Below are positions 1-64,000 of a stretch of DNA of 64,000 nt, piece after piece (the first letter of the stretch is position 1; each line of letters begins with the position of its first letter). Where the stretch lies: contig PYIZ01000006.1 of assembly GCA_003635265.1 (NCBI GenBank), positions 82,736-146,735 on the forward strand, in the 5' to 3' direction. Under the pieces are notes generated by a model. It saw only the letters and a program-made list of their open reading frames with translations. It was not told the origin of the DNA and made no database searches. The stretch comes from Candidatus Poribacteria bacterium (GTDB lineage: Bacteria; Poribacteria; WGA-4E; PCPOR2b). A program made the translations under genes and the position numbers.

Positions 1-416
1 GTGATGACAGCTTGTGTCACTGTTTCACCGAGATACGCTTCGGCGGTCTCCTTCATTTTACGTAAAACGAGTCCTGAAATCTCAGGAGGTGCGTGCTCAC
101 GATTGTCAATCTGGATTCTTGCTTCGTTACCGCTTCCCTCAATCACCGCGTAAGGCACCCGCTGCATTTCTTCGTTAACTTCATTGTAACGTCTCCCCAT
201 GAAACGTTTGACCGAAGATACGGTGTTCTGGGGATTTGTTACTGCCTGCCGTTTCGCAACCTGTCCAACAATCCGCTCGCCATCTTTTGTAAAGGCGACA
301 ACAGAAGGGGTGGTACGATTACCTTCAGCATTTTCAAGGACCTTCGGTTCTCCACTCTCTAAAACTGCCACACACGAATTCGTTGTACCAAGGTCTATGC
401 CGATTACTTTACTCAT
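1..416 (-). CDS. dnaK: Chaperone DnaK (Hsp70), N-terminal part, cut by window edge
   Basis: ATP-dependent Hsp70 chaperone that works with GrpE and DnaJ on unfolded cytosolic proteins. The 138 visible codons begin [20 protein letters not shown], the phosphate-1 loop of the actin-like ATPase fold. They continue with the conserved stretches [18 protein letters not shown] and the ETVTQAVI strand. The start ATG (414-416) lies inside the 3' end of grpE: the sequence ATGAGTAA holds both the dnaK start and the grpE stop. The two genes overlap by 8 nt and are probably translationally coupled. Regulation is expected from the HrcA/CIRCE promoter upstream of hrcA. The C-terminal two thirds of the ATPase domain and the substrate-binding domain lie outside the window. 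Identity is certain; completeness cannot be judged. Confidence 0.97.
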
Positions 417-1098
417 TCGATTCTTCCTCCTCGAGGTTCGGGACTTCACTTTCCGCAACCTGTTCGCTTTTTCCCTTAGAGACCGAAACCATCGACGGGC
501 GAATCACACGATTATGTAACACATACCCTTTCTGCCACTCTTCAATGACTATACTTTCGGGAACATCTTCCGATTCGATGTGCATCACCGCTTCATGTTG
601 CATGGGATCGAACGGCTCGTTAGCGGCTTCAATCGGAGTGACACCACGCTTTTCAAGGGTGCTGAGAAGCCCCTTGTAAATCATCTCAACTCCTTCAACG
701 AGAGCGTCAACATCTTGAGATTCTTTTGTCGATTGGATTGCTCTTTCGATACTATCTATTGTTGGAATCAACTCTTTTACGAAGCTTTCAAGCGCGTATT
801 TTAAGGATTCCTCTTTCTCGCGTTCAGCCCGTTTCCTTGAATTATCGAACTCCGCGATTGTACGGAGCATCTGATCGTGTTGTTCCTCAGACTGGGCTTT
901 ATATGCCTCATATTCGGCTGTGAGATTGGCGAGTGCTTCCGCTTCGGGTGAATCCTCCGATTCAGCATCTCCATTGGACTCTTCTGCCTCAGAAACCTCT
1001 GACGTATCGTTGATCGGTGGGCTCTCGGTTTCCTCCGAATTGGCTGTTTGCGTTTCTATTTCTTGTTCTTCCATATCTGTGTTTTTTTCTTCTGGCAT
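409..1098 (-). CDS. grpE: Nucleotide exchange factor GrpE
   Basis: Co-chaperone that exchanges ADP for ATP on DnaK. The 229-residue protein has a Glu/Ser-rich acidic N-terminus (about residues 1-60). A long helical region typical of the GrpE dimer stalk follows (about 62-140, with the family pattern [20 protein letters not shown]). The C-terminal beta domain carries the conserved stretches [17 protein letters not shown] and [19 protein letters not shown]. It is somewhat longer than many GrpE proteins because of the acidic tail at the N-terminus. It sits between hrcA (43 nt upstream) and dnaK (8 nt overlap), which is the usual hrcA-grpE-dnaK order. It should share the CIRCE-controlled promoter at about 2243-2272. 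Confidence 0.97.
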
Positions 1099-1141
1099 AC
1101 CTATAACCTTTCTAAGGAATAACTACTACATTTCGTTGATG

Positions 1142-2182
1142 CTAAAGTGATTCTTCAAACAAGTCGCTAATCATCTGAGAAGTAAATTTGACAATTGATA
1201 CGATGCGGGGATACGCCATCCGGGTCGGACCGATAACACCTATCGTCCCTAACTGATTCCCTCGCACCCGGTAACTCGATCTGACAATACTGCACATTTC
1301 CATGCCTTCACATCCGTTTTCGCTGCCAATAAGCACCTGAATTCCGAGGGGTTCTTGTTGAGAGGACAACAGATCGGCGATCTGTTCCTTTTGCTCCAAG
1401 ACCCGAAATAGCGATTCAATTTTCTGAACTTCTCCAAACTCAGGCTGACTGAAGAAGTTAGAAGTGCCATCGATGTAGACATGGGTTTCCTGCTCTAGCG
1501 CAAAGGTATTCCGCGTAACAGTTGCTATCGGGTCGGACAGGTGTTGATCGAAAACAGCTTTCAGTTTCACGGGGTCTTGTGAAATTTGCCGTATCTGTTT
1601 CAACGGCAGCCCTGCTAACTTCTCATTTAATATCCGGTTTATCCGATAGAGTTCCTCATCGGACAGATCTTTAGGAATGGAAACGACCTGATTTTTGACA
1701 GCTCCAGAAGCCATCAACAAAACCGCAAGCATATGCTCGCTGTCAATCGAGATAAGTTCAAGACGACGTAGGATGCTCTCGTGCAGCTCTGGACTCAAGA
1801 CAACACCGATATGATGCGAAATTGCCGACAGGATTTTGGAGGTCTGCTCCATGATCTCTTCAAAATCGCGTCGAGATGAGGCATATCCATCTCGGATAAA
1901 CTGCTTTTCTCTTCGACTCAACTTTTGGTCGGTCATCAGACTATCAACGTAGACTCGATATCCTTGCTCCGTTGGCACGCGCCCAGCAGAGGTATGCGGA
2001 TGCGTCAGATAGCCAAGTTCCTCAAGATCAGCCATGGTGTTCCGCAGCGTCGCTGCACTTAACCCCATGTCATAGTCCCGCACAATTTTCTGTGAACTGA
2101 CGGGTTCAGCCGTCCGATTATAGCAATTGACAATTGCCTCTAAAACAGCATATTTTCGAGAATCTAACGCAAGAGTTGTCAA
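1142..2182 (-). CDS. hrcA: Heat-inducible transcription repressor HrcA
   Basis: Repressor that binds the CIRCE operator and silences the heat-shock operon when GroEL is free. The 346-residue protein opens with the family winged helix (about residues 1-80), including the helix-turn-helix with LSAATLRNTMADLEELGYL and the hallmark SAGRVPTEQGYRVYVD. The GAF-like and insertion regions follow, and the C-terminus contains the conserved GVIGPTRMAYPRIVSIV. The start is taken as TTG at 2182, because GAGG lies 8 nt upstream on the minus strand and no in-frame ATG fits the family N-terminus. A perfect CIRCE element lies about 28 nt upstream, so the gene is autoregulated and heads the hrcA-grpE-dnaK operon. 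Confidence 0.96.
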   Translation of the reverse strand: MTTLALDSRKYAVLEAIVNCYNRTAEPVSSQKIVRDYDMGLSAATLRNTMADLEELGYLTHPHTSAGRVPTEQGYRVYVDSLMTDQKLSRREKQFIRDGYASSRRDFEEIMEQTSKILSAISHHIGVVLSPELHESILRRLELISIDSEHMLAVLLMASGAVKNQVVSIPKDLSDEELYRINRILNEKLAGLPLKQIRQISQDPVKLKAVFDQHLSDPIATVTRNTFALEQETHVYIDGTSNFFSQPEFGEVQKIESLFRVLEQKEQIADLLSSQQEPLGIQVLIGSENGCEGMEMCSIVRSSYRVRGNQLGTIGVIGPTRMAYPRIVSIVKFTSQMISDLFEESL

Positions 2183-2209
2183 CAGAATCGCCTCAATTCG
2201 CAGGATTTG

Positions 2210-2236
2210 TTAGCACTCTATTCTTGAGAGTGCTAA
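2210..2236 (-). promoter_or_regulatory. CIRCE operator (HrcA binding site)
   Basis: TTAGCACTC, a 9-nt spacer, then GAGTGCTAA: a perfect 9-9-9 match to the CIRCE consensus. It sits between the predicted -10 box and the hrcA TTG start, the normal place for HrcA repression of its own operon. Confidence 0.97.
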
Positions 2237-2242
2237 TGAGTA

Positions 2243-2272
2243 AAACTACCATTTTTCAGAGGGATTTGTCAA
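2243..2272 (-). promoter_or_regulatory. Promoter of hrcA-grpE-dnaK operon
   Basis: On the minus strand TTGACA (2267-2272, perfect -35) is followed after 18 nt by TAGTTT (2243-2248) as a plausible -10. CIRCE begins 6 nt further downstream, so HrcA bound there would block the transcription start. The -35 is clear; the -10 is weaker. Confidence 0.75.
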
Positions 2273-2361
2273 GCAAAAAGGAAACGTAGCAGATGGGAAA
2301 TTGGTTACATCGGGGGACTCAGAACAACCCGTTGGCTGCAGAAATTCCTAGGAACCTAAAG

Positions 2362-2398
2362 AAAAACAGCCTGAAATGGAATTAACAATTTCAGGCTG
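2362..2398 (-). terminator. Rho-independent terminator after korB
   Basis: An 11-bp perfect stem (2367-2377 with 2388-2398, arm CAGCCTGAAAT) with a 10-nt loop is followed on the minus strand by five T residues (2362-2366). It lies about 55 nt past the korB stop and would end the korA-korB transcript before hrcA. Confidence 0.85.
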
Positions 2399-2453
2399 AT
2401 TTTCGGTTGTAACTGACATAGATTGTGTTACGCTGAATGCTTCGCAGACTGGT

Positions 2454-3353
2454 TTACATCATCTGTTTGATGATTGATGCGCCTTGCTCCTCTGTAACGG
2501 CAAGATCCGTCTTTCTGCCGAGTGCACCGTCCTGTAGGACCGGTTCGAGGTCTTCTAGCGCGTCACGGGTTGTGTCCTCATAAAACAGACCGATAGGAAT
2601 CTCATCTCCCCAAATTATGGCTTGCTCAAGGGCAGCTTGCATATTGGTAGGATCATGCCCTTCGTCTTCGAGTTTATTCACGCGCTGTTTGAAGAAAGCG
2701 AAGGTATTGTCCTTATTGAAGGTGATGCAGGGACTAAAGACATCCACGAGTGCGAACCCGTTATGCTCAATTCCTCTATACATCAATTCGGAGAGGTGTT
2801 TCGTGTCGCCACTAAACCCTCGTGCTACATAAGTTGCGCCAGAGAGGATCGCCAACGCGAGCGGGTTCAGAGGTTGTTCGACACTGCCGAAAGGAGTGCT
2901 CTTCGTCTTCATGCCCATTCGGCTTGTCGGCGAGGTCTGACCAATTGTTAATCCATAGATTTGGTTGTTCATCACAATGTACAAGACATCGATATTGCGG
3001 CGAACTGTGTGGAGGAAATGATTTCCTCCGATACCATATCCGTCGCCATCGCCCCCTGTGACGATGACCTTCATTTCATGATTGGAGAGTTTCATGCCTG
3101 TTGCTACAGCAAGTGATCGTCCATGCAGGGTGTGCATCCCATAGGTGTTGATGAATCCGGGGAGGTTGGATGAACAACCAATCCCGCTGATCGTGATAAA
3201 GTCATGCGGTTCGCGTCCAGTTTTGGCACAAGCCATTTCAAGGGCTCTCAATACACCAAAGTCGCCACAACCGGGACACCAATCCGGGGCAATGCTCCCC
3301 TTAAAATCCTTCGCTGTTGGAGCCGCCTTTATCGGTTTTCCATCGTTTGCCAT
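2454..3353 (-). CDS. korB: 2-oxoacid:ferredoxin oxidoreductase, beta subunit
   Basis: Thiamine-diphosphate subunit of a 2-oxoacid:ferredoxin oxidoreductase, which decarboxylates a 2-oxoacid (probably 2-oxoglutarate) to an acyl-CoA and reduces ferredoxin. The 299 residues carry WCPGCGDFGV near residue 25, the ThDP/Mg signature GGDGDGYGIGGNH (about 99-111) and MNNQIYGLTIGQ (about 128-139), all typical of KorB/OorB. A strong Shine-Dalgarno (GGAGG) precedes the ATG. The gene follows korA by 11 nt, so the two are co-transcribed and form the alpha/gamma-beta enzyme. No delta (polyferredoxin) subunit is adjacent; the separate 7Fe ferredoxin at 22399 could accept the electrons. The exact 2-oxoacid is inferred from the KorAB-like subunit arrangement. 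Confidence 0.93.
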   Translation of the reverse strand: MANDGKPIKAAPTAKDFKGSIAPDWCPGCGDFGVLRALEMACAKTGREPHDFITISGIGCSSNLPGFINTYGMHTLHGRSLAVATGMKLSNHEMKVIVTGGDGDGYGIGGNHFLHTVRRNIDVLYIVMNNQIYGLTIGQTSPTSRMGMKTKSTPFGSVEQPLNPLALAILSGATYVARGFSGDTKHLSELMYRGIEHNGFALVDVFSPCITFNKDNTFAFFKQRVNKLEDEGHDPTNMQAALEQAIIWGDEIPIGLFYEDTTRDALEDLEPVLQDGALGRKTDLAVTEEQGASIIKQMM

Positions 3354-3364
3354 CTTATTCCTCC

Positions 3365-5146
3365 TTATACTACAATTTCCTGATACGGTATATACAATTC
3401 GGTCTTACCTGCTTCAATCTCTTTCGCACCATCAACTATATGGTGTGGCATGAATGGCTCACCATCATATTTACGAATATGGCCATTAGCCTTGAAGCCG
3501 GTTTCGCCACGCAGGAAGCGCGCAAATTGACCGGTATAGTTACATTCAACAACAATAGCCCGCTTACACTTCGAGAGTACCTGATTCACCTTTTCTTCAT
3601 CCATTGGGTAGAGCCATCTGAAGTGTACATGGTTTGTGCTGTATCCTTCAGCTCTGAGCAGGCTTGCGGCTTCCTCGATGAGACTGTCTGTTGAGCCCCA
3701 ACCAACCAAAGTTAGATCCGCGTCTTCGGGTCCCGTCAGGGTGGGAGCTGGCAGGTCAGCCATAATGCCATCCATCTTACGCTGGCGTTTTTCCATGATG
3801 TCCCGACGTTTGTGAGGATTCGTAAACTCGTCACTAATCAGCACACCATCTTCATCGTGATCATCCGTTGCCACAACATGAACATGTCCAGGGGTTCCGG
3901 GCAGCGCTCGTGGAGAAATACCACTCTCGGTAATCTTAAAGCGCTGATAATTTTCGTCCGAATCGTTATCCTCAGTGATAACCTCGCCACGATCGATTTT
4001 CTGATCCCACTTGATAAGGTCTGGGTCAATATTTGTGTATCCCATTGAGAGCGTGAGATCGGAAAGCACCATCCCCGGGCACTGATATTTATCAACCAAG
4101 TTGAAGATTTCTGGAATCACATCGAAACCATCAACGATACTAGTTGGCGCGACAATAATTTTCGGAAAGTCGCCTTGGCTAGCACCGAGTAGCTGCCACA
4201 AATCGCCTTGTTCGGTCTTAGTCGGTAGTCCGGTTGAGGGGCCACCACGTTGAACGTTAATCATAACCACCGGAATTTCCATCATACCGGCACTTCCGAT
4301 AGCCTCGGTCATCAGCGCGAAACCACCTCCGGAGGTTGCGCACATCGCACGACATCCACCGTGGGCAGCACCGATTGCCATATTCGCGACACCGATTTCG
4401 TCCTCAACCTGCCGAACCATGATTCCCAAGTCGCGGGCATTGGCAGCCATCCAGTGCAACACACCCGTCGAAGGACTCATTGGGTAAGCACAATAGAATT
4501 TGACTCCGGCTGCTGCACCACCCATCGCCATCATATCGTTGCCGGTTGTGACCGCTAGCGGTTTGTCTTGCATCGGTAATGATGTGGGAAATGGCGTGAA
4601 ATGTTCAGCAGCATGATCAAACCCTGCTCTAGCAATGCCGACGTTTTCGTCAACAACTGCCTGACCTTTTCGCTGGAACTGAATGGTTAAAATATTCTCT
4701 AACTGTTCCAAGCCTGCGCCAAGCATGTTAAGCGCGGCACCGAGCAACAGCGTATTCAGCATAATCCGGTTGCGGCTGTTGTTGGAGAGTTCCTTAAAGG
4801 AGAGTGGACACAACTGAACGCCCTCTGGAACATCCCCTTCGGGCTTCGTGTTGTCGCTGTTGTAAAGAATCGCCCCACCGGGGACAACGTTCTGAAGATG
4901 CTTGTCCATTGCATCTTGATTCAACGCAATGACCAAGTCAATCTTATCACCATGGTTTGCAACGGGTTCGGAGCTGAGTCGCATGGTTAAAAAGGTGTGG
5001 CCGCCACGGATGAGAGATTGGTAAGCACTGTAAGTGAACGCATAAATGCCACGACGCGCACAAATCCTCAACAGCAACGGTCCACTACTCTCAATACCCT
5101 GGCCGGGTGCTCCACCCATACCAATGGCAAAATCGTAATTTCCCAT
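3365..5146 (-). CDS. korA: 2-oxoacid:ferredoxin oxidoreductase, fused gamma-alpha subunit
   Basis: Large subunit of the KorAB-type enzyme. Residues 1 to about 190 form the gamma domain (GMGGAPGQGIESSGPLL near the start, then IRGGHTFLTMRLS). Residues about 200-593 form the alpha (pyrimidine-binding) domains, with YPMSPSTGVLHWMA, EDEIGVANMAIGAAHGG and QRGGPSTGLPTKTEQGDL. The fused gamma-alpha layout and 593-residue length match the two-subunit KorAB class rather than four-subunit pyruvate oxidoreductases. The ATG is preceded by AAAGGA. Transcription probably starts from the promoter at 5249-5277, about 100 nt upstream. It is separated from the HEAT-repeat gene by 310 nt, so it appears to head its own two-gene operon. 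Confidence 0.94.
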   Translation of the reverse strand: MGNYDFAIGMGGAPGQGIESSGPLLLRICARRGIYAFTYSAYQSLIRGGHTFLTMRLSSEPVANHGDKIDLVIALNQDAMDKHLQNVVPGGAILYNSDNTKPEGDVPEGVQLCPLSFKELSNNSRNRIMLNTLLLGAALNMLGAGLEQLENILTIQFQRKGQAVVDENVGIARAGFDHAAEHFTPFPTSLPMQDKPLAVTTGNDMMAMGGAAAGVKFYCAYPMSPSTGVLHWMAANARDLGIMVRQVEDEIGVANMAIGAAHGGCRAMCATSGGGFALMTEAIGSAGMMEIPVVMINVQRGGPSTGLPTKTEQGDLWQLLGASQGDFPKIIVAPTSIVDGFDVIPEIFNLVDKYQCPGMVLSDLTLSMGYTNIDPDLIKWDQKIDRGEVITEDNDSDENYQRFKITESGISPRALPGTPGHVHVVATDDHDEDGVLISDEFTNPHKRRDIMEKRQRKMDGIMADLPAPTLTGPEDADLTLVGWGSTDSLIEEAASLLRAEGYSTNHVHFRWLYPMDEEKVNQVLSKCKRAIVVECNYTGQFARFLRGETGFKANGHIRKYDGEPFMPHHIVDGAKEIEAGKTELYIPYQEIVV

Positions 5147-5248
5147 TTTATATCCTTTCTATCGTAGAGTTTCCACCTATCTGAGAATCGCAGATTAACA
5201 AAGCCAAATTTCCCCTACATACGTGAGAGAGTGAGAAATTTGCTTTTG

Positions 5249-5277
5249 ATTATACCAAATTCAGGAGTGCTGTTCAA
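5249..5277 (-). promoter_or_regulatory. Promoter of korA-korB
   Basis: On the minus strand TTGAAC (5272-5277), a 17-nt spacer and a perfect TATAAT (5249-5254). The predicted start lies about 95 nt before the korA ATG. Just upstream of the -35 there is a perfect 12-bp palindrome TTAAATATTTAA (5285-5296), which could be a regulator site. Confidence 0.75.
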
Positions 5278-5456
5278 AAATTGGTTAAATATTTAAGCGA
5301 ATACAAGTTTTTATGGTTAAATAAGGTCTGGACAGCAAAAAACCATATTAAGCATACCACATCCTACCTTATTTTTCAAATGAATTCTATCTAACTAGCG
5401 ACATTCCGTGTCTTCGTTAAGGGGAGATGTTTGTTCTTTAAGCAACAACTTTAATT
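5278..5456. other. AT-rich intergenic part between HEAT gene and korA promoter
   Basis: Together with the korA leader this makes a 310-nt gap without a gene. Apart from the korA promoter and the TTAAATATTTAA palindrome (5285-5296), I see only AT-rich sequence and no coding potential or clear terminator. Confidence 0.6.
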
Positions 5457-6050
5457 TCACAGTTCGCTTAATGCTTTTTCTGCTTCAGGTGTTCCAATCT
5501 CTGACAACGCAAAGGCGACATGTTCACGGACCCGATCGGATTCATCAGTCAAGGTAGCTATCAAAGCCGGCACAGCGTCGCTCGCAGCTTCGCCGACATT
5601 TGCCAGCCCAACCGCAGCGTAGGTACGAATATCTACCTCATCGTCGCCGAGCGCCCGAATCAAAGCCGGCACAACAGTTTGGGTAGATAATGCAATCGTG
5701 CTCAACGCGCGGACCGCATATTCGCGGACCGGGTCATAGGTGTCGTTTAATGCCTCAACTAAAGCCGGAACGGCAGGTTCTCCAATTCGTGCAACAGCGT
5801 CGGAAGCATTGAGTGCGACATGCCTAAATTCATGAGCAAACGTATCTATCAAGGCGGAGACTGCGGGTGCTCCAATTCGCGCTAGAGCGTCAGCCGCGCC
5901 ATCGCATACATCCCAAATGACATTTTCTAGTGCCGCTATCAAGTCAGGCACCGCAGGTTCACCAATCTCAACCAACGCTGCAATCGTTGCCTCTCGATCT
6001 TCGTCATATTCCAACTGTTCAATTAATTCATCAATATCATAATCTTCCAT
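5457..6050 (-). CDS. HEAT-repeat protein
   Basis: A 197-residue protein made almost entirely of HEAT/PBS-lyase-like helical repeats of about 31-37 residues. Recurring units of the type IGEPAVPDLIAAL, IGAPAVSALIDTF, IGEPAVPALVEAL, VVPALIRALGDD and AVPALIATLTDE alternate with helices such as VREYAVRALSTIA and VREHVAFALSEIG. Such solenoids act as protein-binding scaffolds; catalysis is not expected. There is no signal peptide, so a cytosolic location is likely. AAGGA precedes the ATG. It follows the E2 acyltransferase gene by 63 nt on the same strand and may be co-transcribed with it. A role in assembling 2-oxoacid complexes would be speculation. Confidence 0.88.
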   Translation of the reverse strand: MEDYDIDELIEQLEYDEDREATIAALVEIGEPAVPDLIAALENVIWDVCDGAADALARIGAPAVSALIDTFAHEFRHVALNASDAVARIGEPAVPALVEALNDTYDPVREYAVRALSTIALSTQTVVPALIRALGDDEVDIRTYAAVGLANVGEAASDAVPALIATLTDESDRVREHVAFALSEIGTPEAEKALSEL

Positions 6051-6113
6051 AAAATATCCTTAGCAACGTCTTGAGAGGGAATTGCCTCCTTTTGTTCAGT
6101 TTAGATGTTTTGT

Positions 6114-7232
6114 TTATCCGTCCAGAGCGAGCAAGAAAGGGTTCTCCAGTACCTCAACCAACCGGCGCAAAAAGCGGGCTGCGTCGGCACCATCAATCAA
6201 GCGATGGTCGTAGGAAAGAGCGAGCGGTAACATCAGACGTGGCTGAAATTGGTCATCGACAAATACCGGTTCAATTTGGCTGCGGGAAACACCGAGTATG
6301 GCAACTTCGGGAGAGTTGATAATTGGGGCGAAATTCGTTCCACCGATGTTGCCGAGGTTGCTTATCGTAAAGGTTCCACCCTGCATCTCTTCCAAACCGA
6401 GTTTTCTATTTTTTGCTTTCTCCACTGCCTGATTCAGTTCAGTCGCTAATTTGGTAATATTTTTCTGATCGACATTGCGGATAACGGGTACTAGGAGCCC
6501 TTGCGGTGTGTCTACTGCCACACCGATATGATAGTATCTCTTGTAGATAATCTCCGCTCTCTCCATATCCACACTTGCGCAGAACTGCGGAAACTGCTTC
6601 AATGCACCCGCTACAATTTTGAGAAGTATTGCCGTGATTGTGAGCTTACCACCCGCAGCCTCAGCCTTTGAGGCGTGGTGTTTTCGGAGTTTCTCTAATT
6701 CTGTGATGTCTGCCTTATCGAAATTTGTTACATGCGGAATTGTCCCCCAAGCGGTTGCCATTTGTTTCGCGGTAGCACGGCGTATCCCTCCCATCGCAGC
6801 GCGTTCAATTTCACCCCATTTTGAAAAATCTGGTAGTGGCTCGGCAGTTTCAGTGGTCCGCTGCGTTTCGACTGACGGTATAGCCGATGTTTCCTCCCAT
6901 TTTTCCGCTCTGGCAGGTGGAGGTGACACCACCTTGGGAGCAGGAGCGGTTTTCTGTGGCGGCTCTGCAGGTTCCGTCTTGTCTTCACCCACTCCCTCCG
7001 TGTCAACCGTGAGAATTGGCTTTCCGACTTCTACTATTCCACCTTCCTCCACATGGATCGCTGTGATGACACCGCTGACGGAAGAAGGTATTTCGATGGC
7101 AGCTTTATCCGTTTCGATCTCCAACACCGGCTGATCAACTTCGATTGTATCACCGACAGACACTAGCAGGGCAACGACATCGCCGGTGTCAATATCTTCT
7201 CCGAGTTCGGGAAGGTTAAATTCGGTTGTCAT
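6114..7232 (-). CDS. 2-oxoacid dehydrogenase complex E2 (lipoyl acyltransferase), lacking a subunit-binding domain
   Basis: Dihydrolipoamide acyltransferase of the pyruvate or branched-chain 2-oxoacid dehydrogenase type. Residues 1-78 form one lipoyl domain with the modifiable lysine in ETDKAAIEIP (Lys43). A Pro/Ala/Glu-rich linker spans about 80-133. Residues about 134-372 form the catalytic domain, starting DFSKWGEIERAAMGGIRR as in AceF-type E2, with the active-site DHRLIDGADAARFL (His343, Asp347). The usual peripheral-subunit-binding domain, a roughly 35-residue helix pair that docks E1 or E3, is not recognisable in the linker. No E1 or E3 gene is nearby. Total length (372) is short for the family for the same reason. 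It could be an E2 core component that works with partners encoded elsewhere, or a divergent acyltransferase. Confidence 0.9.
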   Translation of the reverse strand: MTTEFNLPELGEDIDTGDVVALLVSVGDTIEVDQPVLEIETDKAAIEIPSSVSGVITAIHVEEGGIVEVGKPILTVDTEGVGEDKTEPAEPPQKTAPAPKVVSPPPARAEKWEETSAIPSVETQRTTETAEPLPDFSKWGEIERAAMGGIRRATAKQMATAWGTIPHVTNFDKADITELEKLRKHHASKAEAAGGKLTITAILLKIVAGALKQFPQFCASVDMERAEIIYKRYYHIGVAVDTPQGLLVPVIRNVDQKNITKLATELNQAVEKAKNRKLGLEEMQGGTFTISNLGNIGGTNFAPIINSPEVAILGVSRSQIEPVFVDDQFQPRLMLPLALSYDHRLIDGADAARFLRRLVEVLENPFLLALDG

Positions 7233-7352
7233 ATCTGTTATCCGTGAGGCGTGAAACGTAATGCGTAAGAGGTTACGGCATACGACCTATAAGATCTGTT
7301 CCGACATTTCAAGTCCTGATGGGTCTTAGAAATGCCAATCCCGTTCCGAGGA

Positions 7353-7368
7353 CTCCGATGAATCGGAG
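7353..7368. repeat. Small palindrome with core CCGATRAATCGG (copy 1)
   Basis: CTCCGAT-GA-ATCGGAG, a perfect 7-bp stem in the 283-nt gap between the ABC exporter and the E2 gene. It shares the core CCGATRAATCGG with the palindrome at 13441-13456. The rest of this gap (7233-7515) shows no gene and no convincing promoter. Confidence 0.55.
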
Positions 7369-7515
7369 GAATCCTTCGACAAGTCGGGAGATTTAAAGCC
7401 ATATGCCTACTACTGGCAATTTGGCTATGATACGTTAATTATACATTCTGCCTACTTCATGAGTCAACCGAGAGAGGAAGTAGGACCACGTGCCTGCGAT
7501 TTGCCGGAGGGACTA

Positions 7516-9258
7516 TCACACGATTACCTCCTCTAGCCCTGTTCTGAGGAGTTGTGAAAATCGCGAATTTGGATCTCTCACAAGGTGTTCCCGCTCCCCG
7601 TGTTCTTGGACTTCACCATCTTCCAAGATCATAATTTCGTTGACCCGTTCAACGGTGCCAAGACGATGAGCGATGATAATGCCCGTCCGGTTATGCAGCA
7701 ACTTCTGAATTGCGCGATCGATCTGTTGTTCGGTCGCTGGATCCAGTCGAGACGAAGGTTCGTCAAGGATAATAATTCCCGGATCCTTGAGAAATACCCG
7801 CGCAAATGCAAGTAACTGCGCCTCCCCAGCAGAAAGCCCTCCGGCGGCGATCATAGTATCCAATCCATCTGACAACGATGCATACCATGCGGATAGCCCA
7901 AGGTCTTCAATGACCGCCATAATCTGTGAGTCGGTGATTTCAGGGTTGAAAAGTGTGATGTTGTCTCGGACAGATGCATAAAATAGTTGGACATCTTGTG
8001 TAACTAGCCCCACACTTTGGCGCAAGCTGTCTTGCTGTACCCGCATTATCGGCATACCATCTAGGCGGATTTCGCCCATATTTGGCTCGTAAAACCGAAA
8101 CAGTAAGCGAGTCATAGTTGTTTTTCCACTGCCCGTCCGCCCCAGCAGACCGAGAATTTTGCCCGGTGCTAGGTTAAAAGAGAGCTTTTTTAGAACCGGT
8201 TCGCCTTCAGTATAGTTGAATGTTACCTCGTCAAATTCGATAGAGATTGCACCTGAGGTAGGAAGTATTTCCGTTCCATCTTGAATATGAGAGGTTGTGC
8301 GCTGCAAGGCTTCGATTCGCTGTAAGCCCGCTGCCGCTTTCTGAAGATCGTTAAGTTGGCGACCAATCTGGTCAAGAGGCTGCCGGAACATGGCTGTATA
8401 ATAGATAACCAGCATGACCGTGCCGATGGTAAACGTCCCCTCCCGAAAGATATAGATGCACATACTCATTGAAATCGCAAGTCCTATGGCAAACATAATC
8501 GTCGTGGTTGCTCGCACAATTTCGCCCATAATCTGGGCTCTCAGTACCCGTCTATAAGCATCACTATTGACATCGTAAAACCGATCCATTGTATAGGCAT
8601 TTCCGCCGTTGGTCCGAATGTCTTCAATTCCAACTAGCCGTTCTTCGATAAAGCCGTATAGTCTGGCGTAGCCCTCCCGCTCGGCGGTATACGCTGGAAC
8701 GGCGATACTTCGTATGAGGTTGCAGATGACAAACGCAACAATTACAAACGCTGTTAGTACAACACCAAGCCGCCAATCCTCTAGGGAGAGCATAACGAGA
8801 GCGCCAATTAGTAAGAGTGTGTTACCGATGATCTGCAGCACAAATTCCGAAAAGAAGTTTGAGAGTGCTGTTGTGTCACCGTCCACGCGTTCGACCATCT
8901 CTCCAGGGGTATACTGGTGATGGAACGACATGTCAAGATTCAGACAATGAAACGCCAAGTCCTCCCGCATCCGATTGGTTACCCGCCAACCTACATCCTG
9001 ACCCAAATAGGAACTAATCAGCACGACGATTTGCCCAAAGATGGCAATCGCAAGGAATAAACCACCCGCAATAAACAGATTTCGGAGTGCCCCACCGGCT
9101 TTTGCTGTGTCAATGAAGTAGCGCATAATCTGTGGATTGAGCAAACTTAAACCAATCCCACCAAATATGAAAACAGCAAGCAGCGTCACCCGAAACCACA
9201 GAGGTTTGAGGTAGTGGACGAGGAGTGGAATGTACTGTCTAAGTGGTACTCTTTGCAA
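7516..9258 (-). CDS. ABC exporter, fused permease/ATPase (MsbA-like)
   Basis: Half-transporter of the type I exporter fold, working as a dimer to move lipids, peptides or drugs out of the cytoplasm. Residues about 1-310 hold the membrane segments. Residues about 335-575 hold the ATPase, with Walker A GRTGSGKT (373-380), a variant signature LSAGE (475-479, normally LSGGQ), Walker B IIILDEPSSRLDP and the switch histidine in IIIAHRLGT. Substrate cannot be read from sequence. The start is TTG at 9258, with AAGGA about 10 nt upstream. It follows pyruvate kinase by 33 nt on the same strand. A related exporter lies at 13601, and the two could form a heterodimeric pair, but they are not in one operon. 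Confidence 0.9.
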   Translation of the reverse strand: MQRVPLRQYIPLLVHYLKPLWFRVTLLAVFIFGGIGLSLLNPQIMRYFIDTAKAGGALRNLFIAGGLFLAIAIFGQIVVLISSYLGQDVGWRVTNRMREDLAFHCLNLDMSFHHQYTPGEMVERVDGDTTALSNFFSEFVLQIIGNTLLLIGALVMLSLEDWRLGVVLTAFVIVAFVICNLIRSIAVPAYTAEREGYARLYGFIEERLVGIEDIRTNGGNAYTMDRFYDVNSDAYRRVLRAQIMGEIVRATTTIMFAIGLAISMSMCIYIFREGTFTIGTVMLVIYYTAMFRQPLDQIGRQLNDLQKAAAGLQRIEALQRTTSHIQDGTEILPTSGAISIEFDEVTFNYTEGEPVLKKLSFNLAPGKILGLLGRTGSGKTTMTRLLFRFYEPNMGEIRLDGMPIMRVQQDSLRQSVGLVTQDVQLFYASVRDNITLFNPEITDSQIMAVIEDLGLSAWYASLSDGLDTMIAAGGLSAGEAQLLAFARVFLKDPGIIILDEPSSRLDPATEQQIDRAIQKLLHNRTGIIIAHRLGTVERVNEIMILEDGEVQEHGEREHLVRDPNSRFSQLLRTGLEEVIV

Positions 9259-9291
9259 ACGGTTACTATCCTTTCGTCACAGCGAGCAATC

Positions 9292-10710
9292 CTAGAGGAT
9301 ATCCGCTTTAATCATGTTCGTCGTCCCTGGCACGTCCGCCGGTATACCCGCGATGATAACCACCTGATCTCCCATCTGGGCAAGCCCTGATTTCAATACC
9401 GCTTGCTTCGCACTTGCAATCATCGTGTCTGTGTCAGGTGCAAATTCAATTGAGATAGGAAATGCGCCCCAAAAGAGCCCTACACGCCGGAGCGTAGTTT
9501 CATAAGGGCTGACAACTGCAATCGGTGCAGGTGGGCGGTATTTCGCCACTAACCTCGCAGTTTGACCTGATCGTGTACAGCAGATAATCGCTTTCGCACC
9601 GATTTCGATGGAGGTGTGACAGGCAGCGTGCGCAATTGCGTCCGGTACATTCTCTTCAAGGGTGATTGGCTGACGTTTGAAGTATTCCACGTAGTCAATG
9701 GTAGTTTCAGTTGTCGTAGCAACTTGAGCCATTGTTCGGACTGCGTCAGAGGGGTATTTGCCGATAGCAGTCTCCCCGGAAAGCATTAAGGCGTCCGTAC
9801 CATCGAGAATCGCGTTAGTGATGTCTGTGACCTCTGCTCGTGTGGGACGTGGATTGACAATCATTGATTCGAGCATCTGGGTTGCCGTGATAACCGGTTT
9901 ACCCACAAGGTTTGCCCATTTGATAATCTCTTTTTGGATGAGTGGCACCTCCGGAAGGGGAACCTCTAACCCCAAATCCCCTCGAGCAACCATCACACCG
10001 TCTGCTTCAGTGAAGATTTTATCTAAATTATCCAATGCTTCACGTTTTTCCAGTTTGGCGATGATCGGTATATCGGAATCGTGTTGTTGCAGGATAGATC
10101 TAAGGTTCTGAAGGTCTGCGGCACTTCTAATAAAGGATTGGGCGATCCAATCAACCCCATGATCAATTCCAAAGCGCAGGTCTTCAATATCCTTTGGTGT
10201 TGGAATGGGAGTTTGTAATGAGATATCGGGAATGCTGATGCCCTTGTTTGAACGGAGCAGTCCACCGACGATGACTTCGCAGATAATATCCGTGCTTGTG
10301 GTCGCAATCACGCACAACTCAATCTCTCCATCCGCCAATAAAATGCGATTCCCCAGTTTAACGTCCGCAATCAATTTGGGATAGCTAATCGATACACTAT
10401 TGAGATCACCAATGATTTCCCGTGTTGTGAGGGTGAACTTTGCATTCGGGGATAACTCAATTGGCTCGTCCGAGAATTTGCCGATTCGCATCTTTGGTCC
10501 CGAAAGATCTTGCAAAATTGGTATTCTCACGCCGAGCTGCTTAGAGACTGTTTTCAGATGGGCGATGGTTTGTGCATGATCGGCGTGTGAGCCGTGTGAG
10601 AATGAAATCCTTGCGATATTCATCCCTGACTCAATCAGTGAATATAACATTTCTGGCGAGCTGCTAGCGGGACCGATCGTACAAACAATATTTGTGCGTT
10701 TCCGTTGCAT
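9292..10710 (-). CDS. pyk: Pyruvate kinase
   Basis: Glycolytic enzyme converting phosphoenolpyruvate and ADP to pyruvate and ATP. The 472-residue length and motifs fit the family: NIVCTIGPASSSPEML at the N-terminus, ARISFSHGSHADH, LQDLSGPKMRIGKF, the catalytic lysine region IIAKLEKREALDNL, VARGDLGLEVPLPEVPLIQK and the signature ITATQMLESMI. The C-terminal allosteric-type domain is present (SGQTARLVAKYRPPAPI). The ATG lacks a strong Shine-Dalgarno. The gene lies upstream of the ABC exporter in the same direction and diverges from the sensor kinase gene. It would supply pyruvate to the 2-oxoacid enzymes of this region, though a regulatory link is not evident. Confidence 0.96.
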   Translation of the reverse strand: MQRKRTNIVCTIGPASSSPEMLYSLIESGMNIARISFSHGSHADHAQTIAHLKTVSKQLGVRIPILQDLSGPKMRIGKFSDEPIELSPNAKFTLTTREIIGDLNSVSISYPKLIADVKLGNRILLADGEIELCVIATTSTDIICEVIVGGLLRSNKGISIPDISLQTPIPTPKDIEDLRFGIDHGVDWIAQSFIRSAADLQNLRSILQQHDSDIPIIAKLEKREALDNLDKIFTEADGVMVARGDLGLEVPLPEVPLIQKEIIKWANLVGKPVITATQMLESMIVNPRPTRAEVTDITNAILDGTDALMLSGETAIGKYPSDAVRTMAQVATTTETTIDYVEYFKRQPITLEENVPDAIAHAACHTSIEIGAKAIICCTRSGQTARLVAKYRPPAPIAVVSPYETTLRRVGLFWGAFPISIEFAPDTDTMIASAKQAVLKSGLAQMGDQVVIIAGIPADVPGTTNMIKADIL

Positions 10711-10819
10711 ATTATATTTTTCTTTTGGCTGTTATGTATTCTGGAAAACGTACGGTTGTGGACATTTTATCAAGATTAATAGCTCCGATCAAGCGAAAAA
10801 GCGGCAAAAAAATTGCGAC

Positions 10820-10848
10820 TTGATTTCAAAGATAAACTTTGCTACACT
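10820..10848 (+). promoter_or_regulatory. Probable promoter of sensor kinase gene
   Basis: TTGATT (10820-10825), a 17-nt spacer, TACACT (10843-10848), about 100 nt before the kinase ATG. A second -35-like TTGACA at 10874-10879 has no good -10 at the right distance. Confidence 0.5.
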
Positions 10849-10949
10849 CTTTGAACGTCTCTATACCTGATAGTTGACATAAATTTTTAGGAAAATTGGT
10901 CATAGTATCCTAGCACTGATACATCGAACAACTGATCCACCCACCATCA

Positions 10950-12722
10950 ATGATCTTTATTATCAAGAAAATCCATCACAAGATCTTCCTCACTTATAGT
11001 TCTGTATTCCTTATCATAATCATAGGGATCTTCGTGGTCGCACGTGTTGGGGTCGTGCGGACTTTGGATGATCAAATTCAAGCGAAGGCGCAAGAGGTCG
11101 AAACACGACTCACCCACACGATAGATCTGCTTCGCCAAGATATTGAGGAAAAAGTTCAGCGCGAAATCAAGGACTGGCGTGTCGTTCAAGCGATCCGCAA
11201 TCGTGAGCCGTATCCACCTAGTATCGCTGATAGTGTGATGGATATCTTGGAATATGGAACCGATGAGGGTATCATCACTGCAAGTAAAGTGGGAAGTGAT
11301 GAACGTCATCCTCTTAACTTGCGACATGGAGAGAAAGATCTGGAAGCGTTAAATCTGGCACAAAAACCAAAGCCAGAACCAGCGTCGAGGCTCCGAACAT
11401 CTGAAGCACGGGCTACAATCGAGATGACATCGCTAATTCAAGCGGAGGGTAATTTTTTAGGATTTGTTACCGGTGGCTATTTTTTACATAAACATCTCAG
11501 TCAAGCCCTAAGAGATCTGACACTCCATCCGATCTTTCTCAAGGAAGGTACTCGCCTCGTACCGCTGAACGCACCCGGCGAGACAATCCCAGAGTACGAA
11601 CGGGAATCGCTCCTAGCACCTGCAGATGACACAAATCAGATTGAGCTAATAGGTGTACCGCACAGCGTCAGTCGTATCCCAATCTTAGCATCAAATATTG
11701 AGATGCCGGCTGAAGCGCAGCAGCAACCCCGAGCCGTTGGGCCAGAGTTGGTTCTCGCATACTCCCATCGGAATCAAATTGAATTGCAGCAGCAGCTTAT
11801 GTCTATTCTACTTATCATCGGTGGGGTTGGACTGATTGTAGTATACATTGTCAGTTATATCGTTGGGCTTCAAATGACAAAACCGATCAATCAGTTAGCG
11901 ACGGGAGCGACTGAAATTGCATCAGGCAATCTTGAACAGCAGGTCGCCCTCCAGAGTCGAGATGAGATTGGCAGATTGGCGGGTGCGTTCAACCAGATGA
12001 CAGCAGCACTGAAGGCAAGTCTAGAGAAACAACTCGCTGCCGAGCGACATGCAGCGTGGGGAGATGCTGCCCGTTGGGTTGTCCACGAGATTAAAAACCC
12101 GTTATTTCCAATTCGGCTTTCGATCGAAAACCTGCAGCGAGCCTATCAAGGTAAGGGGAACCAACCTCAAGTGTTCGAGGAAATTTTTGTGCAATGCACC
12201 GATATAGTTATCGAAGAGGTGGACCGACTACAGCGGCTAGTGGATGAGTTCAATCAATTTGCGCGAATGCCCCGTCCTGAACGGGAGCTGTCTGATCTCA
12301 ATCCAATCGTGCAGAACGTGGTGAACCTGTACGCGGAATCCGTTGAGAACATTCAGATTAAGACAAATCTCGCGCCCAACCTCCCGCCTGTCTCCCTTGA
12401 TTCAGAGCAAATTACGCAGGCGTTGGGGAATCTGATTAAAAATGCAATCGAGGCGATGCCCGATGGAGGAACACTGAGCATCTCGACCCAACCCATAAAC
12501 GACGAGAAGGTTCGGATCAAGATTCAGGACACAGGCATCGGTATGTCACCAGAGACGCTATCACAGATCTTCGAACCCTATTATACAACAAAGGATACAG
12601 GGACAGGCCTCGGTATGGCGATTGTGCAGCGTATCATCACTGATCATGATGGAGAAATATTCGTCGAAACCGAGGAAGGGGTTGGCACGACCGTTTCGAT
12701 TGAATTGTTTCGTGAAGCGTAA
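10950..12722 (+). CDS. Membrane sensor histidine kinase, orphan (NtrY-like core)
   Basis: Two-component sensor of 590 residues. One membrane segment lies at about 12-31 and a second at about 284-306, enclosing a periplasmic sensing region of about 250 residues that I do not recognise. A HAMP linker follows (about 308-360, ending DEIGRLAGAFNQM), then the dimerisation domain with the phospho-acceptor His379 in VVHEIKNPLFPIRLSIENLQ. The ATPase domain has the N box LIKNAIEAM, G1 DTGIGMS (about 527-533) and G2 GTGLGMAIVQ (about 551-560). The sequence around His379 and FNQFARMPRPE resembles NtrY-type kinases. No response regulator is next to it; the downstream neighbour rpiA is convergent. Signal and partner are unknown. 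Confidence 0.92.
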   Translation: MIFIIKKIHHKIFLTYSSVFLIIIIGIFVVARVGVVRTLDDQIQAKAQEVETRLTHTIDLLRQDIEEKVQREIKDWRVVQAIRNREPYPPSIADSVMDILEYGTDEGIITASKVGSDERHPLNLRHGEKDLEALNLAQKPKPEPASRLRTSEARATIEMTSLIQAEGNFLGFVTGGYFLHKHLSQALRDLTLHPIFLKEGTRLVPLNAPGETIPEYERESLLAPADDTNQIELIGVPHSVSRIPILASNIEMPAEAQQQPRAVGPELVLAYSHRNQIELQQQLMSILLIIGGVGLIVVYIVSYIVGLQMTKPINQLATGATEIASGNLEQQVALQSRDEIGRLAGAFNQMTAALKASLEKQLAAERHAAWGDAARWVVHEIKNPLFPIRLSIENLQRAYQGKGNQPQVFEEIFVQCTDIVIEEVDRLQRLVDEFNQFARMPRPERELSDLNPIVQNVVNLYAESVENIQIKTNLAPNLPPVSLDSEQITQALGNLIKNAIEAMPDGGTLSISTQPINDEKVRIKIQDTGIGMSPETLSQIFEPYYTTKDTGTGLGMAIVQRIITDHDGEIFVETEEGVGTTVSIELFREA

Positions 12723-12746
12723 TAAAAAAACAATTCTGCTTGCGTT

Positions 12747-13418
12747 TTACTCCCCACGCTTTAAGATTTGAATCCCTGAAGCAGTGCCGATAATGACTTG
12801 GTCAGTTCGGTTAATGAAAAGTCCGTTGTCAACAACGCCAGGAATATTATTGATGATACTCTCAACAGTGACCGGATCAGGAATACCATCGAAAGCGCAA
12901 TCCAAGATATAATTGCCGTTGTCGCTGACAAAATCAGAACGCAAGGTTGAGTCTCGGCAGATCTCGTTGAGCGCGAGTTGGGTTGAACCCCAGCCAAATG
13001 GGACAACCTCTACCGGTACGGGGAAGTTAGATCCTAATTGTTCTACCCGCTTCCCTTCGTCAATGATGATGATCAACCGTTTGGAGGCGTGGGCAATGAT
13101 TTTCTCTCGGACTAATGCTCCGCCCGCCCCCTTGATGAGATCGAGGGTGGGATTGACTTCATCTGCACCATCGATGGTCAAATCGATCACAGGGTGTTCC
13201 CCAAGTGTTGAGAGCGATATACCTTGCTGAGTCGCGATTTCTTCCGTCTGTTTGGAGGTTGGAATACCGATAATATCAAGACCGCTCCGAACCTTTTCGC
13301 CGAGTTTTAGCAGCGCATAGTAAATTGTTGAACCGGTGCCGAGTCCGACAATCATGCCCGACTCCACCTCCTCGACAGCTTGTTCTGCTGCGAGTTGTTT
13401 CAGTTTTTCTGTTTCCAT
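12747..13418 (-). CDS. rpiA: Ribose-5-phosphate isomerase A
   Basis: Interconverts ribose 5-phosphate and ribulose 5-phosphate in the pentose phosphate pathway. The 223-residue protein shows GLGTGSTIYYAL, GIPTSKQTEE, TIDGADEVNPTLDLIKGAGG, ALVREKI and PVEVVPFGW, all diagnostic of RpiA. The ATG at 13418 is chosen because AGGAG lies 6 nt upstream and the protein then begins METEKLKQLAAEQAVE, at the normal family position. The reading frame stays open for 39 codons further upstream, but that extension matches nothing and crosses a palindrome. The gene is divergent from the ABC exporter at 13601 and converges with the sensor kinase. Confidence 0.95.
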   Translation of the reverse strand: METEKLKQLAAEQAVEEVESGMIVGLGTGSTIYYALLKLGEKVRSGLDIIGIPTSKQTEEIATQQGISLSTLGEHPVIDLTIDGADEVNPTLDLIKGAGGALVREKIIAHASKRLIIIIDEGKRVEQLGSNFPVPVEVVPFGWGSTQLALNEICRDSTLRSDFVSDNGNYILDCAFDGIPDPVTVESIINNIPGVVDNGLFINRTDQVIIGTASGIQILKRGE

Positions 13419-13440
13419 ATTTTCTCCTGATAGAGATTCG

Positions 13441-13456
13441 TCCCGATAAATCGGGA
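13441..13456. repeat. Small palindrome with core CCGATRAATCGG (copy 2)
   Basis: TCCCGAT-AA-ATCGGGA, a perfect 7-bp stem just upstream of rpiA. It shares its core with the palindrome at 7353-7368, suggesting a dispersed short palindromic repeat. Confidence 0.55.
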
Positions 13457-13600
13457 TTGACAGCCGTTTGCCTTGAATTGCTTGTCCGCGTTGGGGTTCT
13501 AATTTTAACACCTCACGGAACGGTTTTCTACCCAAATTGTTACATTAGTATGACGCGATACACACATCAGGATTTTCGTTTCACACAAGGATAACCGCAA

Positions 13601-15334
13601 ATGAATCTATACCTCCGCCTACTGAGTTACGTTAAGCCGTACTGGAAAAGCACGGTGGTCACGCTAATAGCAATGTTGGTTGTATCCGTCGGCAATCTGG
13701 TCCCAACATGGATTGCAGGGAGAATTATTATTGATGGGGTGATTGTACAGCGGGATGTCAGTCGCTTGCACTGGATCGCACTGCTGCTGCTTGGTGTCTA
13801 TTTGATAAAGAGCATCGGAGTGATGTTGGCAGAATGGTTGTCCCACGAAATCGCTGAAAAGATTATCTACGATATGCGGACGCAGATCTATAGCCACTTG
13901 CAGAAACTTTCGTTTCGGTTTCACAAGGACAGTACTACCGGGGACCTGATGTCACGTGTGGTCAATGACATCGACGCGATGCGGGATATGCTCGCTCACA
14001 CCATACACATATTCACCGTGCAGGCACTAACTTTTATCGGGATTGCTATTATACTGTGCTCCATGCACTTGAAAATGGCAATCCTGACCCTCGTCCCGAT
14101 CCTGATTTTGGGACCGTTGATTGTTCACTTCGGTATAAAATTAAGGCTCATCTCGCGCGATGTACGTGCAGAACTCGCGGAGGTCAACGCGCGTTTGCAA
14201 GATAATCTTTCGGGAATCTTTGAAATCCAAGCCTTTGCCCGCGAACCCTATGAGGAAAAGCGGTTCATCGCCCGATGTGCCGATTACCGCAATTCAATCA
14301 TCCGAGGGATACGTCTGTGGGCGCGGCTGAATCCCGCTGTACAGTTTTTGCTTGGCGCGAGTTACACAGCGATTCTATGGTACGGCGGTTGGCAGATAAT
14401 CAACGGATCAAGTGCCATGACCGTTGGACAACTGTTTATTTTTCTCGGATATCTGTGGCAACTGTTTATGCCGATTCAGATGGCAAGCCACGAAAATGAA
14501 CGGTTGCAGAAAGCCCTCGCCGCCGGCGAACGAATGATGGAGTTGTTAGATACAGCCCCTGAAATTAAGGACATCCCCAATGCTTGGACGGGGAAAGTTA
14601 AAGGGGAACTTGTGTTTGAAGATGTTTCGTTCAGGTATACGGACGAGGCTGTTCTGACGGATGTAAACCTCAAAATCCGGCCGGGGGAGACAATCGCTTT
14701 TGTGGGGCCTAGCGGCGTGGGCAAAACGACGTTAGTTGGTCTTGTGCCGAGATTCTACGATGTAACCAGCGGACAGGTGAAAATTGATGGCGTCAGTGTG
14801 CGGGATTGGCAAATTCAGGCGTTGCGGCGTCAGATCGGGCTTGTGCCACAAGAGACTTTCTTATTTAACGGAACAATTGGTGAGAATATCGCCTATGGCA
14901 AACTAAACGCGACACAGATGGAAATTGAGTTGGCAGCCAAATCTGCCAATATTTACGACTTCATCATAGGTCTGCCAGAGCGTTTTGACACCATTGTTGG
15001 GGAACGCGGCATGCGCCTGTCCGGCGGGCAGAAACAACGAATCTCAATTGCACGTGCTATCCTGAAAGATCCGCCCATCCTCATCCTTGATGAAGCGACG
15101 TCCTCTGTTGATACGGAATCAGAACAACTGATTCAGCAGAGTCTAGTGAATTTACTACATGGACGTACCACGTTGATTATCGCTCACCGACTTGCGACTA
15201 TCAGATTTGCGGATCGGATCGCTGTATTGGCGGACAATCGAATTGTCGAACTTGGGACACACGTCGAGCTGCTTTCACAAGATGGTCTATACGCACGGCT
15301 TTACAACGCGCAGTTTGGGGACAAGCACTTGTAA
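13601..15334 (+). CDS. ABC exporter, fused permease/ATPase (MsbA-like)
   Basis: Type I exporter half-transporter of 577 residues: a six-helix membrane domain (about 1-310) followed by the ATPase. Walker A is GPSGVGKTT, the signature is canonical LSGGQKQRISIARA, Walker B is ILILDEATSSVD and the switch is IIAHRLATIRFADRI. The intracellular loop pattern FRFHKDSTTGDLMSRVVNDID is typical of MsbA/LmrA-like lipid or drug exporters. Unlike the exporter at 7516, all ATPase motifs are canonical. It starts at ATG 13601 and stands alone, divergent from rpiA and convergent with the dioxygenase gene at 15387. The transported substrate is not predictable. Confidence 0.92.
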   Translation: MNLYLRLLSYVKPYWKSTVVTLIAMLVVSVGNLVPTWIAGRIIIDGVIVQRDVSRLHWIALLLLGVYLIKSIGVMLAEWLSHEIAEKIIYDMRTQIYSHLQKLSFRFHKDSTTGDLMSRVVNDIDAMRDMLAHTIHIFTVQALTFIGIAIILCSMHLKMAILTLVPILILGPLIVHFGIKLRLISRDVRAELAEVNARLQDNLSGIFEIQAFAREPYEEKRFIARCADYRNSIIRGIRLWARLNPAVQFLLGASYTAILWYGGWQIINGSSAMTVGQLFIFLGYLWQLFMPIQMASHENERLQKALAAGERMMELLDTAPEIKDIPNAWTGKVKGELVFEDVSFRYTDEAVLTDVNLKIRPGETIAFVGPSGVGKTTLVGLVPRFYDVTSGQVKIDGVSVRDWQIQALRRQIGLVPQETFLFNGTIGENIAYGKLNATQMEIELAAKSANIYDFIIGLPERFDTIVGERGMRLSGGQKQRISIARAILKDPPILILDEATSSVDTESEQLIQQSLVNLLHGRTTLIIAHRLATIRFADRIAVLADNRIVELGTHVELLSQDGLYARLYNAQFGDKHL

Positions 15335-15386
15335 TGTTGAAATTCTTGTATCGAATCTCGCGGGGAATTTCTACGTGATACTCGAT

Positions 15387-16115
15387 TCAATCGGTATAGC
15401 GTTGCTCACCGTCAAAGGAAGTTCGGGGCCAGCTTGTGTGGGGCCAATCTGTGAACTGATACGGTATATAGTGGTTTGCCATGACGTGACGCAACGCACC
15501 ACGCTGCTTGATTGGGCCTCCGCGATGAATCAAGCCACCGTGAAATAATACTGCATCGCCCTGATTTGCTATAATGGAAATCTCAGGACGATTGTTTTCC
15601 TCAAAGATCCTTTCGGTCTTTGCGTGGCGATATTCGTAATCCATCTTCCCGTTCTCATCTAGTGTCTCCCAATACGTCACAAGTTCCCCTTTATGTGAAC
15701 CGGGCTGTATATAGATAGTGCCGTTTGCCTCGTTGACATCTACCAAAGGCAGCCAAGCGGACATGCAGCCGGGGAGCGGACACTGGTCTTGGTGACGCTT
15801 CCCTTCGGAACCTTTATAGAAGTACATGGTTTGTATGCCCTCAACTTCAGCCTCAAAGCAGTCTTCTAGCGGTTGGCGCAGGCGTGAATCGATCAGCAGT
15901 GCGAGTGCTTTCGGATCGTACCAATGCTGATTATTGGTACGACCCCAATCGTCTGGTTCACGGGGAGCGAAACCTTCCAGTGTCTTTTGTCCCGAGTGAA
16001 GTGCCATCATATGCTCGACGAACTCGTCACACTCCGCTTTAGAAAAGACCGATTTCAGGATGGTATAGCCATCACGATCGTACTGTACCTTTTGCTCTGG
16101 GGTCAGACCTTTCAT
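15387..16115 (-). CDS. Phytanoyl-CoA dioxygenase family protein (Fe(II)/2-oxoglutarate oxygenase)
   Basis: A 242-residue non-heme iron oxygenase of the PhyH family. The iron facial triad is visible as His108-x-Asp110 in GKRHQDQCPLPG and a distal His near 197 in FHGGLIHRGGP. The arginine expected for 2-oxoglutarate binding follows in the RGALRHVM region. The phrase GTIYIQPGSHKGEL, just before the second half of the jelly roll, is typical of the family. These enzymes hydroxylate varied small molecules; the substrate here is unknown. A strong Shine-Dalgarno (AAAGGAG, 6 nt) precedes the ATG. It follows the Asp-box gene by 27 nt and is probably co-transcribed with it. Two further family members are in the window, at 17482 and 39967. 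Confidence 0.88.
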   Translation of the reverse strand: MKGLTPEQKVQYDRDGYTILKSVFSKAECDEFVEHMMALHSGQKTLEGFAPREPDDWGRTNNQHWYDPKALALLIDSRLRQPLEDCFEAEVEGIQTMYFYKGSEGKRHQDQCPLPGCMSAWLPLVDVNEANGTIYIQPGSHKGELVTYWETLDENGKMDYEYRHAKTERIFEENNRPEISIIANQGDAVLFHGGLIHRGGPIKQRGALRHVMANHYIPYQFTDWPHTSWPRTSFDGEQRYTD

Positions 16116-16142
16116 TAAAAACTCCTTTCATACTGAGTAATT

Positions 16143-17339
16143 CTATATCTCCTTGTATAACCACTCGATTGGACGGATAACAATTTTACGGTGGCGGGGC
16201 CAGGAGGGTGGATCTGTAGAGGCATCCAACTGCGGACCGAAGTCGTAGAGCAGTACAACTTCGTCCCCGAAGAAATGCGCGTTCGGATACGACACATATA
16301 TCATGTCAGCTGGAAGCTCGCCGAGTTCTTGTTCACCGCGAACCATGCCGATCTCGTCGTCGGGATCAACGCGGTCAGATCTGTCCGCTGGACCGCCGAC
16401 TTCGAGTGTTTTGAAGTGCCTCCAACTGTACCCGTTGTCTGTCGAGATAGCGAGTGACAAACGTGACCGGCGAAAGCCACGGCGAATTTCATCACCGCTC
16501 ACCTGATTCCACACGCAGAGCAGGTCTCCAGTAGTTGGGATAACACGGAGTCGGCACGGAGAATATGAGCTAGCCAGCGCTGTCGGTTGAGGCAACGACC
16601 AAGTAAGCCCCTCATCATCACTGAAACTCTGGTAAAGGCGGCCCAGCGTCGTTCGGAACATCATCAGGAGTCTGCCATCGCGAAGTTGTACTGCACCGGG
16701 CTCGTCGCAGGGCCACATTCCACCGTAACCGTCTTGATGCCAGATCACGATGTCTTGAGGGCACCGCCTCCAAGTGGCACCCTCGTCGTCTGAAAAATAT
16801 ACTTGGCTTGTGTCAATCTCCGGACTGTGAGCGTGACCCTCTGTTTTGAAATGCTTTCCTTGTATGGTGCCGTAAGCGCCGGCATCTTTGAGTTCCGGAA
16901 ACGTGCAGGGCGGACAGAACCGTGTAGGTAAAACTAACCGTCCTGATCGAAGTTGGAAGAGTACATCGTGATAGTTGCTAGCAGTTTCGCCGGGTAGGTT
17001 AATGGAAGTCTCTTCTGACCATGACTCACCTTCGTCGTCCGAGGTACGAAAGCAGAGTGCGTAGCCAGCCAATGTTCCACCGGCTGTGCCGCTAAGGCGA
17101 CCGTAGAGAAGACCAAGCTTGTCTGACTGCAAACGCACGAGACAGGTCGGGGCGCCTGTTCCAATAATGGGTTCGTCGCCGGTCTGAAGAGGTTCACTCT
17201 CTGACCAGGTTCGTCCCCGGTCATTGGAATAGCTAACATTCAGTCCCGACCAAACCATGATCCATCGCCCGTCCTTCAGTTCGACCATACCTCCGGCCCC
17301 ACCCGGGGCACGACCTTCAAAAACCGTAGAATCTGCCAT
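16143..17339 (-). CDS. Sialidase-fold (Asp-box / BNR repeat) protein
   Basis: A 398-residue six-bladed propeller candidate with at least five Asp-box motifs (S-x-D-x-G-x-x-W): SNDRGRTWSES, SDDEGESWSEE, SDDEGATWRRC, SDDEGLTWSLP and STDNGYSWRHF. Such proteins include exo-sialidases but also many environmental proteins of unknown specificity. The catalytic Arg triad and Tyr/Glu pair of true sialidases cannot be confirmed by eye. No signal peptide is evident, so a cytosolic location is likely. The ATG at 17339 is preferred because AAGGA lies about 9 nt upstream. A TTG six codons earlier is also open. It is adjacent to and upstream of the PhyH gene, divergent from a second PhyH gene, so a shared catabolic role is plausible. 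Confidence 0.8.
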   Translation of the reverse strand: MADSTVFEGRAPGGAGGMVELKDGRWIMVWSGLNVSYSNDRGRTWSESEPLQTGDEPIIGTGAPTCLVRLQSDKLGLLYGRLSGTAGGTLAGYALCFRTSDDEGESWSEETSINLPGETASNYHDVLFQLRSGRLVLPTRFCPPCTFPELKDAGAYGTIQGKHFKTEGHAHSPEIDTSQVYFSDDEGATWRRCPQDIVIWHQDGYGGMWPCDEPGAVQLRDGRLLMMFRTTLGRLYQSFSDDEGLTWSLPQPTALASSYSPCRLRVIPTTGDLLCVWNQVSGDEIRRGFRRSRLSLAISTDNGYSWRHFKTLEVGGPADRSDRVDPDDEIGMVRGEQELGELPADMIYVSYPNAHFFGDEVVLLYDFGPQLDASTDPPSWPRHRKIVIRPIEWLYKEI

Positions 17340-17481
17340 TGGTTGTATCCTTTTCAAATGTTAAAAATATGGCATGTCTTTTTTGCAATTTTGTGACATA
17401 ATGTAATACAACACATTGTATAATGTTTTAGTTTTTCATTCAACAAGATTATCCGAAAAATAAAGGGGAAACAGAGGCGAT

Positions 17482-18270
17482 ATGATTACCGAGCAAGAGG
17501 TTCAACACTTTTCAGATATGGGCGCGGTGACAATTGATACACCGCTGACGCAGCAGCAGCTCTCAGCTGCATCAACCGCATTTGATCGCCTACTCCCGTT
17601 CAGCGAGCCGGAGGCAGGGGAAGAACCGCGCTACCGGGTCAGCACAACGTGCACCTTCTATGATCCAGAATTGTTGGATATCATCCAGCATCCATTTTTT
17701 GAGGAAGTAGCCAAACGTGTGCTACGAGCTGATGAGATACGTTTCTTTCAAACTGCCATCGTGACAACTTATCCATCGCCAAATACTCCCTTCAGCTTCT
17801 ACCAACACGTGGATGTCCAGTACTCTCCCTCAAATCTCGACGCTACTCCTAGGTACATGGTTTGCACCTTTTTTGTCTGGATAGATGATGTAACGGCACA
17901 ACGTGCGCCCTTGATGTATCGTCCCGGCAGTCATCGGGTGATAGCCAAATACAGAGAAAACCAACCGGAGCTGAAAGGCAGCACTCCACTCGTTGGGGGT
18001 GTTATGTTTGATGGACTGCCTGCGCTTGATTACACCGAGGCAATACCTGTGGTGGCGCGTGCCGGGCAGGCGACCGTCCTGACCACAGCCATGGTGCACG
18101 GGGCCTCAACCAATGTGGACACCGTACCCCGTAAAGCGATGGTTATTACCTTTACGGCAGCGGAGGTAGAAATTGGTCTACCCCAAAATCAAGCGGAGAC
18201 TAAGCGGGCTTATGACCGTGAGTTAAAAAGGCTTCTTCGTCCTGAACGAGCACATATTGTTCCCGCTTGA
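17482..18270 (+). CDS. Phytanoyl-CoA dioxygenase family protein
   Basis: PhyH-type Fe(II)/2-oxoglutarate oxygenase of 262 residues. The iron ligands are His109-x-Asp111 in FYQHVDVQYSP and a distal His206 in TTAMVHGAST. MYRPGSHRVIAKY is the equivalent of the family PGSH strand. It is only distantly similar to the neighbour at 15387, so it is not a recent duplicate. It is divergent from the Asp-box gene across a 142-nt AT-rich intergenic region that holds a TATAAT (17419-17424) and an imperfect palindrome ACATTGTATAATGT. Substrate unknown; the linkage with the Asp-box protein suggests degradation or modification of an organic nutrient. Confidence 0.85.
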   Translation: MITEQEVQHFSDMGAVTIDTPLTQQQLSAASTAFDRLLPFSEPEAGEEPRYRVSTTCTFYDPELLDIIQHPFFEEVAKRVLRADEIRFFQTAIVTTYPSPNTPFSFYQHVDVQYSPSNLDATPRYMVCTFFVWIDDVTAQRAPLMYRPGSHRVIAKYRENQPELKGSTPLVGGVMFDGLPALDYTEAIPVVARAGQATVLTTAMVHGASTNVDTVPRKAMVITFTAAEVEIGLPQNQAETKRAYDRELKRLLRPERAHIVPA

Positions 18271-18329
18271 GAGGGCGGTGGCGAACAAGCAAACCTGAAG
18301 CAATACAAGCGCACAACTAGGCTTTATTA

Positions 18330-18358
18330 TTGACAGCACCCACAATCTATGGTTAAAT
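18330..18358 (+). promoter_or_regulatory. Promoter of zwf
   Basis: TTGACA (18330-18335), 17-nt spacer, TTAAAT (18353-18358), about 90 nt before the zwf ATG. The -35 is perfect and the -10 matches 4 of 6. Confidence 0.6.
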
Positions 18359-18455
18359 GCCGGTGAGTGTAGGCAAGCTGGTGAACCAGCAAATTGGATG
18401 TTAGGATATTGGGAAGAGTCTACGGCACCTCATCGATCGCTATATTGTAATCGCT

Positions 18456-19988
18456 ATGAATAAAAAAATAAAAACTGATCAAGGACGGGTTGCAGATCCG
18501 TGCGTGATGGTCATATTCGGCGCTTCAGGGGATTTGACGAAACGTAAATTAGTGCCGGCGCTATACAACCTTGCCCAGAACGGACTATTGAGCGAAAACG
18601 CTGTAGTTGTCGGTTTCGCACGCAGGAAAAACAGCCACGATAATTTTCGTGCCCAGATGACAGAAGCAATTAAAGTGTTCGGCACGACTGCGTTTGAGGC
18701 ATCACTCTGGGAACGGGTGGAGAAACGACTTTATTATCATCAAGGCAATTACGATAATCTGGACGACTACAACTGCCTTGCAGAATTGCTGAAGCGGTTG
18801 GATGGGGAGTGGGGAACAAACGGCAACTATCTCTACTATTTCTCAACTCCCCCAAGTTCCTTTGGGGCAATTTCTGATAATTTGGGAAGAGCTGGACTCG
18901 CAAAATCCGAAAGCAACGGGATATGGCGACGCACTATCGTTGAGAAACCGTTTGGGCACGACTTGGATTCTGCCAAGTTTCTAAACCGCTATTTGCTTGA
19001 GACTTTTGATGAAGATCAGATCTACCGAATTGACCATTACTTGGGGAAAGAAACGGTACAGAATATCATAGTTTTTCGATTCGCCAACGGTATTTTTGAA
19101 CCGACGTGGGACCGCCGTTATATCGACCATGTACAAATCATGGTCGCTGAGAGTATCGGCATCGAAGGGCGTGGCGGATATTACGAAGAATCAGGGGTAC
19201 TGCGCGACATGATTCAAAACCACATGTTCCAGTTGCTGTCGTTGGTGGCGATGGAACCCCCAATCTCTTTTGAGGCGGATGCGGTACGAGATGAAAAGGT
19301 GAAGGTGTTGAATGCGATCCGTCCGATGCGTCCCGAAGAGATTATCTCCAATACGGTGCGTGGCCAGTATAGCGACGGAATAGTAAATGGCAAACGGGTA
19401 ATTGGATACCGCGAGGAACCGGGGGTTTCGGCTGCTTCAGAACGAGAAACTTATGCTGCGCTGAAACTTTTTATTGAGAACTGGCGGTGGGCGGGTGTGC
19501 CGTTTTTCTTGCGGTCTGGAAAGAGATTAGCCAAACGCGATACACAGATAGTAATCCAATTTCGGAGTATTCCCCACCTTCTCTTTCGTGGTAGTGCAGA
19601 AGAGCAGTTAGAGGCAAATCGGCTTGTCCTCCACATCCAACCCGACGAGCGCATCACCATCCGGTTCCAAGCGAAGATTCCAGGACAGACAGTCCGTCTG
19701 ACCCCGGTTGATATGGACTTTCGTTACGAAGACTTGGCAGGCAGTAGTCCTGCAACCGGGTATGAGACATTGCTTTATGACTGTATGAACGGCGATTCCA
19801 CCCAATTTCATCGCGCGGACATGGTCGAGGCAGCATGGGAGGTTGCGACCCCTATCTTGGATGTCTGGGAAGCCTTACCTCCTCGCGATTTTCCAAACTA
19901 CGAAGCTGGAACGTGGGGACCGAGTCCTGCTAATGAGCTTATTGGAAAAGATGAATATGGACGCCGGTGGCTGAATCCTAATTCCTGA
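18456..19988 (+). CDS. zwf: Glucose-6-phosphate 1-dehydrogenase
   Basis: First enzyme of the oxidative pentose phosphate route: glucose 6-phosphate plus NAD(P)+ to 6-phosphogluconolactone. The 510-residue length is standard. The nucleotide-binding GASGDLTKRKLVPALYNL lies near residue 24, the substrate loop VEKPFGHDL near 163, and the active-site RIDHYLGKETVQN near 191. The C-terminal half has the family patterns GVLRDMIQNHMFQLL and RSGKRL. There is no clear Shine-Dalgarno before the ATG. It is followed after 64 nt by the glucokinase-like gene and then the sulfatase, all on the plus strand. The block could carry glucose from phosphorylation straight into the pentose phosphate pathway. Confidence 0.97.
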   Translation: MNKKIKTDQGRVADPCVMVIFGASGDLTKRKLVPALYNLAQNGLLSENAVVVGFARRKNSHDNFRAQMTEAIKVFGTTAFEASLWERVEKRLYYHQGNYDNLDDYNCLAELLKRLDGEWGTNGNYLYYFSTPPSSFGAISDNLGRAGLAKSESNGIWRRTIVEKPFGHDLDSAKFLNRYLLETFDEDQIYRIDHYLGKETVQNIIVFRFANGIFEPTWDRRYIDHVQIMVAESIGIEGRGGYYEESGVLRDMIQNHMFQLLSLVAMEPPISFEADAVRDEKVKVLNAIRPMRPEEIISNTVRGQYSDGIVNGKRVIGYREEPGVSAASERETYAALKLFIENWRWAGVPFFLRSGKRLAKRDTQIVIQFRSIPHLLFRGSAEEQLEANRLVLHIQPDERITIRFQAKIPGQTVRLTPVDMDFRYEDLAGSSPATGYETLLYDCMNGDSTQFHRADMVEAAWEVATPILDVWEALPPRDFPNYEAGTWGPSPANELIGKDEYGRRWLNPNS

Positions 19989-20052
19989 TAGCATCTGATG
20001 TAGTCTATTCTTTTACAGATTCCTAGTAAATCCAGAAGGAGACCTGAGAAAA

Positions 20053-20748
20053 ATGGCTGATCAGAAAACTTTGACAGTTGACATAGGCGGCAGCGGCATC
20101 AAAGCGATGGTTCTTGATACAAACGGAAATCCGATAGGGAAGCGGACGCGCGTCCCAACACCCCGCCCTGCCAGACCAGACTCTGTCCTCGAAGGAATCG
20201 TCAAGTTAGCCAAGGGACAATCAGACTTTGACCGTGTCTCGGTTGGCTTCCCCGGTGTAATACGTAAAGGCATTACTGAAACGGCAGTCAACCTCCACAA
20301 GGATTGGATTGGGTTCGATTTGGAAGGGGTGTTATCCAAAAAACTGGACAAACCTGTGCGTGTCTTGAACGATGCTGATGTTCAGGGGTTCGGTGCCATT
20401 TCTGGCAAGGGCGTAGAACTGGTTGTCACACTAGGAACGGGCTTCGGATCTGCCCTGTTTCTTGATGGGAAACTGGTCCCCAATCTTGAGGTCGCACATC
20501 ACCCATTTCATAGAGGTAAGACCTACGAAGAGCATTTAGGGAGTGCTGCGTTAGAAAAAGCCGGTAGAAAAAAATGGCAACGGCGTGTCATGCAAGCAAT
20601 TGCCTCTCTCGAACACCTATTTAACTACGATACACTTTACATCGGCGGTGGCAACGCTCGGAGGCTTCGGCTTGACCTGCCTCCGAATGTCAAAATCATT
20701 CCCAACGTCGCCGGCTTATTGGGTGGTATCGCTTTGTGGAGAGACTAG
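20053..20748 (+). CDS. ppgK: ROK-family kinase, polyphosphate-glucokinase-like
   Basis: A 231-residue sugar kinase of the ROK family that resembles polyphosphate glucokinases, which phosphorylate glucose using polyphosphate (and often ATP). Visible motifs are VDIGGSGIKAMVLD (phosphate 1), VGFPGVIRKGI, LHKDWIGFDLEGVL, VLNDADVQGFGA (catalytic Asp), LGTGFGSALFLDGKLVPN and YIGGGNARRL. The WIG and GTGFGSALF...LVPN stretches are the parts most typical of PpgK. The ROK zinc-binding CxCGxxGC motif is absent, also as in PpgK. AGAAGGAGA precedes the ATG. Placed 64 nt after zwf, it would make glucose 6-phosphate for that enzyme. Phosphate donor preference is inferred. Confidence 0.8.
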   Translation: MADQKTLTVDIGGSGIKAMVLDTNGNPIGKRTRVPTPRPARPDSVLEGIVKLAKGQSDFDRVSVGFPGVIRKGITETAVNLHKDWIGFDLEGVLSKKLDKPVRVLNDADVQGFGAISGKGVELVVTLGTGFGSALFLDGKLVPNLEVAHHPFHRGKTYEEHLGSAALEKAGRKKWQRRVMQAIASLEHLFNYDTLYIGGGNARRLRLDLPPNVKIIPNVAGLLGGIALWRD

Positions 20749-20786
20749 ATATTGCCCTAATTCACCGGAGAAAGAAGGACTACCGC

Positions 20787-22094
20787 ATGAAAGCCCCAAA
20801 CATTCTATACATCCATTCCCACGACACAGGACGCTATGTCCAACCCTACGGTCATGCCGTGCCGACGCCGAATATCCAACGCCTCGCTGAGGGAGGCGTC
20901 CTTTTTCGGCAGGCATTTTGTGCTAATCCCACATGCTCACCTTCCCGCGCTAGCCTCCTGACCGGCAAGTGGGCGCACAGCTGCGGGATGCTTGGCTTAG
21001 TCAATCGCGGCTTTTCGATGTCTGACTATAGCCAGCATATTGTTCACACCCTTCGAGATGGTGGTAGGTATCACTCGGTATTAGCGGGTCTCCAGCATGT
21101 CGCCAAAGATCCCGCCCAGATTGGCTACGATCGGATCCTAGATGGCGATCGCAGTCCCGAACAGGTTGTCTCACGCACGGTTGATTTCCTGAAGGATGCT
21201 CCATCACAACCTTTCTTCCTTGACGTTGGTTTTTTCGTGACACATCGAGAGTTTCCAGAACCCGGCCCGGACGAGGATCCTCGGTACTGTCTGCCACCCG
21301 CCCCCATTCCCGACACGCCTGAAAACCGCTACGATATGGCGGCTTACAAAGCGAGTGGCCGTATTCTGGATAACAGTATTGGAGCGATCTTGGAGGCACT
21401 TGATGAAAATGGGTTAGCCGAGAATACGCTGGTCATCTGCACCACCGACCACGGACTCGCTTTTCCGGGCATGAAATGCAATCTAACCGATCACGGCATC
21501 GGTGTGATGCTGATAATGCGTGGGCCCGGTGGCTTTACCGGCGGCAAAGTTTGCGATGCAATGGTTTCCCACATCGACGTTCTTCCTACGATTTGCGAGC
21601 TATTGGATATTGCTACGCCGGAGGGGGTACAGGGCAGCTCGATGATACCGTTAATCCGCGGTGAAGTGGAAGCTATTAACGACCAAATCTTTGCGGAGGT
21701 CAATTATCACGCCGCCTACGAGCCTCAACGTGCCGTGCGGACACAACGGTGGAAGTATATCCGACGGTACAGCAACAGACAGAAACCGGTGCTTCCCAAC
21801 TGTGATGCAGGTCCAACCAAAGATGTGTGGATGCAGCACGGTTGGCAAGATCGATATGTTGCACCTGAACAGTTGTACGACCTGATCTTCGATCCAAACG
21901 AAACGCACAATCTGGTCGATGATTCAACCGTGGCATCTGTGCTTGAGGACATGCGCCATCGGCTTGATCAATGGATGGATGAGACGGCTGACCCGCTGCT
22001 GCGCGGACCTGTTCCCCCAGATCCTGGTGCCCAGTTAAACGACCCAACTAGCATATCACCGCCCTACGCGCTCTACACTGTACCTCTCAATTAG
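20787..22094 (+). CDS. Type I sulfatase
   Basis: Arylsulfatase-superfamily hydrolase of 435 residues that would remove sulfate esters, probably from sulfated glycans or small molecules. The formylglycine motif is of the cysteine type: Cys50 in NPTCSPSRASLLTG. Metal-binding residues are visible in the N-terminal ILYIHSHDTGRY and in ICTTDHGLAFPGMK, and the C-terminal region has RAVRTQRWKYIRRY, as is usual. No signal peptide is seen, so it may act in the cytoplasm. The Cys form needs an FGE/anSME maturase encoded elsewhere. The ATG at 20787 has AGAAGGA upstream and begins at the normal family position. The reading frame extends 17 codons further into the ppgK end, which is unlikely to be used. 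Confidence 0.92.
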   Translation: MKAPNILYIHSHDTGRYVQPYGHAVPTPNIQRLAEGGVLFRQAFCANPTCSPSRASLLTGKWAHSCGMLGLVNRGFSMSDYSQHIVHTLRDGGRYHSVLAGLQHVAKDPAQIGYDRILDGDRSPEQVVSRTVDFLKDAPSQPFFLDVGFFVTHREFPEPGPDEDPRYCLPPAPIPDTPENRYDMAAYKASGRILDNSIGAILEALDENGLAENTLVICTTDHGLAFPGMKCNLTDHGIGVMLIMRGPGGFTGGKVCDAMVSHIDVLPTICELLDIATPEGVQGSSMIPLIRGEVEAINDQIFAEVNYHAAYEPQRAVRTQRWKYIRRYSNRQKPVLPNCDAGPTKDVWMQHGWQDRYVAPEQLYDLIFDPNETHNLVDDSTVASVLEDMRHRLDQWMDETADPLLRGPVPPDPGAQLNDPTSISPPYALYTVPLN

Positions 22095-22224
22095 CTCCGC
22101 TTAAGCGACCAGTGGGGCAGTCAGTGTATACAAAAAGATTCAGCCGATTCCACTCCAGAGGAACAGTATATTCATAGAATGTTAAGGGGATAATTTGAGG
22201 GATTGATAATCGTGTGAGATCTAT

Positions 22225-22253
22225 TTGACAAACTTTGACAGATATGATATGAT
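22225..22253 (+). promoter_or_regulatory. Promoter of ferredoxin gene
   Basis: TTGACA (22225-22230), 17-nt spacer, TATGAT (22248-22253): close to the consensus. The leader to the ferredoxin ATG is about 140 nt. The rest of the 304-nt gap (22095-22398) shows no gene or other clear signal. Confidence 0.7.
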
Positions 22254-22398
22254 TAACTCGCCTTATTGAACTGAAGACACCGACGCTTTGATTATTCCCA
22301 ACTCTATAAAGGATTTGAATGATAGAAATCAGGTTAAGAGGATTCAATCGTTAATTTTCAATAACTGTATTTCCGAATGAAATAGGAGGATAAAACCG

Positions 22399-22656
22399 AT
22401 GACCTACGTCATCACTGAACCTTGCATCGATGTTAAGGATACTGCCTGTGTTGATGTTTGCCCCGTTGATTGCATTCATCCAACCTCAGACTCAGACGAC
22501 TTTGAAAATCACAACCAGCTTTACATTGACCCTATAGAGTGCATTGACTGCGGTGTATGTGAGCCGGAATGTCCGGTCGAGGCGATTTTCATAGATGAGG
22601 ATGTCCCCGAAGAGTGGGAGCACTTCACCCAGTTAAACGCTGACTATTTTCAATAA
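22399..22656 (+). CDS. 7Fe-type ferredoxin ([3Fe-4S][4Fe-4S])
   Basis: Small soluble electron carrier of 85 residues with two iron-sulfur sites. Cysteines at 9, 17, 21 and 25 (C-x7-C-x3-CP-x2-C) and at 48, 51, 54 and 58 (C-x2-C-x2-C-x3-CP) match bacterial 7Fe ferredoxins. The C-terminal extension VPEEWEHFTQLN is also typical. AGGAGG precedes the ATG, and the gene has its own promoter and terminator, so it is monocistronic. It is a reasonable electron acceptor for KorAB, but nothing in the sequence links them. The spacing of the first cluster could in principle support 4Fe-4S instead of 3Fe-4S. Confidence 0.92.
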   Translation: MTYVITEPCIDVKDTACVDVCPVDCIHPTSDSDDFENHNQLYIDPIECIDCGVCEPECPVEAIFIDEDVPEEWEHFTQLNADYFQ

Positions 22657-22675
22657 TGATTCACTATAAAACCTA

Positions 22676-22734
22676 AAACGGGCAGCGACTTGAGCCGCAT
22701 CTGAATGCGAAGTTCAATCGCTGCCCGTTTTTGG
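22676..22734 (+). terminator. Rho-independent terminator after ferredoxin
   Basis: A 13-bp stem (22676-22688 with 22718-22730, arm AAACGGGCAGCGA) with a structured 29-nt loop ends in a run of T on the plus strand. It lies 20 nt after the ferredoxin stop. Confidence 0.9.
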
Positions 22735-22764
22735 GATACTACAAATCAGGTAATAGTCTGGTAG

Positions 22765-23058
22765 ATGACACTTCAGCCAACCCAGATTCAACGCCTTCCA
22801 GACGCAATTAGTGTTCAATGGAACGATGGACACCAAAGCGAGTATTCCTATCAACTGTTGCGTCAAAAGTGCCCATGTGCACGGTGCCAATCAGAGAAAT
22901 CAGATAAAAATCCGCTACGCCTGTTACCCACCGATCCGTTATCCAAAAATCTTACACTCGTTGATATACAGCTTGTCGGTCGTTACGCGATTCGATTGGT
23001 CTGGGCTGACGGACATAAGACAGGCATCTATACATTTGATTTTCTTCGCTCGCTTTAA
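22765..23058 (+). CDS. DUF971 protein (gamma-butyrobetaine-hydroxylase-like N-terminal domain)
   Basis: A 97-residue single-domain protein of the DUF971 / GBBH-like N-terminal family. The family pattern is clear: an N-terminal WNDGHQSEYSYQLLRQKCP, the Cys cluster CPCARCQSE (C-x-C-x2-C, probably metal-binding), and a C-terminal GRYAIRLVWADGHKTGIYTFDFLR. In animals this domain precedes an Fe(II)/2-oxoglutarate hydroxylase. In bacteria it occurs alone, or next to Fe-S carrier genes, with no settled function. Here it follows the ferredoxin terminator, so it is probably expressed separately. It converges with the cold-shock/Sm-like gene. Confidence 0.85.
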   Translation: MTLQPTQIQRLPDAISVQWNDGHQSEYSYQLLRQKCPCARCQSEKSDKNPLRLLPTDPLSKNLTLVDIQLVGRYAIRLVWADGHKTGIYTFDFLRSL

Positions 23059-23113
23059 CCAAGTTTAACAACAACTATATCCGGTTGATGAACCCCTTTC
23101 GTCGACTAGTTCC

Positions 23114-24151
23114 CTATCTTACCGTTTTTTTATGGACAGTTTGCAGATCGCTTCCAGCAGCACTTTGATTGCCCACCCCTTCTTCCGATGAAAACACCTT
23201 AAAATCACAGATTGCGTGCCGAAAAACAACAATTTTTGATTCGTTTTCTAAAATCATCTTAATCTCGTACCTGCTAACCCAATCCACCAGTCCACGAAAA
23301 ACTTCTCCTTCCAGCATTGTGACTTCGATCGTGTGCTGATCCCGGCGTGCTTGAACGATGGTTCGCGTATTGATACTATAGCGTTTCTTTCGTTGTATTA
23401 TGGGCTTTAAGTTTTGTTCCTTAATTGCCTCGTTATAGTGGATAATTGACTGTATATCCGTAGCATTCTCGGCTTTGTAACAGTATTTGACATCGGTTTT
23501 TGGTAGTTCTTGCCTTTTTGTTTCGCCCCCGATAGAATCGGAATTCAGAGCAACTTGTAAAGCGAAGTCGTATTTGGTGAACCCGGCGACTGTTGCAGGT
23601 AGCAGTGTATGATTATACAGTCCAAAAAACATGGGTGTTTGAAGGCGTATTTGCTTCTGTATGTAGAGATCGCCAAAGGTTGGTTGTTCTTCAGGTTGCA
23701 GAGTACGTGGGAGCGACTTCTGATTCGAGGGAGCATCACTTGGTTCAGGCGCTACTGTTTCGACACTTGAATATGCCGTTTGTTGAGATTCTTGTGGAAC
23801 GGAGGCGGGAACCGGTGTGGATTGGACAGATTTTCGGGACGGAGTGAAAGGTTTCTCCCTAGGATCGCCATTTGGTTGCTGAGGTGTAGCATAGTTGCGA
23901 GGTATCACTACCTTACCTTGTCTCAATCGTTTTTGCTCAAGCGGGGTAAGCAAAACCTTCACATTCTGGGCGACAGGACCCCTATCACCAACAGCTATTT
24001 CGTATTTGACATACTGCCCTACATGGATTTCGTCATATCCATCCTGAACCGCAGATATGTGCAGAAAAACATCCCTTTCACCAGTATCTTGGGCGATGAA
24101 TCCATACCCTTTGTCTGAGTTATAATATTTGACTCGTCCCGTTCGCATCAT
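23114..24151 (-). CDS. Cold-shock domain protein fused to two Sm/Hfq-like repeats (putative RNA-binding protein)
   Basis: A 345-residue protein. Residues 1-67 are a clear cold-shock domain with RNP1-like KGYGFIAQD and RNP2-like DVFLHISAV. Residues about 68-157 are a Pro/Gln/Ser-rich linker. Residues about 165-228 and 262-320 each look like an Sm/Hfq-type strand set. The second reads IEVTMLEGEVFRGLVDWVSR then VVFRHAICDF, which lines up by eye with Hfq's VSIYLVNGIKLQGQIESF and VYKHAI. The first (MFFGLYNHTLLPATVAGFTK, later DVKYCYK) is weaker. CSDs bind single-stranded RNA and Sm folds form RNA-binding rings, so an RNA chaperone or translational regulator is likely. The CSD is certain and the Sm assignment is inference. 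GGAGAG precedes the start. No operon partner; it converges with the DUF971 gene. Confidence 0.75.
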   Translation of the reverse strand: MMRTGRVKYYNSDKGYGFIAQDTGERDVFLHISAVQDGYDEIHVGQYVKYEIAVGDRGPVAQNVKVLLTPLEQKRLRQGKVVIPRNYATPQQPNGDPREKPFTPSRKSVQSTPVPASVPQESQQTAYSSVETVAPEPSDAPSNQKSLPRTLQPEEQPTFGDLYIQKQIRLQTPMFFGLYNHTLLPATVAGFTKYDFALQVALNSDSIGGETKRQELPKTDVKYCYKAENATDIQSIIHYNEAIKEQNLKPIIQRKKRYSINTRTIVQARRDQHTIEVTMLEGEVFRGLVDWVSRYEIKMILENESKIVVFRHAICDFKVFSSEEGVGNQSAAGSDLQTVHKKTVR

Positions 24152-24196
24152 TTTCTCTCCGTTGGGTTAAAAAAGTCCGACTGGAATGCCAGTGAT

Positions 24197-24994
24197 TTAG
24201 TAATAACACGGAAGATTCCTACCTTGGATGGGATCAACATATTTTGCTAAGTCACGCAGGGAAATGACAGTACAACCGTTTTCATAAAGATAATCCATGT
24301 AGATTTCAAATGTTTTGGGATCTGTATGGACCCAAGGGTGCTCCAGGGCAGGCACACCGTGGAATGTCAAGACGGCAATCCGTCCATCTCTCGCCTGTTC
24401 AACTGCCCACACCAAGTCATCAAATTCCCAGTGCGGTCCCGACGCCCCTGTCGTTGGGACGAGCAGCGGGTGATGTTTCGCCGGATTGTATGCGGGACCT
24501 CGTCCTCCCTCTGAATCGTAAGTAAATTCCGGTGCAATGCCGCGTCGCGCAAAAAGAAATCCTTTCTCAGTCAAGACTTTCACAGCTTCGGGGCCGTTAG
24601 AATAACCCGGATAACAGAATGTCTCAGGTACAGGGATACCGTGTTCCTTGCAACGTAGATCGATGTGTTGTAGGTCGGCGAGTAACTCTTCGCTTGATTG
24701 GTTGTTCACGTTTTTGTGATGGTGGGTGTGGTTGCCAATTTCAAAACCGGCTTCGTGCAGTTCCTTAACCTCTTCCCATGTTACATAGTGGGCTTTGTTT
24801 TTAAGAAAATTGAGACCCTCAGTGATGAAAAAGGTCCCACCGAAGCCGTAACGTTTCAGTAACGGTGCTACATAGGTTGCGTCCGACTTATTGCCGTCAT
24901 CGAAGGTCAAGACAACCAACCGATCGGGGATGGGTTGGAGATCTTGGGAGGCGGATATATTCCTGTCATTATCATACACACTTGATTCGCTCAT
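24197..24994 (-). CDS. Polysaccharide deacetylase family protein
   Basis: NodB-domain carbohydrate esterase (CE4-like) of 265 residues that removes acetyl groups from polysaccharides or related substrates. Motif 1 is LTFDDGNKSD (catalytic Asp32, metal Asp33). Motif 2 is NHTHHHKN, giving the H-x3-H metal pair (His89, His93). Motif 3 is in TFCYPGYSNG, and the later FHGVPALEHP matches the FHxV motif. There is no signal peptide, so it may be cytosolic, as in PuuE-like or other non-secreted members. AAAGGA precedes the ATG. It is followed in the same direction by the CSD gene after 45 nt and preceded by the dehydrogenase gene after 23 nt. Substrate unknown. Confidence 0.9.
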   Translation of the reverse strand: MSESSVYDNDRNISASQDLQPIPDRLVVLTFDDGNKSDATYVAPLLKRYGFGGTFFITEGLNFLKNKAHYVTWEEVKELHEAGFEIGNHTHHHKNVNNQSSEELLADLQHIDLRCKEHGIPVPETFCYPGYSNGPEAVKVLTEKGFLFARRGIAPEFTYDSEGGRGPAYNPAKHHPLLVPTTGASGPHWEFDDLVWAVEQARDGRIAVLTFHGVPALEHPWVHTDPKTFEIYMDYLYENGCTVISLRDLAKYVDPIQGRNLPCYY

Positions 24995-25017
24995 CGGTTT
25001 CCTTTCAGGGCGATTTG

Positions 25018-26082
25018 TTAGCTATTTTCCAAAAACTCCCAGAGTTGATCAAATTGCGATCCCGTAATGGGCTGATGGCGCAGTATGGTGTTGGTATCTT
25101 TTCGCTCCATGTAACTCGGCGCAAATTCCAATCCTGCCCGGAGTTCCTCACGGCTTATTCCTACTTCTCTTGGTCGGCGGCGCACCTTGCAGCGATCTAG
25201 CCGATTGGTCAGAACTTCGGGCTGCTCGTCACAATGCCAAGCGATGATGATTGCACTAAATGCGACCATCTCTCCGTGGATGTAACTCGTGTTATACTTT
25301 TCTTCTAAGGCGAGCCAGAAGTCGTGATCTCCGCTTGCAGCCTCCGGTCGTTGAATCCAGCGAGAATCCCGCTCCTGTACACTTTTCATGATGTGCCGCA
25401 CGCTTTTCCCTGTCAGGTTTCCTTCCGTATCAAGGGTCGCTTCAAAGGTCTGTGTAATCTCTTCATGGTGGGTGAGGACATCAGCGATCACTGCTTCGTC
25501 GCAAGGCGGTCCTACGCCGTTCTTGGCACGCCAGCGCCATTCCGCGGGTGCGGCATAACCACACAGTATATCGCCAATGCCAGCGGTATTCAAATAGTAA
25601 GGTGCTTCGAGGATCAGGTCATCATCTACTAGGATATGGTCGCAGTCCACCCATGGCCAATCGTCGAGTGCTCCGACGATTTTCCTGCCTTCCCACTTTG
25701 CCACAACCCCATGAATTATTGCTCCCGTTGATACAATCGTTGGCACCATGACAAGCGGCAGGTCTTTGTCTAACGCCACGAACTTTGAAACATCTAGTGC
25801 CCGTCCGCCGCCCAGCCCGACCACTAACTCCGCGTCATCAGGTAAACTGTCGCTTATTTCCTTTTGATGTTTGGAATCCAACCACATCGCATGGGCTACC
25901 CCTGCGGGCGGTTTGGATAGATAGGATTGCGCTGTTCTGTGTGCAGTCGGTGTGGATACCATTAAGTAACGTGGCCACCCGGCACTCTCCTTTTTCAGCA
26001 GCCCTGAATCGTAGCGAATATCATATTCCGCTGCCGGTTTCATCTGACTTGCATGGGACCAGCCGCGTCCTGTTTTATTCAT
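25018..26082 (-). CDS. Glycerol-1-phosphate dehydrogenase-like / iron-containing alcohol dehydrogenase
   Basis: NAD(P)-dependent, metal-dependent dehydrogenase of 354 residues in the sn-glycerol-1-phosphate dehydrogenase (AraM/EgsA) and dehydroquinate-synthase-like group. VVGLGGGRALDVSKFVA is the nucleotide-binding GGG-x3-D-x2-K motif. MVPTIVSTGAI follows, as in the family. Metal ligands are likely Asp in TAGIGDILCGY, His in IHGEMVAF and His in IIAWHCDEQPE. In bacteria AraM makes glycerol 1-phosphate for minor lipids or cell-wall polymers; whether that applies here is open. AAAGGT precedes the ATG. It lies 23 nt upstream of the polysaccharide deacetylase and is probably co-transcribed with it. 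Confidence 0.82.
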   Translation of the reverse strand: MNKTGRGWSHASQMKPAAEYDIRYDSGLLKKESAGWPRYLMVSTPTAHRTAQSYLSKPPAGVAHAMWLDSKHQKEISDSLPDDAELVVGLGGGRALDVSKFVALDKDLPLVMVPTIVSTGAIIHGVVAKWEGRKIVGALDDWPWVDCDHILVDDDLILEAPYYLNTAGIGDILCGYAAPAEWRWRAKNGVGPPCDEAVIADVLTHHEEITQTFEATLDTEGNLTGKSVRHIMKSVQERDSRWIQRPEAASGDHDFWLALEEKYNTSYIHGEMVAFSAIIIAWHCDEQPEVLTNRLDRCKVRRRPREVGISREELRAGLEFAPSYMERKDTNTILRHQPITGSQFDQLWEFLENS

Positions 26083-26207
26083 GTGCTTTACCTTTCAATT
26101 TCGATTATTTTTAAAAACATTTCCCGAATTTTAGCCGATTCCGTCTAAGTTTGCAATCCTTTTCTAATCTTACGTTCGCGCAGGTTTTTCCACCGCCATA
26201 ACCGGCT

Positions 26208-26396
26208 TCATTGGTGAAAAACCGATTCCGGGGTGATAGGAACGTCGTAATCGAGGTTCACCGACTCATAGCCACGTTTGTAGATGATACTCCCCGCTTT
26301 GATGATAGCTAGCGTGGCACCGGGTGAATCCGACTTGTCCCGCCCAACAAATAATTCAGCTACCTTGTCTGTTGAGAATTCATCGCTCTTCCTCAT
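26208..26396 (-). pseudogene. Truncated serine beta-lactamase-like (class C fold) fragment
   Basis: A 62-codon remnant resembling the N-terminus of beta-lactamase-fold serine hydrolases: DSPGATLAIIKAGSIIYKRGY then NLDYDVPITPESVFHQ and a TGA stop. In intact homologues the next residues carry the catalytic S-x-x-K, so the active site is missing. The following 120 nt encode nothing recognisable. There is no Shine-Dalgarno before the ATG at 26396. The left end of the IS200/IS605 element lies about 60-100 nt upstream of the fragment, suggesting decay around a mobile-element insertion. The family call rests on a short stretch. Confidence 0.65.
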
Positions 26397-26500
26397 TTTT
26401 TCTGATTTGCCAAATCATAATAACTTGGTCACATACGGGATCAGTGCTTTCGTAACGCAGGTCAGAAAACCTATGCCACAATTGGCAAAAAACCTTTAGG

Positions 26501-26537
26501 TCTAAACCCCAAACATTTATGTTTAGAGCAGTTGGGG
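26501..26537. repeat. Left-end hairpins of the IS200/IS605 element
   Basis: Overlapping hairpins TCTAAAC/GTTTAGA (26501-26507, 26521-26527), AAACAT/ATGTTT, and CCCCAA/TTGGGG (26507-26512, 26532-26537). Subterminal hairpins are what TnpA recognises in this family. Confidence 0.55.
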
Positions 26538-26570
26538 CGCAGCCTATACAGATTGCTTTAGCATTTTCTC

Positions 26571-26599
26571 TTGACAAAACACTTGCAATATATTATAAT
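26571..26599 (+). promoter_or_regulatory. Consensus sigma70 promoter of tnpA
   Basis: TTGACA (26571-26576), exactly 17 nt, TATAAT (26594-26599): a perfect match to the housekeeping consensus, 39 nt before the tnpA ATG. Unusually strong for an IS promoter. Confidence 0.85.
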
Positions 26600-26637
26600 A
26601 ATAGTCATATAACTAATCTATAAGAAAGGTATATGTT

Positions 26638-27051
26638 ATGCAACTACTGACAAAGCAGACACAATACAAACACCAACCCTCTATTGTTTTCCGTTGCGAC
26701 TATCACATCATTTGGTGTACCAAATACCGGCGTCCTGTTTTGGAGTCTCCAATAGCAGAACGACTGAAGTTTTTGATACACGAAAAGCAGGACGAGTATG
26801 GTTATGAAGTTCTTGAAGTCGAAATTATGCCGGATCATGTCCACTTGGTTTCAGGGTTGTCCCCTCAACGTGCGCCTAACCGAATTATAGCCAATATAAA
26901 AGGGTATACGGCTCATGTGCTCCGCAAGGAATTCCCTCGATTACGAAGCCGCCTCCCGTGCTTATGGACACGAGGAAAGTTTATATCTTCAACCGGTGGC
27001 GTAACCCTTGCGGTTCTGAAACAATATGTAGAAAGCCAAAAGGGGGTCTAA
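26638..27051 (+). CDS. tnpA: IS200/IS605 transposase TnpA (HUH, Y1)
   Basis: Single-strand DNA transposase of 137 residues. It cuts and rejoins the element ends through a 5'-phosphotyrosine. The metal-binding HUH motif is His67-x-His69 in IMPDHVHLV. The catalytic tyrosine is Tyr130 in LKQYVESQKGV, at the normal distance near the C-terminus. The N-terminal FRCDYHIIWCTKYRRPVL is highly characteristic. The protein looks complete and active. It is driven by a perfect consensus promoter and preceded by AAAGG. Its TAA stop shares a base with the tnpB ATG (TAATG), implying coupled translation. Confidence 0.96.
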   Translation: MQLLTKQTQYKHQPSIVFRCDYHIIWCTKYRRPVLESPIAERLKFLIHEKQDEYGYEVLEVEIMPDHVHLVSGLSPQRAPNRIIANIKGYTAHVLRKEFPRLRSRLPCLWTRGKFISSTGGVTLAVLKQYVESQKGV

Positions 27052-28202
27052 TGTATACGACTAAGAAAGTTAAAGTCAAACCCACACCCGAATTGGATGC
27101 TCTTGCCATTGAAGCGGGGCGTGTCTATTGTAAAGTTATCAGCCTCATTCACAAGATTAAGAGAACAAAAGGGTTTTGGCTGTCAGAAAAATCCGTCAGG
27201 AAATACATGCGTCTTCGGGGATACAACTTGCATTCGCAGACGGTACAAGCGATAATCCAATCCTATTTTGACTCACTCAAGAGTTACTTTCGTGCTGTCA
27301 AGTCCAATCCTAATGCGAAACCTCCTAAGCGGACTCCTCATTTCTACAAGGTGCGTTGGATACAAAATGGTATTACCTTCCAAGATGGTGTTATCCGACT
27401 GTCTAACGGCAAAGGTAATCAGCCAATTATTCTCAAATCAGATGTCAAACCTGCTTATGTAGAGATGTATTTCCAACGGGGGAGTTACTACTTTTCACTG
27501 GTCTACAAAGTCCACACACCTCCCAAACGTGAAACAGGTAAAACTGTTGCGATAGATATGGGCGAGATTCACCCGATAGTCTCTCATGACGGCCAACGCA
27601 CCATCATCTACAATGGTCGTGCGTTACGTGCTATCAAACAGTATATCAACAAGTTCAAGGCATACATCCAATGCAAAATGGATAGATGTATCAAGCGCAG
27701 TAATCGCTGGTATCGGTTGAAACGAATCAAGACCAAGATACTCGCGAAGTTAAACGCTCAACTCAAGGACGCTGAACATAAAATCACGAGTCGATTTATA
27801 TCTGACTGCATCAAGGCGAAGGCAGATACGATAGTGATAGGAGACCTAAAAGGCATTCGTAAGCGAGCGAAGTTTAGTAAGAAGTCTAACCAGAAGATTC
27901 ACCAATGGGCGTTTGCCCGTCTCCAGTCCATGATATGCTACAAGGCAGAACTTGCAGGACTCAAAGTCAAGTTTGTCTCCGAGGCATACACCTCTCAGAC
28001 TTGTCCACGTTGTGGCAACCGAAAGAAGCCCACTAACCGGAACTATCACTGCAACCATTGTGGCTTTCATTATCACCGAGACGGTGTGGGGGCTATCAAC
28101 CTCTGGAACAAAGTATCGGGATTCCTGTTGAGTCCCGTAGTTGGGGCGATGGCGTCCCCGATAGGTGTCAGGTTCAATCCACACCTATGTAAATCCGGCT
28201 AA
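27051..28202 (+). CDS. tnpB: RNA-guided nuclease TnpB (relocated RuvC-II glutamate type)
   Basis: A 383-residue TnpB of the OrfB/Cas12-ancestor family. RuvC-I has Asp169 in TVAIDMGEIHP and RuvC-III has Asp344 in YHRDGVGAINLW. The Zn ribbon is CPRC (318, 321) and CNHC (334, 337). The RuvC-II strand reads IVIGDLKGIR, so the usual glutamate (E of the common E-N/D-L motif) is Gly264. A glutamate appears instead at Glu311, directly before AYTSQTCP. TnpBs with this relocated glutamate form a recognised subgroup, so the enzyme is probably still active. TnpB cuts DNA at the donor site guided by an RNA from the right end. The start overlaps the tnpA stop by one base. The frame is open for 31 codons upstream, but those overlap tnpA. 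Confidence 0.93.
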   Translation: MYTTKKVKVKPTPELDALAIEAGRVYCKVISLIHKIKRTKGFWLSEKSVRKYMRLRGYNLHSQTVQAIIQSYFDSLKSYFRAVKSNPNAKPPKRTPHFYKVRWIQNGITFQDGVIRLSNGKGNQPIILKSDVKPAYVEMYFQRGSYYFSLVYKVHTPPKRETGKTVAIDMGEIHPIVSHDGQRTIIYNGRALRAIKQYINKFKAYIQCKMDRCIKRSNRWYRLKRIKTKILAKLNAQLKDAEHKITSRFISDCIKAKADTIVIGDLKGIRKRAKFSKKSNQKIHQWAFARLQSMICYKAELAGLKVKFVSEAYTSQTCPRCGNRKKPTNRNYHCNHCGFHYHRDGVGAINLWNKVSGFLLSPVVGAMASPIGVRFNPHLCKSG

Positions 28203-28215
28203 CATAACGGATAAG
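28080..28215 (+). ncRNA. Predicted omega/right-end RNA of tnpB
   Basis: The 3' end of tnpB and the sequence just after it hold two consecutive hairpins (28143-28159 and 28161-28188), the usual place for the guide RNA scaffold; the guide would lie past the right end. Boundaries are inferred, not seen. Confidence 0.4.
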
Positions 28216-28283
28216 AATTCCAATGCTTGAGCTTTGGGAGTACGTCAAACTTCTCACACACGTTCTGAAAAGGGATATAGCTC

Positions 28284-28895
28284 ATGGGACTAATCTATAT
28301 CGAGTATATCAGTCGTCGCCCGGGTGTAGATATGACAGACTTTCGAGCCGGGGTGACCCATGGACAGGAGGGCTGGGATACCAGCTATGGGGAAGACCAG
28401 TTGGTGTTGAACATTGGTCGGACATGGCGGTTGGGACCAGAACCGGAATATCTGGCGGTCTGGTATTCACCACAAGCAGGTGTTGATCGGATCGACGTTT
28501 GGGATCGCATCTTTCGCAGCGATGAAGAGAATCCGCTAGAACGCCCTTTTTTTCAGGTTGCGCGGATTGATGTTGCCGGCTGTTATGCACCGTTGATCGA
28601 ACCGGTTTATGCCCGCAACGGAACCTATTATGCCGAATTCTTCCGCGTCCAAGCAGATTTGGATACCGTCCGCAACTTCTACGCCGCACGGACTCAGAGG
28701 CATTCTCGCTTTGCCCTTAATCTGCTGGTGAGCCGCATTGGGAAACTTGGTCCGGAGCCGGGTGGACTCGCTATCTGGCAGATACCAAACTTCGCAGCGT
28801 TGGAGGAAATTGCTCAAGAATTGGATGGGATACGTTTGCCTGTCGAGTTAGTAACTGCTGGAACCTATATGGATTTCGGGTACGAGATTTTGTGA
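28284..28895 (+). CDS. Hypothetical protein with an internal tandem duplication
   Basis: A 203-residue protein of unknown function. Two halves resemble each other: LIYIEYIS...LVLNIGRTWRLGPEPEYLAVWY (about 4-61) and TYYAEFFR...LNLLVSRIGKLGPEPGGLAIWQ (about 114-166). The shared LGPEP-x2-LA-[VI]-W motif recurs 105 residues apart. The hydrophobic-strand pattern and 90-100-residue unit resemble a duplicated ferredoxin-like (dimeric alpha/beta barrel, NIPSNAP or EthD type) fold, but this is inference. No signal peptide. GGGA lies 9 nt before the ATG. The next gene in the same direction starts 114 nt downstream and encodes another unknown protein; they may act together. Confidence 0.7.
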   Translation: MGLIYIEYISRRPGVDMTDFRAGVTHGQEGWDTSYGEDQLVLNIGRTWRLGPEPEYLAVWYSPQAGVDRIDVWDRIFRSDEENPLERPFFQVARIDVAGCYAPLIEPVYARNGTYYAEFFRVQADLDTVRNFYAARTQRHSRFALNLLVSRIGKLGPEPGGLAIWQIPNFAALEEIAQELDGIRLPVELVTAGTYMDFGYEIL

Positions 28896-29009
28896 GCGCT
28901 TGTGAATCAATTCGCGGTGACTGTCCCAGATTGAGGCTCATGATCACCGTGTCCAGACCCGCATGGGAGGAAGCATGAGCCGCTCCGAGGAATGGAAAGG
29001 TTCACTATA

Positions 29010-30821
29010 ATGAAAGCTGTGATTATTTCAGATCTAAGCCAGTGTCAACCAGTCCACCGTCTTGACCGGGACTATCGGCATGGCACTTGGCGGTTGATTG
29101 ACTACGAAACCGAGGAATTTACTGGCACAATGATCTACTCCGGTCCAGGCATGAATTCCGAACCGCTGACGTTGTCCTTAAACTGTGAAGGCTATCATGC
29201 AATATACGTGGGTGTTCATTACCCTGGTCAATTTGGGGATGCTCATGTGCGGCTCCGTTTGACCGATGATCCAGCGTATACCCTCGTGAGGGCAGAAACA
29301 CAATCTGGGAAAGATCTCAACGGTATTCCACCGGAACTGCGATGGAGCCACACAACGAAGGCATTCTCGGATTACCAGGTTTCTGAGGCTTTCTGGAAGG
29401 TTGCGGATCTCACCGGGGCTGACCTCATCATCAGTCGCTTCAACGAGGGTGGGCGGGGAGGTAGCTATGGCGAGATGTACAGCAGCTTGGTTTATGTACG
29501 ACTCGTCCCCCTTTCTGAAGCAGAAATGGATGAATACCAGCAGGAATTGCCTCGGAGGGATACCAAACGTCTCGTGGCTATGAACGATGCCGGTATTTTC
29601 TCTGAGCTGCGCACGAAAGAAGATATCTGGGCGCAATTTGAGCCATATCGGGACAGCGATGTGGAGATTATGCTGTGGGCGACCTTCAAAGGCGAAAACT
29701 GTACCTATCGCAGCCGTATTGGCCGCACGCTGACTGATAGCAACAATCCCTTCGACCGCTTCGCTGCTCATGAACGTTGGGATGTAACGCTTAACAAGTT
29801 AGAGAGACAGGACGTTGACTTCATGGCAGAGGTCGTGCAAGCTGCCCACGCACTTGGCATACGGATCTTCCCAAGCCTCCGTCTACAGGGGCCAAAAGCG
29901 GTGCCGCTGGAGATGGAAACAGGCAGTTTCTATGAGCGGCATCCCGAATTTCGTTGTAAGGACAAGCACGGTAGGGGGATAGCGCATCTCAGTTTGGCGT
30001 TTCCTGAAGTCCGGCATCTGTGGATCTCTCTCCTCTGTGAAGCACTGGAATACGGATTTGACGGGGTGCATGTGATTTTCTGCCGCTCCCAACCTTTTGT
30101 GTTATATGAGGCACCGGTGATTGAACGGTTTCGTGAGGAATATGGAGAGGATCCCCGCGACTGTCCAGACGACGACCCGCGTTTCTGGACAGTCCTGTCT
30201 ACCTTTGTTACCCAATTTGCGCGTGAACTCAGGGCGGCTGTCGATGCTATGAGCGAAAAAATGGGGAGGAAACTCGAAATCGCCTACAACATTACTTCGA
30301 CGATGGAGAGTCGCCTTCGGGCACCGGGAGTAGAGCCAGCTTCTAGACCGGAGGTCGCTGGGGGCACTGGTAAATATAACCTCAGCGAGGTCATGCAAAG
30401 TAATATGGTATGGGGAGTTGATGTTGAGACTTTGGTGAAAGAGGGCTTGGTAGACTACTTGATGCCCCATCCAACTTTTGCGATTAACGCGGCAGAATGG
30501 ATTCAACCGATGGTGGAATTAGTAAAGGACACATCGGTGAAATTGTATCCAGATCTCTATCCCCGCCGTCAACCTCCAGCCGCTTCCCTCTACTCCGCGC
30601 AAACCTTATATGAACTAGGCTGTGATGGCCTCACCCTCTGGGATACTTATTCTCGGGTGTTCCGAATTTCTGAATGGGCAATGATGAAACGCCTTGGACA
30701 TCGAGAAGCGCTGAAAAATTGGCGGAAAGCCGGCAAGGGCGACGACTACTTTCGTGTCTTGAATTTCAAGTGGATTGGTGATCGGAGCGGTGATCCACGC
30801 TATTACCAAACTAACGGATAG
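29010..30821 (+). CDS. Large hypothetical protein with a TIM-barrel-like (glycosidase-like) region
   Basis: A 603-residue protein not recognised with certainty. Residues about 1-175 look like a beta-sandwich (strands such as GYHAIYVGVHYPG and DAHVRLRLTD). The middle resembles a glycosyl-hydrolase-like TIM barrel: VDFMAEVVQAAHALGIRIFPSLRL, a helix-strand unit ending YGFDGVHVIF, then KLEIAYNITST, VDYLMPHP and LYELGCDGLTLWDTY. No catalytic pair can be named confidently. There is no signal peptide. The ATG at 29010 is chosen for AAAGG 9 nt upstream; an ATG six codons earlier is open. It sits between the duplicated-domain protein and the fatty acid transporter. Confidence 0.7.
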   Translation: MKAVIISDLSQCQPVHRLDRDYRHGTWRLIDYETEEFTGTMIYSGPGMNSEPLTLSLNCEGYHAIYVGVHYPGQFGDAHVRLRLTDDPAYTLVRAETQSGKDLNGIPPELRWSHTTKAFSDYQVSEAFWKVADLTGADLIISRFNEGGRGGSYGEMYSSLVYVRLVPLSEAEMDEYQQELPRRDTKRLVAMNDAGIFSELRTKEDIWAQFEPYRDSDVEIMLWATFKGENCTYRSRIGRTLTDSNNPFDRFAAHERWDVTLNKLERQDVDFMAEVVQAAHALGIRIFPSLRLQGPKAVPLEMETGSFYERHPEFRCKDKHGRGIAHLSLAFPEVRHLWISLLCEALEYGFDGVHVIFCRSQPFVLYEAPVIERFREEYGEDPRDCPDDDPRFWTVLSTFVTQFARELRAAVDAMSEKMGRKLEIAYNITSTMESRLRAPGVEPASRPEVAGGTGKYNLSEVMQSNMVWGVDVETLVKEGLVDYLMPHPTFAINAAEWIQPMVELVKDTSVKLYPDLYPRRQPPAASLYSAQTLYELGCDGLTLWDTYSRVFRISEWAMMKRLGHREALKNWRKAGKGDDYFRVLNFKWIGDRSGDPRYYQTNG

Positions 30822-30867
30822 ACCATCCTTTTTCCCGCAATGACCCTACTAACGCCGGGGTGGGTTC

Positions 30868-30897
30868 TTGACTTTATCGGATTGGCTATGCTACGAT
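30868..30897 (+). promoter_or_regulatory. Possible promoter of the fatty acid transporter gene
   Basis: TTGACT (30868-30873), 18-nt spacer, TACGAT (30892-30897), about 105 nt before the transporter ATG. Moderate match. Confidence 0.4.
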
Positions 30898-31006
30898 GAC
30901 CTCCGTGATTTACCTCTCTTCGATTCGGTTATGGTTGATCGGAAGGATACTCACGCAATCAGAGATTCAGATACGATCTATTGAACAGATTGGTAATTTT
31001 TAACCC

Positions 31007-32395
31007 ATGACAGACCAATACCAGCGAAACAGCAATATACTCCAGCGTTGGGGGGCAGTGCTAACAACTTGGACCGAAAGATGGATTCCAGATGCCCTTG
31101 TAATCGTTTGGATCCTGACTGTGGTTTGCTTTATTCTCGCTCTCATCTGGGGAGATGCTTCGCCGGTGTCAGCGGTAAAGGCGTGGGGTAATGGGTTTTG
31201 GGTTTTACTTGAGTTTGGGATGCAGGTGTGTCTGACGATGATCACAGGGTATATCCTCGCCAGTGCACCGATTGTCAGACGCACCCTTCAGAAGCTAGCG
31301 TCGTTACCAAACCCAGATAAGCCTGCCCAATCGATTGTCCTGATGAGTCTGTTTTCCATGATTACCGCTTGGCTCAGTTGGGCTTTCAGTCTGATTGCAA
31401 GTGCACTGTTTGCCGTGTTCTTGGTACATCGAAATCAAAAGATTGATTATCGGCTGCTCGTGGCAGCGGCTTACCTCGGGCTTGGGTGTACGTGGCATGC
31501 TGGATTGTCCGCTTCTGCACCCCTTTTGGTGAATACACCTGACAATTTTCTGATCCAGAGTGAGATTCTCCAGACTACGATTCCGGCGACCGAAACCATT
31601 TTTAGTTTTTTCAACATCGTCTTACTTGTGTTAGTCATCCTTGTGGTGACTGCGATGATGGCGGTGATGCATCCTTCCGCAGAAAACAGTTACCGGATCA
31701 AACCTGAGCTTTTGGAACAGCTGCAACTGTTTGAGCCACCTGAAAAACCACATTCGATGTCGCCATCGGTACGGCTGAATTGGTGGCCCGGTTTTAACTT
31801 GATTGTCGGGATGGTTGGACTTGCTTGGCTGTTTGGCAACATTGTCCGTTTGGGCTTCGCCAATGCTATTACCCTCAATACCATCAATTTCTTTTTTTTG
31901 ATGCTTAGTATTCTCCTGCATTGGTATCCGTGGCGCTTTCTTAAAGCGGCAGAGAACGCAGGCAAAATTGTGTGGGGCGTTATTATTCAATTCCCATTCT
32001 ACGCGGGTATCTTTGGGCTGTTCAAATTTACCAATCTTGCGACTGCGTTCACCCAAGCCTTCATTACCATCGGGAGCAAAAACACGTTCCTGTTGATTGC
32101 TTATTGGTATGCCGGTATTTTGAATTACTTTATTCCCTCCGGTGGCTCAGAATGGGCAGTTACGGCACCATACCTTATACCCGCGGGAAACGCGCTCGGT
32201 GTTGAAGCGTCAAAGATAGTTGTTGCATACGCTTGGGGCGACATGATGACTGACATGATTCAGCCCTTCTGGGCGATTGCAATGCTCGCCATCGTTAAAT
32301 TAGAATTTAGAGAGATTATGGGTCGCCTATTACTCGTTTTCTTTGTGTATTTTGGCGTGACATCGGCGGCGTTCCTCGTGTGGCCCTTGTTGTAG
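31007..32395 (+). CDS. atoE: Short-chain fatty acid transporter (AtoE family)
   Basis: Inner-membrane permease of 462 residues that resembles AtoE, the short-chain fatty acid (acetoacetate/butyrate) transporter. Many hydrophobic segments run along the whole length. Family landmarks include ERWIPDALVIVWILT near the N-terminus, WLSWAFSLIASALFAVFL, GLGCTWHAGLSASAPLL and LNYFIPSGGSEWAVTAPYLI with WGDMMTDMIQPFWAIAMLA near the C-terminus. No Shine-Dalgarno is clear. No atoDAB or acyl-CoA genes are adjacent, so it is isolated. The substrate is taken from the family and not from context. Confidence 0.88.
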   Translation: MTDQYQRNSNILQRWGAVLTTWTERWIPDALVIVWILTVVCFILALIWGDASPVSAVKAWGNGFWVLLEFGMQVCLTMITGYILASAPIVRRTLQKLASLPNPDKPAQSIVLMSLFSMITAWLSWAFSLIASALFAVFLVHRNQKIDYRLLVAAAYLGLGCTWHAGLSASAPLLVNTPDNFLIQSEILQTTIPATETIFSFFNIVLLVLVILVVTAMMAVMHPSAENSYRIKPELLEQLQLFEPPEKPHSMSPSVRLNWWPGFNLIVGMVGLAWLFGNIVRLGFANAITLNTINFFFLMLSILLHWYPWRFLKAAENAGKIVWGVIIQFPFYAGIFGLFKFTNLATAFTQAFITIGSKNTFLLIAYWYAGILNYFIPSGGSEWAVTAPYLIPAGNALGVEASKIVVAYAWGDMMTDMIQPFWAIAMLAIVKLEFREIMGRLLLVFFVYFGVTSAAFLVWPLL

Positions 32396-32518
32396 ACGGA
32401 TAGAGCAGTGCTGCATTTGAAGAAAAGAACGTTTGGAAACCACAGGATCGGATATATTGATGTAACTGTGAACAATCCTTTTGGAACACTGTTTTCAAAA
32501 CCCGTGGAGGGTTCAACA

Positions 32519-33568
32519 ATGACAAAGCACTTTGATTTTCTTTGGCTGTTTGCGCTGCTTCTACTCCTTCCAACTAGCGGCTACGCCCCCTGTGTTATGT
32601 TTACGCCTCCGGACCAAGAATTAAATGGCACCGGACAACGTGCGTTTATTGCCTATAATCCGCAAACACAACAGGTCAATCTCGTTCCTAGTATCAACAT
32701 CAGTGGTGAAGCGACAGAATTCGCTGTGGTCATCCCAACGCCATCCATCCCTAAACTTGACACAGTAGATCGGCGGATCTTTAGGGAGTTGAATGACCTT
32801 ACAATGCCGGTAACTCGATGGCGCGGGGGTGGCGGAAGTTCGGGGTGTAATGTTTTCACGACAGAGGACAGTGACGGCATCGCTGTATTTGATAGTGCTA
32901 GCGAAGAGGAGGGAGTTACTGTTATCTCTGAGCAAGAGGTTGGGGCTTTTGATACCGTTATTCTCACTGCCAATAATCCAATGGCACTAACCGATTGGCT
33001 TGATGAACACGGCTATCACCATTCCATTGACGACAATGCAATACTACAGGGCTACATCCATCAGAAATGGGTATTCACTGCCATGCGATTGCGCGTGGAG
33101 TTTGAGGGTGGTGGGCGTCGGTCAGCCCGCTTTTTCGACCAGCCCATTGATCCAATCTTATTGACATATACGGCGGAGAAGCTAATCTATCCATTGCGTC
33201 TAACCTCGATTAGTGCCCGGGAGGGTGCAGATGTTACTGTATATATTCTTACTCCGAATAAAATGCACTTTCCAAGCGCGAGGGTTGAGTACGCTAACCG
33301 GATTACTGATAACGAGCGCGATGCAATTCGTCTACGTTATCCAACTCTTGGCAGCTTTATCGGAGAGTCACATTACCTAACTCGTTTGCGTCGTAGCTTT
33401 GCCCGAACCGAGATGGATATAGATTTTGAGTTAGTTCGTCACCAGGACAACCAAGAATTTCGTCACGTCCGGTATATGGGATTTACTTCTCTGCCTGATA
33501 TTCTACTGCTCAGTTTAATGACAGTTGGCTACTTCGTATGGAGACGAATACGACCATTCAGACGGTAG
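32519..33568 (+). CDS. DUF2330 domain protein, exported and membrane-anchored
   Basis: A 349-residue protein of the DUF2330 family. An N-terminal signal sequence (about 1-22, LFALLLLLPTSGYAPCVMF) leads into the family opening PPDQELNGTGQRAFIAYNPQTQQV. VNLVPSINISGEATEFAVVIPTP follows, and a glycine-rich loop RGGGGSSGCN. A C-terminal hydrophobic segment DILLLSLMTVGYFVWRRIRP anchors it in the membrane. Function of the family is unknown. The ATG at 32519 has GGAGG 8 nt upstream and begins at the signal peptide; a longer open frame upstream is unlikely. It is followed after 39 nt by a small outer-membrane candidate gene. Confidence 0.82.
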   Translation: MTKHFDFLWLFALLLLLPTSGYAPCVMFTPPDQELNGTGQRAFIAYNPQTQQVNLVPSINISGEATEFAVVIPTPSIPKLDTVDRRIFRELNDLTMPVTRWRGGGGSSGCNVFTTEDSDGIAVFDSASEEEGVTVISEQEVGAFDTVILTANNPMALTDWLDEHGYHHSIDDNAILQGYIHQKWVFTAMRLRVEFEGGGRRSARFFDQPIDPILLTYTAEKLIYPLRLTSISAREGADVTVYILTPNKMHFPSARVEYANRITDNERDAIRLRYPTLGSFIGESHYLTRLRRSFARTEMDIDFELVRHQDNQEFRHVRYMGFTSLPDILLLSLMTVGYFVWRRIRPFRR

Positions 33569-33607
33569 TTGCAAACTGAAATGACCGAATCAAAGGAGAT
33601 CAATTGA

Positions 33608-34240
33608 ATGAAGTCCCAACGTCATAGATTGATTATACTTTTTGGTCTTATGTGTATGGCTCTCATTTTTCCGCGTATTTTGTCTGCCAGATTCCAAGAG
33701 GGCTTCGGACTGTACGGGGGGTTCCATAGCCCATCAGAGGCTAGCACCGATGGCATTTACGGAAGCGGGCCCATGTTTGGGGTGCAGTATAAACTCGCGG
33801 TTTCGACTCACACAGGGTTAGCATCATCAATTGGTGTTCTACAGAAGCAGGGCGATCCTTACAACGACAACACCTTCATCGGTACAGATCCATCATCTAG
33901 TGTAACGTTTGTGCCTGCTGAAATCAGTTACATCATCAATCTCATATCGAACCTACCCGAAACGGAACGGCGGATTCACAGTTTATACATTGGTGTCGGT
34001 GTTAATCATATTTGGACCCGTGAGCGGACACCCGGATTACCCCTTGCCAAGGGTAATGCCTTTGGCAATCAGCTTTTGGCTGGCACAACTTTCTCGATAT
34101 CGAAAGACTTTGTTTTAGGTTTAGAGTTCAAATATCTGAGGAATCGACCGCTCATGAAACTGGATTCGGGTCGCACCTATCGTGTACAGCTCGATGGTAC
34201 ACAGGCTCAAATAACGTTTATGTGGCATTTCGGACGTTAA
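33608..34240 (+). CDS. Small outer-membrane beta-barrel candidate
   Basis: A 210-residue exported protein. The signal peptide spans about residues 1-27 (LIILFGLMCMALIFPRILSA). Alternating polar/hydrophobic strands follow: GFGLYGGFHS, PMFGVQYKLAVS, SLYIGVGVNHIWTR, NQLLAGTTFSI, FVLGLEFKYLRN, and the terminal AQITFMWHFGR. This pattern suits an 8-strand OmpW/OmpA-like barrel. No catalytic motif is seen. AAAGGAG precedes the ATG. It lies 39 nt after the DUF2330 gene, so both envelope proteins are probably expressed together. Confidence 0.68.
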   Translation: MKSQRHRLIILFGLMCMALIFPRILSARFQEGFGLYGGFHSPSEASTDGIYGSGPMFGVQYKLAVSTHTGLASSIGVLQKQGDPYNDNTFIGTDPSSSVTFVPAEISYIINLISNLPETERRIHSLYIGVGVNHIWTRERTPGLPLAKGNAFGNQLLAGTTFSISKDFVLGLEFKYLRNRPLMKLDSGRTYRVQLDGTQAQITFMWHFGR

Positions 34241-34370
34241 TGTGACTTGTGTGGATGGTTAAAAATCCTAATCAAAGAACCTTCAACTATAACTGTGCCC
34301 GAGTCATTCGATATCCCTGTCGATCGTGACTTGAAGGGATAAAATTACCGTTTAACTAAAAAGGAATATC

Positions 34371-35810
34371 ATGCCTAAAATTATCGTTGCCAATTACTTC
34401 CAAGAAACCAATTCGTTCCATCCGAATCCCACTACTTATGAAGATTTTAGTATCCACTTCGGCCAGGCTTTATTCAACGCTAATCGTGAGGATATCAACG
34501 GTGCGCTGAACATTTTTTCTCAACGGTCTGACTTGGAGGTGGTGCCCACTTACGGAGCGAGCATGGGTGCTGGTGGCACAATCACCCACGAATGTTTTGA
34601 GCAAATCACTGGAGAATGCTTGGAAGCAATTGAAAAAAATAGTGCTGGAGCAGATGCCCTATTCTTTGCTATGCACGGGGCAATGGCTGCCGAAGTAGAG
34701 AAGGATCCGGAGGGCTACATCCTTCAAGAAACTCGTAAAATCTTGGGACCGGATATACCTATCGTTATCTCCCTTGATATGCACGGCACTGTCACCCGAC
34801 GTATGTTGGAGATTATGGATGGCGCTGCTATTCTACACACCTATCCGCACATTGACTGGTATCAGTTGGGTGAGCGGAGTGCTACAATGCTACTGAGTAT
34901 TCTCGATGGCGCGAAGCCTATTATCGGCAGTGTGTATACACCTACCATGGTGCGCGGGGACGAACTCAAGACCGCGACCGGTGTACACGGTACATTCATC
35001 AGACACCTTGAGCGGCTTGAAGAACGGGATGATGTCTTAGCAGCAGGTATTATGCTGGGGCACCCACCCACAGACTGCCCGGAGCAGGGATCTCGAATCG
35101 TCATCGTTACCGACAATAATAGGGAATTGGCTGAAGTAGAGGCGATGCGAATCGGTCAGAACTTCTGGGACATGCGTGAACGGATGCAGTGCGTTCTATA
35201 CAGTGTGGAGGAGGCGATTGAAAACGCGAAGAAAGCGGACGGAGCGGTTGTCTTTTCCGATGCTGCCGACGCCACAAGTTCTGGGGCACCGGGAACCAGC
35301 AATGCAATCTTAAAAGGGTTTTTAGAGAGTGACTACACAGGACGGGTTCTTTTGCCTATCCGGGATGAACCAGCGATTGAGAAGGCGATGGAGGCGGGTT
35401 TAGGCAGCACCATCACCGTACCGCTCGGTGGCACGAAAGACCCCCGTTTTACCCCGATAGATGTGGAAGTCACAGTAGAAGCTCTTGCTATAAGAGACGA
35501 TGTGCCTATAGCCGTTCTCAGGGCTAACAACATCACTATCGTCGCCGCTACCCAAGGCGGTATACTATGCGACCGGTGGATGTATCCCGCTGTTGGTCAA
35601 GATCCGAAGACGTTTGATGTCATTATCCAGAAGTTACCGCATACACCCTATGAATTTTATGACGAATGGGCGGTCCGAAATATGACTATTGACGTTCCGG
35701 GCGCAGCGAGTCCTAATATTAAGACGCTAGGTCACAAAATCGTCCGGCGACCGATTTACCCGCTTGATGAAGACATGTCCTACACCCCGCACGTCGAGGT
35801 ATTCGACTAG
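34371..35810 (+). CDS. M81 family metallopeptidase (MlrC / microcystinase-C-like)
   Basis: A 479-residue zinc-dependent peptidase of family M81, named after MlrC, which breaks down linearised microcystin. Typical landmarks are ETNSFHPNPTTYEDF near the N-terminus, FFAMHGAMAAE, SLDMHGTVTRRML (metal-binding Asp-x-His), HTYPHIDWYQLGERS, and the DUF1485 C-terminal region with FSDAADATSSGAPGTSNAI and LGGTKDPRF. Members are widespread in bacteria that never meet microcystin, so the natural substrate here is unknown. AAGGA precedes the ATG. It stands alone between the outer-membrane candidate and an unknown 553-residue protein. Confidence 0.9.
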   Translation: MPKIIVANYFQETNSFHPNPTTYEDFSIHFGQALFNANREDINGALNIFSQRSDLEVVPTYGASMGAGGTITHECFEQITGECLEAIEKNSAGADALFFAMHGAMAAEVEKDPEGYILQETRKILGPDIPIVISLDMHGTVTRRMLEIMDGAAILHTYPHIDWYQLGERSATMLLSILDGAKPIIGSVYTPTMVRGDELKTATGVHGTFIRHLERLEERDDVLAAGIMLGHPPTDCPEQGSRIVIVTDNNRELAEVEAMRIGQNFWDMRERMQCVLYSVEEAIENAKKADGAVVFSDAADATSSGAPGTSNAILKGFLESDYTGRVLLPIRDEPAIEKAMEAGLGSTITVPLGGTKDPRFTPIDVEVTVEALAIRDDVPIAVLRANNITIVAATQGGILCDRWMYPAVGQDPKTFDVIIQKLPHTPYEFYDEWAVRNMTIDVPGAASPNIKTLGHKIVRRPIYPLDEDMSYTPHVEVFD

Positions 35811-35931
35811 GGGATTGCGGCAAAGATAGGTTTCAGTGTATATTTTAATATCATTCTATGCTCAGATCGTGATATAATCTTTCTCGGCTTCAACATACCT
35901 CGGATTACTTCAATAGGGGAGGGAACCATAA

Positions 35932-37593
35932 ATGGTAGACGATAGCAGAGAAGAACACCGAATGATCATTTTTGGCAATGACAGTGACCCCGTCCAAGAA
36001 CACTTAATTCGAGAAGACGGTGCAAGCAGAGGATTTTCTACGCAAAACGGGATTTTAGAGCGGAAAATACATGCCGAATCCTACACAGTTACCCTATACG
36101 CTTTATTAAAAGATTACGGTCTAATCCCTGTTTTTCGGATTAAGCCGAGAATACGATTTCGCCGATTTAACTACGATAACCAAGCTTCGAGCGCACCGCT
36201 CCGTTACAACTTAAATGATATCGTTGATTTTGCCGAAGTCAAACGTGGTATTGAATCAGGTGAACCTGTAGATAGTGCGCTTCAGGAGCAGGTCTTCGGA
36301 GACGCTCCTGCGCTCGAAGACTTGTCTGATGATCCTGCACTACAACTGGTATCTCAACGTGATCTGTTTTTACGCAATCCCCCTTTTAAGACCAAGACCA
36401 AGGTCTTCGGCGGCGAGGAAGGTGATACGCATGGGATTCCAATCGGAAAATTCCTTGATGCTCTTAACCAACCCGCACAAACTCAATCTATTTTCAAACC
36501 CTTTCCTCAAGGTTCATCGTTTGCCACAGATCTCTTGGAAGCCTTAGAACCTTTCCAGCACCTAGAATTTCAGTTCGGTGTCTATTCACGCTATGAAAGA
36601 CGAGACTGTGTGCTAGCAGGTGATATCTCTAAAGCGGCGGGTGGATACCGCACCACTTTTGATCCATGGACAGTATTGGGGTATATCCACTCCGATGGTC
36701 AGATGCAACAACTCCAAATTCTTGCCCATGAAAGAGGCACACGGTGGGAACATAAAATTATGATTGAGGATATGGACGCGCCCACGCTTGAACTGATTTC
36801 TCAAGAGATACGCACGTTACGACGGGATAATCTCATTGGTCGGGTTTTGTCCAAGAGTCAGACCGGCTTATCGCTCCTAGCAAGCACACAAGAAATGCGG
36901 GTCAATGCAACGAATGATCTATTTGTAGATTATGAGTTGAAAATGGAAACGTCCATTCCGAACGACCGGTATGCAGACATTGAATGCCGAAGAAGATTAC
37001 GCCGTGTCTTTAACTCAAATGGTCAATACCAGATTCATCCTCTCAATAAAGATATTGTTGAAAGACATCTTAATCTTGCAAAAGGCATCAACAATGGTGT
37101 GATGTATACCTTGGATAACGTCTATCTGATGCAGGGACCGGCTCCGCAAAGGGTCAAAGACGCGGATCTGCTCATCACCAGAACCCCGATTCGTGAAAGA
37201 GTCGTTATGCGTTCGGCGAAGGATCTGAGGGAACGGATGCCAACAAGTGGATTTGAGAAATGCTGGAATGAGTCCATTGATGAAGCGGGATATACCATTG
37301 TCAACAAGGCAAGTGGCAGATGCTATACCGTTAGTTACGGTAGAAGGAAAACAGGAAATATCCTTGATGGTATGGTGACAACCCAACCCTCGGAGCATTA
37401 CCTCTCAATCAAATATCTGGGAATTGTCCCTGACCGTTACGGAGATTTTATCTCTAAGACTTCCGCAGGCACCGCGCGGAAGCGAGATATTCCACCGCGG
37501 GTGCTGTTTGGTATGATGTCCACACGGGAGGATAAAGTCATTCAAGAGATGAAAAGTCTGGTGATGTATCTAAAAAATAAAGGATCGATCTGA
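35932..37593 (+). CDS. Large uncharacterised protein
   Basis: A 553-residue soluble protein with no family that I recognise. It has no signal peptide, membrane segment or nucleotide-binding loop. The N-terminal third has strand-rich text (YTVTLYALLKDYGLIPVFRI, PRIRFRRFNY). The central part reads DISKAAGGYRTTFDPWTVLG and WEHKIMIEDMDAPTLELI. The C-terminal part has VDYELKMETSIPNDRYADIE and a run of basic residues ECRRRLRRVF. The E-x-K-x-E and E-x-R-R-R clusters on adjacent strands vaguely recall triphosphate-tunnel/CYTH enzymes, but spacing does not convince. A very strong Shine-Dalgarno (GGGGAGGG) and a TATAAT at 35873-35878 indicate a real, expressed gene. It precedes the Asp-box gene by 60 nt. 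Confidence 0.75.
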   Translation: MVDDSREEHRMIIFGNDSDPVQEHLIREDGASRGFSTQNGILERKIHAESYTVTLYALLKDYGLIPVFRIKPRIRFRRFNYDNQASSAPLRYNLNDIVDFAEVKRGIESGEPVDSALQEQVFGDAPALEDLSDDPALQLVSQRDLFLRNPPFKTKTKVFGGEEGDTHGIPIGKFLDALNQPAQTQSIFKPFPQGSSFATDLLEALEPFQHLEFQFGVYSRYERRDCVLAGDISKAAGGYRTTFDPWTVLGYIHSDGQMQQLQILAHERGTRWEHKIMIEDMDAPTLELISQEIRTLRRDNLIGRVLSKSQTGLSLLASTQEMRVNATNDLFVDYELKMETSIPNDRYADIECRRRLRRVFNSNGQYQIHPLNKDIVERHLNLAKGINNGVMYTLDNVYLMQGPAPQRVKDADLLITRTPIRERVVMRSAKDLRERMPTSGFEKCWNESIDEAGYTIVNKASGRCYTVSYGRRKTGNILDGMVTTQPSEHYLSIKYLGIVPDRYGDFISKTSAGTARKRDIPPRVLFGMMSTREDKVIQEMKSLVMYLKNKGSI

Positions 37594-37653
37594 GATGGTT
37601 CTAACCCTTCCTTGAGGGTTTGAGTCATTGCACACATAGGAGTGGGCAAATCG

Positions 37654-38772
37654 ATGATTGAGATTCGTGGGACCGGTCACATCTACCGTAACCCGAAGCC
37701 ACATCTCCGTGCTCGACATGCATGGCACCCAACATTGGTGGTCATTGATCAGAACGAGCTGATTGCCGCTTTTGACATCGGTGAGGCGGTTGAGAGTTTG
37801 GATTACCGCACTTATATCAACCGCAGCCATGATGGTGGACAGACTTGGGACGTGCCTGTGCCAATGTTTCCTGATAATCTGATCCAGCATCCGACGCGGC
37901 GCACCACCCACATCGCGCGACCGAAACGGATGTCGGACGGCAAACTAGTCGCATTCATCGCTCGCTTTTATCGCGATGACCCCGAACAGGGTATCTGGAA
38001 TCCGGACACGACAGGCTTGGTTGAGATGGATTTGATGGTAGCGCGGAGCACGGATGACAGTTCGACTTGGGGACAGCCCCAGCACATCTCACCACCTCTG
38101 GTGGGTCAACCTTTTGAAGTCTGTCATACTATTGTCGAGTTGGCGGACGGTCGATGGTTGGCTCCGGTGTCATGTCTGCGGCGTTGGGAGGGCGCAGCTC
38201 CCAATGGTCTGAAGGTCATCGGAATGGTTTCCGCGGATCAGGGGGTGACTTGGTCCTCGTACATTGACATCCTTGATGACTCTGCCAACGGGGTTGTCCA
38301 TTTTGAGCAATCAGTTGTACAATTGGCGGATGAGTGCCTGCTTGCTGTTGGTTGGGCATTTGATGAGCGCAGCGGCAAGACAAAGGCGATCAACTACGCG
38401 GTCAGTCAGGATGGCAATACGTTTTCAACCCCACCGCGTCCAACAGGCTTGAATGGGGAGACTAGTAAGCTCTTAGCGCTACCGGATGGGCGTGTCGTTT
38501 GTGTTTATCGTGGTATCGATCCACCGGGGTTGTGTGGCACCGTCGTTCATCTTGATGGGGACGAATGGCGGCACGACGAACCGCAGGTCTTATGGCAAGG
38601 GGACAGAACCACAAAGATGTTCGGGGAGGCAACCGCTACGGAGGAGCTGCGCTCCCTGAAGCTTGGCTGTCCTAACCTCGCCCTACTGCCCGATGGCGAT
38701 GTGCTGGTTGCGTTTTGGTGCCACGAGGATGAGGTCTACAACATCCGCTGGGTACGTCTTGCAGTCAATTGA
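37654..38772 (+). CDS. Sialidase-fold (Asp-box / BNR repeat) protein
   Basis: A 372-residue propeller protein with Asp-box-like motifs SHDGGQTWDVP, STDDSSTWGQP, SADQGVTWSSY and SQDGNTFSTP, and a second kind of conserved strand (VELADGRWLAPVS, LALPDGRVVCVYRG, ALLPDGDVLVAFW). It resembles the protein at 16143 in size and layout, and the pair may have related substrates. Sialidase activity is not established: the catalytic arginines cannot be assigned by eye. No signal peptide. The ATG at 37654 has TAGGAG 11 nt upstream; a GTG four codons earlier overlaps that site and is unlikely. It converges with the Gfo/Idh/MocA gene only 31 nt away. Confidence 0.78.
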   Translation: MIEIRGTGHIYRNPKPHLRARHAWHPTLVVIDQNELIAAFDIGEAVESLDYRTYINRSHDGGQTWDVPVPMFPDNLIQHPTRRTTHIARPKRMSDGKLVAFIARFYRDDPEQGIWNPDTTGLVEMDLMVARSTDDSSTWGQPQHISPPLVGQPFEVCHTIVELADGRWLAPVSCLRRWEGAAPNGLKVIGMVSADQGVTWSSYIDILDDSANGVVHFEQSVVQLADECLLAVGWAFDERSGKTKAINYAVSQDGNTFSTPPRPTGLNGETSKLLALPDGRVVCVYRGIDPPGLCGTVVHLDGDEWRHDEPQVLWQGDRTTKMFGEATATEELRSLKLGCPNLALLPDGDVLVAFWCHEDEVYNIRWVRLAVN

Positions 38773-38803
38773 CGTGAAGAATCTGGACTACCAACGGTAT
38801 GGC

Positions 38804-39883
38804 TCATGAATATGAGCGCCCACCGGCATATATACCATCAACAATAGCCTGATCCGTCCACATCTCCTTCGGTGTGATAAGCGGTGATGTTTTGCCGAGT
38901 GCACAATCGATAAAATGAAGCGCTTCGGTGCGGGTTCGTACCCTAGGGTTATCTTGGAATGTCTCAGCGATACCGGGCGCTACGTCCTCAGTCACATCTA
39001 CATAATCACTGTCCCGCCACGTCAATAACCGAAACGGCGACAATGAAGCGTAGCCTCCCGTTCCCCACACATCAACGCCGTTATCCCTCGCTTTCGGGGG
39101 TGCTAGCCACATACTTTCAACCGACAACGTCACATCATCGGCAAAGGTGACATAGCCGCTCACCAAATCCTCGACATCGTAGGTGTCTCGAACTGCTTCC
39201 AGATCCGGGGGTAGCGTGGAGAGATCGTCAAAACGTGCGCTTGCCCGACCTTCTACGGAGAGGAGGGGTGGACAACCGAGGAACCACACTCCCAGATCCA
39301 GCGTATGCACACCGGTGCTGGCGAGTGAACCGCCGCCAGACCGGGACTTGATGTAATGTGGTCCCCAGACTGGAACGCTGCCCGCGTGTATCCAAGTGCG
39401 TGCGAAGCGGGGTGTTCCCAACCCGCCGCTGCGGATGAAGTTGTGCGCCGCCTGTGCATCCTTACGGAAACGAAAATTGTAACCGACCATCAACATCCGG
39501 TCCGCCTCCTCCGCTGCTTGAAGCATCGCTTCTGCATCGACAAGAGAGGGTGCCATCGGCTTGGCTGCCAGCACATGGGCACCACTGTTGAGTGCGGCAA
39601 TGCTCACGCTTGGACGGACATCTGCCATCGTGCCAACCATGACGACATCCAAAGATTCTTGATCGAACATCTCTTGATAATCCGTGTAAGTTGCTGCACG
39701 CGGTCGCTGTGGGTATTCGTCAAATAGTTCGCGAGCGACTGTTTCGGCGCGTTCCACATCGACATCGCATACCGCAGTCAGATTGGCGTCGGGGTGATTG
39801 ACCACATTGTCTGAGTATGCGTGGCGTCCAAAAGAGCCGCAGCCGACGACCCCAACGCGCAATGGACGAGAGACGTTGTTCAT
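38804..39883 (-). CDS. Gfo/Idh/MocA family oxidoreductase
   Basis: NAD(P)-dependent dehydrogenase of 359 residues acting on sugars, inositols or similar compounds. The N-terminal Rossmann fold is VGVVGCGSFGRHAYSDN followed by LTAVCDVDVERAE. The motif normally EKP reads AAKPMAPSLVDAE, keeping the catalytic lysine and proline. The C-terminal domain has SGGGSLASTGVHTLDLGVWFLG, giving the usual D-x3-H-like arrangement. GGAGG precedes the ATG. Genes downstream of PhyH, Ldh2 and M32 peptidase run in the same direction, and this is the last of that group. A role in catabolism of a polyol or sugar acid is plausible; the exact substrate is open. Confidence 0.9.
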   Translation of the reverse strand: MNNVSRPLRVGVVGCGSFGRHAYSDNVVNHPDANLTAVCDVDVERAETVARELFDEYPQRPRAATYTDYQEMFDQESLDVVMVGTMADVRPSVSIAALNSGAHVLAAKPMAPSLVDAEAMLQAAEEADRMLMVGYNFRFRKDAQAAHNFIRSGGLGTPRFARTWIHAGSVPVWGPHYIKSRSGGGSLASTGVHTLDLGVWFLGCPPLLSVEGRASARFDDLSTLPPDLEAVRDTYDVEDLVSGYVTFADDVTLSVESMWLAPPKARDNGVDVWGTGGYASLSPFRLLTWRDSDYVDVTEDVAPGIAETFQDNPRVRTRTEALHFIDCALGKTSPLITPKEMWTDQAIVDGIYAGGRSYS

Positions 39884-39966
39884 GTTGCCTCCTCAAAATT
39901 TAGGACATAGCATTACAATCAAAACCGATAATATAATGTTGTCATATTTTACGAAACAGGTGCTCG

Positions 39967-40788
39967 TCATACTTCCACCGACCCCGGGGCATCAAAGTAG
40001 CCAACTTCTGTCAGACGGTCAATCCAAAACTGACGGGTTAAGCTGCCCTGTGGATTGGACATCCATCGTTTCGAGTATAAATACTGCCGTTTGGGATTAA
40101 ATGCTTTGACTCCGGCTTGTGCGTTACCTTCGCCTTGTCTACGGAGTGCTTCAATTTCATCGGGGTTCTTGGGATTTGCATAATAGACGACTGTGCACAT
40201 ACGGCGGTCATTGCTTCCACCATACGATGCGTGCCACATGCGGAGGTCAAATGCGACTACGTCTCCCGGCTCAGAAGCTAGTGCGGTACAGGGTACTTGC
40301 TCAAGCGGCAGTGACCGAACACCATCGGCGAACTCGTCATCGTTAGGGAGCCGATGGGCGCTAGGAATTACACGCAATGCCCCTGTATTCCCGTTTACTG
40401 GTTCTAAATAAAATGCAAACTTCACACCGTACTGATGCACTGTACCGGTGTCACGGTGCCAACGTGTGTTGCCGGTATAGCGGTTGGCGTCTGTGCCGAT
40501 ACCGAGCACATCGTCACCGTACAACTGTTTAGCGACGGTCAAAAAACGAGGGTCTTCCATCAGGCTTGCAAAGAACGGCGTATCTTCGTCCGTCATCGGT
40601 GTCCAGTGGCGTTCCGAGCCGTCATACGGTCTGTGCGCGTATTGCTCTGCCATGGTAGCATCAAACTCTTTGTGGATCGTTGCGAGTTCATCGGCTGAGA
40701 ATAACTGTTTCAGTACTGTATAGCCGAACGTCTTGTGGAAATCGATTTGATCCTCTGTGAGTCCTACTGTGTTGGTGGTCTGATTCAT
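39967..40788 (-). CDS. Phytanoyl-CoA dioxygenase family protein
   Basis: PhyH-type Fe(II)/2-oxoglutarate oxygenase of 273 residues. Iron ligands are His111-x-Asp113 in RWHRDTGTVHQ and a distal His186 in DLRMWHASYGG, with the 2-oxoglutarate-binding Arg likely in NDRRMCTVVYY. NGNTGALRVIPSAHRLP is the family strand between them. It is the third PhyH member in the window and differs clearly from the other two, which suggests a family expanded in this genome. AAGGAG precedes the ATG. It lies 75 nt downstream of the Ldh2-type gene and 83 nt upstream of the Gfo/Idh/MocA gene on the same strand, forming a probable catabolic cluster. Confidence 0.88.
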   Translation of the reverse strand: MNQTTNTVGLTEDQIDFHKTFGYTVLKQLFSADELATIHKEFDATMAEQYAHRPYDGSERHWTPMTDEDTPFFASLMEDPRFLTVAKQLYGDDVLGIGTDANRYTGNTRWHRDTGTVHQYGVKFAFYLEPVNGNTGALRVIPSAHRLPNDDEFADGVRSLPLEQVPCTALASEPGDVVAFDLRMWHASYGGSNDRRMCTVVYYANPKNPDEIEALRRQGEGNAQAGVKAFNPKRQYLYSKRWMSNPQGSLTRQFWIDRLTEVGYFDAPGSVEV

Positions 40789-40863
40789 GTGCTTATCTCC
40801 TTCCCTATGTTCCTTTCTATAGTGAGTAGGGAACGCAGATCTGCATTCCCTACTGAAGCGTAC

Positions 40864-41910
40864 CTAGGGAACCTCCACGCCTAGCGATGTCGCTGTCTCG
40901 GTGACGGACTCCCAAATGTCTTCAGCAATAGGGATGCCATCGCGTTGGCGGATGGCGCGTGTCCGAACCTCTGGATCGCCAGGCATCAGGACTTCATCGA
41001 AGCCGGATGCCGGTGGAATCGCCCGGACTCGATGCCCCATCTCATCGGCGCGATCCGCATAATCCGAGAAGGGCTGGAACAGATCCGCTTTGAAAGCGAT
41101 AAAAGTTACGCCTTGGTGTCGCATAATCGGACCACCGTGTTTGGGATCAACGAAGGCATCCGCTCCTGTGAAGATTCGCCCAAGGAACTCCGTCGCCATC
41201 ATCAAGGCATAACCCTTGTGTCCACCAAACGGGACATGTCCGCCTCCGTTGACGAAATCGTTCGCATCCGTGCTGGGATTTCCGTCTTTGTCAACAATAC
41301 AGTTGGGTGGTAACGGCTCCCCTCTGCGCTGGGCGTTGAGAACCTTGACGCCGGAGACTGCGGCTGTTGCAAAGTCGAACATCATTCGCGGCGTATCGCC
41401 AGACGGAAAACCCATCGCCAATGGATTGGTATGGAGAACCGTTTTACTGCCACCGTAGGGAACGGTCGCCGGCTCTTCTTCAGAGTATCCACCCGCCCAG
41501 ACCATAGCGATTAACCTTTCGGACGCCGCCATCTCCACATAATGTCCTAACCTCCCAATATGATCTGCCTGAACAAGTCCGACCACGGCGATGTCATTCT
41601 CTTTTGCCTTCGTTATGGCGACTTCTATCGCATATTTGGCAGCGACTTGACCGAAAGTCCAATTCCCTGTAACTTGGGCGCTTGTGGCGGTTTCGTTTAG
41701 AATCTCCGGGTGGGCTGTTGCCACAATCTCACCGGATTTGGAGGACTCCACGTAACGTGGCAAATGCCAGATACCGTGCGTGTCAACACCGCTGAGGTTT
41801 GCTAAAACCAGATGCTCTGCCACGTCCTCCGCGTTTGGTTCATCGGCACCAGCAGCCAATAGAGCGTTCTTGACCAGTTGATGAAGTTCATCTGCTGTCT
41901 TGATTATCAT
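40864..41910 (-). CDS. Malate/L-lactate dehydrogenase family (Ldh2-type) oxidoreductase
   Basis: NAD(P)H-dependent 2-hydroxyacid or ureidoglycolate-type dehydrogenase of the MDH2/LDH2 family (not the Rossmann-fold LDH). The 348 residues show the family patterns NLSGVDTHGIWHLPRYVE near the N-terminus, VLHTNPLAMGFPSGDTPRMMFDFATAAVSGVKV split across the centre, and VPFGGHKGYALMMATEFLGRI, in which the His/Lys pair sits. Members reduce 2-oxoacids or oxidise malate, lactate, ureidoglycolate or sulfolactate. GGAGG lies 5 nt before the ATG. It is preceded by the M32 peptidase after 15 nt, implying co-transcription. Confidence 0.9.
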   Translation of the reverse strand: MIIKTADELHQLVKNALLAAGADEPNAEDVAEHLVLANLSGVDTHGIWHLPRYVESSKSGEIVATAHPEILNETATSAQVTGNWTFGQVAAKYAIEVAITKAKENDIAVVGLVQADHIGRLGHYVEMAASERLIAMVWAGGYSEEEPATVPYGGSKTVLHTNPLAMGFPSGDTPRMMFDFATAAVSGVKVLNAQRRGEPLPPNCIVDKDGNPSTDANDFVNGGGHVPFGGHKGYALMMATEFLGRIFTGADAFVDPKHGGPIMRHQGVTFIAFKADLFQPFSDYADRADEMGHRVRAIPPASGFDEVLMPGDPEVRTRAIRQRDGIPIAEDIWESVTETATSLGVEVP

Positions 41911-41925
41911 TGCGTCCTCCCATGA

Positions 41926-43431
41926 CTATAGACTATACAACTCTCCGTACTTTGACCGCAGATAGTGGATATACGGTTCGATGCGTAACGGTCCTCCGGT
42001 AACGCGCTCAATGAGTTCAGGTGTGGTATATTTACTGCCGTGCTGATAGATGTTCTCCTTGAGCCAATCGTGTAATGTGCTAAATTCCCCCGTTTCAATC
42101 TCGCTTGTAATCTCAGGATGTGCTTCCAAAGCAGTCGCAAAAAACTGCGCTCCCAAAATATTGCCTAACGTATAACCTTGAAAACTACCACCAATTGCAC
42201 CACCATACCAATGAACATCTTGCAGCACCCCATCGCGGTCATCCGGCGGAACAATTCCAAAATCCGCTTGAAATCGCTCACGCCACGCTTCGGGGAGATC
42301 TTTCACAGCGAGTTTCCCCTCAAGCAGATCGAGTTCAAAATCGAATCGAAGCATGACATGGAGGTTGTAAGTCACCTCGTCGGCGTCTGTGCGAATAAGT
42401 GAGCGTTCCACTTTGTTAATTGCGCGGTAAAAAGTATCTATTGAGACACTCCCAAGTTGGTCCGGAAAGGTTGATTGGAGTCTTGGGTAGAAAAAGTTCC
42501 AGAAGCCTCGGCTTCGACCGACTATATTTTCCCAGAGTCGTGATTGGCTCTCATGAATTCCTGACGACGGTCCACCATCGAGAGGAAGTCCTTCATAGTC
42601 CGTGCAGGTCCCCTGCTCGTACAGGGCGTGGCCCGCCTCGTGCGTCATACTGAACAGCCCTTCGCTCAGGTCATCTTCCTTTGTACGGATCGTGATGCGG
42701 ACATCGCCAATTGAGAATTTCGTCATGAACGGATGGTGGGTCATATCACGCCGACCGCGCTCAAAGTCATAGCCGAAGCGTTTGATAACATCGTCGGCGA
42801 ATTCCAGTTGTTGCGCCTCCGGGAAGGTTTGGCGTAAACAACTGTCGTCGGCAGTTGGTTGGGCGGTGATCGCATTCATAATCGGGACGAGTTGTTCGCG
42901 AAGTTCGGCAAAAAGTGGACGAACGATTGAGGCTTTCATCCCTTCGTCGGAGAAGTCGATTAGGGGATCGGCGATGTGTTCGTAGCCGGGGAAGAAATCG
43001 GCGAGTTGTCGGCTCAGGTCAAGTGTCTTTTTGAGATAAGGCTGCACAGCAGCGAAGTCATTCTCCGGTCGCGCTGTTGTCCACACCTGATATGATTCAG
43101 CTGCGTGGTTCTGGAGTTCTGCCATGAATGAAGGGGGTACTTTTGTGGCTTTCTCGTATCCGCGTCGTGTGACACGAATCAGGCTAGCATCATCGGAATC
43201 GTAGGGCAGACTTTCTTCGTAAGATTGTAAATCATTGAGGAGTTTTCCAATTTTTAGATCGGTAAATTTTTCGTGTGCGAGACGACTTAGCGTTGCGAGT
43301 TGACGTCCTCGTGCAGCGGCACCGCCCGGCGGCATATAGGTGGTCTGGTCCCAGTGGAGAATCGACGCTGCTGATCCTAGATCGTTAATTTCCATTAGAT
43401 GTATTTTGAGTTCTTGAAGTTTGGATTCCAA
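41926..43431 (-). CDS. Carboxypeptidase M32 (Taq-type)
   Basis: Zinc metallocarboxypeptidase of 501 residues that trims C-terminal residues in the cytosol. The zinc site is HEAGH in MTHEAGHALYEQG, and the family sequence GIHESQSRLWENIVGRS follows it, supplying the third ligand. The N-terminal ASILHWDQTTYMPPGGAAARGRQ is also diagnostic of M32. The start is TTG at 43431 with GGAGG 8 nt upstream; no ATG fits the family N-terminus. It heads a same-strand run (M32, Ldh2, PhyH, Gfo/Idh/MocA) and lies 158 nt after the uvrA stop. Confidence 0.94.
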   Translation of the reverse strand: MESKLQELKIHLMEINDLGSAASILHWDQTTYMPPGGAAARGRQLATLSRLAHEKFTDLKIGKLLNDLQSYEESLPYDSDDASLIRVTRRGYEKATKVPPSFMAELQNHAAESYQVWTTARPENDFAAVQPYLKKTLDLSRQLADFFPGYEHIADPLIDFSDEGMKASIVRPLFAELREQLVPIMNAITAQPTADDSCLRQTFPEAQQLEFADDVIKRFGYDFERGRRDMTHHPFMTKFSIGDVRITIRTKEDDLSEGLFSMTHEAGHALYEQGTCTDYEGLPLDGGPSSGIHESQSRLWENIVGRSRGFWNFFYPRLQSTFPDQLGSVSIDTFYRAINKVERSLIRTDADEVTYNLHVMLRFDFELDLLEGKLAVKDLPEAWRERFQADFGIVPPDDRDGVLQDVHWYGGAIGGSFQGYTLGNILGAQFFATALEAHPEITSEIETGEFSTLHDWLKENIYQHGSKYTTPELIERVTGGPLRIEPYIHYLRSKYGELYSL

Positions 43432-43543
43432 GTGTGCTTCCTCCTACTAAAGAGAAAACGGGAAGACGGGAAAACCTAAAAACGGGGGAGTAGGTGTAAG
43501 GCAGCGAGTGTTTGACTCGCCTCCACGCTCCCTCGGCCCGCCC

Positions 43544-43587
43544 TTTCTCGTTCTCTCGTTTTCTCGTCTGCTCGTTTTCTCGTTTTC
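43544..43587. repeat. Low-complexity TCTCGTTT-type tandem run
   Basis: Imperfect tandem copies of CTCGTTTT/CTCGTTCT between uvrA and the M32 gene. A short hairpin GCGAGT-GTTTG-ACTCGC (43504-43520) lies beside it but has no T run, so it is not a clear terminator. Confidence 0.5.
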
Positions 43588-43589
43588 AT

Positions 43590-46500
43590 TCAGACGGGTG
43601 TTGTGAGTGCTTTCTGCAGAAATCGTCCTGTGTGCGATTCCTCTGTAGTTATGACCTCCTCTGGTGTTCCCATAGCAACGACCTTCCCACCTTCAGCCCC
43701 GCCATCGGGACCTAGGTCAATAATCCAATCAGCAGATTTGATTACGTCCATGTTGTGCTCAATGATGACAATCGTGTTGCCTTTATCCACCAAACGGTTG
43801 AGCACCATCAGCAGCTTCTGTACATCATCGAAATGCAGACCTGTCGTCGGCTCGTCCATGATATAGATGGTTTTGCCTGTGCTGCGCTTTGAGAGTTCAC
43901 GCGCTAGCTTGACACGTTGGGACTCACCGCCAGAAAGTGTTGTTGCCGCTTGACCGAGTTCGATGTAATCCAGACCAACGTCGTATAACATCTGCAGCGG
44001 TCTATAGATAGTCGGTACGCTTTGGAAATGATCTAGTGCTTCCTGCACTGTCATCGCTAGAATATCAGCGATGTTTTTGCCCTTGTAGTAGATTTGCAAT
44101 GTTTCGTGGTTATAGCCGGTGCCGCCGCAGGTTTCACATTTTACCCACACATCCGCGAGAAAGTGCATTTCAACCTTATTGAAGCCGTGCCCACGACATG
44201 TTTCGCACTGTCCCGTTTTCTGATTGAAACTGAATCGACGGGAATCAAAACCATGTACCTTGGCGTCCGGCAGATCGGCGAATAGATAGCGAATCTTGGT
44301 GAATAGGTCGGTATAGGTTGCAGGATTGGATCGTGGAGTATCCCCGATTGGCTGCTGATCGATGTTGATTACTTTGTCGAGACAGTCCAAGCCATAAATC
44401 GATCGATACTTTCCTGCCCGCATCCGGGTTCGGTTCAGATTAGACACAAGAACGGGATACAACGTTTCCTCAATCAATGAGCTCTTTCCTGAACCGGACA
44501 CCCCCGTTACGCATGTCAGTGTTCCCAACGGAATCTCGACATCGACATTCTGCAGGTTATTGGTTCGGACGCCTATCATCTCAAGCCACTCGCCTTTGCC
44601 TTGGCGCCTTTGCGGAGGAACTTCGATCTTGAGTTTTCCTGTGAGATATCCACCCGTTAGCGAGTTTTCGCTCTGCTGGATTTCAGTTGGCGAACCGGTA
44701 GCGACAATCTCACCGCCAAACTTCCCAGCGCGAGGACCAAAATCGAGTATATGATCCGATGCCAACATGGTTTCCAAGTCATGTTCAACAACTAGGACAC
44801 TGTTGCCGAGATCTCGAAGCCCTTTCAATGCGTTCAAGAGTCGTTCCTGATCTCGCTGATGCAGTCCGATACTCGGTTCATCAAGGATATACGTTACCCC
44901 TGTGAGTCCACTGCCGAGTTGGCTTGCCAGACGGATGCGCTGCATCTCTCCGCCTGAGAGACTGGGTGCGGGCCGATCTAGCGTCAGATAATGCAATCCA
45001 ATATCCACGAGGAATCGGAGTCGTTGTTGGATCTCCTTGAGCAATGTTCCACCAATTTCCATCTGATGTGTCAGCAGATTAAGGTATTCAAAGAAGTCGG
45101 CAGTCCTTCCAATTGGCATCGCCGTTAGCTCTGCGATGGTTTCCCCGCCCAACGTTACGCCTCTTGCTAGGGGTTGGATTCGCGTGCCCTCACATTCCTG
45201 ACAAGTATACAACCGATGCCCGATTGTCCCTATACCTTCGCACGCCGGGCATTGACCGATAGAACTGTTGAATGAGAAGTAGCGGGGTGTCAGTTCGGGG
45301 AAACTCAAACCGCACGGGACACAGGCGAAATGCTCGCTGAATACATGATGCGTAATTTCCGCCCTTCTACCCGCTCGCTTCCCTTCATTTATCACTCCCA
45401 CCGCCACGATGCCGCCGCTCTGTTGCGTTGCCGTTTCGACAGCTTCTGCCAGACGCCCGCGTTCATCAGGTTCAAGGGCGAGGCGATCGACGACAATTTT
45501 GACATCGTGTCGGATACTCTTTCCAATCTTTGGTGCTCGATCTATTGGGTGAACCTCTCCGTCAATTTCGACACGGGCATAGCCGTCACGTTGTAAACGT
45601 TGGAAAGCGTCGGGATAATCCTCATTAGGTCGCAGCACGAGCGGAGACAAAACATAAAGCCGCGCTCCACTTGCCAATGCCACGATTTTGTCAACGATTT
45701 GCTGTACAGATTGAACGCTGATTTCCGACCCGCACTGCGTGCAGTGAGCAGTTCCGATTCGTGCATAAAGCACGCGCAGATAGTCGTAAATTTCTGTGAC
45801 TGTCCCGACCGTAGACCGTGGGTTCTTACTCGGTGCCTTCTGCTCAATCGCAATTGCTGGCGAGAGTCCCTCAATCTTCTCAACTTTCGGCTTTTCTAAC
45901 TGCCCTAAGAACTGCCGTGCATACGCTGAAAGGGATTCGACGTAGCGTCGTTGTCCTTCTGCATAGATTGTGTCCAATGCCAGCGACGATTTCCCTGAAC
46001 CACTCACCCCGGTGAATGTCGTGAACTTCCGATGAGGAATATCTACGTTGATATGTTTCAGATTGTGCTCATGCGCGCCATGCACGGAGATATATTCCCC
46101 TTCATTATTGTTGGTCAATTCATAAGAGGCTGTTGATTCCTGTAAGATGTGCGGGTTACTGTGTGTTGCGTATTGCGTGCTATCAATTGAAAGCTTTTCC
46201 AATTTGCTCCGCTCCAGTGCTGGCTGCAACGCTATCCCCGTATACGATTCCTCAACAGTTGTTACCTCCTCTGGTGTCCCTGTTGCAACAACATAGCCGC
46301 CCTCTTCACCGCCCTCGGGACCGAGGTCAATAAGATAGTCCGCTGTTTTTACTATCTCCAAGTTGTGCTCAATGACGATAACGGTATTGCCCACATCGAC
46401 AAGTTGGTGCAATACCTCTAGGAGTTTTTTTACATCGTCAAAGTGCAACCCTGTCGTTGGCTCATCGAGGATATAGAGGGTTTTGCCTGTGCTCCGCTTC

Positions 46501-49100
46501 GCAAGCTCCCGCGCCAGTTTAATTCGTTGTGCCTCACCACCGGAGAGTGTCGGTGCTGGCTGTCCAAGCTTTATGTAGTCCAGACCGACATCGTGCAGAG
46601 TTTGTAAAATCTTCGCAATCTTCGGAACGTTCGCAAAGTGTTCTAACGCTTCTTGCACATCCATATTAAGCACATCGGAAATATTCGCTCCCCGGTATTC
46701 AACTTGTAGCGTTTCGTCATTGTATCGTTTTCCCTGACAAATATTGCACTTTACCCAGACATCGGCGATAAAGTGCATTTCGATCCGCTTTGAGCCGTTG
46801 CCTTCGCAGGCTTCGCATCGACCACCCTTTACATTGAAACTGAACCGTCCCGGTTTGTAACCGCGCAGTTTAGCCTCAGTCATCTCAGCGTAAAGCGCGC
46901 GGATCTGATCAAACACTTTGGTGTATGTGGCAGGATTCGATCTCGGGGTGCGCCCAATCGGTGATTGATCGATATCAATCACTTTATCGATGACTTCGTC
47001 AATTGGAGCTGAAGATGTACATTGTGTCTGATCGCTCGAAGATTTTTCCTCCGTAATAATTGCCCGTATGAGATCATATTCCCCCGGCTGTGCATGTGCC
47101 TTCATCAGATCGCGGCCGAGTGCTTCGTATAGAATATCGTTGATGAGTGAACTTTTGCCAGAGCCGCTGACCCCTGTCACGCAGGTAAAGACTCCGAGTG
47201 GGACTTGTACATCAACGTCTTTGAGGTTGTTGTGACGTGCGCCACAGACCTCGATCCATTGATTACCAGTTGGACGGCGTTCAGTAGGAATTTCGATCTG
47301 CTGTTCCCCACGAAGATATTGTGCTGTCAGGGAGGTTGAATTCTTGGCAATCTCTTGCGGTGTGCCGATTGCTGCAATCTCACCACCCTTGATTCCCGGT
47401 CCCGGTCCAAAGTCAACGATCATATCTCCCGCCCACATTGTATCTTCGTCATGTTCGACAACGATTACCGTGTTGCCTTGGTCTCGGAGATGTTTGAGCG
47501 TCGTGAGCAGGTGCTGATTATCACGTGGGTGCAAGCCAATGCTCGGTTCGTCGAGGACGTAAACCACCCCTCGTAAGCCCGCTCCGATTTGACTGGCTAA
47601 CCGAATTCGTTGCGACTCGCCGCCGGAAAGTGTGGGTGCGGTTCGATCTAAGGTGAGGTAGTGCAACCCAACATTCATTAAGAACCAAAGGCGTCCCTGA
47701 ATCTCTTTCAGCAAATCAGTCGCAATGAACGCCTCGCGCGCCGGCAGTTCGAGTTTTTCAAAGAACTTAAAACAATCTCCAACTGCCATTTCGACGACAT
47801 CAAGGATGGATTGCCCGTCGATTGTCACAGCCTTGACCTCTGGCTTGAGTCGTGTCCCGTTGCAATCTGGGCACGTACCGGAAACCATGTATTTTCCGTA
47901 GTAACGTTTCACAAGTTCGGAAGATGCTTGGAAATACTTTCTTTCTTCGGGCGGAATCACCCCCTCAAATACGGCTTCGTACTTATAGCGGCGATTACGG
48001 CGGGAACGATAGACGAAAGGAATCTGCTCTTTTCCAGTGCCATAAAGGATTGCGTGTTGGTGCTGCTCGTTCAACTGTTTCCACGGTGTATCGAGGCTAA
48101 AGCCGAAGTGTGCAGCCAAACTCTCGGCGTGGTGTCGGGTCTGTAGTGTGCCCAGCTGTCCCCAAAAGACAATCGCCCCCTCCCGAATTGATTGCGTTGG
48201 ATCAGGGACAACCATATCGGGGTCCATCTTTGTCAGTGTTCCGAGCCCTTTACAGGTCGAACACATCCCCGCGGGACTGTTGAAAGAGAAATTTCGCGGG
48301 GCGGGCGGTTCATAGCTGATATTGCAGTGCACACAGGTGTAATCCACCCCAAATAAGAGATCTCCCGCCTCTGGTTCTCCTTCGACGATGCTTACAATCA
48401 GGCGGCCCTCTCCCATACGCAGCGCGGTTTCAACCGCTTCTGCAACGCGGCTGCGAATATCAGGTTTAACAACGATTCGATCAACGACGATTTCAATGTT
48501 ATGTCGCTGGTTGCGGTCAAGCTGAATTTCGGCTGGCAGGTCGTAGATCTGTCCATCGATTCGGGCACGGATAAACCCCGCCTTGAGCGCGTCCTCAAGG
48601 TGCTCACGATATTCTCCACGACGCCCACTGACGATTGGGGCAAGGATTAAGATGCGGGTCTGCGGTGGTAGGTTGACGATTTGGTCAATAATTGCTTCTG
48701 TGGTTTGAGCACCCACCGGCGCACCGCACTTTAGGCAGTGCGGCGTGCCCACGCGCGCAAATAGGACACGTAGGTAGTCATAGATCTCTGTAATTGTTGC
48801 GACCGTTGAGCGTGGGTTGTTCCCGCCCGACTTCTGATCAATTGATATGGATGGGGAGAGTCCGCCAATGAAATCAACGTCGGGTTTTTCCAGTTGTCCA
48901 AGGAATTGGCGGGCGTAAGCGGAAAGGGATTCGATGTAGCGGCGTTGACCTTCAGCGTAGATTGTATCAAATGCGAGCGATGATTTCCCGGAACCGCTGA
49001 CACCGGTGAAAACGATGAGATTGTCTTTGGGGAGTTTGAGATCGATATTTCTGAGATTATGTTCGCGTGCGCCGCGTATATCAATAAATTCTTCCGGCAT
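43590..49100 (-). CDS. uvrA: Double-length excinuclease subunit UvrA (tandem fusion)
   Basis: Nucleotide-excision-repair damage sensor. The 1836-residue chain is two UvrA units in one. Four Walker A sites GVSGSGKSS lie at about residues 32, 645, 1030 and 1530. There are four LSGGE signatures and four Walker B motifs (LDEPSIGLH or DEPTTGLH types), all intact. The first unit (about 1-985) has the UvrB-binding region, zinc finger 1, the insertion domain and the DNA-binding zinc finger 2 (CEACEGNG...[10 protein letters not shown]). The second (about 1000-1836) keeps the two ATPases and both zinc fingers, but runs directly from CPACEGIGT to [11 protein letters not shown], without the roughly 110-residue insertion domain. 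ATG 49100 is preferred because AGAGGG lies 6 nt upstream; an ATG 16 codons earlier is also open. Tandem UvrA is known from Chlamydiae. Confidence 0.95.
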
Positions 49101-49187
49101 AGATTTCCCTCTGGCTGAAGATCTTTCCGTAATTACAGGCGATTCCATTCATCTAGCGAGATTCTGTATCCTAATATATTCTCGACT

Positions 49188-49215
49188 TATCGCAACAATA
49201 AGCGTAGTTGCGATA
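49188..49215 (-). promoter_or_regulatory. Inverted repeat in the uvrA promoter region (possible operator)
   Basis: A perfect 9-bp inverted repeat TATCGCAAC-N10-GTTGCGATA lies just downstream of the predicted uvrA -10 box and upstream of its start. Its position suits a repressor site, possibly SOS-type, but it does not match the known E. coli or Bacillus LexA boxes. Confidence 0.45.
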
Positions 49216-49216
49216 C

Positions 49217-49246
49217 CGAATATTCTTGATTGTTTGGGATTGTCAA
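49217..49246 (-). promoter_or_regulatory. Probable uvrA promoter
   Basis: Minus-strand TTGACA (49241-49246), 18-nt spacer, TATTCG (49217-49222) as a weak -10. A start here would give a leader of about 110 nt to the ATG at 49100. Confidence 0.5.
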
Positions 49247-49340
49247 GTGGTGATTTTCATAAGGCATGAAATCGTGTCGTGTGCCATGTTGTGGGTCGCC
49301 AAATCCGAGTCTCTTTAATTTACGAATGAACAGTCGCCGC

Positions 49341-49730
49341 TTACAAGGTCGCCATCTTTGAGCCATCCTTTGCCTCGTTCAAGTTGATTCCATTAATCAC
49401 TGGGATAGAGATGTCGCGCTGACGTTTAACAAGGATCCAATCATACAATACGGACACTAACTCACGCTGACATTCAGCAAGAGTTGGTCCAAATGCCACA
49501 ACCCCAGTGCAATCAGGTATTGTTCCGGCGTAGCTTTTATCTCTTAGTTTCTGATAATCGGCATTTTCAGTTGCAGCTGCGATGTAGCGTCGGCAGGAGG
49601 TTTCAAAATCATCAGCAGGTTCACTTGATAAAAAAGTGATAATGACTTGAGATTGAGAAATATCTGGAAGCGGTTCCAAAGGGTGTACTACGCCGTTTTC
49701 GTAAATCCCTCTGACTGCGAATAAGCTCAT
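49341..49730 (-). CDS. Antitoxin-like fusion: DUF104-type N-terminus and HicB-type C-terminus
   Basis: A 129-residue protein that looks like two antitoxin-type segments joined. Residues 1-35 (VRGIYENGVVHPLEPLPDI then SQVIITFL) follow the DUF104/AF2212-like antitoxin pattern of YENG-[VI]-x-P-L-E-P. Residues about 45-115 (YIAAATENADYQKLRDKSYAG, IPDCTGVVAFGPTLAECQRE, LVSVLYDWILVKRQ, IPVINGINLNEA) match HicB-type antitoxins. HicB normally pairs with a small HicA toxin; no HicA-like or VapC-like ORF is next to it, so it is an orphan here. A TnpB element starts 130 nt upstream and may have separated it from a partner. The start is ATG 49730, with AAAGGAG upstream. Confidence 0.72.
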   Translation of the reverse strand: MSLFAVRGIYENGVVHPLEPLPDISQSQVIITFLSSEPADDFETSCRRYIAAATENADYQKLRDKSYAGTIPDCTGVVAFGPTLAECQRELVSVLYDWILVKRQRDISIPVINGINLNEAKDGSKMATL

Positions 49731-49839
49731 GGTATAGAATCTCCTTTCGATTCAGATTGAGTGATTGCTGAGTCCCATTTTACCATAGATCTCAGGTGTC
49801 AGCAATACTCTTTTTTCTGGCAATTGGAAGGACTAATTA

Positions 49840-49990
49840 TGGTAGGCAGCCGATAAAGTCAGTTACCCCGCCCTGAAGGGACGGTGCTTGTTTGAAGCGT
49901 CCGCCCAACGGGTCTTACAGAGTTTCGCGCTTCTGTCCCCTGACGGGGGATTTCGGGGTCGTTTGCAACCGACGCACCTCCACGCAAGGC
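49840..49990 (-). ncRNA. Predicted omega/right-end RNA of the stand-alone tnpB
   Basis: The 3' end of this tnpB codes through a GC-rich hairpin (minus strand CCGTCCCT-TC-AGGGCGGGG, 49865-49883) of the kind found at IS1341-type right ends, where the guide RNA scaffold lies. Boundaries are inferred. Confidence 0.35.
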
Positions 49991-51085
49991 TACAGCAGCC
50001 TTTTTAATGTTTATCGCAGCGTTATGGTCTCTATTGAGGACCAATCCACAACGGGGGCAATCATGGACACGATCCGACAACTGTTTAGGCACAATCTCAC
50101 GACAACCGGAGCATTGCTGACTGGTATGGTGAGGTTTCACTTTCGTGAACTGCTTACCGGCACTTGCAGCCTTGTTTTGCAGTTTCAATCGAAAATTACC
50201 CCATCCCGCGTCAGATATACTCTTGGCGAGGGAGTGGTTCTTCAACATATTGGTGATGGTCAAGTTCTCTACAGCGACCTCATCACATCGTTCAAGGATA
50301 CGATGGGCTGCCTTGAACTGAAAATCGTTGCGCTGATTCGCTATCTGTTCATGGCAACGGGCGACAATCTCACGTTGTTTTGCTCGGCGGCGGCTCCCCT
50401 TTTTTCGGCGAGACAATACGCGTTGATGTTTGCCAAGTCGCTTTTCAGACTGGCGATAATGGCGGGGGTTTGGGATATGCTCACCATCAGAATCTACGGC
50501 AAACGAGTTAAGTCCCACGTCGACGCCGATCGTCGTGTGGACAGGGACTTCTATAGGGTCTGGCACTTCGACGCAGATAGTTACATACCAACCGCTGGCT
50601 CGCTTGATGATGGTCAGATTCTTGATTTTGCCATCGGGTAAGGGGCGGTGATAACGAATCTTGAGGTGTCCTATTTTGGGAACAACGACTTTGGCAAACT
50701 TACGACGCACATTCCGTACCAGATGCTTGGACAGGTGGCTAAAGGTCATTGACCGGTATCGGCCTTCGCCTTTGAAGCGTGGGAAGCCCGGTGCCGCCCC
50801 GTTCTTGACACGGCGGAAGAATGCTTTGTATGCTTTATCCAAACGGCGCATCGCATCTTGGAGAACATCCACGTGAAGCCCTGCATAAGCCTTGGATTCT
50901 GCTTTCAAGTCAGGTAAGGCGTTGGCTTGTGTCGTCCATTTGACAGAATCGTTATTTTTCTGGTAAGCGTCTATCCGCCACGCTAACGCTTGATTATAGA
51001 GATTTCGCAACAAGGCAAGCCACAACACAAAGGTGCTTCGCTGTTGTGTCGTAGGATAGGCACGATATTGATAAGTCTTTTTCAT
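49859..51085 (-). CDS. tnpB: RNA-guided nuclease TnpB (canonical catalytic triad)
   Basis: A 408-residue TnpB. RuvC-I Asp189 in TIGVDVGLNSFAV, RuvC-II Glu273 in VAVENLTITNM and RuvC-III Asp353 in LNRDHNAAINI form the normal triad. The Zn ribbon is CSGC (325, 328) and CPRC (343, 346). The C-terminal tail GTEARNSVRPVGRTLQTST overlaps the right-end RNA region. It differs strongly from the TnpB at 27051, so two lineages coexist in the window. The ATG at 51085 (MKKTYQYRAYPT) matches the family start; an open frame extends 16 codons upstream. It should cleave DNA with a guide RNA from its right end. No tnpA partner. Confidence 0.93.
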   Translation of the reverse strand: MKKTYQYRAYPTTQQRSTFVLWLALLRNLYNQALAWRIDAYQKNNDSVKWTTQANALPDLKAESKAYAGLHVDVLQDAMRRLDKAYKAFFRRVKNGAAPGFPRFKGEGRYRSMTFSHLSKHLVRNVRRKFAKVVVPKIGHLKIRYHRPLPDGKIKNLTIIKRASGWYVTICVEVPDPIEVPVHTTIGVDVGLNSFAVDSDGEHIPNPRHYRQSEKRLGKHQRVLSRRKKGSRRRAKQREIVARCHEQIANQRNDFQFKAAHRILERCDEVAVENLTITNMLKNHSLAKSISDAGWGNFRLKLQNKAASAGKQFTKVKPHHTSQQCSGCREIVPKQLSDRVHDCPRCGLVLNRDHNAAINIKKAAVALRGGASVANDPEIPRQGTEARNSVRPVGRTLQTSTVPSGRGN

Positions 51086-51196
51086 GTTGGTTAGCTTTCT
51101 GGTTCCGCAAAGCGAGAATGCTCCCTGATACATCGTCCGTTCCGAGACCAGGGGGGGCAGGCAGGAACGGCACTTTCATTTCCATCTCACTGGAAG

Positions 51197-51237
51197 GTGG
51201 GAGTCCCTATCGTGCGATAGGGGTGAGATACTCCCAC
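51197..51237. repeat. Compound hairpin at the left end of the stand-alone tnpB element
   Basis: Outer 8-bp stem GTGGGAGT/ACTCCCAC (51197-51204, 51230-51237) encloses an inner 8-bp stem CCCTATCG/CGATAGGG (51205-51212, 51215-51222) with a 2-nt loop and a 7-nt bulge. It is a plausible TnpA recognition structure. Confidence 0.55.
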
Positions 51238-51302
51238 GAAAGCTAAACAAATTATACCATATTTTAGGGAACTTATCAACGAAAAAGGAGGCGGAATTTC
51301 CT

Positions 51303-51322
51303 CCCCTCCCTAAAGGAAGGGG
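51303..51322 (-). repeat. Second right-end-like hairpin (possible relic of another tnpB element)
   Basis: On the minus strand CCCCTTCC-TTTA-GGGAGGGG folds to an 8-bp stem (one G-T pair). It has the same style as the tnpB right end at 49865-49883, but no tnpB lies before it. The sequence around it (51240-51426) has no gene. Confidence 0.4.
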
Positions 51323-51426
51323 GCTCCAGCCCGAAGAGATGATGAATCTGAAGGCATATCTTCGTGATTGCACAGATCTTTAATATAACACATATATGTT
51401 AAGTGGTCAATAGAAAGTTTAGAAAT

Positions 51427-51457
51427 AAAAAAACTTGTCCCGGTTGTACGAGACAAG
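51427..51457 (-). terminator. Rho-independent terminator downstream of lptD
   Basis: Minus-strand hairpin with arms CTTGTC/GACAAG (51434-51439, 51452-51457) extended by inner pairs, followed by seven T residues (51427-51433). It lies about 195 nt past the lptD stop and would end the operon. Confidence 0.8.
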
Positions 51458-51566
51458 GCGTCATATTATGGCGGATCTCAGTGATCATTTTATGCCAATT
51501 CTGTATGAGAAGAAGGGACATACCCCAATCAGCGTGGAGAGGTGCCACTACGAAGGGAATTAGTCG

Positions 51567-51657
51567 CTTTTGTAGGTTTGGTATTAGAACGCAAGTTGCT
51601 AGTGTTGAGTATGGAAACTCGACCTACAGGCTAACTTTTGTAGGTTTGATATTAGAA
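51567..51657. repeat. 23-bp direct repeat with internal inverted segment
   Basis: CTTTTGTAGGTTTG-[G/A]-TATTAGAA occurs at 51567-51589 and 51635-51657 (one mismatch). Between them lies ACCTACA (51622-51628), the inverse of TGTAGGT (51571-51577). The second copy overlaps the lptD stop. It looks like the relic of a small palindromic repeat. Confidence 0.6.
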
Positions 51658-54600
51658 GTAGGAACGTCCAAGTGAGTTTCCGACACCGAAGGAGTCGTAA
51701 GGGACGCCAGCGGGCAGACTACGGAATCCCCATGTATCCGTTGTCGCATCATAGCCAACTCCAACTGAGGCAGCGGGTTCTGCAATCAGATTAATCTGGA
51801 AAGTGAAATCTTGCCGCACATTATCGTAGGGCGGGTCCCGCTTAATCCCGATGCGATGCCATCTAATTGTCATGTTCCAATTATGCAGGTTGCGTCGTAA
51901 CATTATACTCTGCGAGTAGAACTGTTTTTCGATCCAGTCATAATTGACGCTGAGATTTAACTCAAGTAAATGGCTTGGACGAAATCGAAAACTGCCTGTG
52001 AGACTTCGAGAGGCGTATTGTGTTCTTTTGGTAAAGGCATTTCCGACCGTTACGTTCCATTTGTCGCGGCGATAACTGACGTTGGATCGGAAGCCAACCT
52101 GTTTGAATCGTTTTCCGTCCAAACGCGATTCATTCGGATCATGTGTTGATCTGAACGTGATATTCAGGGCTCGGCTCGCTAGCGGAACTATCGTCATTCT
52201 ACTTTCAATCGGTACATATCGACGTTCACCCAACGCCTCAAATTTGGTAAAATCCGCCGCTATTCGCGTATAAAACTGGAGCACACGAAGCGCGGATCGA
52301 CTGCCGCGGGTCTTAACTTCAATACTAGTATCGAAGTTATAGGAGAGGTTTTTCCTTTCAAAGAAGTAAACACTAGGACCAAAAGGATAGAGTGGTGGAG
52401 CATCTTCTCTCTCGACAGGCGGTGAGTAATCAAATGTTACCCTTGAGTTGATTTGGTGGCGCATTCGACGCGCTCCCGGAATGTAACTAATGTCATAGAT
52501 CCGAAACAGCAGATTGCTGGCGGACAACCGCGTACCGTATATACCCCGGAAAATATTCTGGTTTCCTTCTCGGTCTTTGTCATGCCAAATGAGGTTTGTA
52601 TCAAAATCCATGTCGAGTCGCAATTCTCGATTCGGAATTATCTGTAGTACCGATTGCTTACGAAGATCAAAACCGAGGTCCATCGTTTGTAAATAGATAT
52701 TCTCTTCGTCTCGAAACCGTTCACGGAAAAAATTACCGAGATCCACATCCAAATCGAAACTGGTGCTCTCAAGCGTTGGAATGGCAAACATCGAAAGAAT
52801 TGGGAGATCGGTGTGCAGTGCCTCCGCGACTTTAGTCAAACGCGAGTTGATGCTTTCAAACACAGGCAGCCGATCTAAGCGCATGCGCGACAGCGAAAGT
52901 TCAAGTGCAGGTAACTTTTGCAAGGTTGTTGTTCCTTCATCGGTGAGGTTTAAGGTATGATTAACCTGAAACCTACCCAAGAACTCCCCGATTGTCTTGC
53001 TTGAAAATCTTAAGTTTCCCTCCTCATCTCTATCCTCACGATCTAGTGCAGAATAGGCGGTCCCCCACGTGAACACACCAAAAGAGTTAAGCGCAGATTC
53101 CTCGATCCCAAACCCTTCCTCTTCAAAATCTTTTGCTCGCCACGCTACACGTCCCACAAAACTCGCGGGTCGTCGTCCCTTCGCTCGGCTGTCCCAAGGG
53201 GTGTAGAAGGTATGCCGATGCCCCCACCGCATATTCCATCGTCTCCCCGTTTTGAACGGCTTTCGGCGATCGAAAGAAAATTCATCGTTGGTGTAGAAGT
53301 AAAAGTCGCCCCTATAAGTACGCTTTTTATCGATTTTAATCAGACGATACGCTTTACTGCCCTTAAGTATTCCGCTGTGCTCGCCGCCATAGAGTCGCTG
53401 CCCTTGTGTGTAAATTATGGTCGGCACCTCCCATCGTCCCCGATAATCGTATTTTTGGTAGATCTGTACCTTCTCCGGTTCTTCCGAGGGATCTACCGTC
53501 TCATCGTCCCCAATTTGATCGGGATTTAAAGAATTTTGTGCACTATCTTCTTGTACTCCTATCTCGCTCTCCTCTTCCATTCTTTCCTCGTCCCCATTTA
53601 TCTCGTTGTCATTCTGTTCTTTCGTTCCTTCTTCCATCTGTTCAATTTCATTCTCTTCTGTCGTTGCATCTTTCCCGAATTGCTCCTCCATCATTGCCCA
53701 CTCCGCTTCAAATTGACGTGCGATTTCTTCAAAGGTCGGGGTCGGCTCCTTTTCGATTAATTCAAGGATATAGACACCTTGATCGGTATATATGGGCCAA
53801 GTTATTGCTCCGGGAGCTTCTAGTCGGCTTACAGAGTGTTTCCAACGTCGATCCATTTCATTCAGCAGAAACCCTGCGCCTTCATTGGCTTCAGAAAGTT
53901 CAACTCCCTCATATTGCCCGGCTAATTCTTCGAGAACCTCTCCTGCCTCTGCACGTGCTTGAATTTCCTCAGCGGTCGATCGGATTGCGTTGCGAGTTTC
54001 CTCGCTTGGTTCTATCGCTACGTCTATTCGACGGATCTGGAATTCTTGTTGACCATATACATCAAGCACACGGTCAACCTTTAAGATATGAAACCCGGAT
54101 TCCGTTCTCAGAATCGGTGTAATTTCGCCCGGTTTCAGTTGAAAAACCGCCTCTTCGAGGATTGGATCCAGTCGAAGTTCATCTTCCTCATCGCGCTCTC
54201 CACGTACTAGAAAACCCATGTCACCGCCCTGATAGCGCGTATCCTGATGGGTCGAGTCAGCTTGTGCAGTCGCTGCAAAGTCTGCGTTCGCTTCCTGTAG
54301 TTTGGCATGGATGTTTTCCGCCTTTTCCTGAGCAGCAGTAATATCTTCTTCGGAGATCTGATACTCCAGAAAGAGTTGCCGCAGCTTATACAGATCATAC
54401 TCGCCCTCCAGACGATCCGCTAACTCCTGCGCTTTCTCCTCCAATTTTGTCCGATCACTTGGCGTTGCATTGGGAGGCAAAGGCACAACGATTTCTTGGA
54501 ACTTGAAATCGTTTACGCGGTATTTTCCGTCAGCGCCGAGCCCACTTCCTCGACGAGCAGAATGATCAAACAGCAGGGCACCGTCGTATCGAAAGCGGCG

Positions 54601-55626
54601 TGCAAGCGGCAAGATTACGCTAAGGAATACCCCCTGATAGCTACTTGTTCCAACTTTGACGATTACCTTGGCTACTTTGTCTTCTTGGCGAAGATCGCGG
54701 CGGTAGGCAGGAAAATAGAAGAGCGGTACACCACCAACTCTCAGGACAATATTTGTAGCAATCAATTCTTTGTTTATCCTGACGATAATCTTTGATGCGC
54801 TGAAGTAATAATGGGGATGCTTGAGAGAGCATGTTGTCAACGCCCCACCACGGATGTAGGATTCATCATCTTCGGTCTTAAAAATTTCAGTGCCGCGATA
54901 GTACCACGGGTCACTGAAACTGAATCCCTCGCGAATGATACCTTTTTTTGTTTCAATGTTGAAAAGGAGTTCGTTTGCATAGGTTTCTTCGTTTCCGACG
55001 AGCAGGTGCACATTTCCCGCTGCCCGCATCACATTTTCATCGAAATCCGCCCAGATATGGTCAGCATAGAGCACAACCTCGTCGTATTTGATTAGTCCGT
55101 TGCCGTGAATCTGAATCAGGTTATCGTGAAAAGTGAGATTGTCGCCTTTTGCAAGAAGGTCCCCTTCCTCAGGTGACATATTCTCTGGATCGAGTTTTCG
55201 GCTGGCTTGGGTGGATTCTTCAGGTGTAGGTGAATCTGTTGCTGATGGGGTTTCTGACGTTTCTTCAGGAGGTTCTGGGGGTGACTCTCCTTCGTTGGGT
55301 ACTTCGGGAGCAGGTGGATCTTCAGTTGGCGTAGTTTCTGATGATGCTTCAGTCTGTTCGTCCGAAACAGCTTCCTCGGCAGTAGATGCAGGGTCGGTTT
55401 GCGCACCTAATTCACCTGTGGGCAAAATTAAGTTAAGCGTGAGAATCGTGAGCGATAGAACATGAGGTGTAAAACGGGAGGCACGGAGAACAAGACGTAA
55501 AGCGTAAGGTACGTCCTGCAGAAAGCGGCTAAGGAATTGGAAACAAGGAGGTTTGGACAACCGGATAGTTGATTCCTCCCTGTTGTCTACTATTTTCTGC
55601 CATTTCCGTTTTTCCCTCCTTTCCAT
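51652..55626 (-). CDS. lptD: LptD-like LPS-assembly outer-membrane protein with an embedded parvulin-like region
   Basis: A 1324-residue protein. LptD inserts lipopolysaccharide into the outer leaflet. A hydrophobic signal-like stretch lies at about 53-75 behind an unusual basic extension, then a Pro/Glu/Ser/Thr-rich region (about 78-145). The periplasmic jelly-roll (OstA/LptA-like) domain spans about 155-310, with the LptD landmarks LTTCSLKHPHYYFSASKI and VLRVGGVPLFYFPAYRRDLR. Residues about 380-630 are foreign to LptD: GGDMGFLVRGE, EEAVFQLKPGEITPIL and SGFHILKVDRVLD are the signature of a parvulin (SurA/PpiC) prolyl isomerase, and a second weaker unit (about 525-625) ends VYILELIEKE. An acidic linker (about 630-720) leads to the LptD C-terminal barrel (about 720-1324). 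AGGAAAGG precedes the ATG. It is the last gene after surA in the operon. Confidence 0.88.
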   Translation of the reverse strand: MERREKRKWQKIVDNREESTIRLSKPPCFQFLSRFLQDVPYALRLVLRASRFTPHVLSLTILTLNLILPTGELGAQTDPASTAEEAVSDEQTEASSETTPTEDPPAPEVPNEGESPPEPPEETSETPSATDSPTPEESTQASRKLDPENMSPEEGDLLAKGDNLTFHDNLIQIHGNGLIKYDEVVLYADHIWADFDENVMRAAGNVHLLVGNEETYANELLFNIETKKGIIREGFSFSDPWYYRGTEIFKTEDDESYIRGGALTTCSLKHPHYYFSASKIIVRINKELIATNIVLRVGGVPLFYFPAYRRDLRQEDKVAKVIVKVGTSSYQGVFLSVILPLARRFRYDGALLFDHSARRGSGLGADGKYRVNDFKFQEIVVPLPPNATPSDRTKLEEKAQELADRLEGEYDLYKLRQLFLEYQISEEDITAAQEKAENIHAKLQEANADFAATAQADSTHQDTRYQGGDMGFLVRGERDEEDELRLDPILEEAVFQLKPGEITPILRTESGFHILKVDRVLDVYGQQEFQIRRIDVAIEPSEETRNAIRSTAEEIQARAEAGEVLEELAGQYEGVELSEANEGAGFLLNEMDRRWKHSVSRLEAPGAITWPIYTDQGVYILELIEKEPTPTFEEIARQFEAEWAMMEEQFGKDATTEENEIEQMEEGTKEQNDNEINGDEERMEEESEIGVQEDSAQNSLNPDQIGDDETVDPSEEPEKVQIYQKYDYRGRWEVPTIIYTQGQRLYGGEHSGILKGSKAYRLIKIDKKRTYRGDFYFYTNDEFSFDRRKPFKTGRRWNMRWGHRHTFYTPWDSRAKGRRPASFVGRVAWRAKDFEEEGFGIEESALNSFGVFTWGTAYSALDREDRDEEGNLRFSSKTIGEFLGRFQVNHTLNLTDEGTTTLQKLPALELSLSRMRLDRLPVFESINSRLTKVAEALHTDLPILSMFAIPTLESTSFDLDVDLGNFFRERFRDEENIYLQTMDLGFDLRKQSVLQIIPNRELRLDMDFDTNLIWHDKDREGNQNIFRGIYGTRLSASNLLFRIYDISYIPGARRMRHQINSRVTFDYSPPVEREDAPPLYPFGPSVYFFERKNLSYNFDTSIEVKTRGSRSALRVLQFYTRIAADFTKFEALGERRYVPIESRMTIVPLASRALNITFRSTHDPNESRLDGKRFKQVGFRSNVSYRRDKWNVTVGNAFTKRTQYASRSLTGSFRFRPSHLLELNLSVNYDWIEKQFYSQSIMLRRNLHNWNMTIRWHRIGIKRDPPYDNVRQDFTFQINLIAEPAASVGVGYDATTDTWGFRSLPAGVPYDSFGVGNSLGRSYF

Positions 55627-55755
55627 ACTACCTTTCCTCTGCTACAGTGCAAAATTGACCAATCGAGAGCAGTAAAACCTGTCCGAGAGTCGAATCCCTC
55701 TGCTTCAATTCTCACTGTCAGTTAAGCGCCTTTGATAGGAAGGTACAACTGAATC

Positions 55756-57054
55756 CTATTTAAGTTCCTCTTTGATTTTTATAAACGAATTTTCCTTGAG
55801 CAGATCTGTGTAAATCTGCCATTCCTCTTGGAATTTTTGCTGACGCAGCATCATTCGGATCTGGTTCTTTTCAACATCGGTCAATTCAGGGGCAGTACGA
55901 CTATCGATCTTGAAAATATGCACGCCATATGTCGTTTTGATGGGTGTGCTATGCACTCCGATGGAAAGTCCTTCGATAATTTTTCGGGTTTCAGGGTTTA
56001 ACTCGCTGAGTGCACGAATCCCGAGATCACCACTGTTAGCTTTCGTCTGTGAATCGTCGGAGTATTGTTGGGCAAGCGCGTTGAAATCTTCACCTTGATT
56101 TAACCGCTGCAACAGGCTATCTGCGCGTTCATGAGCATCTTCAATCGCCTGCTCACTCGGTTTCAAACTGACAACGAGATGACGAAATGCTATGGTCAGA
56201 TCATCTTTACGCTCAACTTTGAAAAGATAAAACCCATCATTGCCTTCAACCGGTTCACTGATCTCGCCAGCGTTGAGCTCTGAAAGTGTATTGCGGAAGG
56301 TAGCCGAGAGGTTATCCATCTCTGCAATCGGCAGTTCGTTTAGTCCTCCAACTCCTGCATTTCTATGCTCATCGTCAGCGTGGCGTTGCGCGAGTTCTTC
56401 AAAATCTTTTCCAGCCTCTAATTCCCGAAGAATTGTATCGAATTTCTCAAGGGCTAGTTTGCGATCTGCCTCGCTTGGCTTGAAAGCAATGAAGATGTGT
56501 CGAAGGTGGACGGTATCTGTCTTAGTTGGCAATTGCGAGCGATTTTCTTCAAAAAACTTCTGTATGTCCGAGTCGCGAACTTGGAGTCTAGGGAGGATAC
56601 GTTGCATTACAAGTCGTTCCGCCATTAAGTTGCGTTTAGCTTGTTCACGGAAAGACATCAGAGTGTAACCTTCCTTTTTTAATGCTTGAGCAAGTTCCTC
56701 TTCGGTCTCGATCTTGTACTGGTCTTTGAAGTTTTGCAGATACTGCTCCACTTCAGCCTCTGTGATTTCAATTTTTAGCGTTAATGCTGTTTCGACGAGA
56801 AGCATTTGGCGAATCAACTGATCGAGAAGTGCATCCCGTTCCTGCTCCGCCTTTTGCATCGCTTCGCGCTCAGTGAACCGGTAGACTTGCTGAAGTTCGA
56901 GTGCTTTTTGCTTGACAACGCTGTCGAGTTCCCATTTGGTGATCACGTCTTGGTTGACATAAGCGATGATCTGATCAAACCTTCGCGCAGCAATGGGATT
57001 GAACCCAAAATGGATGATCAATAGAATCAGGGTGCATAAACGCAGTATCTTCAT
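55756..57054 (-). CDS. surA: Periplasmic chaperone / prolyl isomerase SurA-like
   Basis: Periplasmic chaperone that escorts outer-membrane proteins such as LptD to the BAM machinery. The 432 residues have a signal peptide (1-23), the SurA N-terminal chaperone domain opening FDQIIAYVNQDVITKWELD (about 26-170), and two parvulin domains. P1 is about 182-282 (LRHIFIAFKPSE, GGLNELPIAEM, EGNDGFYLFKVE). P2 is about 286-384 (FRHLVVSLKPS, SGDLGIRALSELN, TTYGVHIFKID). The layout and length are those of E. coli SurA. It sits 129 nt upstream of lptD, the same neighbour as in E. coli, and 36 nt downstream of a parvulin lipoprotein gene. GGAGG precedes the ATG. Confidence 0.93.
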   Translation of the reverse strand: MKILRLCTLILLIIHFGFNPIAARRFDQIIAYVNQDVITKWELDSVVKQKALELQQVYRFTEREAMQKAEQERDALLDQLIRQMLLVETALTLKIEITEAEVEQYLQNFKDQYKIETEEELAQALKKEGYTLMSFREQAKRNLMAERLVMQRILPRLQVRDSDIQKFFEENRSQLPTKTDTVHLRHIFIAFKPSEADRKLALEKFDTILRELEAGKDFEELAQRHADDEHRNAGVGGLNELPIAEMDNLSATFRNTLSELNAGEISEPVEGNDGFYLFKVERKDDLTIAFRHLVVSLKPSEQAIEDAHERADSLLQRLNQGEDFNALAQQYSDDSQTKANSGDLGIRALSELNPETRKIIEGLSIGVHSTPIKTTYGVHIFKIDSRTAPELTDVEKNQIRMMLRQQKFQEEWQIYTDLLKENSFIKIKEELK

Positions 57055-57090
57055 TTAGAAGTGTACCTCCTCAATTCGGAGCTTAACGTT

Positions 57091-58083
57091 TTATGGTTCT
57101 GTTTCAGACTCAACAGGGGTGTCACTCTCATCCGTCGATTCGGTTTCTGCTTCCTCCTCCGGCTCTGGTGCGTCAGGGATTCGGTCTGAAAAGGTCTTGA
57201 CCTTTGCCTGTTCGTGGAGTCGGATCAGCCAATCGGTCATAAGTTCTTCACGCTTCTGATTCTGTACGTGTCTTTCCACATTGCGTCGGACACTGTTTTC
57301 TTCAAGCGTTTGTTGGCGTGCCGGCTGGACTTCCTCCTTACGGAAGATTAGGTAATAGTGTTCCTCATCTAGTTCGATATGGAGAATCTCCTCGTTCATT
57401 TGACCGACTTCGAACTCAAACGCTGCATCGCTAAAAGGTTTTGCGCGTCGTGAATACATTGTGTTATCGAAAAAGTCAGTGTCACCGGGGATTTCGTTAT
57501 TTGATCCTGGACCGATTAATTCCCCGTTTTCAGCTAGCTCCGCAGCAAGGTCAGCAATATCTTCCCCATCTTTGATTCGTTGAAAAACTTCATTTGCTCG
57601 TTCTTCATTTTGGACGGTTATGCAGGTCAGTCGCACCTTTTCCAGCACAACATAATCTGCCTTATTTTCTTCATAATAGAGCTTGTAATCTTCCTCGGTC
57701 GGTTTAAGTTTCTGGTCTACTTCAATTTCTGTGATTCTGTCAACGAGCAGTTCATGGTAATAGTCCTGCACTTTTTTCATGACTCCGGGATCCTCATCAA
57801 GCTTGCGATCCTTGGCAAGGCAAAGTATGAGACGACTCTCGGCCATAAGATTCATATATTCCGCATATCCACCTTCTGCTTCTTGGTACTGTGGTTGTTT
57901 ATAGGTAGGAAGTTCACTTATCTCCTGTAGCATCTCCTCAAGCGTGATATGGTGTTTTCCATTCCATTCAAATTCAGCGATCACAGTACCTTCAGCCCCG
58001 GCTTTGCCGCCACAACCATTCAACGAAATGCTCACAGCAACGGCACCGATTAAGATAAAACCAATAATTCCCAATAATTTCAC
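57091..58083 (-). CDS. Parvulin-type (PpiC) peptidyl-prolyl isomerase lipoprotein
   Basis: A 330-residue exported protein with a lipobox SLNGC (Cys24), so it is probably a lipid-anchored periplasmic foldase. After an N-terminal helical region (about 40-125) comes a parvulin domain (about 145-255) with VRLTCITVQNEERANEVFQ, GDTDFFDNTMYSRR, AFEFEVGQMNEE and HYYLIFRKEE. A Pro/Glu/Thr-rich acidic tail ends the protein. The start is GTG at 58083 with GGAGG 7 nt upstream. Clear similarity in plan to the next protein (58188) points to a duplication. It lies in the mfd-parvulin-parvulin-surA-lptD run and likely helps fold outer-membrane proteins. Confidence 0.86.
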   Translation of the reverse strand: MKLLGIIGFILIGAVAVSISLNGCGGKAGAEGTVIAEFEWNGKHHITLEEMLQEISELPTYKQPQYQEAEGGYAEYMNLMAESRLILCLAKDRKLDEDPGVMKKVQDYYHELLVDRITEIEVDQKLKPTEEDYKLYYEENKADYVVLEKVRLTCITVQNEERANEVFQRIKDGEDIADLAAELAENGELIGPGSNNEIPGDTDFFDNTMYSRRAKPFSDAAFEFEVGQMNEEILHIELDEEHYYLIFRKEEVQPARQQTLEENSVRRNVERHVQNQKREELMTDWLIRLHEQAKVKTFSDRIPDAPEPEEEAETESTDESDTPVESETEP

Positions 58084-58187
58084 AGTTATGCCTCCTTAAA
58101 TTGTGGGTGATATACAATTGTTCAACTATTACAACCATTTCTCAACTGATTTCTGAACGTGATGATTCCAGTCCATGTTGTGTTCCG

Positions 58188-59150
58188 CTACTGCTCCGAT
58201 TGTTCATTTTCCGGATCTTCTTCCTCTTCGGGTGTCACAGGCGGAGGGAGCAGTTCTGGATATGTTTTGAGTTTGCCCTCGGCAATAAGCACTTCCAACC
58301 ATTCTAGGATGCGCTTCCGCTTCATCTCACGCTTTAGGGGATACTCAAGCCTCGGCTTGACCTCTTCAAAGGTCTGTTGACGTTCTGGCCGATGTTCTTC
58401 CTTTTGGAAGATCATATAATAGATGTCCTCTTCGACGTCCTGTACAAAAACTTCTTCAGTCATTTCGCCAACTTCCATTGCAAAAACCGCGTCTACAAAT
58501 GCTTGGGCACGTGCGGAGACGTCTCGAGCAAAAAAGCCTGTATCACCGGGATCGCCCGGATTTGAACCGGGTCCTGTCAATACACCTTTTTCCGAAAGTT
58601 CTTTTACTGCATCAAAGATGTCCTTACCGGCTTGAATTTCCTCCAATGTTGTCTGTGCGAGTTCCTTATCGAATAGCGTGATGCAGGTTGCTCGAACTTT
58701 TTCCTCATCCACATACGTATCTTTATTTTCTTCGTAATACTGCCGAAGCGTTTCCTCGGTGACGACAATTTTTTCGTCAACCTCAATTTCGGTCAAGCGT
58801 TCAACCATCAGTTGATGCTCATAGTCATCCGCTTTTTTGAGGAACGTTTCATCTTTGTCAAATCCTGCCTCAGCCGCTGCGAGGAGCATTAGCCTTTGGT
58901 TGATAAGGTCTTCCAGAAATATGAGTTTACCAGCTTTGGACTGATAGCCTTTCTGTTTATATTCTGATAGTGCTGCTATTTCCGCATTAAGTGTTGCAAG
59001 CGAAATTTCGTGTACCCCATTCCATTCGTACCGAGCCACAATAATCTGGCTCTCATCCATTGGTCCGGCTACATCTTGCGACTGGACAATCTGCCAACTA
59101 CTCAAACCGATTGCTGCAGTCACGACGAAAATTATCAATATTCTTTTCAT
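58188..59150 (-). CDS. Parvulin-type (PpiC) periplasmic peptidyl-prolyl isomerase
   Basis: A 320-residue exported foldase with an N-terminal signal sequence (about 1-25) and no lipobox, so it should be soluble or signal-anchored in the periplasm. The plan matches its neighbour at 57091: N-terminal helices (about 45-130), then a parvulin domain (about 145-250) with VRATCITLFDKELAQTTLE, GDTGFFARDVSARAQAF, AVFAMEVGEMTEE and IYYMIFQKEEH, and a Pro/Glu-rich tail. The paralogues share the pattern LTEIEVDEK...YYEENK. AAAGGA lies 14 nt before the ATG. It is 104 nt upstream of the lipoprotein and 145 nt downstream of mfd. Confidence 0.85.
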   Translation of the reverse strand: MKRILIIFVVTAAIGLSSWQIVQSQDVAGPMDESQIIVARYEWNGVHEISLATLNAEIAALSEYKQKGYQSKAGKLIFLEDLINQRLMLLAAAEAGFDKDETFLKKADDYEHQLMVERLTEIEVDEKIVVTEETLRQYYEENKDTYVDEEKVRATCITLFDKELAQTTLEEIQAGKDIFDAVKELSEKGVLTGPGSNPGDPGDTGFFARDVSARAQAFVDAVFAMEVGEMTEEVFVQDVEEDIYYMIFQKEEHRPERQQTFEEVKPRLEYPLKREMKRKRILEWLEVLIAEGKLKTYPELLPPPVTPEEEEDPENEQSEQ

Positions 59151-59295
59151 TGTGTGTGTTGGTCCTTTCTGATTAATAAGTGGATTGCAAAGACACCGTC
59201 TTCACAGTTAGTGGTGTATTCATATTGTTAAAAGACGCGTATGCAAATACGTATGCCTCAAGCACCGTTATGTAATACGCATCACGTTTCATGGC

Positions 59296-62200
59296 TCACA
59301 TTAATTTCCCCAAGATACGCTTGAGCTCAAACAGGAGTGCTTTTCCCTCCAATTCTTTCAAACGGATCATCATACGTGCAGGGGGCGTAATCGAGACTCG
59401 CCGATCCTGTTCAATCAGTCGAATCAGTTTACGGGGGTCAAGGCTTGTTTTAGCTTCATCAAATGTGACCTTGATGCTTTCTTCGCCTGCGGCGATTCCA
59501 TCAACCCCAAGCTGTTGACTGAGTTGTTTTAAGTCGGCGATTTCGAGGAGCATCTCAACCGGTTCGGGGATTTTTCCATACCGGTCTGCCATCTCCTCTT
59601 CAATTTCTTTCCGATCTACTACCGTTTCTAGGGCAGCGATCTTTTTATAAAGTGCAACCTTCTGCTGGCTGTCCGGGACATATTCATCAGGCAGATAGGC
59701 TTCGATGGGAAGGTTAATCCGGGTTTCGACTGTTTCTTCAATCTCCTCACCCTTGAGTTTTTGTATCGCTTCCTCAAGGAGTTTGCAGTACATATCGTAA
59801 CCCACAGCGATGATATGACCGTGTTGCTCTGAACCGAGAATATTGCCAGTTCCCCGAATCTCGAGGTCGCGAAGGGCAATCTTAAACCCGGAGCCAAGGT
59901 CAGTAAATTCTTCAATGACCCGGAGGCGTTTTTGAGCACCTTCCGTAATTGCCCATCCTTGTGGGTAGAATAGGTAGCCGTAAGCTTGATACTGATCGCG
60001 ACCGACCCGCCCGCGTAACTGGTAAAGTTGGGCTAACCCAAACGCGTCTGCGCGATTGATTAGAATCGTGTTTACGGCTGGAATATCCACGCCAGACTCA
60101 ATAATCATGGTACAGACCAAAACGTCATATTTGTGGTTGATGAATTCCATCATCACTTTTTCTAGCTGACGTTCAGGCATTTGCCCATGTGCCATACAAA
60201 CTCTAGCGTGTGGTACGAGATCTTGGATTGTGGCAGCAATACTTGCGATACTCTGGACACGGTTGTGAACAAAAAAGGTCTGTCCGCCCCGTTCCATCTC
60301 TCGCAAGATCGCATCTCGAACCACGTCGGGATTATACTCCATGACATAAGTTTCAATTGGCAGGCGATTTTCCGGGGGCGTATTGATTACGCTGAAGTCG
60401 CGGATGCCGACAAGAGACATATGAAGTGTACGCGGAATCGGTGTCGCTGTCAAGGTTAATACGTCAACCGTCTGCTTCATCTGTTTGATCTTTTCTTTGT
60501 GCTTCACTCCGAAGCGATGTTCCTCATCAACTACGAGCAAACCGAGTTCCCGGAACTTAATATTTTTTGAGAGCAGGGCGTGGGTTCCGATAACGATGTC
60601 AACTGTACCATTTGCTAGTCCCTGCACAACGCTTTTCGCTTCTTTATCCGTTCGGAAGCGATTCAGCATTTCGACCTGAACGGGAAAAGGAGCAAAACGC
60701 TGCTGAAATGTGTTAAAGTGTTGCAGTGTGAGAATTGTAGTTGGGGCAAGCAAGGCAACCTGTTTTCCTGCCATCACTGATTTGAACGCTGCACGAAGTG
60801 CTACTTCGGTCTTTCCGTATCCGACATCTCCGCAGATTAGCCGATCCATGGGTCGAAGACGTTCCATATCCTGTTTGACCTCTTCGATTGCTGTCTGCTG
60901 ATCCGGGGTTTCTTCATAAGGGAACAGTACCTCAAACTCTTTCTGCCAAGGGGTATCCGTTGGGAAGGCATAACCCTCTCGGGATTCACGGATCGCATAC
61001 AATTCCAGTAATTCCTCTGCCATTTGCTCTATGGAGGCTTTGGCTTTGGCTTTGACCCGTTCCCATGACGTGCCACCGAGTTTGTCCAGACGTATCCTTC
61101 CCTCGTCTTGTCCACCGATATACTTCTGCACGAGATCAATTTGATAGGTTGGAACATACAACCTACCTGCGTCTGCATAGTCTAGCGCGAGGAAGTCCTG
61201 CGGTTTCCCATCAATGTCGAGGCGACGAATACCTGCGTAGCGACCGATTCCGTGTGAGACATGCACCACATAATCCTTTTCCTTGAGGTCAATTAAACTC
61301 AGGATAGGAGTGCCTTCCTTAAAGGAAATCTTGCGATGCCGGCGATGCTCACGTCCAAACAACTCATCCTCAGACAGTGTGATGAACTTGAGGGGTTCAC
61401 TAATAAATCCCTCGCTGATGCTGCCGATATTCACCGCCGTCTGCGTTGCAGGTAAATCCCGATCTGCCAAGATATTGTGTAGCCGATCTGCGCTCTTAGG
61501 GTTATCACAGAAGAAGTTGACGAAATAGCCCTCGTCAATCCATCCTTTGATCTGATCCATAATCCTCCGATAATTGCTGCGTGGCAGACCAAGCGGACGC
61601 ATCCCGAAGGGAAGCTCTTCAACCGGTTCCTCTGCATTAAGTGCTGGCGGAGTCAACGACGAGCGAACGAAGGGATACGTCTGCAAAGCGGATATTACCC
61701 ATTCAAACGGTACAAACGTCTCATCGGGTGACACCATAAACTGATCGAACGCTAGTTTTCGTGCATAAAGATCCTTCGTATTTTCGATAAGTTGAGTTGC
61801 TTCACGTGCCATCCAAGCTGGTTCAATCATGAGGACGATAGTCTGTGGGGATAGATAATCCATGAGGGTACTGGTCTCTTGATATAGCATCGGAAGTAGA
61901 GCTTCCAGTCCCTCCGGATTGCTTTCTGTTTCGAGGCGGTGCGTAATCTCGTTGACTGTGTTTCGGTACTTAGGCGATTCGTTGCTTTGAATTAATGTCT
62001 CCGCGCGGGTTTTCCACAGATTGAGAGTTTTGGGGGACAGGATAATTTCTCGAACCGGACACAGTGTTATAACTTCCGGTTCGTCATCAATTCCATCGGC
62101 AACAGAGCGTTGAGAAGCCGGATCAAACAACCGAATAGCGTCGATTTCGTCGCCGAAGAACTCAATCCGGATGGGTGCATCGGTGGTCAACGGGTAAACG

Positions 62201-62784
62201 TCCAGAATGTCGCCACGACGGGCTAACTCGCCCTTGACTTCTACGAGATCTACGCGCTGATAACCGTTGTGCAACAGTTGTTCAACCACTTTGTCGGGGG
62301 CAATCTCATCGCCGATACGGAGGGTCAGAAAGGCAGATTCTACAACCGATTGAGGCAGGATCTTATGCATCAATGCTTGGATCGATGTAACAATGAACGT
62401 GCGATCTCCCTTCAACAGTTGATACAAACAGATTAGCCGTTCTGCAACAACATTTTTTGTTGGAGAAATACCGTCATAAAGGAAATTCTGCCATTGCGGA
62501 AAGAGATGGGGTTCTTCAAAATGATAGGCGGGTAGATCTTGAATGATTTTCTCAGCCTCGTGCTGCGTGGGCACGACAATGAGAAAGGATTCGTCGGCGA
62601 AATCGGCTGCCAATGTACTGAGCAGATAGGCAGTAGAGGCGCCATGCAGACCGCGCAACCAAGGTTTGGGGCGATCTATTTGCTGATTTAACGAGGTTTG
62701 GGCACACTCCGACCCTGAAAACTGAGCGGTCAGGGTTTCAACAAGCGATTGATAGGTGTTTGACTGCTGCAGAAAATCTATCAC
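59296..62784 (-). CDS. mfd: Transcription-repair coupling factor Mfd
   Basis: DNA translocase of 1162 residues that removes stalled RNA polymerase and recruits UvrA to the damage. The N-terminal UvrB-like module (about 40-250) is followed by the RNA-polymerase-interacting (CarD-like) domain at about 500-565 (DYVVHVSHGIGRYAG). The RecG-like motor has Walker A GDVGYGKTE (652-660), the DEEH box (753-756), TLTATPIPRTLHMSL and the C-terminal QLRGRVGRDQYQAYGYLF. The TRCF C-terminal domain that masks UvrA binding is present (about 1000-1140). The start is GTG at 62784 with AAGGAAC 5 nt upstream. It follows the DUF3108 gene by 9 nt, so the two are co-transcribed. UvrA at 43590 is its natural partner. 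Confidence 0.97.
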   Translation of the reverse strand: MIDFLQQSNTYQSLVETLTAQFSGSECAQTSLNQQIDRPKPWLRGLHGASTAYLLSTLAADFADESFLIVVPTQHEAEKIIQDLPAYHFEEPHLFPQWQNFLYDGISPTKNVVAERLICLYQLLKGDRTFIVTSIQALMHKILPQSVVESAFLTLRIGDEIAPDKVVEQLLHNGYQRVDLVEVKGELARRGDILDVYPLTTDAPIRIEFFGDEIDAIRLFDPASQRSVADGIDDEPEVITLCPVREIILSPKTLNLWKTRAETLIQSNESPKYRNTVNEITHRLETESNPEGLEALLPMLYQETSTLMDYLSPQTIVLMIEPAWMAREATQLIENTKDLYARKLAFDQFMVSPDETFVPFEWVISALQTYPFVRSSLTPPALNAEEPVEELPFGMRPLGLPRSNYRRIMDQIKGWIDEGYFVNFFCDNPKSADRLHNILADRDLPATQTAVNIGSISEGFISEPLKFITLSEDELFGREHRRHRKISFKEGTPILSLIDLKEKDYVVHVSHGIGRYAGIRRLDIDGKPQDFLALDYADAGRLYVPTYQIDLVQKYIGGQDEGRIRLDKLGGTSWERVKAKAKASIEQMAEELLELYAIRESREGYAFPTDTPWQKEFEVLFPYEETPDQQTAIEEVKQDMERLRPMDRLICGDVGYGKTEVALRAAFKSVMAGKQVALLAPTTILTLQHFNTFQQRFAPFPVQVEMLNRFRTDKEAKSVVQGLANGTVDIVIGTHALLSKNIKFRELGLLVVDEEHRFGVKHKEKIKQMKQTVDVLTLTATPIPRTLHMSLVGIRDFSVINTPPENRLPIETYVMEYNPDVVRDAILREMERGGQTFFVHNRVQSIASIAATIQDLVPHARVCMAHGQMPERQLEKVMMEFINHKYDVLVCTMIIESGVDIPAVNTILINRADAFGLAQLYQLRGRVGRDQYQAYGYLFYPQGWAITEGAQKRLRVIEEFTDLGSGFKIALRDLEIRGTGNILGSEQHGHIIAVGYDMYCKLLEEAIQKLKGEEIEETVETRINLPIEAYLPDEYVPDSQQKVALYKKIAALETVVDRKEIEEEMADRYGKIPEPVEMLLEIADLKQLSQQLGVDGIAAGEESIKVTFDEAKTSLDPRKLIRLIEQDRRVSITPPARMMIRLKELEGKALLFELKRILGKLM

Positions 62785-62793
62785 GTTCCTTCT

Positions 62794-63546
62794 CTAATCC
62801 AGAAAATCAACTTTCTCCAATTCGCCGACTATCTTGCCGATACGCGAGGTTTCGGCTTCGATTCTGACGGGAATACGGCGTTCATCGTTCGTGAGCCACA
62901 TCAGATAGCCGTGCGAGGTGCGTAGCACCAATGTTTCTACACGTCCCAATGCCTTAGTTTTGATCACTTCCCGACGACGGATTTCAAGGGTCACATGTTC
63001 GCACTTATCCTTGACGAGCACGGGAAATCCGTAGGTATGACCCACCTGTAATTCCTTTGAACGTAGGAAATACACCATCGACAGATCATCCTGTATACCG
63101 ATCGGGATGTGTAAAGTCTTGTTCTCCTTGTTCTTGGTGTATCGCGCTGTCCCTTTGGCATGGTTGAAATCAGCTTCAACATGCCAGTGCTTCTTCTGCT
63201 CTTCTAAATCTTTAACATATTTCAGTGGATAGAGCTGATCGGTTGTCACGTAACTTTCTGTTTGGTCGTGGAAATGGTACAATTTTCCAAGCAAGCTCCC
63301 GGTCTGTCTTTCCGATCTGAAACGGTAGACCGGTTGATCCGCCAGCATTGTTTTTTCAACAACCTGTGTAACCTGTGTTCCAGCAGGCAATCCTTTAATT
63401 TTGACGCTGTAGGTCAGTACCTCGCCAATTTGAATAGGGTCCTGATCTAGATTTTTAGTATCAATCAACGAATAGGTTGCTGAAATAGCTAGAGAAAAGG
63501 TCAGAAAGATGAAACAACTAACACACAAAATTTGAATAATTCGCAC
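62794..63546 (-). CDS. DUF3108 domain protein, exported
   Basis: A 250-residue exported protein of the DUF3108 family, whose role is not established. From the GTG at 63546 it begins with a typical signal sequence (VRIIQILCVSCFIFLTFSLAISA). The family features follow: IGEVLTYSVKIKGLPAGTQV, YRFRSERQTGSLLGKLYHFHDQTES, LRSKELQVGHTYGFPVLVKDK and LMWLTNDERRIPVRIEAETSRIGKIVGEL. AAGGA lies 10 nt before that GTG, so I prefer it; an in-frame ATG at 63588 would lengthen the protein by 14 residues but has no Shine-Dalgarno. DUF3108 proteins occur in the periplasm of diderms, and its place upstream of mfd and the surA-lptD block is consistent with an envelope role. Confidence 0.84.
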   Translation of the reverse strand: MRIIQILCVSCFIFLTFSLAISATYSLIDTKNLDQDPIQIGEVLTYSVKIKGLPAGTQVTQVVEKTMLADQPVYRFRSERQTGSLLGKLYHFHDQTESYVTTDQLYPLKYVKDLEEQKKHWHVEADFNHAKGTARYTKNKENKTLHIPIGIQDDLSMVYFLRSKELQVGHTYGFPVLVKDKCEHVTLEIRRREVIKTKALGRVETLVLRTSHGYLMWLTNDERRIPVRIEAETSRIGKIVGELEKVDFLD

Positions 63547-63693
63547 AGTGCAGATTTCCTTACTGAATGAAGCTTTCGGGAGATTCATTTGAGATCTAAG
63601 ATGTGCAACAAATGGATAGTTTCACATCAAAAATTATCGGTTATCGGGTAGAATCCTCTCCGAGAGTGTTACCTGATTACTTTTATACAGCCG

Positions 63694-64000
63694 CTAAAAG
63701 CGGCGGTTGATTGTTAAATAAGGTTCTCCATACACACTTTGTTGCGCCTGCACTGGAAATCTTCGTTCATTATACTGGTCAACTGTTTTGGCTGCATCAA
63801 AAATATTCCAAATGTAGACACCGATTCCGCTTGCCAGGAAAAGTACGCTAAATTGGGCATGACCTCGTGCCTTGACATGCCCTTGATTGACTGTCAGAAA
63901 GTTGTCGCTATAAGGATCGTCAAATCCGCCTTTTCCTTCCGCTCCCATGAAACGATTTGAGCGGTCATTGTAGGTTATGGCACGGTCCAAATGGAATCCT
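63694..64000 (-). CDS. Membrane protein, C-terminal part, cut by window edge
   Basis: The last 102 codons of a gene that continues beyond the right edge: the frame stays open through position 64000, and TTG 63990 is not a convincing start. The visible part has one hydrophobic segment (AQFSVLFLASGIGVYIWNIFDA) followed by AAKTVDQYNERR and a basic tail. This resembles the C-termini of DUF5683-like inner-membrane proteins found near envelope genes, but the match is weak. A 6-bp hairpin GCCGCT-AAA-AGCGGC (63690-63704) overlaps the stop codon and lacks a T run. Confidence 0.6.
   Translation of the reverse strand, partial: GFHLDRAITYNDRSNRFMGAEGKGGFDDPYSDNFLTVNQGHVKARGHAQFSVLFLASGIGVYIWNIFDAAKTVDQYNERRFPVQAQQSVYGEPYLTINRRF

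Follow-up and report, generated by a model that had tools for sequence, protein, structure and literature searches.

A parvulin-domain insert within LptD of Candidatus Poribacteria

The lptD locus and the identity of its product

The window analyzed here, a 64,000-nucleotide stretch of a Candidatus Poribacteria contig, carries an open reading frame of 1324 amino acids (51652-55626) that was taken from the ORF list, gave Foldseek matches to LptD and is kept throughout the phylum. It is the sole LptD candidate found in its own genome. All features for which coordinates are given below lie on the minus strand. The domains of the protein appear to follow each other in the order jellyroll, two predicted barrel strands, parvulin insert (residues ~367-775) and remaining barrel. 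A Pro/Glu/Thr-rich low-complexity linker, recognized by eye and poorly conserved, follows the signal-like region at residues ~76-145 (55192-55401).

Directly upstream of lptD lies a surA-like gene (55756-57054), identified by the SurA_N and Pfam families, whose product combines SurA_N with two parvulins. It is preceded by two further conserved neighbors identified by Pfam as PpiC-like genes, encoding proteins of 330 (57091-58083) and 320 amino acids (58188-59150), and the conserved cluster is headed by an mfd-like gene (59296-62784) that was named by eye and not by a family search. This same-strand order, mfd - ppiC - ppiC - surA - lptD, is conserved. The surA gene is located just upstream of lptD in 59 of the 60 loci at which the upstream sequence exceeds 600 bases; at the remaining locus (L076) surA is also present, in a stop-to-stop frame that overlaps by 155 bases.

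On the other side of lptD, an ORF of 1852 amino acids (43590-49148) encodes two UvrA copies head to tail, in which the UvrA interaction domain occurs twice and the UvrA DNA-binding domain (PF17755) once only. A TnpB/OrfB gene of the IS200/IS605 type (PF01385, PF07282; 49859-51133) is located between lptD and this double uvrA, as is a 129-amino-acid protein with a UPF0150-like domain (PF21748, E 1.7e-20; 49341-49730), which is presumably of the HicB type. The double uvrA also adjoins lptD in L063, L065, L066 and L104, and in L066 a gap of only ~170 bases separates it from lptD.

The 1324-residue protein is LptD, the LPS translocon protein of Candidatus Poribacteria. Two NCBIfam LptD models matched its N-terminal part, PRK04423 at residues 130-384 (E 1.5e-5) and PRK03761 at residues 160-366 (E 1e-4), both far under the whole-protein cut-off. 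A profile of the N-terminal slice, built from 22 orthologues, matched one LptD in the PDB, that of N. gonorrhoeae (7omm, E 6e-5), and in this alignment the TC(S) cysteine and a GGVPL stretch are in register. The OstA/LptD jellyroll (residues ~157-313, including C266; 54688-55158) is therefore present by the NCBIfam matches, the 7omm profile match and the strands of the AlphaFold2 (AF2) model.

An AF2 model of residues 146-1324, computed from 66 alignment rows, had a mean pLDDT of 72 and a pTM of only 0.50. When the PDB was searched with this full model using Foldseek, ranks 1 to 24 were all LptD entries (E 7e-17 to 9e-9), at low TM-scores by query length of 0.22-0.33. Rank 1 was 4q35 (E 7e-17, 1232 alignment columns), which bears only the entry title 'Structure of a membrane protein' and which we take to be an LptD structure, and rank 2 was the LptDEM structure 9kn3 (E 8e-17). 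The prolyl isomerase (PPIase) 8hm4 (E 2e-8), more LptD entries and SurA (1m5y, E 5e-5) followed below these ranks.

The rest of the beta-barrel (residues 776-1324; 51655-53301) was recognized by its fold, in the Foldseek ranks 1 to 24, and not by the Pfam LptD barrel model PF04453. PF04453, a narrow model with matches in just two of 14 control genomes, had no match anywhere in the poribacterial genome. The barrel profile alone had no sequence match in the PDB. A second family, PF19838 (LptD_2), passed its cut-off in the lptD orthologue of six of the 12 genomes examined, and did not match the window's own LptD protein; beyond the orthologous ORFs of the 12 genomes it matched only one weak, interrupted piece, in G059.

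The same genome encodes LptE (PF04390, E 8e-8), LpxC, two LptF/LptG-type permeases and one LptA-type protein, and LptE was detected in nine of 12 genomes at E ≤ 0.1, in eight of them above the cut-off. An LptE-free assembly, as initially suggested, is therefore not supported. Compared with an E. coli-type LptD, the poribacterial protein shares the jellyroll, the TC motif and an LptD-like barrel fold, as well as the single LptD candidate beside LptA-type, LptE, LptF/G and LpxC proteins. However, it has ~400 extra residues, with parvulins after two predicted barrel strands, it lacks the inter-domain disulfide cysteines, and it is left unmatched by PF04453.

The parvulin insert

The inserted region comprises residues ~367-775 (53302-54528). 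Pfam Rotamase (PF00639) matched the protein with an E-value of 1.7e-26 and a bit score of 93 (cut-off 21.7), in two stretches of which the best covers residues 425-518, in the very region that the initial annotation had singled out as parvulin-like. The same family was matched in 20 of 21 phylum-wide rows, the exception (L045:3370-4749) being a barrel fragment without the insert region. An HMM derived from poribacterial SurA parvulins mapped P1 (residues 410-522; 54061-54399; E 1.5e-20) to columns 3-104 and P2 (residues 523-632; 53731-54060; E 3.4e-12) to columns 4-106 in nearly all full-length rows, and hhalign aligned the two domains to SurA parvulins with a probability of 99.5-99.7 (99.7 for P2 with SurA P2). 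An AF2 model of residues 364-782 alone had block pLDDT values of 80-94 except at the two ends and in an acidic linker, and Foldseek matched this insert-only model to the PPIase 8hm4 (E 2e-11), PpiD (8zht) and SurA (1m5y, E 2e-6). P1 and P2 were thus computed to have the parvulin fold, both as complete domains.

Residues 399-637 are 29% identical to the adjacent SurA, which is the only other own-genome match of the LptD protein among the matches listed, and the insert profile matched SurA 1m5y with an E-value of 4e-17. Both proteins have the tandem P1-P2 in the same order, in agreement with the initial view of an LptD with a built-in SurA-like parvulin module. The sequence text on which that view was based was found at the expected places (LTTCSLK at residue 263, GGDMGFLVRGE at 467, LKPGEITPIL at 497 and SGFHILKVDRV at 510). 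In contrast to SurA, the poribacterial LptD lacks the SurA N-terminal domain, since the SurA_N families match the neighbor at 55756-57054 and are absent from the LptD protein; the first active-site histidine is lost; and the parvulins seem to lie inside a split third one, as part of a barrel protein. The parvulin fold and the GGD(L/M)G and GFHI text are also shared with PrsA, PpiC and PpiD. These foldases are stand-alone or membrane-anchored proteins and, to our knowledge, not parts of an outer-membrane barrel.

Sequence matches and models suggest that the regions flanking P1 and P2 most likely represent a third parvulin that is split in sequence, with a first piece (P0) before P1, a second (P3) after P2, and P1 and P2 nested inside. 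The argument for the split is that the flanking pieces match complementary parvulin columns: in hhalign runs without a background control, residues 368-409 matched columns 2-39 only (probability 30-82), residues 628-642 and 720-776 matched columns 38-112 only (probability 97), and the two pieces joined reached a probability of 98. P0 (residues 367-409; 54400-54528) would contribute the first strand and helix, as it was modeled by AF2, and its piece matched HMM columns 2-41 weakly in four of 54 ORFs (E 9e-4 to 0.04). P3 (residues 633-775; 53302-53730) would form the remainder of the domain. In relatives from other families the third unit matched from HMM columns 32-40 onward only (E 1.6e-4 to 1.7e-12), while in the order to which the window belongs just the last ~30 columns were matched, weakly (E 1e-4 to 0.04). 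The window's own P0 and P3 had no Pfam match and no match to the parvulin HMM at E < 0.05, and the third unit of this protein was read from aligned relatives and from the model.

Among eight other-family relatives scanned, three Pfam Rotamase stretches were found in L034, L035, L036 and L039, whereas L041 had four such stretches and L037, L040 and the fragment L043 had two each. In the insert-only AF2 model the first (model residues 5-19) and last strands (396-411) were confidently predicted, whereas the acidic linker inside P3 (residues ~654-717; 53476-53667), also delimited by the alignment, had a pLDDT below 50. Relatives from other families, L034-L041 among them, lack this linker, which occurs in the order to which the window belongs. 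A reading of the insert as two parvulins only was rejected on the basis of the relatives' third Rotamase stretch together with the hhalign, HMM and AF2 results. The extent given by the initial annotation changes accordingly: the insert covers residues ~367-775 and not 380-630; the unit described as weaker and as reaching to ~625 exists, and is a full parvulin domain; and a barrel is present, while the strands placed from ~720 onward start ~55 residues too early, residues 720-775 being most likely the end of the third parvulin.

An extra parvulin was observed at a second place in the barrel of L041 (residues ~755-876; G059) and L043 (~249-378; G058), which belong to other classes of the phylum. 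It sits between positions matching window residues ~938 and 951, and its column order, 31-106 (24-106 in L043) followed by 4-39 (6-39), is like that of a circularly permuted domain.

Conservation and selection across the phylum

Among the matches listed, the protein was matched in 57 of the 58 genomes that represent the order, counting the genome it comes from, and in 83 of 84 genomes of the phylum at E ≤ 0.001; G008 had no match, and G076 and G079 had matches of just E 3-6e-4 that may represent another gene. Two alignments were used to follow the insert. The first (A3) has 52 rows, made up of 54 extracted ORFs minus L001 (the window), L015 and the first L045 piece, plus a trimmed window row; five rows lacking one flank were set aside, and the 47 left comprise 46 distinct barrel sequences, L029 and L053 being one gene. 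The second (A4) has 66 rows, the window and 65 of 66 ORFs (L077 omitted), of which seven were set aside. The two alignments have 36 barrel sequences in common. Further sets were A5, with 61 of the 66 rows, and A6 and A7, with 22 of 49 and 21 of 50 available slices.

Wherever a row covered the jellyroll as well as the barrel, it also contained the insert, 323-502 residues long (47/47 in A3 and 59/59 in A4); together these rows represent 69 distinct barrel sequences. Seven of the complete rows (L066, L071, L072, L097, L115, L118 and L121) are located on chromosome-length records. In a contig scan, whose patterns were themselves poribacterial, all 65 loci belonged to Poribacteria.

The ratio dN/dS was determined for the closest 14 of 34 pairs, 12 of which were informative, as one pair consisted of copies and one was repeated. 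For P0, P1, P2 and P3 it was 0-0.2 in most of the 12 informative pairs. The values of P1 and P2 were somewhat above those of jellyroll and barrel (mostly 0.01-0.11), and the highest parvulin values, 0.23-0.35, came from short stretches in very close pairs. The acidic linker evolves fast, with values of 0.13-0.5 in the pairs that have it. The insert is under purifying selection.

These data bear on the explanation that the arrangement is an artefact or a relic, either an assembly chimera or an old gene fusion without function. No observation in its favor was found. A chimera is ruled out by the insert in all 69 distinct two-flank orthologues, chromosome-length records included, which also settles the concern about the assembly raised by the initial annotation; a non-functional relic is ruled out by the purifying selection. 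We therefore regard this explanation as extremely improbable.

A domain tree of 53 sequences, with 13 chosen LptD rows per domain, six SurA rows per domain and two PpiC-like domains, recovered P3 as a single well-supported group (99/99) and P2 as another whose support is modest (81/81), and placed 12 of the 13 P1 rows together (97/96). From these groupings of P1, P2 and P3, the data fit an origin of the insert domains before the phylum spread. A SurA origin of P1 and P2 was not resolved by this tree of 53 domain sequences. In the titles and abstract openings of the open-access literature, no description of an LptD with parvulin, PPIase, PpiC or SurA parts was found, and no open-access paper on Poribacteria and LptD. 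LptD, SurA and parvulins are each already known; what appears to be new is their combination, the position in the barrel and the probable split and nested layout.

Position, active site and possible role of the insert

According to the accessible part of PMC4353691, the barrel of LptD comprises the strands beta1-26 together with loops L1-13 and, on the periplasmic side, turns T1-12, and its lateral gate lies between beta1 and beta26. Beta1 of LptD would start near residue 225. Two predicted barrel strands precede the insert (residues ~314-366; 54529-54687), and the NCBIfam match to LptD extends to residue 366, position 273 of the 783 in the PRK03761 profile. Together with the known layout of strands and turns, this end of the LptD homology suggests that the insert most likely fills T1, between barrel strands 2 and 3, on the periplasmic side below the beta1/beta26 gate. 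The placement rests on the sequence alignment, since the strands at 314-365 were modeled with a pLDDT below 50. In both AF2 models the terminal strands of the insert are long, with 15-18 residues.

The active-site histidines of the parvulin Pin1 are His59 and His157 (PMC6557836, excerpt). Mapped onto the alignment by eye, the first position corresponds to Q417 in P1 (57 of 61 rows, with a histidine in none) and to R533 in P2 (59/61, with a histidine in one). The second histidine is retained in P1, as H513 in 59 of 61 rows, while P2 has Y619 at this position (Tyr in 57/61, His in 4/61). The full histidine pair is thus absent from both domains. Such losses are not peculiar to LptD, since the parvulins of the adjacent SurA have partly lost these residues too: SurA P1 has kept the first histidine in 25 of 30 rows and the second in only ten, and SurA P2 the first in only 12 and the second in 24. 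The loss of one histidine suggests that catalysis by P1 and P2 would be weak. Some PPIase activity is possible, because H513 is kept, the losses in SurA are alike, and the role of the parvulin active-site histidines is itself described as unresolved in the available portion of PMC2678132.

If the insert were a foldase of general use in the periplasm, held at the outer membrane with LptD as a mere anchor, it would serve other clients. Such a role would agree with the foldase-type domains and with the further parvulin pieces that L041 and L043 have elsewhere in the protein. It appears unlikely, given that the first active-site histidine is absent from P1 and P2 and that dedicated SurA and PpiC-like proteins exist.

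The cysteines also set the protein apart. In E. coli, disulfides join the jellyroll and the barrel of LptD (PMC4353691 and PMC10567701, both as partly available). In the poribacterial proteins C266 of the jellyroll is the only recurrent cysteine (A3: Cys in 39/47 and Ser in 8/47; A4: Cys in 57/59), and no conserved cysteine was found in the barrel or the insert in the 47 rows of A3 and the 59 rows of A4. With this single recurrent cysteine and no conserved partner in the barrel, the long-range jellyroll-barrel disulfide of the E. coli type (C173-C727) is absent and disulfides of this kind cannot form; the disulfide assembly that had initially been considered is not supported.

Both the missing cysteines and the lost first histidines of P1 and P2 would suit an insert that acts as a rigid scaffold or gating element, positioning the jellyroll, LptA or LptE, or coupling the arrival of LPS to gate opening, with no role in isomerization or folding. 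Its probable location next to the beta1/beta26 gate and the long end strands, which look as if continuous with the barrel strands, point in the same direction. We consider this a possible but less likely explanation, as the nearest kin of the insert are the chaperone and foldase domains of SurA and PrsA, the lptD gene is located behind surA, and nothing ties the insert to LPS.

The reading that we tentatively prefer is that the insert is a periplasmic chaperone or docking module, probably weakly or non-catalytic, located at T1 below the gate and serving LptD's own assembly. The idea of the initial annotation that the module may guide the folding of its own barrel is compatible with this reading. 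Barrel strands 2 and 3 would anchor the split third parvulin at both ends, P1 and P2 would be nested in the loop between its helix 1 and helix 2, and the resulting three-parvulin module would hang in the periplasm just under the beta1/beta26 lateral gate. There it may act as a built-in chaperone and docking arm and not as an efficient prolyl isomerase, holding the late strands of LptD or its jellyroll in cis during the assembly of the very large barrel by BAM and SurA. It may also keep the jellyroll aligned with the barrel, an alignment that disulfides help to achieve in E. coli. However, the need for a built-in helper is not self-evident, given that the adjacent genes already provide a separate SurA and two PpiC-like proteins.

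The conserved cluster mfd-ppiC-ppiC-surA-lptD is in line with parvulins that serve for docking only, recruiting BAM, SurA or the neighboring PpiC-like proteins, or binding the protein's own Pro-rich N-terminal linker. SurA docks on BAM (PMC13067283, as far as available), and a proline-rich segment is indeed present at residues 76-145, but relatives have a linker that is short or differs greatly, and we judge such a function doubtful.

A further reading, which we offer as a speculation of low probability, is that a foldase checkpoint replaces the disulfide checkpoint that activates LptD in E. coli. The split parvulin, running on into barrel strands 2 and 3, and the P1-P2 pair nested in it would clamp the jellyroll or the last strands and would let go of them only after barrel closure and the arrival of LptE, so that a built-in chaperone licenses the LPS gate.

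The quality control of LptD has been studied mostly in enterobacteria. LptD carries out the last step of LPS export, is strictly essential in E. coli and is a slow-folding barrel (from the available part of PMC13067283). With chaperone-type domains in every complete LptD examined, the known disulfides precluded, and surA and two foldase-type genes adjoining, Poribacteria offer a natural experiment on how the maturation of LptD and the activation of its gate are controlled. The insert further suggests that a barrel turn beside the lateral gate can accommodate a large folded module, and that splitting and nesting of parvulins is possible.
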